Assembly (NCBI GenBank): GCA_963920765.1
Contig: OY987249.1
Location: 19,006,483 to 19,070,482 of the forward strand
Reading direction: 5' to 3'
Source of the DNA: Ulota crispa
Taxonomy: Eukaryota > Streptophyta > Bryopsida > Orthotrichales > Orthotrichaceae
DNA: 64,000 bases
Position numbers and translations under genes: made by a program. Positions 1 through 64,000 of this stretch are shown here, piece by piece (position 1 is the first letter of the stretch; each line of letters begins with the position of its first letter). The notes beneath the pieces are model-generated. The model saw nothing but the letters and a program-made list of their open reading frames with translations, did no database searches and had not been told where the DNA came from.

Positions 1-142
1 AAATTTAACATCCAAATACTCAAGTATTACATCCAAAAACTCACATCTAGTACTGTACTACGGTATCCACAAGTTATGTAGCAGTAAAATTGGTAGATAT
101 TTTGCTCAATTTCCCCACATTTGGTAACAAGGTGCAGGCACA
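1..142 (-). other. 3' flank of the 5'-nucleotidase gene
   Basis: This lies downstream of the stop codon on the minus strand and is probably 3' untranslated sequence. No coding potential or clear polyadenylation signal was identified. Confidence 0.5.
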
Positions 143-3100
143 TCATCGCCAATTGCCTTCAAACTCATGCGGCATGAAATCCTCTGTAGTGCGGTAGCTC
201 TTGTTTGGAGAATAGTAACACAAGTTAGTCACATGACTCGTGTACAAACATGCAAACCTCTCCACCTGCAACCGCCCAAACGCCACACTAATTACCACCA
301 TTTTCATTCAAAATCCTGTAAGACATGACATATCAGTGTGCAAAACAACAACAAAGCCAAACTTGAACGAAAACTTTCTCAAAAGAAACCCTTAAACCAT
401 GTTCAACTAATTTTAATCTATGAAGGCAAATCTGTACTATACAAGGTGGTCATGTTGATTAGATAAGAAGATTCTCAAACATCCTCTAAAATCAAACTCC
501 TGAAGGGTCTCCAAACCCACATACAAATTCTTAGGGGGCAAAGATCAGCACAAACATTCAAATGTTGTATGGGGTTTTTATTCCTGGACTTAGAGTTGTT
601 CAGAATTAATTAAAACTATGGCACTCAATCGATGGTTTGGGGTTAGTCGTTGATTTTAGGGTTTACGAAGAGAAGTCATTGGAGTCTTAACAAACCTGGT
701 GAGCAAACCGAGAGTTTTGGTACCCTGTCTTCATCAGCTGCCCCCATGTCTTATGGAACTGTCACCGCGTGCAACATTACTATTAGACTTTGTTCCACTA
801 GACATTAAGAAGAGATTTACCAAGTATATTTCAGAAGAAAGAAGACAGAAAAGCTTAAAAATAGGTATACCAGGTGGTGACAGTCTCGTTGAGCTTGACG
901 ATGTTGCTCGCGTATAATAGCTTTTTCACTCTACAAAACATCCCAAAAAATCCATCAGTGGCTACCAACGAATCTCAAGATACAACAACGTTTCAATGGT
1001 AGAACCTGATACAAAAACCATGCACCTTTTGATGTTGAATGGTTCAATTTACTTACCCCAAGCTCAAGCAAGTCACAAATACCCTTTATACGTACTTTAA
1101 AGGACTAAAAAGCACTAATAGGTGTGTCATAAAGCAAAGAGAAACATCAAGTTTTAACCAATCTATGGTCCTTCACGCCCAGTCCATGCTTGGAGAGTTT
1201 TAGTTCTATACAACGTGCATGATATCAAAATATCTACGAATCACCATGGCCTTATACAATTTAGGCCTGCATTTGTAGTCCATAACTAATTAAATATGAC
1301 ATGACATGTTCGTTCCATATTCTGGTGATATTAAGATACGTAATATTTGGCAACTTTGAATTACATTTTTCAAAATATAGTCAGTCATTTGAACATGATT
1401 TTGGCTTTTTTTAGGAGTTGATTTGACAAGGGTTTAGGACTGCTTACTCGTAATTGCGACACCTCCTTTTCTTGCCTTTGCTGTTCCTCTTCCGAATGTC
1501 TCTCAAATCTGCCATAACACTCAGGTTACATGACGGCAAAAAACCAAAGTTTCAGGTAATTCCTAAGTGCAGAATAACCAGTTGTAGCAAATGAATTAAG
1601 GCCTAATATTAAATCAAGGTACACAATGAATACTTTCCAGAAAGTACCTGAGACACCATTCTAGACGCTGCAAAGCATCGTCTAATTCATCACGTTGAGC
1701 GCGCAATTCAGATATTTCCTGCAATTACAGGCATTTTTATTATTATGTGAGTTAATTGGTGCAACTAAACAACTTCCCAGTCCCCCTTTACATTATCACA
1801 GCAATATTAGTATAGTCTTTTTGATATCCTCTTGAAAAAGGTTGAAAAATGCAAATTGCAAAGCTTTCACAATATTTTCCAAAGAAGTTTACATATCGAA
1901 ATCTTATTAACTCAAACCATGATAATAAAGTTTTTAACAGAATTAGACTGCTTCAAGAGCTTTTAGACAACATCGTAAAGAAAGTCTTCTCCATATGGGG
2001 TCTCCTTATGGTAAAAGTGATTGATTGGAGGTATTAGGTCTATCTATGATCATTTTGACGAAAAGGAGACCTACCAATGAATTACGAGAAAGTTTCCCTC
2101 GACAGTGTCTAAATGTTTCTGCAACAAAATAATTTTATTGAAAATGAGTTTCAGTAAGAAATTGTCCAAATTCACCTTTCGAGTTGTGATGGTTTGACGG
2201 AGTATCTCCAGTTCAGCTGCTAACTCCGGCACTACAAGCATTGTCCTCCATCCTGAAAACCATTCTCCGGTGAGGTTTCGGGTTTAAGACTTCTGATCCA
2301 CTGATATAAAGTACCATAAATGGACGTGTCTTAAGAAAAAAATCTCAACAAGAAGAATGATCTAGGAAATATCAAAGTTTAGCAAGCAAAGACATCATAC
2401 AACTACGTTAATGGCGTTTCAAAAGGAATTAGTGCCGTTACCAAGCTCCTTCTTGCTTCGCAATATATCTCCATAGATGTGATCGCCTACATACAGAACC
2501 TACACAAAAAAATTCAGATTCAGACTATAAGTGTGGATGATAAAACATTTTTAAAGATTAAAATTTGGTGATCTGCAGTTACTAAAATGACAGAAATATG
2601 TGATAAACTCACTCCTTGACAAATTAGATTGCTGGGATAGTTCTTAGTCTCTAGCTCAAAGAGAATAACTAAGCAATAGCTCAAAAATGCAAAAAGTTGT
2701 ATTGCCCAATAAAAATGAGATATTTGTAAAAAAAAAGTGGCATGCTAGGGTTCATCATAAAGAGAACTTCTGTCCAATACTAGAATTGTGACATGTGATT
2801 GTAGGACTAGTAGAGCTCTAAGATCATCACATGGAGTTTTGAATCTTCAAATCTTACTGAGGAATAACGTTGAGAAATGTACCAAGGATTATTGCAGAGG
2901 GTTCTCTAATCTGACAAAATAAGTTAATATTTCTCCTCAAATATTGCCTTGTGATTTTCCTACATGTCATTGAGCCCCACTTCTATTCTACCAGGAAATT
3001 ATATTCTAGCACTAGAATAGGTGGAAAACAGAGCCTTATACTGTATCTTAAAAGACAATGAAAAGACACATATTAAGACGATATGTATATTTCCTTATTT

Positions 3101-6100
3101 TTGAGATACAGAGACTTGCGATGAGCTGCTTATTATCAACAAGCTATGGAAAACGAGTGGAAAGCACACCTGATCACCAGCCTCAATGGACAATAGATTA
3201 TGCAAATGGGCAACACAGCCACCCTGTTCCAATTCCACATAAAATGATGTTAGGTAACACGTAACCAATATAAATATGCTACCGAATTTGAATATATGGC
3301 AATTGCTTACGCATAAGTAGGTGAATGCAACTAAAAAAATTCAAAAAAAAAACAGGAAGTTCATACCACTAGTGATAATTTCAAAATAGTTTTCATTTAG
3401 CAGAGGGCTAGTATTTTAACAGCTTGCCTGAAATACTCGACAAGCCTGTTTCACAGTTGAGTTTGGCACTACAGTCGCTTGAAGGCCAACTCCTCCGATC
3501 TGCAAAATCAAAGGAAAGAATTACGTTAAAACTAGGAGAATTTAGACACCTCATTACATAGTTGCCTGTAAAGATTTTAAAAAATGCACTGCAACATGTA
3601 AAAAGAAATAAATTACCTGTGCCATCGGTGTGCCTGAGTCGGTGTTTTGTAGCATGCCCGTTCTGATGTCTACCTCAAACAGAGGCGCTCTACTCCCATC
3701 CATGAAAAATGAGGGTTTTGCACTGTGCTCACAATAATAGAAACTTCAGAAAACAAGCTAAAATAGCGAGGTATACAAAAATATTGTTTAGCATCACGAG
3801 CGTCACAACTTTACTACACCTGCAATGCATGGTAAGAACCATGCAAATCATTTTTGAATTTTATTACTAAAACAATGAACCACTGGAACTATACTATGTG
3901 ACTGTTTAGCTTTCTTATTGATTTTTTTTAGAACTGACCTTCCAGTTACAACAACATCGAAGTAGGAGAGCCATTCGTCATCTCGAGGGGTACCACCATC
4001 GGTGCCACATTTTCCACACAAGTAGTTCATGACCACATGCGTGTAGTCCCATAAACTACACAAAAACCACCAAAGTTATCATTTAAAAGAGAGATATCAT
4101 ACGTGAGCTTAGTTACCGTTCTGTATGCAGAACATAATGAAAAAGTATTAAAGAAAAGATAGAAAGAAGTTTAGACTCACCTGTTTGTAACAAGGAACGT
4201 CTTGCGGCCAGATTGTTTGAGCATTTCCAGCATGGGAACCATTAGAGGATCCTCGTTTATGTACCTGGAGCCAAGAAGTGTTACATAACTAATTTGCATA
4301 AGTCCAGCTGGCATTGCGTCAAAACGCTACACAAATTGAAATTTAAAAGAATTCTGAAAAAAACGTAGATCCTGCTATTTAGACCAACCCAAATAGCAGT
4401 AATCAGCTAGTTGAAAAATCTACTTCTAAATTAGTTACCTAGGAAGTGCAGACGGTTTGGAGATTAATTAACCTCCAGCAAGCTAAAATGCCCTCAGACG
4501 TCAGCTAGCTAATTGGCGATATTAGGTTGGTTTTACATAAATGAATCGCATGGTCAAGGAAATGGATGGAGCATTACTTGCTGGGCTCCTTTGCAACAGC
4601 CAGTTTGAGTGTACCATCTCGATGACAGAGGTCCACAGCTGCCCTCACATCCTTATACAGCTGCGAATAGCTGCCACATAAGTAAACAGCACTTTATATA
4701 GGATTGCAAGGAATTCACAAAACAGCAAGAGAGCAAAGACTTCACCCATAAGGACATAAATTTCATGGTTGCGGACAGGACTAAATCCTACATCACCACC
4801 AAACTCAATAAAGAGTGCAAAAAAGAAACACCCGTTGTGAGCGTTCATGGTGCTTCGGGGTTTAACATACAAAATTCGAAATTTTCAATACCAATTATCA
4901 GTGCATAAGTTCGAGCTGTGTACTTGTTGGCGATTGCAGGAATTTTATGTGGAAAAGCGTCTCTGAAGTCAACAAGCTGCATGAACAAATAAGCCTCTGC
5001 AAGTGAGAAAAGTGTGTCGATTAACGCATAGTCTGGTTCATCGTATGATTCACGAGACAAAGTGTTGCTGTACATGGCATTCCGGTCTTCTCGACTCAGC
5101 TGGCGAAATCCATGATAAGCCACTTTCACATACTTGTGGCGGTCCATCTGCCAATACATGATAAAAAATAAAAATAAAACCACGTAAGTTTAAACCCGAA
5201 ACTCCCAGTTGCTTCTGGTTTCTTCTGAGCAGCTACATTCCGAAACAAAGCACTAGGCCAGTAATTGCAGCAAAACATGCCTCTTTACTCTTAACATCTT
5301 TGAGTTCAAGACCTTTCTCCTAAAGATTCAGCACACCTTGAGCAACTTCAGATTTCAAGTAATAAAAGAAACCGAATACTCACCTTGAGTATGCAGCCAC
5401 GTCTTTTGTCAAGCACAAGACCCCTAACCATAAATCTCCAGTCGAATTTCCATTGCAACAGCTGCATAGAAAGAGTTCCTAAGTTAGGGTTTAAGAATGA
5501 CGAACTAGGGTTTAGGGTTTAACAACACAGTTATTAGGTAAACAGGACTAACTGACTGACACTGCCTGATGCTGACTCAGCTGCAGGGGAAGCAGAAGAG
5601 AAAAAGTTAGTTATATTTGAACCAATTCAGAAAAAAAAAGGGGGGACTCACTTCGGAAGGATAATTCAAATCGTGCACTAATTTTTGGATCGTCCCTGCA
5701 TAAGCCAAGCTTTCAAAGGTATCGGCCTTGTATTGCGCAAGGGTGTAGTCCATGTCAAAGCCAATGGCCTCAATGCTTTTCATGTTCAGCGACCGGTTGC
5801 AGAATATTTTCTTGCGAGTGTCCATCGGTCGAGCCCACCAGCGACCGCTCCACAAAAGCTCTCCATCGTCTGTTGCCACTTCTCCATTGCTGGAAACGAA
5901 TGGCTCCACTTGCGATGCGAGTAGAGGCCATTTGCGCTGGCTCTTGTCGTTCCAGTAATCGCCTGCAAAAGCAAAGTCTCTCATATTTGAGCACAAAAAT
6001 TACAGCGCTAGTTTTTGTTGTAGAGATTCCAGAAGTGAAAAACTCAGCGTATTCTACCAATTCTTCCTGCAGGGCCCGATGCTGTGAAGTCCAGTCAGTG

Positions 6101-6772
6101 CATCAAAATTAGTAACTGGAGCTATTGTCAGCGCTTCAAGTGCCGCTTTTTTCAGGAGCCTATAACCAGCTACACTGTCAAACCCTAACCCTAATACACA
6201 AAAGGGAAAAAAGAAATTATGGGACAAAGACCTACCAGCAGACCTAGAAACAGCAGCATCACTAATGGCGACACTGGACGTCCTCGCATTGAAAAACAAA
6301 CCCCTGAACTCACTCCCCCAAGGGCTCCCACGAATTACTGACACGTTGCTCCATGATGATGCCCGCCGCCTCCGAGACGACGGTGACGACGGCCGCGTGG
6401 CAGTGGTGGTGGTGGTGGTGCAAGGCGCGTTTGCAATTGCGAGCGGAAGCGACCTCCGCAGCTGGTGCACTGCCGCTGCCGCTGTCGAAGCTGCTGCAAC
6501 AGGAAATAATCACAACGCTTTCATTCCACAATTCCATTGCCACGCTCAATATCGCAATCCGCAACAATCGGTCATGTTCAATTGGCGGAAAATCCTTTTT
6601 ATCTACACTCGGGGCTACCAAATTAAGCACCGTCTGCGCGAGAGAGGATTCTCGCTGTGAATGGGAGGTGCAGGAGCTGCTGCGAAGACAAACATTCGAG
6701 CACAATTACAAGCAATTGAGTTCTGTGAAAGGAAGAGAAATTCGGAAGCGGAGATGATGATCGCGTACCCAT
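143..6772 (-). CDS. HAD-superfamily 5'-nucleotidase domain protein, 18 exons, complete
   Basis: Exons read from splice sites: 6769-6772, 6236-6493, 5652-5962, 5384-5461, 5147-4924, 4578-4670, 4181-4264, 3939-4055, 3617-3722, 3428-3499, 3170-3223, 2442-2499, 2176-2252, 1648-1718, 1448-1508, 871-930, 696-758, 143-265. They total 1914 nt, giving 637 residues and a TGA stop. The product matches the plant HAD subfamily IG 5'-nucleotidases (cN-II/NT5DC type), expected to dephosphorylate nucleoside monophosphates; its substrate cannot be read from sequence. Residues 1-87 are Ala/Ser/Arg/Thr-rich, like an organelle transit peptide. Motif I is FDMDYT (Asp157, Asp159), motif II FLVTNS (Thr349), motif III Lys392, motif IV YVGDHIYGD (Asp473, Asp478), so it should be active. 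The C-terminal part (about 500-590) is charged and probably coiled-coil. Length matches land-plant homologues as I remember them. The start is the least certain part: the first coding exon is only ATGG. The core is very secure. Confidence 0.9.
3224..3427 (-). other. GC-AG intron in the 5'-nucleotidase gene
   Basis: On the minus strand the exon ends TTTCAG and the intron begins GCAAGC. The next exon starts after an AG with GGTGGCTGT. Only this GC donor keeps the conserved frame (CRVFQ then GGCVAHLHNLL). Confidence 0.75.
5477..5523 (+). repeat. Telomere-like TTTAGGG motifs in an intron
   Basis: Within the intron 5462-5651 the plus strand carries spaced copies of ttagggttta and agggtttagggttt. 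These resemble plant telo-box or interstitial telomeric motifs. A further aaccctaaccctaa stretch is in the next intron near 6180. Confidence 0.6.
6769..6772 (-). other. Proposed 4-nt first coding exon (ATG+G) with NAGNAG acceptor
   Basis: The second coding exon contains no in-frame ATG between its upstream stop and the conserved region. A donor (ATGG|gtacgc) at 6768 joined to a pyrimidine-rich acceptor before 6493 gives MAASTAAAAVHQLRR, a plausible transit-peptide start. The acceptor reads gcag|cag, so a second acceptor three bases on (6490) would give MASTAAAAV, also in frame. This start is inferred, not proven. Confidence 0.55.
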
Positions 6773-6900
6773 GGTTTGGTTGTGGCTATGGTTGCTGCGA
6801 GCTCGCATCGATGCTCGCCTCCATGATGCTGGATGATGCGGGATGGTGCGGGAGATTGGGACAGTCACGAGCAAAGCCAGTAGGGGGTGTCACACCTTTG
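6773..6900 (-). promoter_or_regulatory. GC-richer 5' leader/promoter area of the 5'-nucleotidase gene
   Basis: Base composition rises here and over the first exons, then drops sharply to AT-rich repeat DNA beyond about 6900. The position fits the 5' leader and core promoter. No TATA box or initiator could be assigned. Confidence 0.35.
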
Positions 6901-6991
6901 ATTTTTGGATAACTTTATCCTGAAATTCACTCAAAGTTATAAGCTTAGAGTGGTTACTTATACAGCAATCCGCAAAGTTGTCATCTTCAGC

Positions 6992-7339
6992 TTAGAGCAT
7001 CTTTACCATATAAGTTGAAGTCATCTTGGGAAAAACATAGGGAATTTCCTAACCAGTGTTGATCTACAATTCCCTCCACATGTGCAAGTACGCAAAATAG
7101 TGCTTAACCAATGACAAGCTTTCTTGCTTGAAAAAGTAGATAGAATCTACATCATTGCTTACTCAACCTATTAATTAATTAAAGAAAAGTAATTTTTAAA
7201 GGAGTTGATGTATATTGTGAAAATGAGAATTTTGCAATGCAAGAGCAAATATTTTGGAGGGTCCAAGCATCAACTCCCACCTTTTTGTTCAAAAATGCAC
7301 TGAAGACAGTGTTTCGATGTACGGGTGGAGCTGCTCTTA
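6992..7339. mobile_element. Tourist-like MITE, GAGCATC family, copy 1
   Basis: It starts TTA-GAGCATCTTTACC and ends GTGGAGCTGCTC-TTA, giving short terminal inverted repeats flanked by TTA. The interior matches the copies at 7337-7671 and 34387-35459 (for example gcttgaaaaagtagatagaa). A TTA/TAA target duplication is typical of PIF/Harbinger-derived Tourist MITEs. It has no coding capacity. Confidence 0.65.
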
Positions 7340-7671
7340 GAGCATCTCTACAACACCGACCCGAGTTCATCTTAGGGAAACACAACAACTTTTTGTTTCA
7401 TGTGTTCATTTGCAATTTTGCCCACTTGTGCAACTTGGTAATTAGCGTTTAGCCAGAATCCTTCTTGTTTGAAAAAGTAGATAGATTCTACATCATGGCT
7501 TACTCAAATCAAAGAAAAGTAGCATTTCCAAGAGCTACCGTGCATGAGGAAAATGGAAATTTTGCAATGCAAGAGGGAATCGTTTGATGGGTCCAACATC
7601 ATCAATAACTTCCTTCTCATCCAAAAGTGTCTCTAACACGGTAAAACGCTGGACAAGTGGAGATGCTCTTA
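7337..7671. mobile_element. Tourist-like MITE, GAGCATC family, copy 2 in tandem
   Basis: It starts TTA-GAGCATCTCTAC and ends GTGGAGATGCTC-TTA. The TTA at 7337-7339 is shared with the preceding copy, so the two sit head to tail on one shared target triplet. Confidence 0.65.
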
Positions 7672-9263
7672 TAAAGTTTCAAAAACCATTTGATAACTAT
7701 GGTTGCTTCCCCCACATAACTCCTTCCCCTTTTCTCTAGATGCACAATGGAGTGAATTGATAAGGAAAATTTCAAAATTTTCTCATTAAAATTAGCAAGT
7801 GGTGCTTGCTACACTATGCATTCACCGTTAGCATTTTATTAAGTTTTTCAAATATTAAGTCGAATGCAAAGTGAAAATTTCAATAAGTTTGCAAGCAAAT
7901 TGTTTCTATGTGATAATATATTAAAGAAGTTAGGATGTGATATTACAGAGGTCAAAATGTGATATTACAAAAGTCACTGTGATTGTATCTATAATATCAC
8001 AAAGAGTGACGACGTGATATTAAAGAGGATAGGATGTGATATTACAAAGGTAATTGTGATTTTAGTAGTATGATTAGTAGCAACATCATAAAAGCTCACA
8101 ACAATACTTCCTAATCATGCACTTTTATATTAGAGAACACAAGTTTTGAGAAGCATTAAACATCAATCGCAAAGGGAATCGATTACAAGCAAGCTCAATA
8201 ACAAAATTGCATAAATGAGAATTTAGGGTTGAGTAGTCAAACGAGGTGAGCTTGCTAGAAGAGAGCTCTAAGATTATTTGATAACTTTCATAAAAAAAAA
8301 GGGCTATAATTGGTTTGAGTTATCTCCCACCTCTCAAAGTGAGTGACAGGGTTAACCCTTGAACAACGGGAAGGCCCTTTGTGACTAGTACAATACGGCA
8401 TATTTTTCTTGTATTTGGAATGGATCCACACCTCTATTACATTTGAGACCAACAAAGAAGTTGGAGAATAGATCAATGCAGTTCTAGTGAGCTACTTGAG
8501 ATCCCAAATTAAAATTTCTTATTGGTAGCAAATGACAATTATACGTCAGCGTATATTCTATGCCCTATAGGTATTCAAGGGTTAAGAGACCTGATAACTT
8601 GCAAAAATGGTTGAATTATGGGGTGAACTCTGCCAAAATTAAGGGGTAGAAAATATTGAGATTTGACAAGCAAGAAGAAGTCATTGAAAATATGAGAAAA
8701 CTACATTCAGTCGACCAAACAATAGTAGAGAATCAGACATCTATCTTTTGGGCTTATGCCCCGTTTCTTGTCCACTAACTTGATGGCATCATTCAAAGTG
8801 CGTTTCCTAAATTCTCGTTCTCATTGCCAAGAAATGTCGAAGGAATGAATGTGAATTAAATACAAGAAAATATATATGTAAGAATACTTTGGAATCCCAC
8901 CACCTAAGCTTAAATGGTCCCACATGATTTTTTCCATTTTTTGAGGTAGTCGTGTGCACCTTCTCAATAGTTAATTGAATTAGGAGAATAAATCACATAG
9001 AAAAATGCAATACCTGCATGCGTTCTCCCTCACATTCAACTAACGCACCAAAAGAACGCTTATGTGAATCACGCTAGAGATAATGCCAATAACTTTGTCA
9101 TAGAAACTCAGAATGTCAAGCAATGCAAATCGGCCCTGCCTAATTGCACCAATTAAAATAAGAGTTTGTCATACATAAGTCAAAACTTAATAATTGTGTT
9201 TCTGGATTAACTTCCATACTTTACAAATCATTAGTTGAGATTGCAAGCACTTGCAGCCATCAC
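7672..9263. other. AT-rich intergenic stretch without a recognised gene
   Basis: No ORF here looks protein-like. At about 7916-8062 the phrase gatgtgatattacaaaggt recurs imperfectly four or five times, a small decayed tandem array. The rest shows no structure I can name. Confidence 0.5.
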
Positions 9264-10177
9264 TTAACCCCTAAAGGCCCAGGCCATTTTTCCTGTGAAA
9301 AACAATGAAAACTGCCACTTTTGGGATGAAAGGAATTTTTTTGTTTGTTTGTTCTTTTTTAAATTCAACCATAAGATCTTGCTTTAGATAGTATGAGGTA
9401 CTTGGGAAAAAAATTGAGCTTATTCCAAATGAAAAAGAGTGAGATTTTCATGCGAAGCAAAGGAAAAAGTTTTTTTCATATTGCCTAAGGATTTCAAAAA
9501 CCGTTAACCACTCCTATATCAAAAAAATTGCTCTATGCAAAGTTGAGGTTTTTTTTCCCATGTAGAAGACCAAGTTAGGTATGTGTGGGAGAATTTTCAA
9601 ATCAATTGGAACTATATAGCACATGGGAAAAATCAATAAGTAAAAAGAAGTAGAGAATGGGTCAAAACACTAAATTGTTAAGAACCTAATTATTGAAATG
9701 AAAATGCAAATCCCAACGGTGATAATGTTGTATTAAACAATCTACTTCCTTTGGTTTAGTTCTTTTTCCAAAATATTGAAAGGTGAGTAAATAAAGGACT
9801 TCAAAGTTTATTCTAGAGTAGAGAATCCATAATTGCCTGCAAACAAAATCTCCTTATAACTTTCATGTCATTGATAGAAATTGAATGATTCAAAGCTTCT
9901 CATTTATGAAAAAATCTAAAGAACCAGTTTCAAAATTTTATTTTAAAAATATATAATTTTTAAAGAAGTTTTTGGGCCCCTCCCCATAATTTTAGAAAAA
10001 ACATGCATAACTTCTTCAATAAATGTTGGAATGAAGAAATTTTTTGATGCCCAGGTAGATCTTTGAATTCCCCATCTCCCATAAAAGTTTTAGAAAATTA
10101 CATAAAGTAGTTTACGCATAGGTACATGACCAAACTCCAAACGGTCCCCGAAGGGACAACGGGCCTTTAGGGGTTAA
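9264..10177. mobile_element. TTAA-bounded MITE (piggyBac-like), copy 1, mosaic interior
   Basis: The left end is TTAA-CCCCTAAAGGCCC and the right end GGGCCTTTAGGGG-TTAA, a near-perfect 13-bp terminal inverted repeat with TTAA outside. Its 914 bp carry no ORF of note. The middle resembles the elements at 15195, 41758 and 57583 (aagaagtagagaatg block). The right part resembles the family at 32516 and 45963 (cttcttcaataaatgttg block), so it is a chimera of two subfamilies. Assignment to piggyBac rests only on TTAA plus CCC-starting ends. Confidence 0.75.
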
Positions 10178-11108
10178 TGGCTTTGATCTTTACACATCAG
10201 TAAGCTTATCCTCCTCCATTACTTTGGCATTTGTTGATGAAAAATATCATACTATCAGTAAGTATTTATATGGTGTACAATGTGAAGAAATTAATGTGGA
10301 GTAACCTAAACGCAATATTTAGTGTAGAAGATACAACAATGTAAGGCTAGAGGCATATTCTACAACGAATTAGAGGAGTAGTACCCAAGGTGTTGTTGCA
10401 ACAATCGAAGGGGTCCAACAAGGTTTTTTTTTTAATTTTTTGACCAATGCTTGTGTGGCATTCTTTGAAATTGGTATGTAGCTTGCAAGCTTCATCCTTT
10501 TTGGTTGGAGGTGAAGGTGGCCCCTATGCATGGATTTTTGCAACGTCATGAGATTTTTTTTAGGCAAAAAATATTCATTGACATTTTTTCGAAAATACCC
10601 AAAGAACCACATTGGCATTACTTAATTATTGCATGAAATTGAATTAGAGAATACCTCAAATAATTTTAAAATGATAGCATCAATTTTCAATTTCACAAGA
10701 ATTTTATGGAAGCCTATACTGCAATGCAATTTTCATTATTACAATTTGGATTTTTTTGAAAAAAAATCCTCTTTTTTCTACAGGCTTGAAGCTCACCTTT
10801 TCTTTCTTTTTTGAGGTAAATGGGCCTTAAAATTGCCCAAAAAAAACACTGGGTCCGAACTCCAAAGGATCTTTAAAAGCCGGGACCCGTCTGGCTAGTA
10901 TTAAATGACATGCCATTTTGAGGGGCCAGGGTGGAAAATTTGTATTTTTTTAATAAACCAGGGTAAAACTGATAATTTGTTTTTGTATAGCAATTTGTCA
11001 GTTTTATTCTCTTTTGTTGATTTAGATGGAATTAGGGCGTTTGAATTCACATGAGGTTTCAGAATTACCAAATTCAATCTCCCATTGTTAATCATTTTAA
11101 GTTTTATA
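10178..11108. other. Intergenic AT-rich stretch, no gene seen
   Basis: It contains a segment (about 10230-10340) that recurs near 18660-18750 (shared phrase taacctaaacgcaatattt without the rest), so it is dispersed repeat DNA. The open frames on either strand are AT-driven and lack recognisable domains. Confidence 0.45.
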
Positions 11109-11555
11109 TTAGGGGTAGTCACACCTTTTTTGATAATGAAATTTCCAAGAAGAATGAAAAGTGGAGTGGAAACAGGAGCCAATGTGAGCACTTCTCCATG
11201 GAAGAAGGTGTGATACTCCTTTTGTGGATGGTGAAGAATGGAGAATGCATAATGAAGAATGGTTAAAGTGGGAAGAGCTAAAGCAAAAGTAAGAGGTGTA
11301 AATCCTAAAAACAAAAAGACTATTTCTAAACATGGAAAATTAACAATGAACAATAACTAACTAAGGTATAAATGAACAAAAATAGGTGAAAAGTTAGCAT
11401 GTGAAGATTTCTCCACCCCATTCTTCATTTCTAGAGGTACACAGATAAACTTCTCAATCTTCAAAGAATGAGGTCTCAGCAATTCCCGGATGAAATACCA
11501 CAACTCTATTCTTTGAAGATTGAGAATGAAGTGGAGAAGGTGTGATTACCCCCTA
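11109..11555. mobile_element. MITE with GGGGTAGTCACACC ends
   Basis: The left end TTAGGGGTAGTCACACC and the right end GGTGTGATTACCCCCTA are imperfect inverted repeats. Inner segments (gagaagtg...ttcttcattt types) also pair. The 150-codon open frame across it on the minus strand runs off both ends and looks accidental. Confidence 0.5.
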
Positions 11556-11655
11556 TTGTTTGGTAGGTGAAATATCTGTGAATTTCCACCCTAGCTCCAC
11601 AGAGCTGGATGCCATTTAACCGTAGCTAATATGTTTGGAGTTTATCTAGAGAGTT

Positions 11656-12035
11656 GATGTCCATAGTGATGCTAGAGCCACATAGGTAGAAATAAGGTAG
11701 CACCACCCATACCCGACCATTTAAGAAATCTGGCCCCCATGTACCCAAAGTTCTCATTTCAATTCTAAAATGAAAACTCTGGGTATAGGGGGGTCGGGTT
11801 TTGGACATGGTCAGATTTAGGTGGTGCTACCTTAGCCGGTTTGAAACAACGTTTTGGAAAAAATAAGTGGTGGCATATACTTTTGTATGTAAAAATGGAT
11901 TCTTTGAGGTTGACGTCCACGATGATTCCGAAGCGACACAGGCAAAAATAGTTGGTTTGGAACAACATTTTGTAAAAAACAAGTGGTGGCATTTACGTTT
12001 GTGTGTATAAGATTCATTGATTTTTGACGTCTACT
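11656..12035. repeat. Tandem duplication (about 125-bp unit) with a MITE in unit 1
   Basis: Two imperfect copies share gatgtccatagtgatgctag / gacgtccacgatgattccg, then ggtttgaaacaacgttttg and aagtggtggcat. Unit 1 is split by the element at 11693-11834; unit 2 is intact and shows the empty site. Confidence 0.65.
11693..11834. mobile_element. TA-flanked MITE, AGGTAGG/CACCCA family, short copy
   Basis: The ends are TA-AGGTAGCACCACCCA and GGTGGTGCTACCT-TA. The undisturbed second tandem unit reads aaaaTAgttgg where this copy has gaaaTA[element]TAgccgg. The target is therefore a duplicated TA, as for Tc1/mariner-type (Stowaway-like) elements. Confidence 0.7.
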
Positions 12036-12126
12036 TTTTTGGTTTTTTCAAAATTGAAGTTTTTGAGAGTTCACTAATTAGCATCTCAAACCTCTTGCCC
12101 TAAGAAGGGTAGAGAGGTTAATATCT

Positions 12127-12903
12127 TTAACCCCTAAGCATCTTGCTAAGAAAATTCAACATAACTCCAACATGAAACCTTCAACACATTCCCCTAGTTT
12201 TTGGAAAGTTGAACAAGTAATCACATAATTCAAACTAGTCATTCTATACCCAACTATAAATCAAATGTTTCAAACCAATTTGATTTCAAATCCAAGTAAA
12301 TTTGCAAAATCCCCACCGTTGAGAATCTCATGTTTTCCAATTTGGGCAACAGTTCAAAATATGGATTTTGAACTTTCCTGTAATATTTTCTCAAAAAAAA
12401 GATTTACCTAATGGCTAATCCCATGAGATTGTGTCTTGCTATACTTGATAGAAAAAAAAAAAACTCCACAAATGGAAAAACACTCCAAAAGTTATGGTCA
12501 CTCAAAGTAGCTAGATTCCTCCAGCTCCTTTACTTTAGAGCTATAAAAACCTTGCCCAAATCAAGAAAAAAAAAAGTGACACATCACCAAACTTCTCCCT
12601 TGTACAATACAAGACATGAGAGCACCCATTCCATCGGCTCTCTAATCCGCTCCCTTTGTTTGACCAAAGACATTCTTCTCCTAATTGTTGAAAAAATAGA
12701 GTAATTTCCATATTCCATATAGAATCTAGAGCAAAGGAGGTGCATCAAGGAACAAGTCTATCAAAGAATTTTATTGAACTAGCAACTCCATTTAAACTTG
12801 AGTGGCAAACCAAAATTTGAGCTAAAAATGCCTCTTTGTATACTTTCACACCTCCAAGCACCCCCTTTGGCCATATTGGGCTCTTTGGTCCTTTAGGGGT
12901 TAA
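12127..12903. mobile_element. TTAA-bounded MITE, copy 2
   Basis: It runs from TTAA-CCCCTAAGCATCTTG to TTGGTCCTTTAGGGG-TTAA, 777 bp. The interior does not obviously match the other subfamilies. It contains runs of A that create short open frames only. Confidence 0.65.
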
Positions 12904-12965
12904 TACTCCCTCTATCTCAATACAAAATTCTCCCCAAAGGATTAATTGTATTTATAGTCACTATG

Positions 12966-13268
12966 CTAGTGACAAATGCATTCTAGAATCAATATACCAC
13001 CTTCCAAATATTTGCAAAATTTCATGTTTTTATGTTGCCGTCTTGACATCCAACTTTCATGTAAAAAGTACCATATTTATAAATAGTTTGTGAAGGCTAC
13101 CGGCTCTTCATTATTTTAGTCTTTCAACTACTGACACATGTATTCTAGAATCAATATACCATTTACTAAATGTATGCAAAATCTCTAGCTTTGATGTTGC
13201 ATTTGGGCACCCAAATTTCATGCAAAGAGTACTATATTTGTACATGTTGCTAGCTCCTCATTATTGAT
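12966..13268. repeat. Tandem duplication, period about 162 bp
   Basis: Two diverged copies begin with gacaaatgcattctagaatc and gacacatgtattctagaatc, and both end with cttcattatt-like text. They sit between two TTAA elements. No coding function is evident. Confidence 0.6.
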
Positions 13269-13271
13269 GAT

Positions 13272-13923
13272 TTAACCCCTAAATGCCCAAGGCACCCAAT
13301 TTGGGTGTTTGCAAAACTTTGAAGACAAATAAAATCTTATCAAATCATTATTTTTGGTATTTTCTTTTGAACCCAAGTTTGTTTTGAAGTCAATTATCAA
13401 CATCAAAAATCTGATTTTGAAGATGAATGTTCATATTTTTCTATTCAAGATTTTGTACAAGGGTGTCCATTGCAATCTTGAGTTTTCTAGTGTTGGAAGA
13501 TCTTGAAAATGAGCCTCAAATACACTAGAGCTTGGAGAAAAATCCGCATTAGAAATCCATTTAAAAAAAATACAAGAGTAGATTTTGAAAGCCGTAAATT
13601 GGTTGAGGTTAAACATGTAATGACCTTAAACCTCATATTTTTTTGATGACCAACTTTTTGGATTTGACAAGTGAAATGAGGATTAGAAAACTTCATGTCT
13701 TTTTTGTAGTTTTAACACCCTCATGTTCAAACATTATAATCTTTCAAAGTGTAAGTGATATTGTTGAGTTTTCTTTTTCCATGTAATCTCTAACATGCCA
13801 ATTTTAAATTTGTACAATTACAGCTTAAAAAAACTTGATGAAATTTATGAAAATGCTGGTTGATTGTTCACTTTCCTGAAAATGCCAAGAAGTTCAGAAA
13901 GGCCTTGGGCATTTAGGGGTTAA
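13272..13923. mobile_element. TTAA-bounded MITE, copy 3 (gtgtccattgcaa subfamily)
   Basis: It runs from TTAA-CCCCTAAATGCCCAAGG to CCTTGGGCATTTAGGGG-TTAA, 652 bp, with nearly perfect ends of 17 bp. The interior shares aagattttgtacaagggtgt and ggcttcattt-type blocks with copies at 18990, 21979, 50073, 54883 and 61893. Confidence 0.8.
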
Positions 13924-15194
13924 AGATTAATAGCAACAATGGTACCTCATATGGGCAAGGCCAAGCTTGTTAGGAGAGGAATGCTCTTTAATTGCTTAAC
14001 TTGGCTCCATGAGATCATTGGACATGACAAACGCTTTCTCAGCAATGGAAATTAGCAAAAGGGAGCTTTTTAGTGGGACAAGAACTATGCCTAATTTGAA
14101 GCTTTGTATTGGGATAGAGAAAGTAGAACAGTAGATGAAACCTTAGAAAAACCATTGTCTCCCAATTTTCCAGAAATGCAAGTTACTTCTTCATCTGTTT
14201 CAAACTGCAGGTATGTTCACACTTGATATCTATTAAGAGTAGTAGTAGCAAAGAAAAACTAGATGCATTTGAACACACCTTTAGACTGCGTTTATATTGC
14301 TAAAATCCCTTTCTAACACCAAGTGTGAACGCACCCTAAATGTTTTGCCATGTGTGTCCCTTGCATCAACTGTAGCCAACGCGTGTGGAGTTTGTCTAGA
14401 GTTGACGTGCATAGTGAAGGCCCATTCTCACCAGACAGTCGGACGTGTTTTAGTGAGAAATTTTTTGTCATCTTCCTTAGCATGTGTGCACAAAAATGCC
14501 TCAAGATTCTTCCCTCAAACGTTTGAGAGAATGCGTTAGTGAAAGACGTTTCCTCTAATGACGCATTCCCCCATTTTGAGCAACCAATGGGATGATGCCA
14601 TGTGACCTCAAAAAAAGGAGTAATCAAGTGAGACCTTCTAAAGTGCTGGGTATCTAAAACTTTTTTGTGCTTTTAGTTTTATTTTTAGTTTTTCATTCCT
14701 GTTTATTCCTTTGATGTGTACTACCAATGAGAATGAGAATTCTGATCACTCCTCTGAAACAGTGTTATCGATGGACTGATCAGTCCGTCTAACTTAACGT
14801 GCCGATGAGAATAGGGCATGAGAGGCAGATACCTGCACATTCGAACTTCGAAGCCGATGGGCTGGGAACTGCCTCCGGACGAATCGGCAGCCACAAGCCC
14901 TCCCGAAACAGGTCCAGATCCAGACAAGGTAGGAGGGCCGTTGGATTTAGCATGGAAGTGTTGCGACGTGCAGGAAAATTCGTTGGATCTCTCATGCTCG
15001 GCGCTCTCTGCCCCTCTTAAATTTAGTATACTTAAATTTAGTATACGTGAAGGGCGTGCAAAAATTCCCTCAAGTCACCACTTACCTAAGTTACTCCCAT
15101 CTGCTGGGAACTTGGAGCGCGTGCACTGCTGCCTTCTTCCCAGGGAATGTTTTCTACTCCAAATAGTGCATTTAGGTTGCCCCATGCTAACCCT
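13924..15194. other. Intergenic stretch with a small MITE; no gene seen
   Basis: It includes the small inverted-repeat element at 14209-14336 and a locally GC-richer block at about 14720-15190. That block has overlapping frames of 70-130 codons but no recognisable protein. A direct repeat ttaaatttagtatac occurs twice near 15018-15047. Confidence 0.4.
14209..14336. mobile_element. Small MITE with GTTCACACTTG ends
   Basis: The left end is aggtatgttcacacttg and the right end caagtgtgaacgcaccct, imperfect inverted repeats about 128 bp apart. Ends of this kind are common in hAT-like MITEs, but no clear 8-bp duplication was seen. Confidence 0.4.
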
Positions 15195-16112
15195 TTAACC
15201 CCTCAAGGACCAAGCCAAGTTTTCACCAAAAACTCTTCAAAACTGTCATTTTTAGAGCATCAACCAAATTTGAAAACAAAAAAATTATGCATATGTGACC
15301 GTACGATTTTGTAGGAGAATGGTATTAGAAGATGTGGAAAAAATTTCAGAGTTTTCCACCACATGGATTGGAAGTTAGAATGGTTTGAATATTCAAAAAT
15401 GTCTTGTAAAAAACCGGGCAACTACCCTTCAGAAGGTGAAATTCCTAAGGAAAAAAGGCCATGAGGGTGGTGCTTCTCTAAATTCCTTATTCCACCTAAG
15501 TAAAGTACGTGTCAAAAAAGTTTCAAAACATTTGGAGTTGTATAAAATATGGAAATAAATTAGTAAGTAAAAAGAAGTAGAGAATGATTTAAAACACTAA
15601 ATTGTTAAGAATTTAATTATGGAAATGGAAAATACCAATCCCAATGGTCATAATGTTGTCATAAACAATGTTCATTCTTTGGTTTTGTTTTTTTTCAAAA
15701 TGTTGAAAATTGAGTAAAATAAAGGACTTCAAAGCTTATTTTGGAGTAGAGAATCCATAATTGCCCGCAAACAAAAAATCCTCATAACTTTCACCTTGTT
15801 GATCCAAACGGATTGAGTCAAAGCTTCCTACATTCACATAAATCTCCTAAACCAATTAAAAAAATTTGTTTTTGAAAAAAGTATTTTTTTAAAATCTGCC
15901 TAGGCTGCCCTCCGAACGTAAAAAACAACATATTAGGCTATAACTTTTTACTCATAATTCCAAATGTCATGAAATTTAGTGCATATGAAAGATAAACCTT
16001 GTCTCCACATTATATTAAAATTTCAGCCTAAAATATGAAAAGCTCCAATCATAAGTACCTGCCCGAAATCGCTATGTTTCTAAAAAAGGGGGTATGGTCT
16101 TTTAGGGGTTAA
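15195..16112. mobile_element. TTAA-bounded MITE, copy 4 (aagaagtagagaatg subfamily)
   Basis: It runs from TTAA-CCCCTCAAGGACCAAG to GTCTTTTAGGGG-TTAA, 918 bp. The interior shares the aagaagtagagaatgattta and ctcataactttcacc blocks with copies at 9264, 41758 and 57583. Confidence 0.75.
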
Positions 16113-16878
16113 TCCCTGGGCGCCCCAGCAACCTGATTCGGGTCGCTCCAGATTTTAAAGCCTTCTTTTGAGGCACCAGATTGAACTTTTTGGTCTTGTT
16201 ACAAACTACAATCATAAAGGCATTTAAGTTGTCTATGTCAATGGAGTAATGGAGGAAAGTCAAATTCTTGTATAAGCGCTGCAAGAGATTTGATTTGGTG
16301 AAACACCATACGGGGCAACAAGGGTAGTTTAGCAAGCAACGTTTTACATGCTGCAACCGGTCAATGTCCCTTGCAAGCTTCCTTGTGTAAGCTTTGTGGT
16401 AGCTGAAAAGTTGTTGGCAAGGGTTCAAGCATGTTCTAAACCCTTATTATGGCAACTGTCACCAATTGTGCCGGTCATAGTTTTCCATGCATTAGCAATT
16501 TGAAGCTCTAAATCTTGACATAAAAAGAAGTGCGATCTTCAATAATTTATAAGTGTGTGCATTCACATATGATCTTGCTGCTCACAAAATTTGAGATGAA
16601 TCCGGGGCTTATAGAATTTTGTAAAAATCATCAAATAGCAACTACCTACCAAAAATGAAATCTTGTCATCACACGTTATTTGATCAAATGTTATAATCTC
16701 CCATCTCTTGCAGTGAATTGTTCCCAAAATTCGCAAGCCATTTTCTAAGTAGGTGTTCCACTATTTTCAATGGTCTTTTTTTGTGGATCATCCAATTGAC
16801 CGAGATACGATGCATCAAAGTTGTCGGTCTCCAAAAACCCTGATTTTGGTGGATACGGCCTGGGCCCTCAGGGGTTAA
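16109..16878. mobile_element. TTAA-bounded MITE, copy 5, abutting copy 4
   Basis: It starts at the same TTAA that closes copy 4 (TTAA-TCCCTGGGCGCCCC) and ends GGGCCCTCAGGGG-TTAA, 770 bp. The ends are more diverged than in other copies and the interior is unlike them. A 108-codon minus-strand frame (16102-16428) inside it has no recognisable domain. Confidence 0.55.
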
Positions 16879-17530
16879 GGACCACGCGACCATATTTTGG
16901 TCACTGGGAGTGGTTTTTGGCCAGTAGGTTGAAATTGCTCAATAATTTGGAATTTGGTCTTGAAGTATGCATGTGTAAAACAAGAATTTTGCATCCATCT
17001 AAAAAAATAACAACGCAATTGGGTATGTGAGTTGATAAATAATGGTGTTTATACGGCATGGCTTCAAAATACGTATCCATTTTTTTTATCAAAGATGAAT
17101 CAAAGCAACAACAAAATACATCAAGTATGCAAGAAGAATGTCAAATTTCAATTGCACAATTATAAAAAATTTCAAATAGCTTAAGAAATATACTTCTATT
17201 GTTTTCATTTATGATAGTAGTATAATTGTAGTATTTGAAGATCTACTGAAATGTTGTTGTCATTTTGGCTTTAAAATTTGTCATCTTACATTTAAGGCCA
17301 ATTTTTGATTGTTTTCACCAATTGGATTTTCCATAATAATTATCAAATTTCTTGTAGAGCCATTTTAGGGTAGCAAAGAAAGTGGGATTTTTGACCCTTT
17401 TTGTCCACTTAGCTACACCTTGTGATTGCTATTTTTGTCCATTTTGTATGAAACTAGTCTTGTTGGAAAGGTGTGAAACCCTGCTTTCTAGAAATGTAAG
17501 GCTCTTCTCAATCGAAGCTTGCATGAAAGG
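16879..17530. other. Intergenic AT-rich stretch, no gene or repeat recognised
   Basis: Short open frames on both strands are low in complexity. No inverted or direct repeat stands out. Confidence 0.4.
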
Positions 17531-17941
17531 TTAACCCCTAAACGACCTAGCGCGCTGCTGCTGCCAAAATAGGGTATTTTTCCCGTATTTAGAGGAGTTC
17601 TTGTTTTGGATTTTTCTTGGATTTTTGAGGGTTGTGTATTGCTGTTTGTCTCCACCTTTTGCGATGTTTGGCATGTTTCTGCAATCATTTTTCCGACTTT
17701 GCAAAGCGTTTGTATTGGAGGTGGGCTACGAATACGTAGCTGGAGCATATCTGTGACTTACAGATCCTTGCGGTGGATCTTCAAAATGAACACGCTGCCG
17801 GAGCGCCAAAAGAAAGTGCTCTCATCTAGCCGCTCTGATTCACAATCTGCGTCAAGAAAAGAACAAAAATTAGATTTGTGTCATCGTAGAATTACAATAC
17901 AGCAAGGATTTTATGGTTCCCTGTGGTCATTTAAGGGTTAA
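17531..17941. mobile_element. TTAA-bounded MITE, copy 6, shortest
   Basis: It runs from TTAA-CCCCTAAACGACCTAG to TGTGGTCATTTAAGGG-TTAA, 411 bp. It is GC-richer than its relatives. A second right-end-like sequence (gtggtcgttaaagggctaa) lies at 18173-18191, suggesting another decayed copy just downstream. Confidence 0.65.
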
Positions 17942-18989
17942 CATTTAAAATTAAACAAGAATGAAACACAAGAGATTGTCTGCATTTGACTCACTCAATC
18001 ATTATAATATTTCACCTCCAACAGTAGATCTAGCTGAGATTTTGGTGCTTTACAATAAACAAGGTATACTTTCTATTTGTACGGTTGGATTATTAAAAAT
18101 GGGTCCATATTTGAGTCAATTCCAAATCTAAGCTTACAGCCCTTGTTTTTAGTGGATTCTGTGAAAATGGGTGTGGTCGTTAAAGGGCTAATTTTTTTGA
18201 CATTTCTAGTATAATCTTTATATTTACCTAAACTGTAGTTATTTTTGTCAATAATTATTGTGATAGACAATGGAGGAAGTAAGCAAAGGTTGGGCACAAC
18301 AACAAGTGCCAAAGCTAGGGTAAACAAAACCAAGAATTATTGTGGAAAAAAGAGAGCTGCATGCCCTTTCAAGTGGCTATGGGTGAGTCACAAGGTAACT
18401 TTGCCAAGGTAAGGCAACCTAATTGTTAAGGCAACTTAAATGCATTATTTGGTGTAGGTTGCCTTGACAAACATGTTGCCTTACCCTATTAAGTTATCTC
18501 ATGACTCATCACTTGGTCACTTAGAGGCGCAACAATTCTCTAAATACTTGGATTTCACATGGTTTATGACTTGGAAGTTGCTAGTTTGTTTTTTTGCAAC
18601 TTTGTTGTTGTTGAAAAACCATTTAAAAAATATTTGTTGCAGTAAATTTTGATGAAATTTACCATGGCAACAATAAATATGTATATAGTATGAAATGTCA
18701 AGAAGTTAGTGTGGGGCAACCTAAACGCAATATTTTGCTACAATCTTACCTTATTTTGACAATGAGGTATTTTGAGAATGAGAGCAACTCTAGTGTTGCA
18801 CTTCAAACTTGAGACCTCAGAAAATTACATCTACTTTTGAAGGGTTCTTTAAATTCTTGCTCACAATCCTTGCACTTCAAAAGTGACCCCGACACTTCAA
18901 ATGTCCACTCAAAAACCATCTGATCATTTACCAATGGAGTGTAGGATAAAGCTCACTAAATTTAGGATGATTGGTGTTTTGAAGGGTCA
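17942..18989. other. Intergenic stretch with one small MITE; no gene seen
   Basis: Besides the inverted repeat at 18371-18520, it holds a dispersed segment near 18640-18750 related to 10230-10340. No coding signal was found. Confidence 0.4.
18371..18520. mobile_element. Small MITE, about 150-bp imperfect palindrome
   Basis: aagtggctatgggtgagtca at the left pairs with tgactcatcacttggtcac at the right. Inside, aaggtaaggcaac pairs with gttgccttaccct. The family is unknown. Confidence 0.5.
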
Positions 18990-19648
18990 TTAATCCCTCA
19001 ACTCCCAAGGAGCTCAAATTGCACCCCTCTAAGTTTTATTCAAGGATGCCCAAAATTTCTTCAATATTTTTTTAGTGGTTATTGTTGTATTTATATTCTT
19101 ATTGAAGCCTAGTTTTAGCATCAACAATCTAATCTTGAAAATGAATTAACATAATTTGTCTATTCAAGATTTTGTGCAAGGGTGTCCATTGCAAATCTTC
19201 ACATTCTAGTGTTGAAGGCTCTTGGAAATGAGCCTCAAGTACTGTACACTAGAGCTTGGAGAAAAAATCACATTAAAAATTCATTTAAAAAATTGTAGAA
19301 TAGATTTTGAGAAGTCGTAAATTAATTGGGGTTATACATGTTATACTTTACATACTCATATTTTTTTTAGTACCCTCAATTTTGGGTTTGAGATGCAAAA
19401 AGAGGATTGAAAGACTTCAAATCACTTTCATAGTTTTAACACCCTCATGAACAAACATTATAATCTTTCAATCCAAAAGTGATATAGTTGTGATTTCTTT
19501 TCTTATGCGATCTATTAACATGTCTACCTTGAATTTGTATAGTTATGTTTCAAAGAAATTTGAAAAAATTGACTAAAATGCCAGCCAATTGTTCACTTTT
19601 GAGCAAGTTATGAGATACTCCAAAATTCCAGGGGCATTGAGGGGTTAA
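18990..19648. mobile_element. TTAA-bounded MITE, copy 7 (gtgtccattgcaa subfamily)
   Basis: It runs from TTAA-TCCCTCAACTCCCAAGG to GGGGCATTGAGGGG-TTAA, 659 bp. It is a close relative, in opposite orientation, of 21979-22635: they share long identical stretches such as tgtacactagagcttggaga. Confidence 0.75.
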
Positions 19649-20112
19649 TTGCTTGACACACTAGATTGGAGTGCCATGAGAGAATTTTGAGAGGCTTGGA
19701 ATACTTTGTACATGAATTTCAATCAATGTGGATTTGTACTTTATATATGGAGTGTGATCGGACATTGCGTTGGTTCAGATACACTCTCGAATACACTCCA
19801 TATATTACACTAGAAGAAACCTGTGTTTTTATTACGGATTTTTTTGGATGTCCACTTGTTTTCATGTTAATAATGATATTAAATATAACATCAAAATGTT
19901 AGTTTGAACATCAATTGTAACATGAAAACAAGTAAACGTTCAAAAAAATTTGTTATAAAAAACTCGGGTTTCTTCTAGTGTAATGTACAACTCCACATTG
20001 ATTGACATTCACGTGACTTATCATCCATACTTGACGTGTTTTATACCCTCATATGGCAAAATTGGAGATGCTCTTTGATCTTTTTCAGAAGTCACAAGTG
20101 ATATTGTACAAT
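19649..20112. other. Spacer holding a small inverted-repeat element; no gene
   Basis: Outside the element at 19806-19982, the flanks are themselves inverted: caatcaatgtggatttgtac near 19730 pairs with gtacaactccacattgattg near 19985. This suggests the element landed in an older palindrome. Confidence 0.45.
19806..19982. mobile_element. MITE with CACTAGAAGAAACC ends
   Basis: The ends are TA-CACTAGAAGAAACCTG and CGGGTTTCTTCTAGTG-TA, 177 bp. An inner repeat (acttgttttcatgtta / aacatgaaaacaagt) also pairs. The ends begin CACTA, but the TA flanks are equally compatible with a Tc1/mariner-derived MITE. Confidence 0.6.
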
Positions 20113-20990
20113 ACTAGTTAATAAAAATAAGTAGTTACTTGATTTGCAAGTCAAAGAACTTGCACAACATAGAGTATAGTTGGTATTTTCTTGTCTTAGC
20201 ATCCTAGTTTTGCAATTCTTAGGCAATCCTAATTCAACATACCAAATTGTAGTTCCAAAAAAACCTAAATCCCATGTTTGGACTTATTTTGTATCAAATT
20301 CATGATTTTATATGATAAATGATTGACAAACATTGGTGATGAATTTTTAAGATTTGATTGCATGGGTATGTAGGAAACGTCCATACGCTCATCTTTCCTT
20401 CTTACAAACATCTTCAAAAGTTTTAAAATTCTTTCAATAGCAAATTTAATGTTGAGGTGATGATGACCAAATTTAGAAAAACATATATCTCTTTATAATA
20501 ATTAGATTTTGTTATTTAACTCGTACAATATGATTACCTTTGTACCTTTGGGCATGGTGGTATGTTTATTTTGCCAAAATCTAATTATTGTAAAGAATAT
20601 ATGTTTTTCTAACTTTGGTCATCAGCACCTCAACATTAAATTTGCTATTGAAAGAATTTTAAAACTTTTGGAGATGTTTGTAAGAAGGAAAGATGTGCAT
20701 ATGGACGTTTCCTACATACCCATACAATCAAATCTTAAAAATTCATCACCAATGTTTGTCAATCATTTATCATATAAAATCATGAATTTGATACAAAATA
20801 AGTCACCAAACATGGGATTTAGGTTTTTTTGGAACTACAATTTGGTATGCTGGATTGGGATTGCCTAAGAATTGCAAAACTAGGATGCTAAGACAAGAAA
20901 ATGCCAACTATACTCTATGTTGTGCAAGTTCTTTGACTTGCAAAACAAGTAGCTACTTATTTTTATTAATTGATACTGTATAGTACCCAA
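20113..20990. mobile_element. Long fold-back element with about 400-bp arms
   Basis: The left arm (about 20117-20512) and right arm (about 20577-20985) are near-complete reverse complements, separated by a loop of about 65 bp. They share aacattggtgatgaattttt and its complement, and the aataaaaataagtag ends. The transcript would form a very long hairpin. Elements at 30996-32129 and 56706-57578 carry the same core. Confidence 0.75.
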
Positions 20991-21540
20991 AAGAAAAAGT
21001 ACATAAGTCCCTCTCATGGCATCCATAAAAGTTGGTGTAACAAATAATATAATTGGCATTTTATCCTTAGATTTTTTGTATGTGAACCTTGTGCAATGAT
21101 GATCAAGCATACCAAATTTCAGTTACTAAAAATCAAAATCCTATTTTTGGTAAATTGTTTTGTGTCAAAATCTTGATTTTACAAGAAAATAGATTAATAA
21201 ACATTGGTGATGAATTTTTGAGATTTGCTTGCATGGATATGTAGGAGACATCCATATGCACATCTTTGTTTCAAACAAACATTTCCACAAACATTCAAAA
21301 AAAATTCTATAGAGATTTTAAAATTAGGGTGATTATAACCAAATTTAGTAAAATATATATGTCTTTATGGAAATTATTTTTTGTTATTTGACTCATGCAT
21401 TGTGATTAAGTTTGTACCTTTAAACATGATGATATGTATATTTTGCCAAAAACTAATTTATTTATAGTACAAACTTCTTTGAATCCTATAGAAGGGACTT
21501 GTGTACTCTTTCTTTAGGGTACTATACATAAGAGCGTTCA
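20991..21540. mobile_element. Single-arm relative of the fold-back family, joined to the previous copy
   Basis: The left gtacccaaaagaaaaagtac pairs with the right gtactctttctttagggtac. The middle repeats the aacattggtgatgaattttt core and the ggagacatccatatgcacatc block once. It may be the distal part of one larger composite beginning at 20113. Confidence 0.55.
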
Positions 21541-21914
21541 AGTTTCCTAGAGGCTTAGAATTTTCTAAGTTGGCACTTGGGAACATGAATTTGACAAAGT
21601 TCTTTTACTATAATAAGGTTTTGTTTTTTGTTGTGGTTTTTGTTGTAGTTAGGGTAGAGCAATAAGCACCTAAGAATGCAAGCAAGTAAGGATATACTGG
21701 ATTAAATTAGATAAAATCAACATTGTGTACACGTTCATCCACAAATTCACCAATATTGGTTATTTTTCATCTAAATTTTGGCAAACATGATATTTGAGTG
21801 GAGGAGGGATTTGGCAATTTCAATGACCTTTCCACTCAATTTTTTTTAATAGTAGCTAGTATCAATTTGAGATTAGAAAACCAGCATTTGGGGAGAAGTT
21901 TTGACTTCACTTGC
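21541..21914. other. Spacer, no feature recognised
   Basis: AT-rich, with no convincing repeat or coding signal. Confidence 0.4.
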
Positions 21915-22970
21915 TAAGAGCATCTCTTGCCACCTGCTTTGCAAGACCCATTCAAATGAGTTCTCAAGAGGCATTGTTGTAACCTGTCAACGTCCGTGGT
22001 ATTTTTGAGTATCTTAGAATTTATTTGAACGTGAACAAAATACCGGCATTTTAATCAATTTTTTCAAATTTCTTTGAAACATAACTATACAAATTCAAGG
22101 TAGACATGTTAATAGATTGCATAAGAAAAGAAATCACAACTATATCACTTTTGGATTGAAAGATTATAATGTTTGTTCATGAGGGTGTTAAAACTATGAA
22201 AGTGATTTGAAGTCTTTCAATCCTCTTTTTGCATCTCAAACCCAAAATTGAGGGTACCAAAAAAAATATGAGTATGTAAAGTATAACATGCATAACCCCA
22301 ATTAATTTACGACTTCTCAAAATCTATTCTACAATTTTTTAAATGAATTTTTAATGTGATTTTTTCTCCAAGCTCTAGTGTACAGTACTTGAGGCTCATT
22401 TCCAAGAGCCTTCAACACTAGAATGTGAAGATTTGCAATGGACACCCTTGCACAAAATCTTGAATAGACAAATTATGTTAATTCATTTTCAAGATTAGAT
22501 TGTTGATGCTAAAACTAGGCTTCAATAAGAATTTAAAATAATAATAACCACTAAAAAAAACTTGAAGAAACATTGGGCATCTCTAAAAAAAATTATAAGA
22601 GGCGAGTTTGAGCCCCTTGGGCATTGAGGGGTTAAACCTGCTTAAAGTGGTGGGACATGGCTTAAAACTTTCTTGTAGCTCAAAAGGTTGAGGGCATGCA
22701 TTTGCTTTAGAACATGCCGCAAAGGTACACTTAGCTAAGGAGTGACGCCATGGCAATTTAGAGCTTTCACTTGCATGAACAGTGTAAGCAACGGGCCGTG
22801 ATAGGGGCTTGTAAAAAGTTGGAATTTGGAGTGGTTGTGGCTAATTTTTGAGGCCCTACACCTGCATGATCACAACTATGTTGTTGAAAGCTCAAAAGCT
22901 ACAAGCCGATACAAGTTGGCAACAAATCTATTTGTAGGACTCATTTCACAAGTGGCAAGAGATGCTATAA
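21915..22970. mobile_element. Tourist-like MITE (GAGCATC ends) split by a TTAA element
   Basis: The left end is TAA-GAGCATCTCTTGCCACC and the right end GTGGCAAGAGATGCTA-TAA. Removing the TTAA element at 21979-22635 leaves about 400 bp, a size like its relatives. Confidence 0.55.
21979..22635. mobile_element. TTAA-bounded MITE, copy 8, nested and inverted
   Basis: The right end GGGCATTGAGGGG-TTAA is intact. The left end (TGTAACCTGTCAACG) is a decayed form of TTAACCCCTCAACG. Across its length it is the reverse complement of copy 7. Confidence 0.65.
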
Positions 22971-23080
22971 GATCTTACATTTTTCATTTTCAACCCAATT
23001 TTCACTAAATTGCACCAAATCTTTTCTATATTTATAGAGTAATACACTTACCTTAATTGTTTTTTTGGGAATTGATATAG

Positions 23081-23100
23081 GGACATTGAGGGGTTGATAA
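23081..23100. mobile_element. Isolated TTAA-element right end
   Basis: ggacattgaggggttgataa matches the GGGCATTGAGGGGTTAA ends of copies 7 and 8, but I see no matching left end. It is probably a remnant. Confidence 0.4.
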
Positions 23101-23113
23101 ATGCGCACCTCCG

Positions 23114-23428
23114 GGGGTAAATTCTAGATTTCTACCATCAAAAAGTTGAAATTGAGAATTTTGAATTCAAATTTGAAATCAGAGACCTTGATCAAGTATG
23201 GAACTATGATAAAGGTTGCAATTGAACAACACTCAACAAAAAAGCTTAGCTAAGGGGAAAAATATTACTTTCAATTTTATTTGTAAAAAAAATGAACGTT
23301 TTCATTGGGTGTTGTTCAATTGCAACCTTCACTATGGTCCTGGACTAAACCAAGGTCACTTAGTTCAAATTTGAATTCAAAATTCTCAAATTCAGCTTTT
23401 TGATTGTAGAAATCTAAAATTTACCCTT
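23114..23428. mobile_element. Palindromic MITE, arms about 140 bp
   Basis: gggtaaattctagatttcta at the left pairs with tagaaatctaaaatttaccc at the right. Inner blocks (aaggttgcaattgaacaaca / tgttgttcaattgcaacctt) also pair, around a roughly 40-bp centre. Confidence 0.65.
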
Positions 23429-24312
23429 GCATATATTAACCATGGTGTGCTCATTCAATTCTCTATTTTTTTTTGTAAATTTTGACCAAGTTTTTGGCCA
23501 AGGTTTCAAATTCACTTCTCTTTAGTGTTCGGGAAATTTTTGGAGCCCCTCCAGCTGATTTCCTCCTATTACAAAATTAAAACAGTTTTTTTTTCAACAG
23601 GCATTGGTTGCATCCTCTCAATTAAAAAGCCATCCGGTTGATTTCCTATAATTTCAAATTTTCATCGGCTAATTTCCTCCAAATTGAAATTTGTACCGGT
23701 AATTTTATTAAATTCTCATCATGCATAAACGAAAAGACAATTTCAAAGGTATCACAAAACACAACCACTGAAAAAATCACAAACAAAGGTAAAAGACAAA
23801 GATGTTGATAGTGAATGTTGTAAATTCACAACCAACGCCCCAAGTCTAGGAAAACTTATGTGATGATTGTGAGCGGCAATCCGACAACTGTTTATGGTTT
23901 CAACAATGGCATTTGTTTGGCAATGGTTTATTGTTGCACCATTGTGCACTCCGCATAGGGTTTAGGGTATTAGAGTGAGAAATAATATCCACATGATTTC
24001 AAGGAACTATACCCAAAGGGCTATGGGATTGATACCTATGTATAACCAAGGCAAGCCCGAGTACCAGCCAATGAATACTTTAACCTACCAGCTAAAATCC
24101 GTCATATTTTGATGAAAGCCAGTTTAAAATCTTACAAATTTTGGAAGGCACTGGTTGAAATCTAGCTTTTTAAATTTCTTTCTAGTTTTGAATCTCTGAA
24201 TTCAAAATCCAGCCAATTATTTTCCTAATTCCACCGGCTAACAATGAACTAGCAACCGATTTTTCCCGCACCTTGCTTCTCTTTTCAGCAATTTCGACCG
24301 GATGATATTACA
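23429..24312. other. Intergenic stretch upstream of the fusion gene, no gene seen
   Basis: It has repeated short phrases containing ccggctaatttcctcc. A telo-box-like agggtttagggta lies at 23957-23969. No coding region was recognised. Confidence 0.4.
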
Positions 24313-25458
24313 CTAAATGCCGGTACGCCCCGGACACTGGGTTAGATTTAGGCGAAACTTAGCCAAGGCAGCAGCATCCATGGCGACTTGGCGACGTTGC
24401 AGGCGACGGGACTCACGAGAGTCGGCGAATCTGCACGTCGGCGAGAATGGCGGCGTGAGCCGGTGCCAGGGCTGGGCCGCTGGAGGCGGATCTTGGATTC
24501 TGCGCCCGCGATTCGGCATCCTTGTCTGTTGCCAATTGAGCATTCAAGCGGTAACTTATTCGCCGAGCATTTCCCTCACACCAGCCCAAATCCCAATGCC
24601 AAAGCCAAAGCCGCAGTAATGCGAGTGCGACACGCCAATTGCGACGCTGCCTTCGTGAGAGCATTGTACGACGAGTCTGTACGGTTTATCAGCATTTCGC
24701 AGCGGTTTCTATCTGGCAGTGTAGTCCCAGCCTTCATTCCCATCGTCGTCATCGCTGTGAACAACTCCATTCAGCTTCACTACTGTTGTTTCGATCTCGC
24801 TTCTGTCTGTGCTCTGGTTCCGCCCTGCTCTCGAAGCTAGAAGGCGACACGTCCTTGGACCCGCCGCCGTAGGCGGTTTAATTGATAAAGTTCCTGCTCT
24901 GTTTTAGAACCGGGGTTTAGGCGCCAAGTGGGCCGAGTACTGTAGCTCCAGTTGGCGATTCAAACCCTGTTATTGTAGCATTTCCAAGCCTCAATGTAGC
25001 TTAGCATGGCGCCGTTGTTTTCAGCATATTCACCGGAGATCGTTCCGGAGAGGTCGAAGTCTTGTAAACAGCAGCAGAGGTTTTGTGGCACGGGTCGTCG
25101 ACTGTAGGGCATAGCTGGTTACGAAGATCTGATATTGTTTGCTTCTGGTTCACCGATCTGAAGATTCAGATGTGACGGTGGTGTTGGTGATCTTGTAGAG
25201 TTTTCGAAGTTCTGGGAGCTGTGCATATATTTGTGAAATCAGTTGAGCTGTGCTTTATGTTTGTGAAAGTAGCTAGGTGAACTGAGATTCGAAGCATTGG
25301 AGTTCGTTACAATGCTGGATCATAGTCGACCTGGGAGTGATCATTACAAGAGTGTCGTTCCCTGTCGAGCGCCGTGCTGGTGAGTACTGTTAAAGCTGGC
25401 CACCTCGAGCATACTCCGCGGTTGCGTCTTCGTGGATCCGAACCAATCTCGTGAGGAG
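24313..25458 (+). promoter_or_regulatory. GC-richer promoter and 5' leader region of the fusion gene
   Basis: Base composition rises at about 24300 and stays high to the gene. Overlapping frames of up to 150 codons occur on both strands, but none resembles a known protein, so I read this as promoter plus untranslated leader. A small in-frame upstream ORF is at 25312-25383. The transcription start cannot be placed. Confidence 0.4.
25312..25383 (+). other. Upstream ORF of 23 codons in the leader of the fusion gene
   Basis: ATG at 25312 opens a frame of 23 residues ending TGA at 25381-25383. It is in the same frame as the main ATG at 25459, and the frame is open between them. The TGA lies inside a donor-like CTG|GTGAGT, but no acceptor at a sensible distance restores the frame, so I treat it as a uORF. 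Confidence 0.4.
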
Positions 25459-28400
25459 ATGTCCTTGGCAAGCTTGATCATGATGCAAAGCTCCGGAGCC
25501 AGGAAGATCGAGGAGCCGAACACGCCGCGGCCGGGGGGAGTGCCGCAGGGCTCCGTGCTCGTGATCTTGGACGTCACCAAGGAGACCGGCACGGCGCCCG
25601 TGTACTGGGCGCTCAGCAACGTCGTCCGCCGCGGGGACAACATCAAAATCGTTGGCATTGTCACCCACGTCTGCAACCCAAGTACGCATCCCACCAACCG
25701 CTGAGCATCGCATCAAACTCTTAGCTTGAATCTTGTTTTTTAGGGTCGGCCGAGGTTCTGAGATTTGTATGTTTTGTGGGGGTGGTTCAGTGGGGTTTAA
25801 GGCACGAGTCGACAAGAACAGTTGGATCGGCTCGAACGGTCTCATGCTGCAACACGAGCTCAACATGAAGCGCACCTCGTTGGAAAACCTTCTTCACGTC
25901 AAAGAGTGGTGCGAAAAAGCAGGGGTATGTATGCAAATCGATGTCCCTTTTGGATCTGGTTCGAATCGGGCATGGAAGTACTCGGCCATTGTGGAGATCT
26001 GGAATCACGTTCGCAAGTCTCGCTTTTCTGACTATGGCAAAATTGCAGGTGCATCTGGAGCTCGACATGAAGGCAGGGTACGTAACGAAGGAGATCGTCG
26101 TCGATGAAGCGAAAGCCATTGGCGCCTACCACGTCGTGCTTGATAAGTGAGAGCTTTTTGTTTGTTGGAACTGATCACTAGTCACGCATGATGTTGTTGC
26201 TGGTCGTGCTTGAAGAAGAAAGTCGATTGATTGATGATGCGTTATGCTGGCATTGCAGGAACATGAAGAGTGACCGGAAGTACTTCATCGAGCATTTGAC
26301 GTGCTTTGTGTCGCGAGCGCGTCAAAGTGGCGGGGTGGAAACCATCCGCTCTTTTTCAGTGACGAAGCAGCTGCCGCCGCTGGTACCCACGCCGCCCAAC
26401 ACGCGCCTGAATAATGGAAACAACAACAACAACAACAACAACAACCAGAGCTTGAGCGTACTACCGACGGCGTCGTCCGGCTCCGTGGCCTCCGTGGCAT
26501 CGCAGGGGTCGAACTTCTCCCACCGTGGATCGGCATCGTCGAACTCGTTCGGGGTGGTCTCCAGTGACGGCTTCCTCACGCAAGACAGCGACACATTCTC
26601 GGGCGCGCCCACGACGAGCGAGTCCTACAACGATCGCTACCCGGAGATTCAGGAGATCCCGTCTCGGTTACCACATTCCGAGCCAGGCTCACAGAAGAGT
26701 AACTCCATTCCGAGTACGCCGCGAGGTGAAGTCGAAACGGGGTACAATCTCGTCAACCGGAAACCAGCTCTTCGGACATGGCTTGCGGAAGACGATGTGC
26801 CGTCATTCAATGAGAATCCCAATCATGGCTCTTTCGGTGATCGAACCAGCAACAACGGCAATAAAGTCACTGCAGCAAACGAACCGCAAATCGTCAAACG
26901 CATGAGTCCCCGTCTGAGTCCTCATCTGAGTCCGCATGTCAGTCCGCCGGCGACGCTGGAAAAACCTGCGCCTTTGCCCCTTCCCCCTTCTTCGCATTCG
27001 TCGCCAGGGAGGTCGTACGCATCTGTGAGGACGTTCCACCCTCTTGGTGTTAAGAGCTCGCCGCCGGTGTCACGCATGCCGTCGCCTCCCCGCAGCAAGT
27101 TGTCGCAGAGTTTGCACAAGACTGTGTGGATATGGACACGCAGCAAGGAGGTCATGCGGTCGGCTGTTGAAGTAGGATGGACCACGTTCGTTTTCACTCC
27201 GGACACGAAGCACATGGCCATGCAATGGACTTGTAAGTGACGTCGATCGATCCCGTTCTGTTCAAGTTGAACTCATTTGTGGCTGTATGTGTTTTGAAAC
27301 TGTTTCGCATTTATTTGTGCAGCCATCGAGTGGATTAAGCCCTTGTTTCTCGAAGGAGGCCGGTTTCTCAACCAGGAGAGCAAGCAAGTGGCGCTGCTTG
27401 GGCAGGTGTACTCTGGCGAGCAGCTGGACTACCTCCCTGCCATGATGGGCTCCACCGAGATCGTCGTTATCAATGACCTCGACTGGCAGGTACACAAACT
27501 CACAACATATATTTTCTAGCTAAATTTTGAACAGAATCCAGTTGTGGATCATCATAAGTTTACGTTCACAATACAATGTAGACTACATCCAAATAGGGGT
27601 TCTAGTACGCAAACCTTGTTTCTAAAAACCAGACGCGGATTTATTCCAAGGCATGCAAGGCAAAGCACTTTGCAGATGGTCCAGAATTTGCTGCGTCCAA
27701 AGTTGGAAAGAAAGAGGAAACTTTTCGCAGTTCAATTGCGAGCTTACGGGCGCTGTGGTTGTCACTTCTGTAGGTGATTTCGCCTGAAGATATAGTAGCG
27801 GCTTTTCAAGGCAGGCGAACGCAGCTCTTCGCCACCGCCAATTCGGCTGCGGACTGTCAAGTTTACTTGGAGGTCCTCCCCTTAACCTACCTGCCATGGT
27901 CATTGAGCTTGAGCTTGATCTTGTTGTACATCTTGGGGTTATGTGTTGCATTGCTTAGATGACGCGTGTAACTGCAGGCTCTTGAAGTAGGAACCGATGG
28001 TGTGGTGCTTCACACCGAGAGCATCTCCGAAATCATTGCTCTCAAGGTACGCCGACCTTTCCCGTCAAAACCCTGGTTCAGAAGAGAGACGTTGCTGGTG
28101 GCAGGAGATCGGTTTCAGGGTTTTAGGGTTAGTGGATTCAGGGTTTAGGGTTTAGGGTTTTAGTGTTCTCCACCTAAGCTCGCTGCGTTTTGCAATGCAG
28201 GAGTGTCACAGTGATCCCAAATATGATTTCACTTTTAGCTCAAGTGGCTGAGAACACTGCTAATAAGTTAAAGTTGTCAGACTTGACACTGGAAAGTTCT
28301 CATGTTTTTTAGCTGTATAATTTTTTTGGTAGCAATCCTTCGAACTTTTATCCAGTTGAGAGATCGTTGTGCAGGACTATTTGACTGCCACGACGGGTGA

Positions 28401-30341
28401 GAAGGCGTTGGCAACTCTTGAGCCGTCCGTGAGGGAGGTGGGAGAGTTGAAACTGGCGGTGGCGGAGTCGACCTCCATGGCAAGATCCGAGACGAACTCC
28501 GACCGGGTGGTGTCTTCTCCGAGGTTTTATCGGATGGGCTCCTCCCCAAGATCAGAGCCGAATCCACTGACCCCGAAATATGATGCCACCGTCTTCCACC
28601 GAGCCGGCTCGTCTCCACGGCTGGTCGACTCGCCGAGACACTCTTCGCACTTCCAAACACCGCAAGAGCAAGACTCCTCGCAGCAGCAACAGCAAGGGTC
28701 CAGGCTTGTGAGTGCTACTGTGAAGAGCACCGTGTCTGTCGGTGAAGGCGACCGCGTGGCTGTGGACCTTTGTAATCTGTTGAACCCCGGCGAAGCGTTA
28801 CTCGTAAGGCTCAACCTCCATCTCACCCTGGATTGGTCTTATATAATTTAACCTGTATTGTGTCGTGATCTGAGACTATGGCTAAATGTTTGTGCCGAGA
28901 GAGTTTTTGCTAAACAGAACTGTGTTCGTGAGTTTCAGGTGGGCTCCTTCTCCAGGGGTATGTTTCTGGTGCATTCCGAGGTCCAAGCTAACAACACCAG
29001 CCGACGCTCATTTCGTATCAATGCTGTGAGTGTGTCTCAAATCCCAAACTCCATCACTACTTACTTCCAACGCGTTATTCGTTAGTTTGGGAAAATGAGC
29101 TGTCCCAATTTGTACTCACCTAAATCTGAGACTGTCACCTTAATTTATGTGGAACCATATTCGTTAAATTCAGGAGGCCTCCTGAAACCTGCTTAATGAA
29201 CTTTTTGTCCAAATTTCCAGATGTTAATGAATTTTCTGTCCAAAAAGAGCGTCTTTTTGGAAGATATATATCTCATTTCATTAGAAAATAGTCAACAGAT
29301 TCCCAAACATGGCGTTCAATTCCAAAAACACCAAAAGTCCCACTTTGTAAGCATTTTCCCAAATTAACGAATAACGCGTTTTACACATTAAACCGCTTTC
29401 AAAGCATTCTTCACACTCCACTTTTCCCTTGCAAAAGAAAGAGGAAAAACCGCGTTAGGTATTAGACAAGTTGTGAACACATGTGCGGAGCTCCTTTGTC
29501 ATCCGCTATCAGAGAAGTTACCAGAAGAGAACATTCTTGTGCCCACCAAGATTTAAGAGTTGGATGCCTGTGAAGGATTTTACTGTTTTGTTAGTTCTAA
29601 TGAAACTAATCGTAGAGTGCCATCTAGTTTTGAGTGTTTTGTTTCATCATTAACCTGAGTGATCTTTTTTGAACTGTTTAGATTTTTTGGATTTTTTTCT
29701 GCAGTATGTGAGTGCCACTGGACGCCTTAATTGCCTAACTGATTGATGGATTGCGGATTGATGGATTGATTGGTTGATTGATGGATTGCTTGGACATGGC
29801 ATGGCATGGCAGGGGCCTGTGCATGCGTACACAGGCATGGCAGGGGGGCGTATCACGTACTTGTCTGAGCTGGAGTCAGGCAGTCACGTCTTGGCCGTGG
29901 ATGCTCATGGCAACCAGCGGACGGTGCTGGTGGGCCGGGTGTCCATTGAGACGAAGCCCCTCGTTTTGGTGCAGGTCGAGGCTGAGGGCGAAGCCTTCAG
30001 CGTCATGCTTCAAGATGCAGATTCTGTCCGCCTCGTTGTCCCTGCAGGTGCGTTGTTCATTAACCCCCTTTCAAAACCCTGCTCTTGCAAGCAATAAAAT
30101 CCACTTAATCCAGTACTAAGCCTGTCAAAAAAATAACTAAAACCCCTTTTGTGTTATTTAGAGCAAAGTCATGATGCCGAAACGTAGCCAAGCAGTCAAT
30201 TGCTGACATTGTGAATCTACTGTAGATATGCAACGTCGTGGTGGAGACCCTTGCGGTGAAGCCATCGCCGTGACAAAGCTGCAACCAGGAGACACGGTTC
30301 TCTTGAGCATGGAAGACAGCGACTGCTCATACGAACAGTAG
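25459..30341 (+). CDS. Fusion protein: USP-like domain + 3-dehydroquinate synthase II domain, 11 exons
   Basis: Exons: 25459-25681, 25791-25924, 26049-26146, 26259-27232, 27323-27489, 27774-27872, 27978-28046, 28375-28803, 28939-29025, 29813-30047, 30226-30341. They sum to 2631 nt, giving 876 residues. All introns are GT-AG and all phases match. Residues 32-176 match the USP-like domain found before the kinase in plant receptor-like cytoplasmic kinases (VLVILD start, VVLDKNMKSDRKYFIEHL end), but no kinase follows. Residues 177-438 form a low-complexity linker with an Asn run (203-214) and many Ser-Pro sites (367-383). From 439 (KTVWIWTRSKEVM) the protein is DHQS II, with GTDGVVLHTE, GEGDRVAVDLC, GSFSRGMFLVHSE and GPVHAYTGMAGG. 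In archaea this enzyme makes 3-dehydroquinate from an amino sugar acid; its plant role is unknown. An insert of about 100 residues (600-698) splits the domain, and the usual C-terminal tail is missing. Both halves share exon 4, so this is not two adjacent genes. Confidence 0.88.
26410..26448 (+). repeat. AAC trinucleotide repeat encoding an Asn run
   Basis: Repeated AAC codons (with one GGA/GGC-type interruption) encode the Asn-rich stretch in the linker. This is a microsatellite within coding sequence and is likely to vary in length. Confidence 0.7.
28114..28163 (+). repeat. Interstitial telomere-like TTTAGGG repeats in intron 7
   Basis: Three near-perfect agggttt units (gggtttagggtttagggttt), preceded by degenerate copies, lie between exons 7 and 8. 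The type is Arabidopsis-like telomere. Confidence 0.75.
29069..29380. mobile_element. MITE in intron 9 of the fusion gene
   Basis: The ends AACGCGTTATTCGTTA and TAACGAATAACGCGTT are perfect 16-bp inverted repeats. The next bases (gtttgggaaaatg / cattttcccaaat) continue the pairing. About 312 bp, non-coding. Confidence 0.65.
29738..29812 (+). repeat. GATT- and CATGG-rich tandem repeats at a splice acceptor
   Basis: Repeats of gattgatg and then catggcatggcatggcag run directly into exon 10. The acceptor AG is the end of the last catgg-type unit, and the region lacks the usual pyrimidine tract. Confidence 0.6.
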
Positions 30342-30995
30342 GCAACCACAGTTATGTTTTGCACATCATGTCATGGTTGTTACTTTGTGCAAGTTTAGGC
30401 CAAAGAACAAGACAGATGGGCGGGTGGTCCAAATCAGACAAATTGGTTGTCCATGCTGAAATTAGGGTGCGGATGTCAAGGCACGGATGCAGGATTGCAA
30501 TGCTCCTACTTGCTTGCATTTGCACCTTGACCATTTGCGTTTGTTCAAGGGACATGCAGGCGGTTTAGGGTTGGTCCAATGTGATAACCGTGCATCATGC
30601 TGAAGTGGATCTCGACAGTTCTCCGGCTCAAACTGCAAGTATATTACTGCAATCAGACCTTGTTCTGAACTATATACTTGACAGGTGGGCGACAACTTTC
30701 AGTGTTTTTGGGCCCATTAACTTCGAGCTTGTAGTTATTTCTGTAGTTGGCCGCTGTATAGTCTCCTCTGCGATCAATTGTGTCATCAGAGAAAGAATGG
30801 GTCGTCAGAACCATTGAATTAGTGAAACTAGTGACTGTGGGAGTGGAAATTTTCCTGAATTTACCACCTACTAGTGTTTCATTGTGTTGAAATCTTGGTG
30901 GATTTGTCTGTAACAGGGAAAATGAAAAAGTTGTGATTAACAGAATTCTTTGTGTTGGCTGTGGCTGTTCCCTTTGCAAAATGTATAGTGTGGTA
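30342..30995 (+). other. 3' flank of the fusion gene, no further gene seen
   Basis: It follows the TAG stop and probably contains the 3' untranslated region. I found no additional exon restoring the family's usual C-terminal tail. Confidence 0.4.
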
Positions 30996-32129
30996 CACTA
31001 AGCTTTCCAACTGCCTTTTTTTAGCCATTCAGTTTTTTCGGTGAAGTGTGGAGTATAGTTGGTTTATTTTTGTCAAAAAAATTATCATTGCATCCTTATG
31101 CAATCCCAAACAAGCACACCAAATTTCAGTTCCTAAAAGTCAAAACTCCATTTTTGGTGGACTAGTTTGTAAGGAATTCGCAATTTTATATGATGATTGT
31201 TTGATAAACATTGGTGGTGAATTTTTGAGATTTGATTCCATGGATATGAAGGTAACATCCATATGCACGTCATCCATACTAGAAATAACTCCCTTAAGTA
31301 ATAAAAATTTGAGCTACAAAAGATTTTGTGAAACTTGTGATAGGCCCTAAATTTTTTAAATTTTTTAACTAGCTTTTCATCAAGTAAAAAACTAACATTA
31401 TGTTTAGAGATACAAACTTAGTTACAGTATTTGAGTCAAACACCAAAATTTAATTATCATAGAAAAAAATATATTATACAAAATTTGGGCCTATCACTAG
31501 CATTTAATTTCTGGGCAAAATTTGCTTAAACCCTACTTCAAAACTTGAGTAGCAATTGTAACACTCTAACTTTCCCAAAAAAAATATATATGAATTTATC
31601 AAATCTCTCCCTACGTTTGCACTAGATTCGCCAGCTTTTGGATGAAAGTTACTAACTTTTTAGTAGATTTATTGGATGAATGTGCACACATTGTTGAATC
31701 TATCCAACTTTATCCATATTTTCCTTACCTGCTGGCATGGTGGGTGCGTGTTGCTCTACTATAGGAAAACCAAAAATTAAATGCTCCCTATCACAAGTTC
31801 ATGGAATCTTTTGTAGCTCAAAGCTTTATTACGGGGTTGTTTTTAGCATGAATGATGTGCGTATGGATGCTTCCTACATATTCATGGAATCAAATCTCAA
31901 AAATTCATCACCAATGTTTCTCAATCAATCATCATATAAAACCATGAATTTCTTACAAAATAATCCACCAAAAATGGAGTTTTGACTTTTAGGAACTGAA
32001 ATTTGGTATGCTTGTTTGGGATTGCATAAGGATGCAATGATAATTTTTTTGACAAAAATAAACCAACTTTACTCCACATTTCACCCAAAAAAATTGAATG
32101 GCTAAAAAAGGCAATTGGTAAGCTTAGTG
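30996..32129. mobile_element. Long fold-back element with about 350-bp arms
   Basis: The left arm (about 30996-31345) begins CACTAAGCTTTCCAACTGCC. The right arm (about 31787-32129) ends GGCAATTGGTAAGCTTAGTG. The arms pair along their length and hold the family core aacattggtggtgaattttt. The loop is about 440 bp and AT-rich. A short match continues outside the ends (ggta / cacc), so the true boundary may lie a few bases further out. Confidence 0.7.
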
Positions 32130-32353
32130 CACCCCATTGTACCTTCTTTTAATAGTTTGCTTGATGGTCGTGTTTTGTATTGGACTTGAACGAGGTCTAG
32201 TGCATGATTTCCTTAGCGTTGTGTAGTTTGAAAATTTCAAAAATGTTGTTGGCAAGTGCTATATTGCGCCAGTTCTGTTTTCTTTCTTATCTTGTAGTAT
32301 CCGATTGCTTTTTTGTATCAATAAAGATTTGTGTACCCGTTTCATAATACAAC

Positions 32354-32518
32354 TTAGGGCCTCCTTTCATGTACCCTCGGTGGCTGGTGGAGGTATTTTA
32401 TCCCACTAATAATCGGTGGGATGGGATTTTGGCAAAACCAAAACCCCCATCCCACCGATTATCAGTGGGATAAAAATATCTCCACCGGCCATCGAGGGCA
32501 CATGGAAGGAGGCCCTTA
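32354..32518. mobile_element. Tourist-like fold-back MITE, GGGCCTCC ends
   Basis: TTA-GGGCCTCCTTTCATGT pairs with ACATGGAAGGAGGCCC-TTA. The whole 165 bp is a near-perfect hairpin (tatcccactaataatcggtg / caccgattatcagtgggata). TTA flanks fit PIF/Harbinger. Its right TTA is also the first part of the TTAA of the next element. Confidence 0.8.
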
Positions 32519-33456
32519 ACCCCTAAAGGACCAATTGTCCCCTCGGGGGACAGTTGGGATTTTGGGCATGTACTTACAACTAAACCACTTTGTATGATTT
32601 TTTGAAACTTTTATGGAAGATGAGGAATTCAAAGACCTACGTGGGCATCTAATTTTTTCTTCATTCCAACTTTTATTGAAGAAGTTATGCATGAATTTCT
32701 GAAAAACAAGGGAGATCTAGTAGCCAAATTTTTTTCTAAAAATAACATTTTTTCAAAATAAAAATTTGAAATTGGTTCTTTAGATTTGAACATATGTGGG
32801 GAGCTTTGGACCATTCAATTTCAATTTATGAGTGAAAAGTTTTTGTTTGCGGGCAGGTACGGAACTCCCATACCTCATTCCTTTTGCCTTTGGTGCTTTA
32901 CTTTTTTGTGCTCTTTGTGAAAAAAAGAATTTGACCTTTTTTTTGTCCTTATTGTAGTAGACTAAGATTCCTTGATTTTTGTCATTTGGATTAAAGTAAT
33001 TCACATTCCTCAATTTTACATAAATCCTCCCATTTTGCCTAGTGTATATGCAAATTTGATGGCCTTACGGCATTGCAGGATTTTACAAAGTATGATTCAC
33101 ACCTCCAACTCATTTGAGAGTTCTCCCACACTTACCTAACTTGGTCATCTATATGGAAAAAGTAAACCTCAAATTTGCGTAGAGCATTCTTTTTTATTTA
33201 GAGGCAATCAAAGGCTTTTGAAATTTTTGAGCAACAGGGAAAAGAACTTTTTTTTTCACTTCAAAAGTCAATATCTCACTCCTCCACATCTAGAATGAGC
33301 TGATTTTTTTCCACAAGTACCTCCCATAGTCTAGGGCAAGATCTTACGGTTGGATTTCTAAAAATAAATTTTTTCCCACCTTTGTACTCATTTCCACAAA
33401 AGTGGCAGTTTTCAATAACTTTCATTGAAAAAAGGGCTTGGTCCTTTAGGGGCTAA
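32516..33456. mobile_element. TTAA-bounded MITE, copy 9 (caataaatgttg subfamily)
   Basis: It runs from TTAA-CCCCTAAAGGACCAATTG to TTGGTCCTTTAGGGG-CTAA, 941 bp. The sub-terminal cctcgggggacag block recurs at 34665, 38370 and 39061. The right half resembles 45963 and 52176. Confidence 0.75.
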
Positions 33457-33829
33457 GGTAGTTAGCTCTAAAAGCGTTTGGTAGTTTTGAACCGCCCATG
33501 TAGATAGTAGAGAAATGGACATGAGGTGATTCTTAAATTGTCCTCTTACAGTCATTGAATGCATGAAATAAAAGCTATTATTAATTGCAAAGAGCCAATC
33601 ATTCTCTTTGCTTTCCCAAATCTCTTCACAATTTACAAGTGAATAGTTCTTGGAAGGTTTAGAATAGAGACCTATGACACATACACTTTGAAAATTCATA
33701 AGTTATTAAAAAATACTTCAAAAAATATGAAATGACTTGTGTTATATTTTGCATCTCTTTCTCTTTGTTTGAGAAATGGGCTAAAAGTCCTACCATGCAC
33801 AAAAAACCATGAAAAAGGGGAATGAGCCC
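33457..33829. other. Spacer without recognised gene
   Basis: AT-rich. A 95-codon minus-strand frame here has no recognisable motif. Confidence 0.4.
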
Positions 33830-34207
33830 TTAGAGCATTGCCAATGCAAACGCAACAACACACGTAAACGCAAATGTTGCGGGGAGAACTTCTAACAATT
33901 CTAAGCTCCACCGCATCCACGCCAAAGCTTTTCTTGATCTCTTATGCAATGCTACAAGCTCCCGTCCACGTCACTCTCCAGGTCTTTTACGTTCACATGA
34001 CAACTTGTTGGAGGACTCAAATAGGTTGAGGCTGGTTCTTGCTCGTTTCTTTTCCCAATGCTGGAGAGATGAAACAACAAAGTAGCATGAGTGTGCAGTG
34101 AAAGAACTCCTAAAAAGCCGAAACCGGTACGTGAAGTAGCCCGTGTGGTAGCCCGTGAATTCTTTGGTCGCTGTTGATGATGCGAAAATGCATTGGAGAT
34201 GCCCATA
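33830..34207. mobile_element. Tourist-like MITE, GAGCATT ends
   Basis: TTA-GAGCATTGCCAATGC at the left pairs with GCATTGGAGATGCCCA-TA at the right. About 378 bp, GC-richer than its surroundings, with no coding capacity evident. Confidence 0.55.
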
Positions 34208-34386
34208 GATGGTCGGTTTTTGAGTCGACCACCTTACTTGATGTTAATTGCCATATGATGTGACAACTAAAACTGGCAGAATTTGCAAATTGAATGTTTT
34301 CTTTAATAATAAGACAACCCTATTTTGTTCAAGTTCATGAAGGCAACTTTCATCCTTGTTCAAATTTTGTTCAAAATCTAACAAAG

Positions 34387-35459
34387 TAAGAGCATCTCCA
34401 CCTCACCAAGAGTAAGCTTAAGTCATCATGAGGAAACACAAAGATCTTCCTATCTTGTGCTGACCTCCAATTTCCCCCACTTGTGCAAGTAGGCAAAATA
34501 GTGCTTAACCAATAACAAGCCTTCTTGCTTGAAAAAGTAAATAGAATCTTCATCATTGTCTATTCAATCTATTAACTGATCAAAGAAAACTAGTGTTTGC
34601 AAGAGTTATTGAGGAAAATAGAAATTTTGCAGTGCAAGTTGGTATCTTTTGGAGTGTCCGGGCATTAATCCCTAAAGGCCCAAGTGGCCCCTCGGGGGCC
34701 AAGTGGGGCTTTGGGCATGTACTTACAGCTAAACTACTTCGTGTGATTTTTTGAAACATTTATGGATGATGGGGAATTTAATGATCTACGTGGGCATCTA
34801 ATTTTTTCTTCATCCCAACATTTATTGAAGAAGTTAAAAATGAATTTCTCAAAAATGAGGGAGGGCGGGTAGCCCAAAAACTTTTTTAAAATTTGCATTA
34901 TTTAAAAATAAAAATAAAAAATAGGTTCTTTAGACTTTTATATACATGGAGAGCTTTTAATCTTTCAATTTTGATTGATGAGATGAAATTTATGAGAAGT
35001 TTTAGTTTGTGAGTAGGTGTGGATTTGAGAGAAATTATACCTACCCTGCAACTTGAAACTTCTCATAAATTTCATCTCATTAATCAAAATTGAATGATTA
35101 AAAGCTCTCCATGTATATAAAAGTCTAAAGAATCTATTTTTTATTTTTATTTTTAAATAATGCAAATTTTAAAAAAGTTTTTGGGCTACCCGCCCTCCCT
35201 CATTTTTGAGAAATTCATTTTTAACTTCTTCAATAAATGTTGGGATGAAGAAAAAATTAGATGCCCACGTAGATCATTGAATTCCCTATCATCCATAAAT
35301 GTTTCAAAAAATCACACGAAGTAGTTTAGCTGTAAGTACATGCCCAAAGCCCCACTTGGCCCCCGAGGGGCCACTTGGGCCTTTAGGGCTAAGGGCCTCC
35401 TTTTTCATCCAAAAGTGTCCTCAAAACGACATTTTGCCAGACGGGTGAAGATGCTCTAA
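34387..35459. mobile_element. Tourist-like MITE, GAGCATC family, copy 3, split by a TTAA element
   Basis: The left end is TAA-GAGCATCTCCACC and the right end GAAGATGCTC-TAA. Outside the insert it aligns with 6992-7671 (cttgcttgaaaaagtaaata; catccaaaagtgtcctc). The insert at 34665-35392 interrupts it just after gtccgggca. Confidence 0.75.
34665..35392. mobile_element. TTAA-bounded MITE, copy 10: full-length hairpin
   Basis: TTAA-TCCCTAAAGGCCCAAGTGG pairs with CCACTTGGGCCTTTAGGG-CTAA. The pairing continues through the whole element, giving two arms of about 350-360 bp with almost no loop, very similar to each other. Each arm equals one left half of the 32516 subfamily, so it looks like a head-to-head dimer of one end. 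Confidence 0.8.
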
Positions 35460-36542
35460 CACAAAATATGCAATATGTAGCAAGATTTTTAGCAGATGCA
35501 ATTAATTTTTGCTAGTTTTTTAAGGTTGTGGGTAAGTTCATACTTTATGTATTACCACTTCTTGTCTTAATCTTGACAATGCATATCATGTTTTTATGGA
35601 ATTTTGACACACATTTATTAAATAATTGAAGAGCATACAATAGTTTTGAGAACTTGATTTGGGACCAGAGATTTAAAAGTGTGGCATTGTTGATCTTAGG
35701 CAGTTACAATCCTTTGAGTCTATATTTAGTTTAATCTTCAATTTATAGTAAATTCAATGGTTCATATCACTTTAGAATTTTTGTGTTTCAACTTGTTGCT
35801 AGAAGAATTTTTCTTGTCAATTGATGATTTTTTTGTTAATTCTAACACAAATTGTTCATATTTGAATAGGAGATTATCTAGCTTTGGGTACTTCAATGTT
35901 AATGCAAAAGACATTATCTAACAAGGGTGAATTACTTTGAGTGGATTCTCCACAAAGTCACTTATTTCCTTGGTAGTGCCTTGCCTTTACAAATGCTACA
36001 AACTTAACCTTCATAGTTGCACATTCTTGTCTTGCATTCCTATTATAGCATATTTGAAAGATATTTGTGACATTTCCATGTCATATCTATCTTCCATTTT
36101 TGCCTTCACATTCATGCTCAATCAGCATTAGTGGGTTATGTGATTTTGCAAGTGTCTTCTTTGAAGTGAAAATCACAATTTACCCCAAATTTCAATTCTA
36201 AAGGTTCTAATTCAGTGTCAAACCTCAACTTTATTGCATTGTATAGGGCAAGAACTCAAGAAGAAATGTTAAAAGAATACTCAAACAATTAATAAAAAAA
36301 ATTGTTGAGATTTTGCTTGCAAGTTAGGTTTAATTCTTTTTTAAATCTGTCATTGAAGCACAAGTTCCAACTTTTTGGCACCAAAACTTCTAAATGTGTT
36401 CTCAAGTAGGCATTTGTAATTGAACCAAAACTTGATACTCAAAGCATGAAATGCAGCTATAAATCAATCTTTTCCTTTAATGCCTTGTGGGGGCATTGTG
36501 GGATCATGTCTCCTAACCAGCCACTGGTAGCTTTGTTAGACA
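35460..36542. other. Intergenic AT-rich stretch, no gene seen
   Basis: Short open frames only. No inverted repeats, tandem arrays or conserved motifs were recognised. Confidence 0.4.
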
Positions 36543-36901
36543 TAAGGTAGGCGCACCCATAAGCGTGGAAATAAAGGTTTTGGAGTAGGTAAAACAATTC
36601 ACTAATTTTGAAAAAAATACTATAAGCTAGGAAATGGAAACCAAAAATATTGGCATCACTTTCAAGGTTCCAAGTGCAAGCATTTGTTCACAAAGATTTT
36701 TCAAAGTCCAAAATCACTGAAATTGTAGGAACCATGTGTAAGAGATGCTAAAAACAAGGCTTGTGTTCTTAAATAGTGAGATGGGTACTCAAAACCGTCA
36801 TGGAGTCACCCACAACCATCATTTTGTCACTCATAACTATCACTTCAATACCCATAACTACCCTGACTTTGTCAGTGACCCCCATGGGTGCAGCTACCTT
36901 A
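36543..36901. mobile_element. TA-flanked MITE, AGGTAGG family
   Basis: The ends are TA-AGGTAGGCGCACCCAT and ATGGGTGCAGCTACCT-TA, 359 bp. The interior (cccataactaccctgacttt; ggagtaggtaaaacaatt) matches, in reverse, the outer element at 58087-59324. Confidence 0.75.
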
Positions 36902-37279
36902 ATGTGTGAAGTAAGGTGGAGGGGAGAAGTGAAAAATACCATTCCCTGAAGTACAAAAAATCTCTTTTCAACTTCTTAGCTAATTAAATTTTGAGAATTT
37001 CGTGAAAATAGGAACTTGGAACACAATATAAAAATGCCACTCAATTTGCTCAATTTACCCTCCTCAAATTCCTCTTCTCTTCTTACTACCTAATTACCTA
37101 TGACTATTGCTTATGTTAATACAAACTAATATGCACATAATTATATATTCGCATAAAAGTAGTGAGCTAGACAATAACCTCTACGCCCTTCAACTAAGAA
37201 TTTGCATGCAACCCTTTCTTAACAGCTTGATTTTTAATTAGGCAATTATTTTAATTTATTCCTTATCAGTTTTCAAGTA

Positions 37280-38195
37280 TTAACACCTAAAGGACCAAAG
37301 TCCTTTCAAGAGACAAAATAGATTTGAGGCTAAGCTTTTACTATTGGGATTTTTTTTATTATGTTTTTGAAACTTTTTGTAAGATGGAGTTTTGCAAGAA
37401 CTATTTTGCTATGCAAGGATGTGATGTTCATTGAAATCGAATTTGCTATTCAAAAGTTGTGAGGGATTTCAAGGGAAGTTTAGTTGGAGGGTAAGTTGGG
37501 CATGCCATTTTTCATTGATTTCTCCCAAGGGCAACCAGCAAAGGCATGACCCTTCATTGAAGTATGTTCACTAGTAGTGTCTTAGGTAAATAACATATTA
37601 TTGTGTTAAATAAATTAATTAACTTTTAAATTGCAATAGTTACTAAATATTTAATTTATTTTTTCAAATGTTTTCTAGGGTTGTCAATAAAGCTAAAATC
37701 TTCCAACTCACTATTTAGATTTTTATCTTTTCAAAAGTATTATTGAAAAATCTGGTTAGCAAAAAACCTCAATGTACTATGAATTTCAAGCACATGCTTC
37801 CCATGCAGGCCCATCTAGGATGTGTTCCATGTCTCCATTGGGCCAAATTTTTTTTGAGATTTGCGTAACACAATTTTGAGCATTTTGGACAAGCTCTTTG
37901 ACACCCATAATACAAAAAATACTCATAACATGCGGTCAAAGGGACGTGATAATTTCAAGTAGAGGTCAAAAAAAACTTTTGTACAAATTTCCAAAAATCA
38001 TATCTCTCAACCCCCATGGTTAAACCTCACAAAATCTTTAGCATCACTTCTTGCATGAATCTGATGATAACTCTATGGTTAAGTTTATACAAAATAAAGA
38101 AAGATTGTTCTTGAGATCAAATGACTATAAATGGTGGTTTTGAGTGTTTCTTTGAGAAAAAAATGTGGCTGTTCCTCTAGGAGTGTTGGGGTTAA
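37280..38195. mobile_element. TTAA-bounded MITE, copy 11
   Basis: It runs from TTAA-CACCTAAAGGACCAAAG to CCTCTAGGAGTGTTGGGG-TTAA, 916 bp. The ends are more diverged than usual, and the interior shows no strong match to the other subfamilies. Confidence 0.55.
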
Positions 38196-38369
38196 CACCC
38201 AATGCTACCATCCAATCAATTCATACCAACTCTCATTATTATGTGAAATCCCTTCAAGTTTATTGACACCACTCTGATCAAATTAAAATTTAATTCTGAA
38301 TTCATCACTCAACACAATTTTTTATAATCCAATATCGATCATGTGCTTATTATTCCAATCCCATACACA

Positions 38370-39095
38370 TTAATCCCTTATAGGACCAAGCCCCCTTTTG
38401 GGGGACAAATGGGATTTTAGGCATGTACCTATGGCAAGATTATTTTGCGCAATTTTTTGAAACTTTTATGGAAGATGGGGAACTCAAAGATTTACGTGGG
38501 CATCTAATTATTTCTTCATTTTGATATTTATTGAAAAAGTTAAAAATGAAGATCCTAGAAAAGGTCTAAATCAAGCAGCCCAAAAAATTCTTAAAAATTG
38601 CATTAAAATTTAATAAAAATATGAAATAGGTTCTTCAGACTTATTTACATGTGGGGAGTTTTGAATCATTTGATTTTCATTAATGAGATGAAAGCTATGA
38701 GAAGTTTTTGTTTGCGGGTACGTGTGATTTTGAGAGAAATCATACCTACCCACAAACAAAAACTTCTCATAACTTTCATCTCATCAATGAAAATTGAATG
38801 ATTCAAAACTCCCCACCTATAAATAAGTCTGAAGAACCTATTTTATATTTTTATTTATTTTTATGCAATTTTTAAGAAATTTTTGGGCTGCCCAATCTAG
38901 AGCTTTTCCCAAAAATTCAATTTTAACTTCTTCTATAATTGTCAAAATGAAGAAAAAACTAGATGATCACATAGATCTCTGAATTCACCATCATCCATAA
39001 AAGTTTCAAAAAATCACGCAAAGTAGTTTAGCCATAGGTACATGCCCAAAATCTCATTTGTCCCCCGAGGGGACAGTTGGTCCTTTAGGGGCTCA
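38370..39095. mobile_element. TTAA-bounded MITE, copy 12: second full-length hairpin
   Basis: It runs from TTAA-TCCCTTATAGGACCAAG to TTGGTCCTTTAGGGG-CTCA. The arms (about 38370-38725 and 38745-39095) pair throughout, for example cttacgtgggcatctaatt-type text against its complement. It is related to copy 10 but clearly diverged. The last TTAA is mutated. Confidence 0.75.
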
Positions 39096-41395
39096 ATCTT
39101 TAACCTCTAAATGTCTCAAGCACCATACTAAGTGTCAAGGAAGTTTTTAACTCCTAAATGCTATTGGCACCATCTTTTGCTGTCAATGAATATTACAAAG
39201 TGTTGTTGTATTGAGCTTCAAATTTGGTTTCAAAAAGTTGCATTTTGTCCTAGGGCAACAAGTCTGTGTTCGACTTCAAGTTATGTCATGAACACAAGTT
39301 TAGAAATTGAGCTATTCACATTGCAATTTAGTTAGTTTTGAGTTTATGGACTTGGAGGCAGCGATAATAAATCTGGCTAAATTTAGCAAAATTTCTATCT
39401 CCAAATTGGTTGTGATAAAACTGTATTGTAAAAACAAAGAGGAAATTTTAAAAAGTAGCCAAAGTTTCAAGATGCAAAACTGTCTTTGAAGTGAGGTACA
39501 ATTTGATGTGCTGCCCTATTGCTAATGGGACCTTAGATTAAGACAACTTGAGTAGCCATTAATCATATTTGATTTCCCTCCACTTAACTATAATGCAAAT
39601 TGTAAATGTGCTTTTTATTCATCTCCCTCAAACTATTGCTTGTAGTTATTGTGTCATGGCAAGGTTTGGCAATTGTACAAATGTACTAAATAGTCTTTTA
39701 GTGGCTTCTTAACAAAAAATTAGTAAACACTTTGCAAATGTCCAAGTTTTGCATTATAACTAATAAAATAAAACAACTACTGAAGGTTGATGTTAGATAT
39801 CACCAATTCACATAACTAAAAAATATATGGGCTAAACTTAAAAGTTGTCATTTATAACCCAATAAGTTGCCATGCATGTAGCTAAAAGTTCTTAGGCAAA
39901 AAAAACTTGTAGACAAAATACTAAACTAAATGAGAAAGTATTGGAACTTGTCCACTACTAAAATTCAAGGTGGGTTGCAAAAAATTCAACCTACAACCCA
40001 CGTTTTTGGCAAGTGAAGATAAAAACAAAACCTGAATTTAATAGTGCTGCTTGGAGGTAGCTAAAGCACCATAAGTTATTGGTAGTTAAAAGATTAAAAA
40101 GCTACTGAGCTACAAGTAGATGCAGTGCAAACCTAGTGGTCCTTACATATTCTAATATATAAAGTGCTATCTAGGCAATATATAATGTAACTTGGTGGAT
40201 AAAATAGAGACAATTGAGGTTTCCATTAAGCAATATCTCACTTTTTTGATTAAGTGACAAGCTACACTCTCATGTTTTTTAATTTTCAATACGACACTAA
40301 AGCAAAATTGACAAGTTTGATGAATGTTTTTTTTATTTTGGAATTAGATTTGATGATGATTGTAATCATTTTTGTATTTGGTTTGAGAATAATATCTTTG
40401 ACCCTTGTCCTCAACTCAAAAATTACTTGATTTCATTTTGTTGCAAATCAAAATTGGATTCATAACTCATGTTGAAAGCCAACCTTTCTAGCTGAGCTAG
40501 GTGTTTAGAAATGTTTGGTGATTAGAATTTTCATGCATAGAAGATTTTGATGCCCTTTCCTTTAGAAAGAGAAGGATATTGGAAGTTGGTTGCTGATGAA
40601 AAACTAAAATCAATTAGGTAGAATTCTATTAAAGCCATATGAAAAACTATTCAAAGAGGGGTGAGTAGAGAAGGAGGAGACGTTAGTGTGAAAACAATAA
40701 TGTTACTTTTGGTAATAATGTAATAAAGTAGGTAGAATTGGGTGTGTTTTTTTTCTACAATTGATTTTTATCTCAAAAGATGAGCCACTCCAACAAATAT
40801 GCAATAGTAAAACTTTAAGAGAAGCATGAGATGAAGTGAATTACTTTATGCCATAAGTGAAGAAAATACTAAGATGATTTTATATAAAGAATTTTGGTCT
40901 TGCAAGTCATTTATAGAGGATAGAATGGCAAAATCTATTTCTATTCTTGAATGCTCAATTCCTTGTTTACTGTAGTTGGAGTAAAGGTCATGTTTAATGA
41001 AGAAAATAAGACCAAACACAACATTCATTAATTTTGGAGAATTTTAATTTGAGAACATCGTATTTCATATCCCTTGAAAGAGCATTTAGCAGATACTATT
41101 TCAAAAACATAAAACCCAAAAGTCCCGAAATTTTATATTTTTTAAAATTAATGAATATTGTGTTATTAATGCACTTTTTAATTATATACTTGATTCATGG
41201 CAAGTTTTTATTAAAATATACAATTAACGATAAATAAAGTTTGTTAATGTTAATATCGATTGAGAGGATCTTGCAAGAAAAACAAATGATTAAGATTGCA
41301 GCTGGTGGAAGTCAAGTCATTAGTAGAACTCTGGACATTGCGAAGGCATTGGTGGTCAAAAAGGGAAAACTTTAAATCAAGACAACCTAAAGGTA
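39096..41395. other. Intergenic AT-rich stretch, no gene seen
   Basis: A lone left-end-like sequence (tttaacctctaaatgtc) at 39099-39115 may be a remnant TTAA-element end. Otherwise there is no repeat structure, RNA gene or conserved coding signal that I can support. Confidence 0.4.
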
Positions 41396-41713
41396 GGGAA
41401 AATTTCACGGATACCCTGAAGTTTTTCATATTTACATTGATACCCCTGGTTTTTCAGAATTACATAAACTCCTTGGTCCATAGTTTTCAGGCGTTTGTTA
41501 CTTTGTGTATGTCACTTCTTTCTCCCCTGTGTACACGTTACTTCTTTTCTGTATTATTGCACTCCTTGATTTAATATTGATCACGAAAGAAGTAGTGTAC
41601 ATAACAAAAAAGAATGCTTTAAAGTTATGAACCAAGGGTACTTGTGTACTTTTTTAAAATTAGAGGTATCTATGTAAATATGGTAAATTTCAAGAGTATC
41701 CATTAAATTTCTC
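41396..41713. mobile_element. GGGAAA-ended MITE, copy 1
   Basis: gggaaaatttcacggatacc at the left pairs with agtatccattaaatttctc at the right, with further inner pairing (acttctttctcc-type text / gaaagaagt). It is related to 48178-48500 and 50731-51042. Confidence 0.6.
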
Positions 41714-41757
41714 TTAAACTAATATATGTTTCTTGTGGCTAAATTGATTATAATCAT

Positions 41758-41836
41758 TTAACCCCTAAAGCACTGAGCTCAATTTTTCACCAAAACCACT
41801 CCAAAATTGTCATTTCTAGTACAAGTACCAAATTTT

Positions 41837-41872
<36 letters not shown>

Positions 41873-42703
41873 ACAGATGTAGCCATAAGAACTTGTACTA
41901 CACTAGTGTCCAAAGATGTGGAAAAATTTCAGAAATTCTCACTGTGTAGATTGTTAGATAATTGAGTTTGATTGACAAATAGTCATTTGTTGTCTCTCCA
42001 AAAATCTGGCAGCTGCACTTCACAAGGTCATATTTGTATGAAAAGAACTCCAAAATGGTTGTATTTTTTTGGATTTGATCTTGAAAGCAAGTTGGGTACA
42101 CACTTGAAAATTTTCAAATCATTTGGAATTGTAAAACAAATGGAAAAAAATAGTATGTAAAAAGAAGTAGAGAATGATTCAAACCACTAAATTATTAAGA
42201 ACTTAACTATGGAAATGAGAAATTCCAATCCCAATGGTTGTAATGTTGTAATAAAAAATCTACATCTTTTTTAATTTATTTTCTAAAAAATTGACAATTG
42301 AGTAAATTGATGGACCTCAAAGATTATTTTAGAAAAGAAAATCCATAACTGCCAGTGAACAAAATCTCCTCATAACATTCATCTCATTAATCAAAATGGA
42401 ATGATTCAAAGCTTTACAAGTATGTACAAATCTAAAGAACCAATTTCAAAAAAAAAAATTTAAAAAAAGTAATTTTTATAGAAGTTTTTTGGCTGCACCC
42501 TAGGCAAAGAAAACTACATATCATGCAATAACTTTTAAACTATGAAGTCAAAAAACTTGAAAAGTGTTGGACCTTAAAGCTACTCCTTGGACACATCATG
42601 CTTGAAAATCTCAAAGAAAAAAAATGAAAACTCCATTGATAATGAGCTGCCTAGAATTGCCATGTTGCCACAAAAAAAAGGTGTTCAGTGCTTTGGGGGT
42701 TAA
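41758..42703. mobile_element. TTAA-bounded MITE, copy 13 (aagaagtagagaatg subfamily)
   Basis: It runs from TTAA-CCCCTAAAGCACTGAGC to GTTCAGTGCTTTGGGGG-TTAA, 946 bp. It is collinear with the interrupted copy at 57583-59765 and provides its empty-site reference (aatcTAcatctttt). It contains a run of 32 T at 41840-41871. Confidence 0.8.
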
Positions 42704-42719
42704 CTGCAAGAATGAGAAA

Positions 42720-43040
42720 AATTAACTTGAAGATAATTTTTGACATGGTAAATGCAAGGGCAATAAAGGAAAATTGAGGAAAGAAAACAAAGACAAGTCG
42801 TTCAAGAAATGAAGGTTTATAGAACCCTATTTTGTTGGTTATAAAAACATTTTGCAAGAGAGGACAGTACATGTTGATGCTTGGATTTTGGAGCAACAAG
42901 ATATGTCATTCATCATAAAGATTGGAAGGTTGATTATAGAAATTCTGAAGTAGAAAGTTAATTTTTGTTGGTGATGACCGTAAAAGTCAAATCAAGGAAA
43001 TTGGAACAATTTCAAGATTGTTTAATAATGAAATAATGAA
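42720..43040 (+). pseudogene. Ty1/copia retrotransposon remnant (gag-pol junction)
   Basis: With frameshifts, the plus strand reads as a degraded zinc-knuckle (C..., then KHFARE, about 42831-42865), followed by DAWIL and ATRYVIHHKDW (about 42876-42933). The latter is the copia protease region where DSGA would be expected; a short deletion removed part of it. GDDRKSQIKEIGT follows at 42971-43009. It is heavily decayed, and no terminal repeats or downstream pol domains were seen. Confidence 0.5.
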
Positions 43041-43064
43041 ATAATGAAAAATTCATGAAAATCA

Positions 43065-43970
43065 TTAGCCCCTAGAGTTTTTTTTGATTATATTTCACCA
43101 AAAAATATTTTGAATGAGTCTTTTGATAACAAAGGCAAAAAAATATATCAAAAATGAATTCTCAGTGCATAGGATCTATCAGAAGACTACTTCATTATGT
43201 TGTAGTAAAAGGATGAAACAATTTTGTCCCACAAATTGTGAGACTGCATGGTTTGAAGTGAGAAATAGTTTTTTTGGGGACAATCAAATTATGGGCATCT
43301 TGAATTTGGGGAGGCTTTTGCACCAATTTATCTCACTTTTTTTCTTGAAATCTTATATAGATTGGTATTTGTAATAGAAGTGGCCATATACCTAAAAACT
43401 CATATAACATTTTGAATTGGGGAACACGTACTAGAAATTTAGAACAGGAAATTAGCTTCAAGAAAATTCTCCTACAAAGCCATTTTTCCAACATTTTTTG
43501 ACTTCCACATACAATATTCTTTTCAAAATGCAAATGATGGATTTTTAGATTTTAATTAGCTTTAGAAGAAGAAGAAAAAAGAAATTGGCCAGAATTTGTG
43601 AATTTTGACAAGCTTGATCAACATTGAGCCACATGCACCTAAGGTGAAGTAAAGCATAGTAAGCAAAAATAGTTGCCTTCATGGAATGAGGTTGGATCAA
43701 GGTTTGACAAGGAAATAGCTTTGCCCTTCAACCTTTGGGCAAGATCCCAAAATTTCAATTGCAATGTAATTAAAGGATTATGCCCACCTAGCCCTACAAG
43801 CAAACATAGTTACATTCTCCATCATAACTTTTTTTACAAATCAAAATGGTTTGAAAATTGTTGCTTTGGAAAGATACTTCTTGGACACACATCTTCTATT
43901 TGTTTTTTTTAGAAACACATTTCTTTCTCTATAAGTATGCCCGTAATTGTTATATTGCTAGAAAACGCTA
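43065..43970. mobile_element. TTAA-bounded MITE, copy 14, decayed ends
   Basis: The left end reads ATTAGCCCCTAGAG. The right end is lost or mutated near 43970. The interior is collinear with 60077-61007 (gaatgaggttggatcaaggtttgacaa without the tail), which identifies it as the same subfamily. Confidence 0.5.
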
Positions 43971-45332
43971 TTTAATTCATTCCAATAGTAAGGCATTTGC
44001 ACTTGACAAAGACGCTTTAGTAGTAAGCGACACCATTTTATTTTGAGCTGATTATGATAATAGTAAAACTAAGATTCGCATGACTCTTGGTGAAAGTCAT
44101 AACAGTTAAAGAAAAAACCTATAAATAGTTCTACAAAAAAAATTAATAAAAAAGGCAGAGCATTCTATAGAATGCTCACAATGTTACACTTTTTCTAAAT
44201 TTTATTGGCTTGTTGTACTTGTTTGTGCTCTTATGTGTTTTGCGTGAATTCTTTTGTTTTGCAAGTGGAAAAGTTGACTAAGAGTGATTTGAATCAATTT
44301 AGAGAAATTGTAGATTAGCAGTTGGAGAAGAGTGCCTATGATATGATAGGCTATTAAAACTCTAATTCACAAAATTGCAAATCAAGGTTGTATTTTGGTA
44401 TCTATGGTGAGAGATTTTCTGTAAGATTGAAAGTGAAGGTAAACCAGAGACCGCGAGATTGAAAATTTCATGCGAGTAGTGTTGGGCTGGAGATTTGTGA
44501 CCTTTCACTAACTTAGAAGAAAAACGTGTCCTAAATAATTAGTTTGCAACAATTACAAATGTTTTAAATACCTATATAATGATTCATTTATTGTTGTTTA
44601 GGACATTTTCAATCATAGTGAACTAATTGTTTAGGGCGCATTTTTTTTCTAGGAAAGACAACATGTTTTTGCAATGATCTTTGGTTATGGTAATCCTTGG
44701 TCTGTGCATATTGTTGTTACAATCTACAAGATTGATTTTCTCCATTGTCAATTGTTTAGAATTTGGAATTCAAGACAACATCAAGAGAAGAAGGAAAATC
44801 ACGGTCATAGGTCCAAATTCACAATAACAGGGCCATTTGCATGGTCATAAGATCGGTAGTATGTTTATAGGCTATATTACATGGTAATAGGTTCATAATC
44901 CACAGAAAAACGGCTTTCTCATTCACGGTTTTAGACGTCTTACTACATGATTGTAAATGTTGTTTTGGCGTAGTTTTAAATTTAATTCAAGCATGGTCTT
45001 CGGATCATGACTCGGCCATAAGTGAACATTTACCCATGTTTTTTGCATAAAGGTTTTAACGTTGTGGATATTTTGGAAAATTTTGACCTAAAGCAGACAT
45101 AAAATTAAAGGGGAAAATTGTCTATCATAAATCGTCTCAAACCTCATACTCATGCAGCTAATTTGGCATAACTAAAAAAATCAATAAGCATCGGCATTAG
45201 GTGCAAGTAGGTAGGTTTCAAAAAAAAACATTGACCAGATTGATTTGACCATGATACTTAAAAAAAAAAAATGGTAATTAATAAACAATGCATGCCGTTT
45301 TCAAATATCATCTTGACATTTTGATTAGATAC
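43971..45332. other. Intergenic stretch with one small palindrome, no gene
   Basis: At about 44514-44660, tagaagaaaaacgtgtccta pairs with tagggcgcattttttttcta and aactaatt-type inner repeats, a likely small MITE. The rest has no recognised content. Confidence 0.4.
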
Positions 45333-45647
45333 TAAGGTAGGAGTATCCATAATTGTCAAATTATGGGTTTTGAACATGACAATTATTAATAAGCATCTAG
45401 CAAGTTATACGATGCTATTAGCAAGAGAAAAATGATGAGTTTGCACTTTTAAATGTATTATTTGGATATTGTGAGAATAAGTTGTGAATTAAAGAGCCGA
45501 CTGTAATTGCACCTAATACCAATATTAGGGTTTCATGTTCACATGTTGTACATTCTTGTAATTACATCTATTCATTTCTATAGATTTCACAAGATTTTAG
45601 AGGTGATGGTTATAGATACAGTGATGATTATGGGAGTTGCTGTCTCA
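45333..45647. mobile_element. TA-flanked MITE, AGGTAGG family, decayed copy
   Basis: The left end is TA-AGGTAGGAGTATCCATAA. The interior is collinear with 51332-51649 (tattaataagcatctagcaa; acatgttgtacattcttgta). The right end is degraded. Confidence 0.6.
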
Positions 45648-45962
45648 GAGCATACACTTGCATATAACAATTTGATCAAACTTGAAGCATTGTCCACAAT
45701 ATTTGACCACCTTGTTGAACACTAGGCAATCTAAGTGGAACTTCATGCACACTATTTATTATATTTAACATTTGAAGTGAACTATGTTGCTTTGCGAATA
45801 AGAATGAGTTTCAATTGTATTCCGAGTTGTATTCCTCAACTCTAAAAGAAAACCAGCTATCACCAAATTTACAAAACAAGTAACTTTCGTCACAAAACAA
45901 TAGAATGATTGACCATTCCCATTTAAGAGAATGCCTATGCTTGTGGTATTAGGTTTTGTCAG

Positions 45963-46917
45963 TTAACCCTTAAAGGAGTGAGCCCTTTTTTCTGCAAAAG
46001 TCACTGGGAACTGCTACTTCTAAGGCAAAGAATAGAAAGGTCAAAAAATTGTTTCTTCTTGAAAGTCCAACTATAGGATCCTGCCCTAGACTATGGGAGG
46101 TACTTGTGGGAAAATTATTAGCTCATTCTAGATGTAGGGGAGTTAGATATTGACATCTCAAGTGAAAAATAAGACGTTTTTTCTCACTGCCCAAAACTTT
46201 CAGAAGCCTTTTACCTCTCCTAAATAAATAAAAATTGCTCTAAGCAAAATTGAGGTTTGCTTTTCCCATGTAGAAGACCAAGTTAGGTAAGTGTGGGAGA
46301 ACTCTCAAATGAGTTGGAGATGTGAATCATACTTTGTAAAATCTTGCAATGTCATAAGGCCATGAAATTTGCATATACTCTAGGCAAAATTGGAGGATTC
46401 ATGTAAAACTCAAAAATCTGAATTACTTTGATCTAAACGGTAAAAACTAAGGAATCTTACTCTAATACAACTTGGAAAAGAAAAGAGTCAAAAAACAACT
46501 ACACAAAGAGCTAAAAAAAGTAAAGCACCAAATTTAAGAAGGGGCAAAAGGAATGGAGGTTTGGGGATCCCACACCTACTAGCAAACCAAAACTTCTCAT
46601 AACTTTCATTTCATCAATCAAAATTGAATGATTCAAAGCCTCCTACATATATATAAATGTCAAGAACCAGTTTTAGATTATTATTTGAAAAAATGGAATT
46701 TTTAAAGAAGCTTTTGGAATGCCCACCCTCCTCCGTTTTCCAAAAATTAATGCATAATTTCTCCAATAAATGTTGAAATGAAGAAAAAGTTAGATGTGCA
46801 CATACGTCTTTGAATTCCGCACCTTCTTCAAATTTTTCAAATTTTGCATAAAAATTGGTTTATCCGTAGGTACATGCACAAATTCCCATTTGTCCCCAAC
46901 AATCCTTCAGGGGGTAA
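45963..46917. mobile_element. TTAA-bounded MITE, copy 15 (caataaatgttg subfamily)
   Basis: It runs from TTAA-CCCTTAAAGGAGTGAGC to CCTTCAGGGGG-TAAA, 955 bp. It is highly similar to copy 17 at 52176 over nearly its full length, including the taaagcaccaaatttaagaa block. Confidence 0.65.
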
Positions 46918-48177
46918 AGTAAAACTTAGACTACAAAAATATCATTGAACTAATTCATATGACCAAGAAGATAGTTTTAGAAAGCACATACAATATTTGA
47001 AATCCTAGACTACGACATCTTACAGATTTTTTAGAACAATAGAAGTTTCTGTGATTAATGAGAATTTTGAACAATTAAAGATGTAGAACATTTGCAAAGA
47101 GGTTCTACTAAACCATTATTCCAGCTTGTTTTGAGTATCTTCAAAAATGGAAAATTTTCTCCAATCAAAATTTAAAAAAAAAAAAGACTTTTTGTAGTGA
47201 ATTTTGCATAATTTTCAAGTACAACATCTTTTATTCTAGAACAGATTCGCCATTAAGCTACTTATTGTAAAATAGCGTTTCTCAAATCTATTGAAATGAA
47301 ACATTTTGTTGAAGTGCTTAAATTACTTTCATGATGCATTAATTAATTATCTTATGTGCTTGATATAGAATGATAATTGCTTTACTTGAATAAAAATTAG
47401 GCCAACATGCTTATAATTTTTAGAGAATTATTTTTTGAAGTTTCTATTTTTCATTAAACATTTAAAACTGCAAACACATGTAAAATCTCTTACTAATTTC
47501 TTTCCAATCTCTCCTAACAATTGTAAACAATTCAAGATCTTCACCCTGATTGCTACTTTTCTTTTTGCAATCCCTATCTTCAAGTTAAAGACCCTACAAA
47601 TACAATGTAATTATGGTGGTTTGAACATCTTTTAAAATTCTTTTGTAAAATGTCAAGAATGCACTCTTACTCACCAAAACAATATCTCATTATTTCAAAG
47701 TTTACCAATTATGATTCTTGCTTGTTGGTGCCATACTACCTTGTATAAAATGCTTTTGTTGTTTTAAACATAATAATGATTTTCAATCATCTTTTTTAAG
47801 TAAAAACTTGTAGAGAAGGTTTTAGAGATACTTTGGGATGATATACAAATCAACACGCAACAATAAAAACAACACTGTAATGGCAATTTGAAAATAAAAT
47901 ATGCAATATTATTACATCAATAATTACCTTATACAGCATTATTGAAAGGTTGTTCAAGTGACTTCTAATTTGACATTTATTTGCTAAGCAACTCATATTT
48001 GACAAAGTTTAAGAAAATCACTATTGACAATTGCTAAACAAACACACGAATTTTGTAAAACAATATGTAAATAGGTTAGAGTAGATGAACAAATGAATAA
48101 AAATGAGTATATTATGAAAAACATGGATAACTGGATCAGTTTAGAACATGCTGACAACTTATTTAAAAGAGAGAGTA
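46918..48177. other. Intergenic AT-rich stretch, no gene or element recognised
   Basis: Open frames are short and composition-driven. I see no repeats of note. Confidence 0.4.
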
Positions 48178-48500
48178 GGAAAAATTTGATGGATACCCCT
48201 AAAATTTGTCATATTTGTACAAATGGTTCTAGCTTTTTAGAAATTGCACAAACATCTTTGACATACTTTCATACTTGCAGAAGTACTGTTCTCCGCAGTT
48301 TTCAAAAGTGTATGTTACCTACTTTTTGGGAGGCTACCTTTTGTCACAAATCTTCAAGTGACATGCACCTTTGATAACTATGAAGAAAGATATTTTTGCA
48401 AGTATGAAAGTATGTCAAGGATATTTGTGCAATTCCTAAAAAACCAAGGGACGTCCAATACAAACATGGAAAATTTCAGAGGTATCCATCAAACTGTCCC
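48178..48500. mobile_element. GGGAAA-ended MITE, copy 2
   Basis: ggaaaaatttgatggatacc pairs with ggtatccatcaaactgtcc. Inner gacatactttcatacttgca pairs with gtatgaaagtatgtcaagg. Confidence 0.65.
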
Positions 48501-50072
48501 TTTAGAGGGTACTACTAACATGAATTGCAACGGGTTGTGATCACTAACATTAATAGTACAAATGCTCATTCGACATACTCCGTAGATTAGTTCCAATAGT
48601 ACGTACAGCAACCAAGGACATTTCTTGGCGTTTTGGAAAAGTTAGGCAAAGCGTTCATTCTATGAAAAAAATAGGGGGATAATGATACCTCCCCCAAGTC
48701 TTTGTATGTAGGGAAATAGCAGGAACCACCACCCACAACTTATCTACATCTCCACATTAATTTAGAGCTGTATATGGTGCCAGAATAAAGCAAAAAAATA
48801 TATAATCATAAAAAGCGATGTAAAGCAACTGGGGATGAGAATGCAAAACCAGAAAGTTGAATCCCATGAACCCGTCGTGTAAAACGGTAAAATAATTACA
48901 AAATACTGCGTTTACTTTGAAAATGACCTTAACAAGGTTCGTCCTTCACTGCAGAGCCTGGCATGTGATCATTTGCTAATAGGGGTACGCTTACAAAATT
49001 ATGGAGGAGTTACAGCGATGAGTTTGATGTTTTCAATTGGGACTTTGACATTTTCAATTTTGTTTTTTTTAAAACACGAGCAGGGATAGGAGTCTCACCT
49101 AGAGAAGGATCATGACTTGTGGGTTCAGTACAAACGTCTACTGAATTCCTGGAGATTATAATTGTACAATTGTGAAAATTGTGTAATTGTACTGGTCTGG
49201 GTTGGGATGGGGACTGCCTTCAGATTAGGACATTCCAGTGGCCTTTCAAAATAACTTACATCAGAGTTGGTGGAGGACAGGCGGGGGCAGGGGGTACCAA
49301 TGTCAAGAGAGGCTTGGCTTTCAGTCAGTAGAGTACTGTAGGTTGAGAGCAGATTCGACAGTCAAGTGTTGAATTAATTATTTTTTGAGATTTTTTTTTT
49401 CATTTGGCATCAAATTTAGTAATCAATTGAGGACACTATAAGGGCATACTGTTAATTTGGTCATTTTTTCTCAATTAGGACATGTCAATTAAGACTTTTT
49501 TTTTGTTAATTATGACATTTTTTTGTCAATTTGAACACATTTGGTCAATTGGGACATATCAATTTGGATACCATTTCCTTGTAATGGGATTAGGCATTTT
49601 CAAAAAAAATTATTACTATATAACAATCAACTAATTTTTTTAGTACAATCAAGCCTTCTTCAAAGTATCTTTGTCTTTCCAAAGTTAGGCCTTAGTACAA
49701 AGTTTCGAGTAGATTGAGCCCTCCTAGAATTAGCCTTGACTTTCTAGAATTAGTTAGGCTTAATGACTCTTATAATATTGGGCAATTCAAATTTTTAATG
49801 GTTTGATTTGAAATTGAACATTTTTGGAAAATAATTTACAGAATAATTGGACTAAATTTTGAGTAATTATTTTATGTTGAATCTGCTATCAACCTACAGT
49901 AGTTTATCCTTATTGGGGTTTTTGTGGTCACCAAGGAGACATACAAGTATATAACCGTTTGAGGGTGTAACCTACGAGGGAAGGGGTCTTTTGTACATAA
50001 ACCCTAACTTTTCAAGTGCCACGTGGCATGTTGTGAATGAGTTGGTATGACAACCTTCCCGTGTGCCTTGAA
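48501..50072. other. Intergenic stretch, no gene recognised
   Basis: A GC-richer patch at about 49160-49380 has no protein-like frame. Around 49420-49560 the phrase tcaattnggacat recurs loosely several times. Nothing else can be named. Confidence 0.4.
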
Positions 50073-50727
50073 TTAACCCCTCATCGCCCAAGGGGACCAA
50101 AATTGTCCACCATGTTTTTTAGTTTGAATTTTTTTACTTTTCTTAAAGATTAATTTTTGTGGTTAATTTTTTCAATTATTCTTATTGAAGTTTTGTTTTA
50201 GTATCAAAAATCTGATTTTGAAAATGAATGATTATGATTTGTCTATTCAAGATTTTGTGCAAGGGTGTCCATTGCAAATCTTCACTTTCTAGTGTTGAGA
50301 GCTCTTGGAAATGAGCCTCAAGTACACTAGAACTTGGAGAAACAATCACATCAAAAACTTAATTTAAAAAATTGTAGAGTAGATTTTAAGAAGCCGTAAA
50401 TTGATTAGGGTTACACATGTTGTACTTTACATACTCATATTTTTTTTGATATCCTCAATTATAACTTTGAGATGTGAAAAGAGGATTGAAAGACTTCAAA
50501 TCACTTTCACAGTTTTAACACCCACATGATCAAATCTTATAATCTTTCAATCCATAAGTAATATTGTTGTGTTTTCTTTTCCTATGTGATCTCTAACATA
50601 TCTAATTTGAATTTGTACGGTTACAGTTTTTTTTTAAATGATGCAACTTATCAAAATGTTGCCATTGTATTCATCCAAGAGCACGTTCTGAAATATCGAA
50701 GAACGTCTGTGGGCGGTGAGGGGTTAA
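50073..50727. mobile_element. TTAA-bounded MITE, copy 16 (gtgtccattgcaa subfamily)
   Basis: It runs from TTAA-CCCCTCATCGCCC to GGGCGGTGAGGGG-TTAA, 655 bp, with 13-bp near-perfect ends. It is collinear with copies 3, 7 and 8. Confidence 0.8.
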
Positions 50728-50730
50728 AAT

Positions 50731-51042
50731 GGGAAATTTTTTTGGATACCCCTGAAATTTGTAATATTTGTACACTTATTCCTGATTTTCAGAAATTGCA
50801 CATATATCCTTGACATTTCAAAGGAGCATCTCAAGGTAGTTTTACAAGTATTTTTTTCAATCCTTTTGTTCCATCTTTGTGTGTTCCTATGCTTCAAACA
50901 CCAAGGCATTTATTGCAAGATCTAGAAACAATGATGTTGAAAAAGCAAAATACCTATGATAAGGGTATTTGTGCAAATTCTAGAAAATCAGGGGCATTTG
51001 CACAAATATTGCAAATTTCAGGGGTATCCATCAAGCTTTCCC
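50731..51042. mobile_element. GGGAAA-ended MITE, copy 3
   Basis: gggaaatttttttggatacc pairs with ggtatccatcaagctttccc. It lies three bases from the TTAA of the preceding element. Confidence 0.65.
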
Positions 51043-51111
51043 ATAAAAAGTTTATTTTGTCACATGAGTGTTAGAGACTGATAATTGCATGAAGTGTTGA
51101 TTTTTGCTACT

Positions 51112-51230
51112 GGTAGAAAAATCCATTGGGTGGAATGTGAGTGGTATTTTCAACCCAAGTATTTTGCTGGAGTAGAAAAATCCGCTAGGTGGAATATATG
51201 TAGTATTTTCAACCCAAGATTTTTGGTATT
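51112..51230. repeat. Tandem duplication, period 59 bp
   Basis: Two units begin tagaaaaatccattgggtgg and tagaaaaatccgctaggtgg, and both contain gtattttcaacccaag. Confidence 0.7.
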
Positions 51231-51331
51231 GACTGAAAGATCTACTAGCTGATCTATTCGTATTTCGTTACATTGAGAAGCGTGTCACGCTACTGTAGTC
51301 TTCCCAAGAAAACAAATTTCAATCTAATGAA

Positions 51332-51649
51332 TAAGGTAGGAACACCCACAAGCGTGAGTGTAAGGGTTTTGAACATGATGACTATTAATAAATATCTAGC
51401 AAATTATAAGATTCTATTAGCAACAATAAAATAATGAGTTTGCACTTTCAAATGTATTATTTAAATATTATGAGAATAAGTTAAGAATTTTCAAAAAGCA
51501 AACTGCCATTGCACCCATAAACAACACTAAGATTTTGTGTTCATATGTTGTACATCATTGTAATTACATCTATTTACTTCCACAAATTTTCCAAGATTTT
51601 AGAGATGACGATTATGAGGACATTAACGCTTATGGGTGTTCCTACCTTA
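51332..51649. mobile_element. TA-flanked MITE, AGGTAGG family, intact ends
   Basis: TA-AGGTAGGAACACCCACAAGC pairs with GCTTATGGGTGTTCCTACCT-TA, 318 bp. The terminal inverted repeat of about 20 bp is the cleanest of the family in this window. Confidence 0.8.
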
Positions 51650-52175
51650 TTGCCAAGTTTTTAAGTTTCTAAATGCACTAATTTTTTGAGGGGCATTCAC
51701 CAAGAAGGTCCTTTTATACATAAAAACCTATATTTCAAAGAATCACATGGCAAGTTGCCAATGAACTAAAATGACAACCTTTCATGGCATTTTGATATCA
51801 ACTGAACATTTTATTACACAAGTATGTAAAACTGACAATTGGAGGAAGTATACCTAATCATTTGTTAGTAAAGCTTATATAGCCAAGGTTATAGTATCTA
51901 AAAGGATTCACCTATCAAACACACTAGATCAACTCATCAACCTACAAGGATTTTAAAAGAAAATTGAAACCATTTATCCACATTACAATCGAGGATTTGC
52001 TGTAAATAGCATAAACAGTATCATTGCTACCAAAATATGCATTAAACACTATGCATAAACTAAAATTGATGATTTCAACCAGGTTCCTAAAGCCCCATAT
52101 AAAAATAATGATCAATATTTTAAAAAAAAGTAACTTAATACCCCTATAATTGTCCATGCAAGCCTTGCAAATGAA
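51650..52175. other. Spacer, no feature recognised
   Basis: AT-rich sequence with no inverted repeats or coding signal identified. Confidence 0.4.
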
Positions 52176-53109
52176 TTAACCCCTAAAGGAGTGAGCCCTT
52201 TTTTTTTTATAAAAGTCACTGGGAGCTGTCACTTCTAGGGCAAAGAATAGAAAGGTTGAAAAATTGTTTCTTCCTAATAATCCAACCATAGGATCTTGCC
52301 ATAGACTATGGGAGGTACTTGTGGGAAAATTATCAGCTCATTCTAGATGTAGGGGAGCCACATATTGACATCTCAAGTGAAAAATAAATTTTTCCTCATT
52401 GCCCAAAAATTTCATAAGCCTTTGACTTCTCCTAAATAAATAAAAATTGCCTCAAGCAAAGTTGAGGTTTACTTTTTCCATGTAGAAGACCAAGTTAGGT
52501 AAGTGTGGGAGAACTCTCAAATGAGTTGGAGATGTGAATCATACTTTGTAAAATCTTGCAATGCCGTAAGGTCATGAAATTTGCATATACTCTAGGCAAA
52601 ATTGGAGGATTCATGTAAAATTCAAGAATTTGAATTACTTTGATCCAAATGGTAAAAACCAAGGAATCTTACTCTAATACAACTTGGAAAAGAAAAGAGT
52701 AAAAAAAAAATACACAAAGAGTTAAAAAAAGTAAAGCACCAAATTTAAGAAGGGACAAAAGGAATGGAGGTTTGGGGACCCCACACCTACCAGCAAACCA
52801 AAACTTCTCATAACTCTCATCTCATCAATCAAAATTGAATGATTCAAAGCCTCATACATATATGTAAATGTAAAGAACTAGTTTTAGATTATTATTAAAA
52901 AAATGGAATTTTTAAAGAAGCTTTTGGGATGCCCACCCTCCTCCGTTTTCCAAAAATTAATGCATAATTTCTCCAATAAATGTTGAAATGAAGAAAAAGT
53001 TAGATGTGCATGTACATCCTTGAATATCTCATCTCCCATAAAGCTTTCAAAAAATCACACTAAGTAGTTTAGTTGGAAGTACATGCACAAAATGCCAACT
53101 GTCCCTTAA
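52176..53109. mobile_element. TTAA-bounded MITE, copy 17, right end truncated by copy 18
   Basis: The left end is TTAA-CCCCTAAAGGAGTGAGC. The right side is collinear with relatives up to aaaatgccaactgtccc, then jumps into TTAA-CCCTTTAAGGCC of the next element. The expected last 25 or so bases (ending in GGGGTTAA) are missing. Confidence 0.65.
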
Positions 53110-53883
53110 CCCTTTAAGGCCTGGTTGACCCCATTCTGGTTGATTTAAACACATTATCACTAGTAGCCAAGGTTTGACAATGAATTTGGTCTTGGATGAA
53201 AGTGGACAGGTGTGGGGAACTTGGAAATGAATGTAATGGGACAAATACCATGAAGATCCTTTTTGGCATGTGGTGTAGGGGTTGAAAAATTTACCTTGCA
53301 TGCAGGCTGAATATATGCAAATCATTGGAGAAAGAGAGCCCTAAATGCAAAAGAGACTAGCATTTATATTGACAAACACAAGTTTGGGAAACGCCAAGTT
53401 GGATTTCCATATGGTTCTTGATGATGCAAAATCTGGCCCTCTAAGAATGAAAAAAAAAAATCCTTAGCAAGAAATTTGGTGGTAAAGGTAGCTTGTTGTA
53501 TGCATGCTTCCTTCACCATATACGGACTGAGAGATCTATACAATTTGCAACAAAGGAATTGTCAATAGCCACCAAATCTATTGGGAAGGTCCAAGCATCA
53601 AATCTCATTCCAATCACACGGTCAGGTCTTCATCACAAATCATAATTAGGTATTTCTCTATATTGAGCTATAAAGTTTAAAATAGGAAAACTTCTTACCT
53701 GCCTCCCAAATCAATCACAGACCCTTGACCCACGCACATGGGTCCTCACCCTGTATTGTAGGGAGCCTTTTGGGGGCTAAGAACCCATATGTGAGAGAGC
53801 TCTCTCACGTATGGGTCCTCAGCCCCTAAAAGGGCTCCCTACAAGGGTGAGAACACATGTGAGTGGAGCACCTAGAGGGTTAA
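53106..53883. mobile_element. TTAA-bounded MITE, copy 18
   Basis: It runs from TTAA-CCCTTTAAGGCCTGG to GCACCTAGAGGG-TTAA, 778 bp. The ends are diverged. The right third holds a strong hairpin (53731-53863). Confidence 0.55.
53731..53863. repeat. Strong hairpin, about 65-bp arms
   Basis: cacatgggtcctcaccct pairs with agggtgagaacacatgtg, and agggagccttttgggggcta pairs with agcccctaaaagggctccct. The centre is the palindrome gagagctctc. It is probably a palindromic MITE within copy 18, or the end of it. Confidence 0.7.
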
Positions 53884-54480
53884 GAGAACTTATCCAAATT
53901 CTATTAACTCCATGTTTCATGGAGTTTTCATCCTCGTCAAATTTCACGTCTTGCGAATGAATTGGGACTTGAAACTTTGAACTTGGAACATGAAATTTGA
54001 GACTCAGGACTTGGGATCTGGGACTTGGGTCGCAGTGCGAAAATGTCTGAAGCTTATGAGTACCAACTATGGGTACGTACCGATGACCATTTGCATTCCT
54101 CGTACTTGAGGTTAACCAATGGCATTGCAAAACATCCAACCTGAGCATCCTTTTTGGCTGCATCGTATTCTGCACCATTTACTTTTGCACTTTTCATTAT
54201 TCCTTTTCAAGCAGGTGCACGCTTTCGTCCACCTTTTAGATATTTGGTTTTTGCCCATGCAGTTGACCATTTATATTTGTTATTTGTTTTTTTTGTAAAA
54301 GGTTGAGCATGCAAAAAGTGTGATACTGCATTCATGAAAAGAGACTTGAGAAAAGCACTCATAAAGAGTAATTGTAAAAAAAATACAGAAACAAAGCACT
54401 TTGGTTCACACAAAAAGAGCAGCATTCCCACCTCATTTACAACCCCACCTTGGTTAGGCGGGTGGTTTATGCTTATGACG
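53884..54480. other. Spacer with purine-rich simple repeat, no gene
   Basis: At about 53965-54030, short units like gacttggga recur irregularly. Minus-strand frames of 74-119 codons lack motifs. Confidence 0.4.
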
Positions 54481-54886
54481 TAAGAGCATCCTCAGTCCAC
54501 ATCCTGCATTGGAGCTAGGGTATGGTTTGTAAAGAGTTTTGTTGCATGGTTTGCAGTGACAATAGCTGCACACCGCTCCGTGCAACGCAATCCACACATG
54601 CACACGGAACTGCACACTCTGTTTTTGTTAGGGTTTTTTTTAATAAGATCTCAATTTCTGACTTGCACAATAGTGATCATTGCATTGATAAGCAATATAC
54701 AGAGCTGTTTGAAGGACTTTTGAGGGTTGTTAAAACTACTAAGTGTAACCAAGGTTTTATTATCCCCTTCAAAATGATGTCCCACATGTTGGGTGCATTA
54801 GATCAAGTTCGCAATTTTCAAGTGGGGACCCATTGTAAGAGTGCCGTTGCAAGGTTGATATACGTGCTAGATTGAGGATGCTTTAA
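54481..54886. mobile_element. Tourist-like MITE, GAGCATCCTCA ends
   Basis: TAA-GAGCATCCTCAGTCC pairs with GATTGAGGATGCTT-TAA. Its final TAA is part of the TTAA that begins the next element. A 117-codon frame covers it but shows no known domain. Confidence 0.6.
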
Positions 54887-55771
54887 CCCCTAAAGGACCT
54901 TGGAATTTCCTAAGCTTCTAGGAATTTGCTCTAATTTGAACAAATAGCCAACATTTTGATAAGTTGTATCAACTCTTTTTGAACTGTAACTGTATAAAAT
55001 CAAAATATGTAAGTTAGAGATCATATTAGAAAAGAAAACACAACAATATCTCTTATGGATTGAAAGATTATAATGTTTGATCATGAGCAGGTTAAAATAG
55101 TGAAAGTGATTTGAAGTTTTTCAATCTTCTTTTCTTATGTCAAATTTAAAAAGTTGGTCACCAAAAAAGTATGAGGTTAAAGGGCTTAACATGCATAGCC
55201 CCAATCAATTTATGACTTCTCAAAATCTATACAATGTTTTTAAGGAATTTCTAATGTGATTTTTCTCAAAGATCTAGTGTATTTGAGGCTCATTCCCAAG
55301 AGCCTTCAAGGAAAAGGGATACGGATAGCTATGCACAAGGCCGTTAAAAACAAAGATAAGATAGTTGAATTAAAGTCAGTTTTTGATGGGGAATGGTCAC
55401 CTTTTTTTTGTACTTCAGGGAACGGTGCATACCACTACTCCCTTCCACCTTTTTTTACAACTTCCACTTATTAATGAAACCGCCTATGGCGGGTCCAGGG
55501 ATGTCACCCCACAACACCCAAAAAGGCATTAAACCAAGAGCCTTTAGCACTACATAAAGTCAAGATTGCAATGAACACCCGTGCACAAAATCTAGAATAG
55601 AAAAATCATAATCAAACATTTGAAAAATCAACTTGTTGAAGCTAAAACTAAATTTCAAAAAAATTGTTCAAAAATACTAAAAATATTAAAAATAGTAATT
55701 TGGTAAGGTTTTGTTTAACTTCAAAAATTGATGGAGGACACATTCTATCCTCAGGGTCTTTTAGGGGTTAA
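54883..55771. mobile_element. TTAA-bounded MITE, copy 19 (gtgtccattgcaa-related subfamily)
   Basis: It runs from TTAA-CCCCTAAAGGACCTTGG to CAGGGTCTTTTAGGGG-TTAA, 889 bp. It is collinear with 61893-62649, with a local insertion near 55305-55540 in this copy. Confidence 0.75.
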
Positions 55772-56705
55772 GGTGAACTTCTATGCTCTCCCAAAAGTGC
55801 AAATTTAGACTTTTTGTTTTTTTTGTTTTTGAATTTTACAATTATGTACACAAGGAAGTTTACCTTGAGTTTTGAGTTCCACCAAATCCTCAAAATTCAT
55901 TAGGTTAAGAATTTGGGGTTCATAGCTTCATACATTGCCTCAACTCTTGCTTCCCAAGGCCCAATACACTTTTTTTTTTTAAAAAAAGTCGGCACCTTCT
56001 TGACCGTTTGTTTTGCCCCTTCCTAATCCAACAAACAAAATTTCAACATGACACCTGGCAAAAAAAATGCAAACCACCCTCAAAACATGTTTTGAATGCA
56101 GAAAAAAGGGAAAGAACTGAATGTGGCGTTTTTCTCCTCATATAAGTAAACCAGTCTTTAGTGGCGTCCAATTCATTCTCGTCTCACCAGGAAAATTAGT
56201 TCATGTGCACCAAAAAGAAAAAGAGAAAAGACATGCCTAAAACATTAATTATTGTATCGTCAAAAAGGTGAAAGAAAGTTTTTTTCTTTTTCTTTTTTTA
56301 GCTTTTAACTTCTATTTCCCCAATGAGAGGGTACTCATGAAAACTTTAGAGTCAGAGCAATAGAGTAGTAAAATCCAAGTGAGTTCATACAAAGTGAAGT
56401 AAACTTAGGCCATTTGATGAAAGCCGGAAAGGGCGATGGACCGTACCCGGGCAAGGACACACTGCCGGGGGTGCAACTTCAATGCAAGCTGCTTCTGCAA
56501 TCACCTGCTTGGATTCAAATTGGCTGCGTTGGTCTCTATGCATGATTTTAATGGCTCCTTTTCACTCTTGTCCTTTCGGCAATGGTCCTTTATTGACTAA
56601 CCGAGTTGTCCTACACCATGCTCTATTTGTCTCTATATCTAGTGTTCAATTTTGTGTGGGGCTATGTGTTGGTAGTTCTCAATGCACCTTCTTAAAACTC
56701 GGACT
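55772..56705. other. Intergenic stretch, no gene recognised
   Basis: A GC-richer patch (about 56410-56480) containing ccgtacccgggcaagg stands out in composition but has no identifiable product. The 100-codon frame at 56482-56784 runs into the next element and looks accidental. Confidence 0.4.
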
Positions 56706-57578
56706 GTATTGTACCAGGGAGTATATTTACGTAATGTATGTTTTGGCATTATCAACAATTTTGTATAACAAAAAATATAAATGATATTATAATCTCATAT
56801 TATTGGTATATGGTTCTCATGCAATCTTAATCAATCATATCAAATTTTGGTTACTAAAAGCAAAAATTTTGTTTTTTGGTAAATTGTTTTGTGTTGAAAT
56901 AATGGTTTTACAAGAAAATTGATTAAAAACCATTAGTGATGAATTTTTGAGATTTGATTGCATGGATGTGTTGGGGACCTTCGTGCACACATCTATCCTT
57001 CTAACAAGACATCTTCAAAAAGTTCAAAATTCTTTAAATGGAGACATGAACATTGGTATAATCATGACCAAATTTAGTAAAATAAGTATCTCAAAATTTT
57101 TCATAACTTTTGGCAAAATAAACTTATCATCAAGCTCAAAGGTACAAAATCAATCATAATGTATGAGTCAAATAGCATAATCTAATTACCATAAAGAAAT
57201 ATTTATTTTACTAAATTTGGTCATGATGACTCAAGCATTCTAGTCTCCATTGAAAGACTTTTCAACATTTTGAAGGTGTTTACTAGAAGGATAGATGTGC
57301 ACACGGAGGTCCCCAACACATCCATGCAATCAAATCTCAAAAATTCATCTCCAATGTTTTTAATCATATTTCTTGTAAAACCTTGATTTTGACACAATTT
57401 TTTTACCAAAAATAGAATTTTTGCTTTTAGTAACCAAATTTTAGTATGGTTGATTGGGATTGCATGAGAATCATATACCAACAATATGAGATTATAATAC
57501 CATTTATATTTTTTGTTATACAAACTTGTTGGGAGTGCCAAAACATGCATTATGTAACTATACTACCTGGTATTGTAC
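56706..57578. mobile_element. Long fold-back element with about 380-bp arms
   Basis: The arms (about 56706-57092 and 57206-57578) are near reverse complements around a loop of about 110 bp. Ends: gtaccagggagtatatttac and gtaactatactacctggta. The core gatttgattgcatggatgtg is shared with the fold-backs at 20113 and 30996. Confidence 0.75.
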
Positions 57579-58086
57579 TTGCTTAACCTTTAAAGTACTA
57601 AACTCAAATTTTCACCAAAACCGCTCCAAAACTGCCATTTCTAGTACAAGTACCAAATTTTAGAAAAAAACCTTTTTTAACACATGTAGCCGTAAGATCT
57701 TGTACTACACTAGTATCAAAAGATGTGAAAAAAATTCAAGAGTTTTCACCATGTAGATTGTTAGATATGTGAGTTTGAATTGACAAAAAGCTATTTATTG
57801 TCTGCAAAAATTTAGGTAGTTGCACTTCACAAGGTCATATTTGTATGAAAAAAATTCCAAAGTGGTTGTATTTTTTTTGTGTTTATTCTTCAAATCAAGT
57901 TGGGTACACACTTGAAAATTTTCAAATCATTTGGAAATTGGAATTGTAAAACACATGGAAAAAAATAGTAAGTAAAAAGAAGTAAAGAATGATTCAAAAC
58001 ACTAAATTGTTAAGAACTTAATTATGGAAATGAGAAATTCCAATCCCAATGGCTGTAATGTTGTGATAAACAATGTGCAAACAATC

Positions 58087-59324
58087 TAAGGTAGGAGCAG
58101 AGTTCGGGGAAAACCGAGTTTTAGTTACAAGTCAACCAACTTATTTTGAGGATTGCCAAAATAAAATGAAAGTTGACAGATTTGCTTCCGACCATAAAAA
58201 CATGGCTTTAGGAAATCAGCCAAGTTACAATTTAATCTTTAGGAAATATAGCCAAACATGCACTTATAGATGAGGAAATGGGCCAAATGAAATTTGAAAC
58301 GATGGGAAATCAACCTATGAACTTTTCCATGATAAGGAAATTTTCCGACCTTCTAAACAAAAACCAAATATATTTTTTTAATTTCACAAGCAGTTACAAG
58401 GTGCTAAAAGTTCAAAAAATTAAAAAACAAGAAACTTGGGTGAGGTGGCCATGTGGGTGAGTGGGTGTGGGTGAGTGGGTGAGTAAGCGAGTGGGTGATT
58501 GTGTGATGGATAATGGGATATACAGTGCACTTGATGGTTAATAGGATAGACGGTGCACGTGCATCAATCCTTAGAGGAAACGTGGTGCTCATTGCTCAAT
58601 TGTTTACCCTAGCTTTGGGAGCTTAAATCTTGAGTCTCTTGATTGTTGTCTTGCTTTGCTATGCCATGCACATGGTAAGCAAAAGATTGATTTGTCTGCA
58701 ATGCAATATTTGTAAGAAAAAAAATCTGATACAATACATTGGAATTCAGATTTCAATCGAACTATTTTCTTAAACCTAGGAAATCAACCGAGTGAAAAAA
58801 AAAAAACAAAGGTTATTGGCTGACCAAAAAATACATGTCTAGGCCATGACAGTCCAAAAAAAAACTTAGTGGACTAGATAAGACTAGGAAATATACCTAG
58901 TTTTTAAATAAACCTCCCCGGACATTGGATAGGAGCACCCATGGGCGTCACGTCCCCATGGGCATCACTAACAAAGTCAGGGAGTGATAAATAGAAAAGC
59001 AAATGGTTATGGGTACTTAAATAATAGTTATGGGTGACAAAGTGATGGTTGTGGGTGACTGGCATGACGGTTTTGAGTACCCATCTCACTATTTAAGAAC
59101 CAACAAGCCTTTTTTTTAGCATCTCTTACACACCAGTCCAACAATTTTAGTGGTTTTGGACTTTGAAAAATCTTTGTGAACGAATGCTTGCAATTGGAAC
59201 TTTGAAATTGATGCCAATATTTTTGGTTTCCTCTTCCTAACTTACAGTAATTTTTTCAAAGTTAGTCAATTGTTTTACCTACTCCAAAACCCTTATTTCC
59301 ACACTTATGGGTGCGCCTACCTTA
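58087..59324. mobile_element. TA-flanked AGGTAGG-family element inserted in copy 20, itself interrupted
   Basis: The ends are TA-AGGTAGGAGCA and TGCGCCTACCT-TA. The host junction reads aatcTA[element]TAcatctttt, against aatcTAcatctttt in the uninterrupted copy at 42258. The right 400 bp match 36543-36901 in reverse. The left 830 bp are a further insertion. Confidence 0.75.
58101..58927. mobile_element. Third-level insertion carrying a short CTCACCCA-type array
   Basis: This DNA is the reverse-orientation relative of the block from about 62690 to the window end. Shared text: gaggaaatgggccaaatg, atgccatgcacatggtaagc. It contains about 60 bp of gtgggtga repeats (58439-58500). The exact borders are uncertain and the family is unrecognised. 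Confidence 0.55.
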
Positions 59325-59765
59325 CATCTTTTGGTTTTGTTTTTCGTCTAAAATATTGAAAATTGAGTAAATTAGTGGACTTCAAAGTTTATTTTAGAGT
59401 AGAGAATCCATAACAAACCGCAAACAAAATCTCCTCATAACTTTCATCTCATTGATAAAAATGGAATGATTCAAAGCTCCCCAAGTATATATAAATATAA
59501 AGAACCAATTTCAAAAAAAAAAGTTTAAAAAGTTTAATTTTTAAAGAAGTTTTTTGGCTATCCGCTAGGCAAAGAAAACTACATATCATGCAATAACTTT
59601 TAAACTATGGAGTCAAAATTTCTGAAAATTGTTGGGCCTTAAAGCTACCCCTTGGACATATGCTGCATGAAAATTTCAAAGAAAAAAAAATGAAAACCCC
59701 ATTGGTAGTGAGCTGCCCAAAATTGCTATGTTGCCAAAAAGGGTGTTCAGTGTATTAGGGGTTAA

Positions 59766-60076
59766 GTGTAGATATGGTGGCGACAACTCACATATCCTAT
59801 AATCCTTTAGGGCCTCCTTTCATGTGAGGCGGTGGTCAGTGAAGCTCACTTTAACTCATTGATAATTGATTAGATGAAAATCCCAATTTTTTGAAATTCC
59901 ATCCAACCAATTATTTGTGAGTTCTATTGCCCCCCCACAAATTTAACAAATAAAAAATTAAAAGTTAAGAAATAACTCAATTACTCTAAACACAAGAGTT
60001 TTCAATCCATATCAAATTATTAATCAAAATACCATGCATGTGTAGATACAAAGATTTGTGTGAGTATCTGTTGTAA
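59766..60076. other. Spacer with remnant of a GGGCCTCC Tourist-like MITE
   Basis: tttagggcctcctttcatgt at 59804-59823 matches the left end of the element at 32354. The right end is not found. The inner part still shows weak pairing. Confidence 0.5.
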
Positions 60077-61007
60077 ATAATCCCTAAAATTCTTTGACTA
60101 TGTTTCACCAAAAAAACACTTAGAATGAGTTGTTTTGATAGCAAAGGCAAAAAAAAAATGGAAAATGATATTTTGGTGCAATTTATTGTAGGATCTAGTA
60201 GTTGAAAATTAAGTAGGCTTTGGTAGAAAAATGAAAGATTTTTGCCTTGCAAATTTTGAAATTATAGGGCCTAAAGTGAGAAATGTATTTTTTTGGGGCA
60301 TTCAAATTTTGAGCGGCTCTAATATGGGGAGGCTTTTGCACAAGCTATGATTAGTTTTTTGCTTAAACTCCCTTTGATTGATGCTTGTGATAGAGCTGGC
60401 CATATGCCCAAAAAAATTCATAACATTTTGAATGAGGGATACATACTAAAAATTAGAAAAGGAAACTAGCTTCAAGAAAATCCTCATATGAGGTTGCTTC
60501 TTCAATAGTTTTAGCTTCCACATACAATAATCTTTTTGAAATGCAAATGATGGAGTTTTAAATTTTATCTAGCTTTTGAGGAAGGAAAAAAGAGAGAAGG
60601 AAATTAGCCCAAAATTGTAGCTTGATGAACTTGGTCATCATAGGGCCACTTCTAGCAAAGGTGAAATAAAGGGCAATAAGCCAAACAGTTGCTTTCATGG
60701 AATGAGGTTGGATCAAGGTTTGACATAGAAATATTTTTGCCCCTCAACCTTTAGACAAGATCCCAATTTTTTTGTTGCAATGTAAATAAATGTGTCCATG
60801 TTGGCCTATGAGCAAAAAAAAGTATACATTCCATCATAACTTTTTTTTCTACAAATTGAATTGGTTTGAAAATAGTTGCATTGGAAAGCTATTTCTTGAG
60901 CACAAATTCTCTATTTTTTTGTGAAAATGCATTTATTATTCTATGAGCACTAGCTTGCCTAGAATTGCTAGGTTACCAATAAATGATGTTTGGTCCTTTA
61001 GGGTTTT
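60077..61007. mobile_element. TTAA-bounded MITE, copy 21, mutated TTAA
   Basis: It runs from ATAA-TCCCTAAAATTC to TTTGGTCCTTTAGGG-TTTTA, 931 bp. It is collinear with 43065-43970. An AT dinucleotide run follows at 61012-61043. Confidence 0.6.
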
Positions 61008-61011
61008 ATTT

Positions 61012-61043
<32 letters not shown>

Positions 61044-61892
61044 GACCCACACTTTGCACAAGTTGAACATGTATGATAATGCTACATTCCATTTAATAAA
61101 ATAAAATCAATTGGTTTAAAACCTGATATTGATGTACTTTACAAAAAATCAATATTCCACAATTGATCTACAATTGAACCTTGATGCGTTGTTAGTTTAA
61201 TCTTTCTTGGAAACCAAAAATAGTAATTACCCTTCATCACAATTCTACTCTTTAATACTTGCTAGGAGGGGCTTGGCATTTTGTTAGTTTTCTAACACAT
61301 GGTTGGAGGGCATTTGGCATTCTATATTTGGGACGTCTTTTATTGCTTACACTTCCACCTAAAGAGTTCTAGAAAGTTCTCAAAAAGAGTATAGAGTCAA
61401 AGTCCTCCCACTATATATATAGACATAACCAATTACACCTTAATTTGATTTTAAACAAAATAAAGCCAATCCTCATAAAACACATTCCTACCTTGTCAAA
61501 AAAAGATAACAAGAATAACAAGCATTACAATTCTTATTTAATACATGAATTAGAAAAATGCAAAAACTTAAAAATGAAACCCAAAGTGTTCAAAATCACA
61601 TTTATATTTTATAATGCACATGAACATTCCTTCATGTTTGCAAATTTTAAGATACTTATATATTTAGAATCAACTCTACTAAATTCATTCATTGGGTTTT
61701 AATTTAAATGACAAGCTTAACATTCAGAAAGAAAATGTGTGAATCCTTCATAAAGTGTTTTTGAGGTAGCTTTGAAAACTTGGAGCAAATGTAGATAGCC
61801 ACGATTATTAGTGGGCAAGCATAAATGTTAGGAAATGCACGTCTAACCTCATTTATGTAAGTTTAAGCTTAAATGTTACACAAGGCAAGCAC
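61008..61892. other. Spacer beginning with a (TA)n microsatellite, no gene
   Basis: The run atatat... extends about 30 bp to 61043. The remainder is AT-rich without recognised features. Confidence 0.5.
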
Positions 61893-62649
61893 TTAACCCC
61901 AAAACGACCTGGAAATTTCTGAGCTTCTAGGAATTTGCTCTAATTTGAACAAAAAGCTAATATTTTGATAAGTTGTATCAATTATTTTTGAACTATAACC
62001 ATACAAAATCAAACTAAACATGTTAGAGATCACATTAGAAAAGAAAACACAACAATATCTCTTAAGGATTGATATATTATAATGTTTAAACATGAAGGTG
62101 GTAAAACTGTGAAAGTGATTTGAAGTCTTTCAATTTTCTTTTTCACTATGGGGAAACTATGGTTGAATTGACAAAAAAATGTGACCTAAACTACAGTTAT
62201 TTTAAATTAAGTCACATTTTTTTTTGTGTCAATTTGACCATGATTTCCCCGTACTGTTCACATGTCAAATTTAAAAATTTGGTCACTAAAAAAATATGAG
62301 GTTGAAGGGCCTAACATGCGTAACCCCAATCAAATTATGACTTCTCAAAATCTACTTAATAATTTTTTTAAATGATTTTTTCTCAAAGATCTAGTGTATT
62401 TGAGGCTCATTCCCAAGAGCCCTTAACACTACATAAAGTCAAGATTGAAATGGACACCTGTGCACGAAATCTTGAATAGAAAAATTGTAACCAATCATTT
62501 GCAAAATCAGATTGTTGAAGCTAAAACTAAGCTTCAAAAATAATTGTTCAAAAAAATAAACTACTAAAAATTGTAATTTGGTAAAGTTTTATTTAACTTC
62601 AAAAATTGGTTGAGGACACATTCTGTGCTCAGGGTCCTTTTGGGGTTAA
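61893..62649. mobile_element. TTAA-bounded MITE, copy 22, with a small nested MITE
   Basis: It runs from TTAA-CCCCAAAACGACCTGG to CAGGGTCCTTTTGGGG-TTAA, 757 bp. It is collinear with 54883-55771 except for the insert at 62147-62253. Confidence 0.75.
62147..62253. mobile_element. Small nested MITE, TA-flanked, ATGGGGAAA-type ends
   Basis: TA-TGGGGAAACTATGGTTGAATTG pairs with CAATTTGACCATGATTTCCCCG-TA, about 107 bp and nearly all palindrome. It is absent from the collinear position of copy 19. Confidence 0.7.
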
Positions 62650-63296
62650 AGAAGGCTCATGCTGGTGCACCTTGCATTCACAGTCAAGGGAGGTTTTAAG
62701 AAAAACTTGGTACATTTTCTACTCTTCATTGGTTCATTAGGTTTTTTTTATAATAAAATTGGTCATAGCCTAGTCATGTATATTTTGGTCGGCCAATAAT
62801 CATTGATTTTGATTTACACTTGGTTAATTTCCTAAGCTTAGAAAATTGGTTCAGTTAAAATTCAGATTTCAATGTATTATATTGGATATCTTCCTTCTAA
62901 CAAATGCTGCAAAAAGATTCATCCTTTGCTTACCATGTGCATGGCATAGCAATATAAGACAATAATCAAGGCAACAACAACCAAATAATGTAGTTAAGGT
63001 ACCCTAAGCCCCATCCAATGTAAATTTCTTTATACTTCAAATTTTTTTTATTTTTGACTTTTGTTGCTTTAATATCCTTGGGTGGATTTGAACTAGGTTA
63101 AGTCCCACCATATTGGGACCAAAGATTTGTTCTTCAAAAAATGTTTAGACTATAAATTGGAAGTCCACACATTTTTTGGAATCTAGTTAGTGCATGAGTT
63201 AGGAGCCAAAATTGGGGCTTTTGAAGTTAGGGTTTATACTTGAGCATCATGTGTCCTTTAAGGATTGGTGCACCTTATGCACCTCTTATCCCATAT
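62650..63296. other. Left part of a large repeat reaching the window end, no gene
   Basis: The text from about 62690 is the reverse complement of parts of 58600-58927, interrupted by unmatched sequence (about 63000-63240). It probably belongs to one element spanning the minisatellite and continuing past 64000. Confidence 0.5.
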
Positions 63297-63705
63297 ACAT
63301 CCACTCACCCTCTCACTTACTTGCCCACTCACCCACTCACCCTCTCACTTACTTGCCCACTCACCCACTCACCCTCTCACTTACTTGCCCACTCACCCAC
63401 TCACCCACTCACCCACTCACCCACTCACCCACTCACCCACTCACCCTCTCACCCACTTACCCACGCACCCACTTACTCACCCACTAACCCACTTACTTAC
63501 TCACCCACTAACCCACTCACCCACTTACTTACTCACCCACTAACCCACTCACCCACTTACTTACTCACCCACTCACCCACTTACTTACTCACCCACTCAC
63601 CCACTTACTTACTCACCCACTCACCCACTCACCCACTCACCCAATCACCCACTTACTTACTCACCCACTTACTTACTCACCCACTTATACACTCACCTAC
63701 CTAAC
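63297..63705. repeat. Minisatellite, 8-bp CTCACCCA-type unit, about 410 bp
   Basis: The unit ctcaccca and variants (cttacttg, cttactta) repeat about 50 times. The left part has a 32-bp higher-order period, the later part often 24 bp, all multiples of eight. All three plus-strand frames are open over much of it because 8-bp units cycle the frames; the Thr/His/Pro/Leu/Ser 'protein' is an artefact. Confidence 0.85.
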
Positions 63706-64000
63706 CACCTCACCCTTGTTTCTTGCTTTTTTGATTTTTTGAATTTTAGCACGGTGTAATTGCTTGTGAAAATGAGATAAATTTTGGATTTGGCAAAATT
63801 TTGATAGACTCTACCCTCATCTTGATATTTGGGAAGTAAGGATGTTTTTTCCCAAGTTCAAAAAATATGTAATTTTCATTTAGAAGGTTGGAAAATTTCC
63901 TTATCATGGAATACTTCATAGGTTGATTTCCCTTAACTTCAAAATTCAATTTGGCTCATCTCCTCATCTACAAGTGCAAGCTTGGCTAAACTTCTTGAAG
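63706..64000. other. Right part of the minisatellite-bearing repeat
   Basis: It is the reverse complement of about 58245-58440 (ccttatcatggaa... and catctcctcatctac... blocks without the rest). It continues beyond the window. Confidence 0.55.

Follow-up and report, generated by a model that had tools for sequence, protein, structure and literature searches.

A moss gene family that joins a USP-like domain to a 3-dehydroquinate synthase II domain with conserved residues lost in one clade

The window, the whole stretch of 64,000 nucleotides of Ulota crispa DNA analysed here, carries on its forward strand 11 exons that, after exon joining and a frame check, yield a single open frame of 876 residues, with the start codon at 25459 and the stop codon ending at 30341 (Table 1). 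All ten introns are bounded by GT..AG, the donor of intron 6 (GTCCTC) being weak. Exon 4 (26259–27232), which sits within a 352-codon stop-to-stop frame, encodes the end of a USP-like domain, the linker and the start of a 3-dehydroquinate synthase II (DHQS II) domain and is open throughout; the original prediction that one gene joins the two domains, and that the join does not depend on a splice guess, is thus borne out. The exons are tracked by tblastn with database protein P0001, which is 66% identical to the model over 99% coverage, and P0004 shows 51% identity over 100% coverage. Conservation of the N-terminal residues 1–29 (24 of 29 the same in P0002 and 20 of 29 in Sphagnum P0004) supports the chosen start. 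Searching the window by tblastn with five proteins (E 1e-3) for a second DHQS or USP gene matched this locus only, and no RNA families or tRNAs were detected within the window at default thresholds.

Table 1 Parts of the coding region, in window coordinates
Feature	Position	Strand	Evidence
Whole coding region, exons 1–6	25459–25681, 25791–25924, 26049–26146, 26259–27232, 27323–27489, 27774–27872	+	Frame, splice sites, tblastn
Whole coding region, exons 7–11	27978–28046, 28375–28803, 28939–29025, 29813–30047, 30226–30341	+	Frame, splice sites, tblastn
N-terminal segment, residues 1–29	25459..25545	+	Identity to P0002, P0004
USP-like domain, residues 30–184, exons 1–4 (introns inside range)	25546..26355	+	P0128 identity; P0001 model; 2gm3
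Low-complexity linker, residues 185–440, wholly exon 4, short motif PALRTWLAED	26356..27123	+	
DHQS II N-terminal alpha/beta half, residues 441–592	27124..28386	+	PF01959; P0001 identity
Low-complexity insert within DHQS II, residues 593–692, seen in clade A only	28387..28686	+	Spacing; P0001 identity
DHQS II C-terminal half, residues 693–876	28687..30338	+	Pfam stretch 691–870; lost residues

Over 150 residues, the USP-like part and its counterpart in the Sphagnum kinase P0128 share 49% identity. Pfam Usp gave no match to the window's own segment at E up to 10; in a scan of the fused relatives that left out P0011 and P0013, it stayed below the 24-bit cut-off in P0006, P0007, P0010, P0014 (the best, at 21.7), P0126 and P0127, and gave no match at all in P0001–P0004, P0008, P0009, P0012 and P0017. 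A structure model of the close relative P0001 has block means of pLDDT above 90 across residues 31–140, and Foldseek with this model returned the Arabidopsis USP 2gm3 as the best PDB match (E 2.1e-4), which supports a USP fold. The 2gm3 chain also came first in a profile search of PDB sequences, yet with an E value of just 0.063.

As had been predicted, the domain is of the kind that precedes a kinase: the kinases P0128 (Sphagnum jensenii), P0129 (Ceratodon) and P0130 have the same USP-like domain (32–57% identical by pair), likewise followed by a low-complexity linker, but end in a protein kinase domain where the fused family has DHQS II. We take these three to belong to the family named 'inactive protein kinase SELMODRAFT_444075-like'. 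No protein kinase domain follows the USP part in the 876-residue model, in which PF01959 was the sole Pfam domain found. Because the USP tree held only three kinases, it does not show which kinase was the source of the module. An RxWL motif in the linker recurs in two of the three kinase linkers (P0128 is without it); shuffles scored as well in 7 of 5000 and 69 of 5000 cases, in a test of 15 linkers that made no correction for their number. A clearly different stretch of P0126 proved just as rare (35 of 5000 shuffles), which makes this test weak, and the motif is weak evidence for a link to the kinases. The strict ATP motif G-2x-G-9x-(S/T), as given in PMC6560075, was absent from all 20 USP segments inspected (17 fused, 3 kinase), which does not support the predicted 'nucleotide-binding type'; a relaxed pattern matched P0002 and P0130, elsewhere in the domain.

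The second domain matches PF01959 in two stretches (E 1.1e-84; 284.8 bits against a gathering cut-off of 22.2), with homology to the archaeal DHQS II proteins MJ1249 and OE1475F. Alignment identified 61 residues that are near-invariant from archaea to seed plants, of which the window protein keeps 45 and has 16 changed, whereas 58–61 are kept in 99 non-fused plant proteins and 60–61 in 21 prokaryotic relatives, the columns having been chosen partly on both sets. The plant set comprised those of the 108 proteins P0018–P0125 with 395–445 residues; for prokaryotes, 28 of 80 loci were taken and the 21 with at least 325 residues were used. Within the fused family, excluding P0126 and P0127 from this scoring, clade A, to which the window protein belongs, keeps 43–50 of the 61, and P0008 and P0012, neither of which was used in the choice of columns, keep all 61. 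N538D, P755S, R808K, E830D and T831S are common to all six clade A rows, and K804, R872 and H873 are lost in all six, as K804S, R872C and H873S in the window protein, which also retains little of the C-terminal tail that is canonical for the domain (ARH.G...E). Many of these clade A changes replace one residue by a similar one (N-D, R-K, E-D, T-S).

Clade A is further set apart by its insert, at which the domain spacing is 118–225 residues in 6/6 proteins; it is 43 residues in 11 of 12 other members of the family, with P0127 left out. Relative to P0001, the N-terminal half of the DHQS II domain is 84% identical (128/152) and the C-terminal half 86%, compared with 44% for the insert (33 of 75 aligned residues), a difference that speaks for function. 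The NCBIfam equivalog for 3-dehydroquinate synthase II scores the window at 215.8 of the required 485. These cut-offs were set for prokaryotes, and all of them lie above the scores of nine plant proteins, including three stand-alone ones (best, P0018 at 329.8), so the shortfall is no argument against an enzyme; our odds rest on the 61 columns and are unaffected. A search for a solved DHQS II structure found none.

At least 16 database proteins hold at least part of both domains, and the 12 with a named source, among the matches listed, are all from mosses (Physcomitrium, Ceratodon and four Sphagnum species). The architecture sought in the original prediction is therefore that of a small set of related genes found in several mosses and is not private to the window genome. 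The matches listed were the best 120 of 538 and were confined to candidates of at least about 403 residues, so that a moss DHQS II that is short and stands alone, or a fusion of low rank from a fern or hornwort, could escape; the moss-only distribution is as observed among these matches and is no proven limit. One relatives search was non-exhaustive, as it missed P0001, P0003, P0004, P0012 and P0017 despite their USP domain, at least partial. P0003 and P0017 begin within the USP domain, and P0126 and P0127 stop within the DHQS domain. P0005 (clade A) and P0016, the latter matching the tail of P0012 at 99% identity, are transcript-like open reading frames without the USP part, which suggests that one part may at times be produced without the other. 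In the databases, the fused proteins are named 'uncharacterized', 'hypothetical' or 'unnamed' protein or '3-dehydroquinate synthase'.

Homologues of DHQS II occur commonly in plants. They normally stand alone, as the original prediction held: BLASTP with two USP segments (E 0.01) against the 110 proteins P0016–P0125 matched only P0017, leaving 0 of the 108 non-fused proteins with a USP part. Nine of these exceed 445 residues (P0019, P0031, P0036, P0037, P0051, P0054, P0107, P0121 and P0122), and Pfam Usp was absent from all nine. The annotation of P0122 describes a fusion of DHQS II with an aldose 1-epimerase; P0015 and P0107 are labelled 'alga' by guess. Non-fused homologues from the liverwort (P0018) and seed plants likewise have one PF01959 domain. 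In a DHQS tree with 11 of the 21 prokaryotic sequences and 12 of the 99 non-fused plant proteins, the fused family forms one clade (support 100/99), which makes a single fusion the simplest account, and groups with the land-plant non-fused homologues at 100/98. The stand-alone liverwort protein adjoins the fused clade at 94/84, under the starred level. 'Clade B', our label for fused proteins outside clade A, is not one clade in the tree.

Our preferred reading, to which we give a probability of about 0.58, is that these genes are a moss family derived from one fusion, in which the clade A DHQS II domain is degenerate, non-canonical and linked to sensing or dimerization by the USP part. As the trees suggest, a DHQS II gene would have acquired the USP-like module from the N-terminus of a USP-kinase in an ancestor shared by Sphagnum, Ceratodon and Physcomitrium, and the fused gene would have duplicated afterwards. 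The line of P0008, P0012 and P0017 has retained the conserved enzyme residues completely or almost so; every clade A copy in the alignment has lost some, with the rest of the domain well conserved. The USP-like domain may sense a stress or a partner, or dimerize, as it perhaps does before a kinase, with the DHQS II domain as its output or ligand-binding partner. In the window protein this domain probably no longer carries out the NAD-dependent deamination and ring closure of the canonical reaction; in our reading it is a derivative with a regulatory or ligand-binding role. The earlier interpretation is supported for the fused gene, the kinase-type USP and the stand-alone norm of DHQS II, but not for the nucleotide-binding type or for 'the enzyme', given that just 45 of 61 residues remain. 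A bolder proposal, which we hold only tentatively, is that in mosses a former metabolic enzyme domain replaced the kinase as USP output, with all DHQS II function tied to USP and moved out of the plastid, and clade A acting as a stress regulator that has no enzymatic role and senses a shikimate-type metabolite.

The window protein might instead be an active enzyme of altered substrate or chemistry, like the 3,4-AHBA synthases (BagC/FevH type), with the USP part regulating it. The DHQS II family already includes another chemistry (the NCBIfam BagC/FevH entry), and both the recurrence of the same substitutions across clade A and the good conservation of the domain between mosses are what a new activity predicts. 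We nevertheless consider this unlikely, because nothing points to kinship with BagC/FevH (130.3 bits, where the cut-off is 750, and below the 158–185 of P0008, P0012, P0017, P0018, P0020 and P0066, plant proteins with at least 58 conserved residues or stand-alone kin) and because the lost basic residues and missing tail seem ill-suited to a close mechanism. The view of the original prediction, a regulated canonical enzyme moved out of the plastid, may well hold for P0008 and P0012 with their complete sets of residues, and 8 of 10 non-clade-A N-termini listed are more acidic than basic. By composition only, the first 40 residues of the window protein contain 3 acidic, 3 basic and 7 Ser/Thr residues; the means of the 99 non-fused plant proteins are 1.2, 4.8 and 8.8. 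For the window protein itself a canonical enzyme is rather improbable, with 16 of 61 residues changed and the tail mostly lost, and the literature found demonstrates the reaction for no plant homologue.

A decaying pseudogene would account for the lost residues and the low-complexity insert but is very improbable, as all 11 exons are open, the domains are much better conserved than the linker and insert, and the same changes occur in clade A of Physcomitrium, Ceratodon and Sphagnum. A false joining of two adjacent genes is scarcely credible and was discarded: one exon spans the join, and the same join occurs in Sphagnum, Ceratodon and Physcomitrium entries. P0011 and P0013 are open reading frames of 706 and 710 residues on contigs no longer than 3113 and 2671 bases, respectively, sizes suggestive of cDNA.

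The literature search found no paper that names the USP plus DHQS II architecture, which we regard as a new combination of known domains with a predicted function. PMC6560075 lists plant USP domains that are likewise combined with another module (kinases, U-box, SWIM zinc finger, HD-Zip, cation exchanger or IKI3), and DHQS II is not among the partners given there for seven flowering plants; the moss fusion adds it to them. Experiments in H. salinarum and M. jannaschii tested a role of DHQS II in dehydroquinate synthesis, but the M. maripaludis homologue is dispensable for aromatic amino acids, according to PMC4162585. No paper found, including the part of PMC8921776 available, shows a function for DHQS II homologues in plants.

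The fused family would clearly exemplify how the fold of an ancient enzyme can be put to new use behind a signalling domain. Physcomitrium is a moss that permits gene removal. It holds the intact P0012 beside the degenerate P0001 and P0002, and this pairing, together with the fusion to a sensor-type module, makes the role of plant DHQS II directly testable.

The gene model encodes an in-frame fusion of a USP-like domain to a 3-dehydroquinate synthase II (DHQS II) domain (PF01959), in agreement with the original prediction: joining its exon set gives a single 876-residue frame, and all ten introns are GT..AG, with a weak donor in intron 6 (GTCCTC). Confirming the proposed join inside exon 4, this exon alone runs from the end of the USP-like domain through a linker of roughly 256 residues into the DHQS II domain, whose first part it encodes, and a stop-to-stop frame of 352 codons encloses its coding stretch. 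The start codon is supported by conservation of the N-terminus, which is identical to that of the Physcomitrium protein P0002 at 24 of 29 residues and to that of the Sphagnum protein P0004 at 20 of 29. Pfam matches the DHQS II domain in two stretches (E 1.1e-84), separated in the window protein by a low-complexity insert. The inverted repeat in intron 9 is, at a guess, a small MITE-type insertion.

Positions of the fusion gene and of repeats in the window
Feature	Position	Strand	Description
Fusion gene	25459-30341	+	11 exons
Inverted repeat	29069-29380		Within intron 9 (787 bases); 29-base repeat, 97% complementary, arm spacing 254 bases
Minisatellite	63301-63715		16- or 24-base units, about 25 or 17 copies

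Searching with the whole model returned 15 proteins. In 13 of them the DHQS II domain is accompanied by all or part of the USP-like domain; P0005 starts within the linker and P0015 is without the USP part. Source organisms given among these matches are Physcomitrium patens, Ceratodon purpureus and three Sphagnum species. With further fused proteins from other searches (P0017 from Ceratodon, P0126 from Sphagnum magellanicum, and P0127), the same architecture, with at least part of both domains, was found in 16 database proteins, and all 12 with a given source are from mosses. The fusion family is real and conserved in several mosses, and the window gene is a diverged member of it. P0016, a 505-residue ORF whose last 472 residues are 99% identical to the Physcomitrium protein P0012, has a different N-terminus and no USP part, and is possibly a second transcript or a retained intron.

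The usual plant DHQS II had been expected to stand alone, and the USP-like domain to be kin to the type that precedes kinases; both expectations were supported. Used as the only query, the DHQS region matched 538 proteins, of which 120 were listed. Among the matches listed, 108 proteins (P0018–P0125) lack a USP part by BLASTP with USP segments; 99 of them are 395–445 residues long, and the sources given for the 108 are the liverwort Calypogeia fissa and seed plants. The USP segment of the fused protein P0010 retrieved P0128 (Sphagnum jensenii, 55% identity), P0129 (Ceratodon, 49%) and P0130 (43%), all with a kinase domain; that of the window protein shares 49% identity with P0128 across 150 residues. 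These matches show that the fused and kinase USP parts are related; the kinases carry a kinase domain where the window protein carries DHQS II.

In a USP tree, a 100/99 branch parts the 17 fused segments from the three kinases. In a DHQS-domain tree of 42 rows, the 17 from the fused family (P0005 included, though its USP part was not seen) form one clade with support of 100/99, which adjoins the liverwort protein (94/84). A single fusion event would lie at the origin of the family. An RxWL linker motif followed by an acidic residue occurs in six of six proteins of clade A (the fused line of the window protein, P0001, P0002 and others) and in two of three kinase linkers. It is only a hint, because an unrelated P0126 stretch was equalled by 35 of 5000 shuffles in the test that gave 7 and 69 of 5000 for the two kinase linkers. 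The position of the window protein within clade A in the DHQS tree suggests that the window derives from a moss.

We scored 61 alignment columns in which at least 95% of sequences share one residue both among 21 prokaryotic proteins and among 99 non-fused plant proteins. The fused proteins P0008 and P0012, which took no part in choosing these columns, keep all 61. Of these residues, 59 remain in P0017, 55 in the Sphagnum proteins P0006 and P0007, 49–52 in P0009–P0011, P0013 and P0014, and 43–50 in clade A (window protein, 45). N538D, P755S, R808K, E830D and T831S (window numbering) are common to all six clade A rows, K804 (replaced by S or Q), R872 and H873 are gone from all six, and most of the canonical C-terminal tail is missing; the alignment shows residue losses in this DHQS II domain. 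The insert spacing is 118–225 residues in clade A, compared with 43 in the 11 measured of the 12 fused proteins outside clade A (P0127 being the twelfth). Between the window protein and P0001 from Physcomitrium, identity is 84% and 86% in the DHQS halves but 44% in the insert, which we read as the pattern of an altered yet required domain. A further fused line (P0009, P0010, P0011, P0013 and P0014) has other losses, with four positions of the WxxIPxEN stretch (W, I, P and N) among them, and its DHQS II domain seems to have decayed separately.

We infer that clade A would have lost the canonical reaction and that the USP part would act in sensing or dimerisation. The window protein misses the NCBIfam cut-offs; this was dropped as an argument against an enzyme, because three stand-alone plant proteins, P0008 and P0012 miss them too. 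One study describes tests of the canonical reaction in archaea, with one archaeal homologue being dispensable for aromatic amino acids (PMC4162585); for plant homologues the reaction is only a name in the portions of the literature found. A sequence search of the PDB found no solved structure of the family, and Foldseek matched a model of the stand-alone liverwort protein P0018 to nothing in the PDB at E ≤ 0.001; a DHQS II structure may not have been solved so far.

A moss USP–dehydroquinate synthase fusion was not found in openly licensed literature: the portions found of PMC11439500, PMC8945279 and other openly licensed shikimate, gene-fusion or Physcomitrella literature do not mention it, and DHQS II is not among the USP partners that PMC6560075 lists for seven flowering plants. 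The family is uncharacterised in the literature found and is a new combination of known domains.

A change of compartment of the fused protein is possible. The composition of the window N-terminus is not clearly unlike that of a transit peptide, and acidic residues outnumber basic ones in 8 of the 10 N-termini compared from outside clade A.
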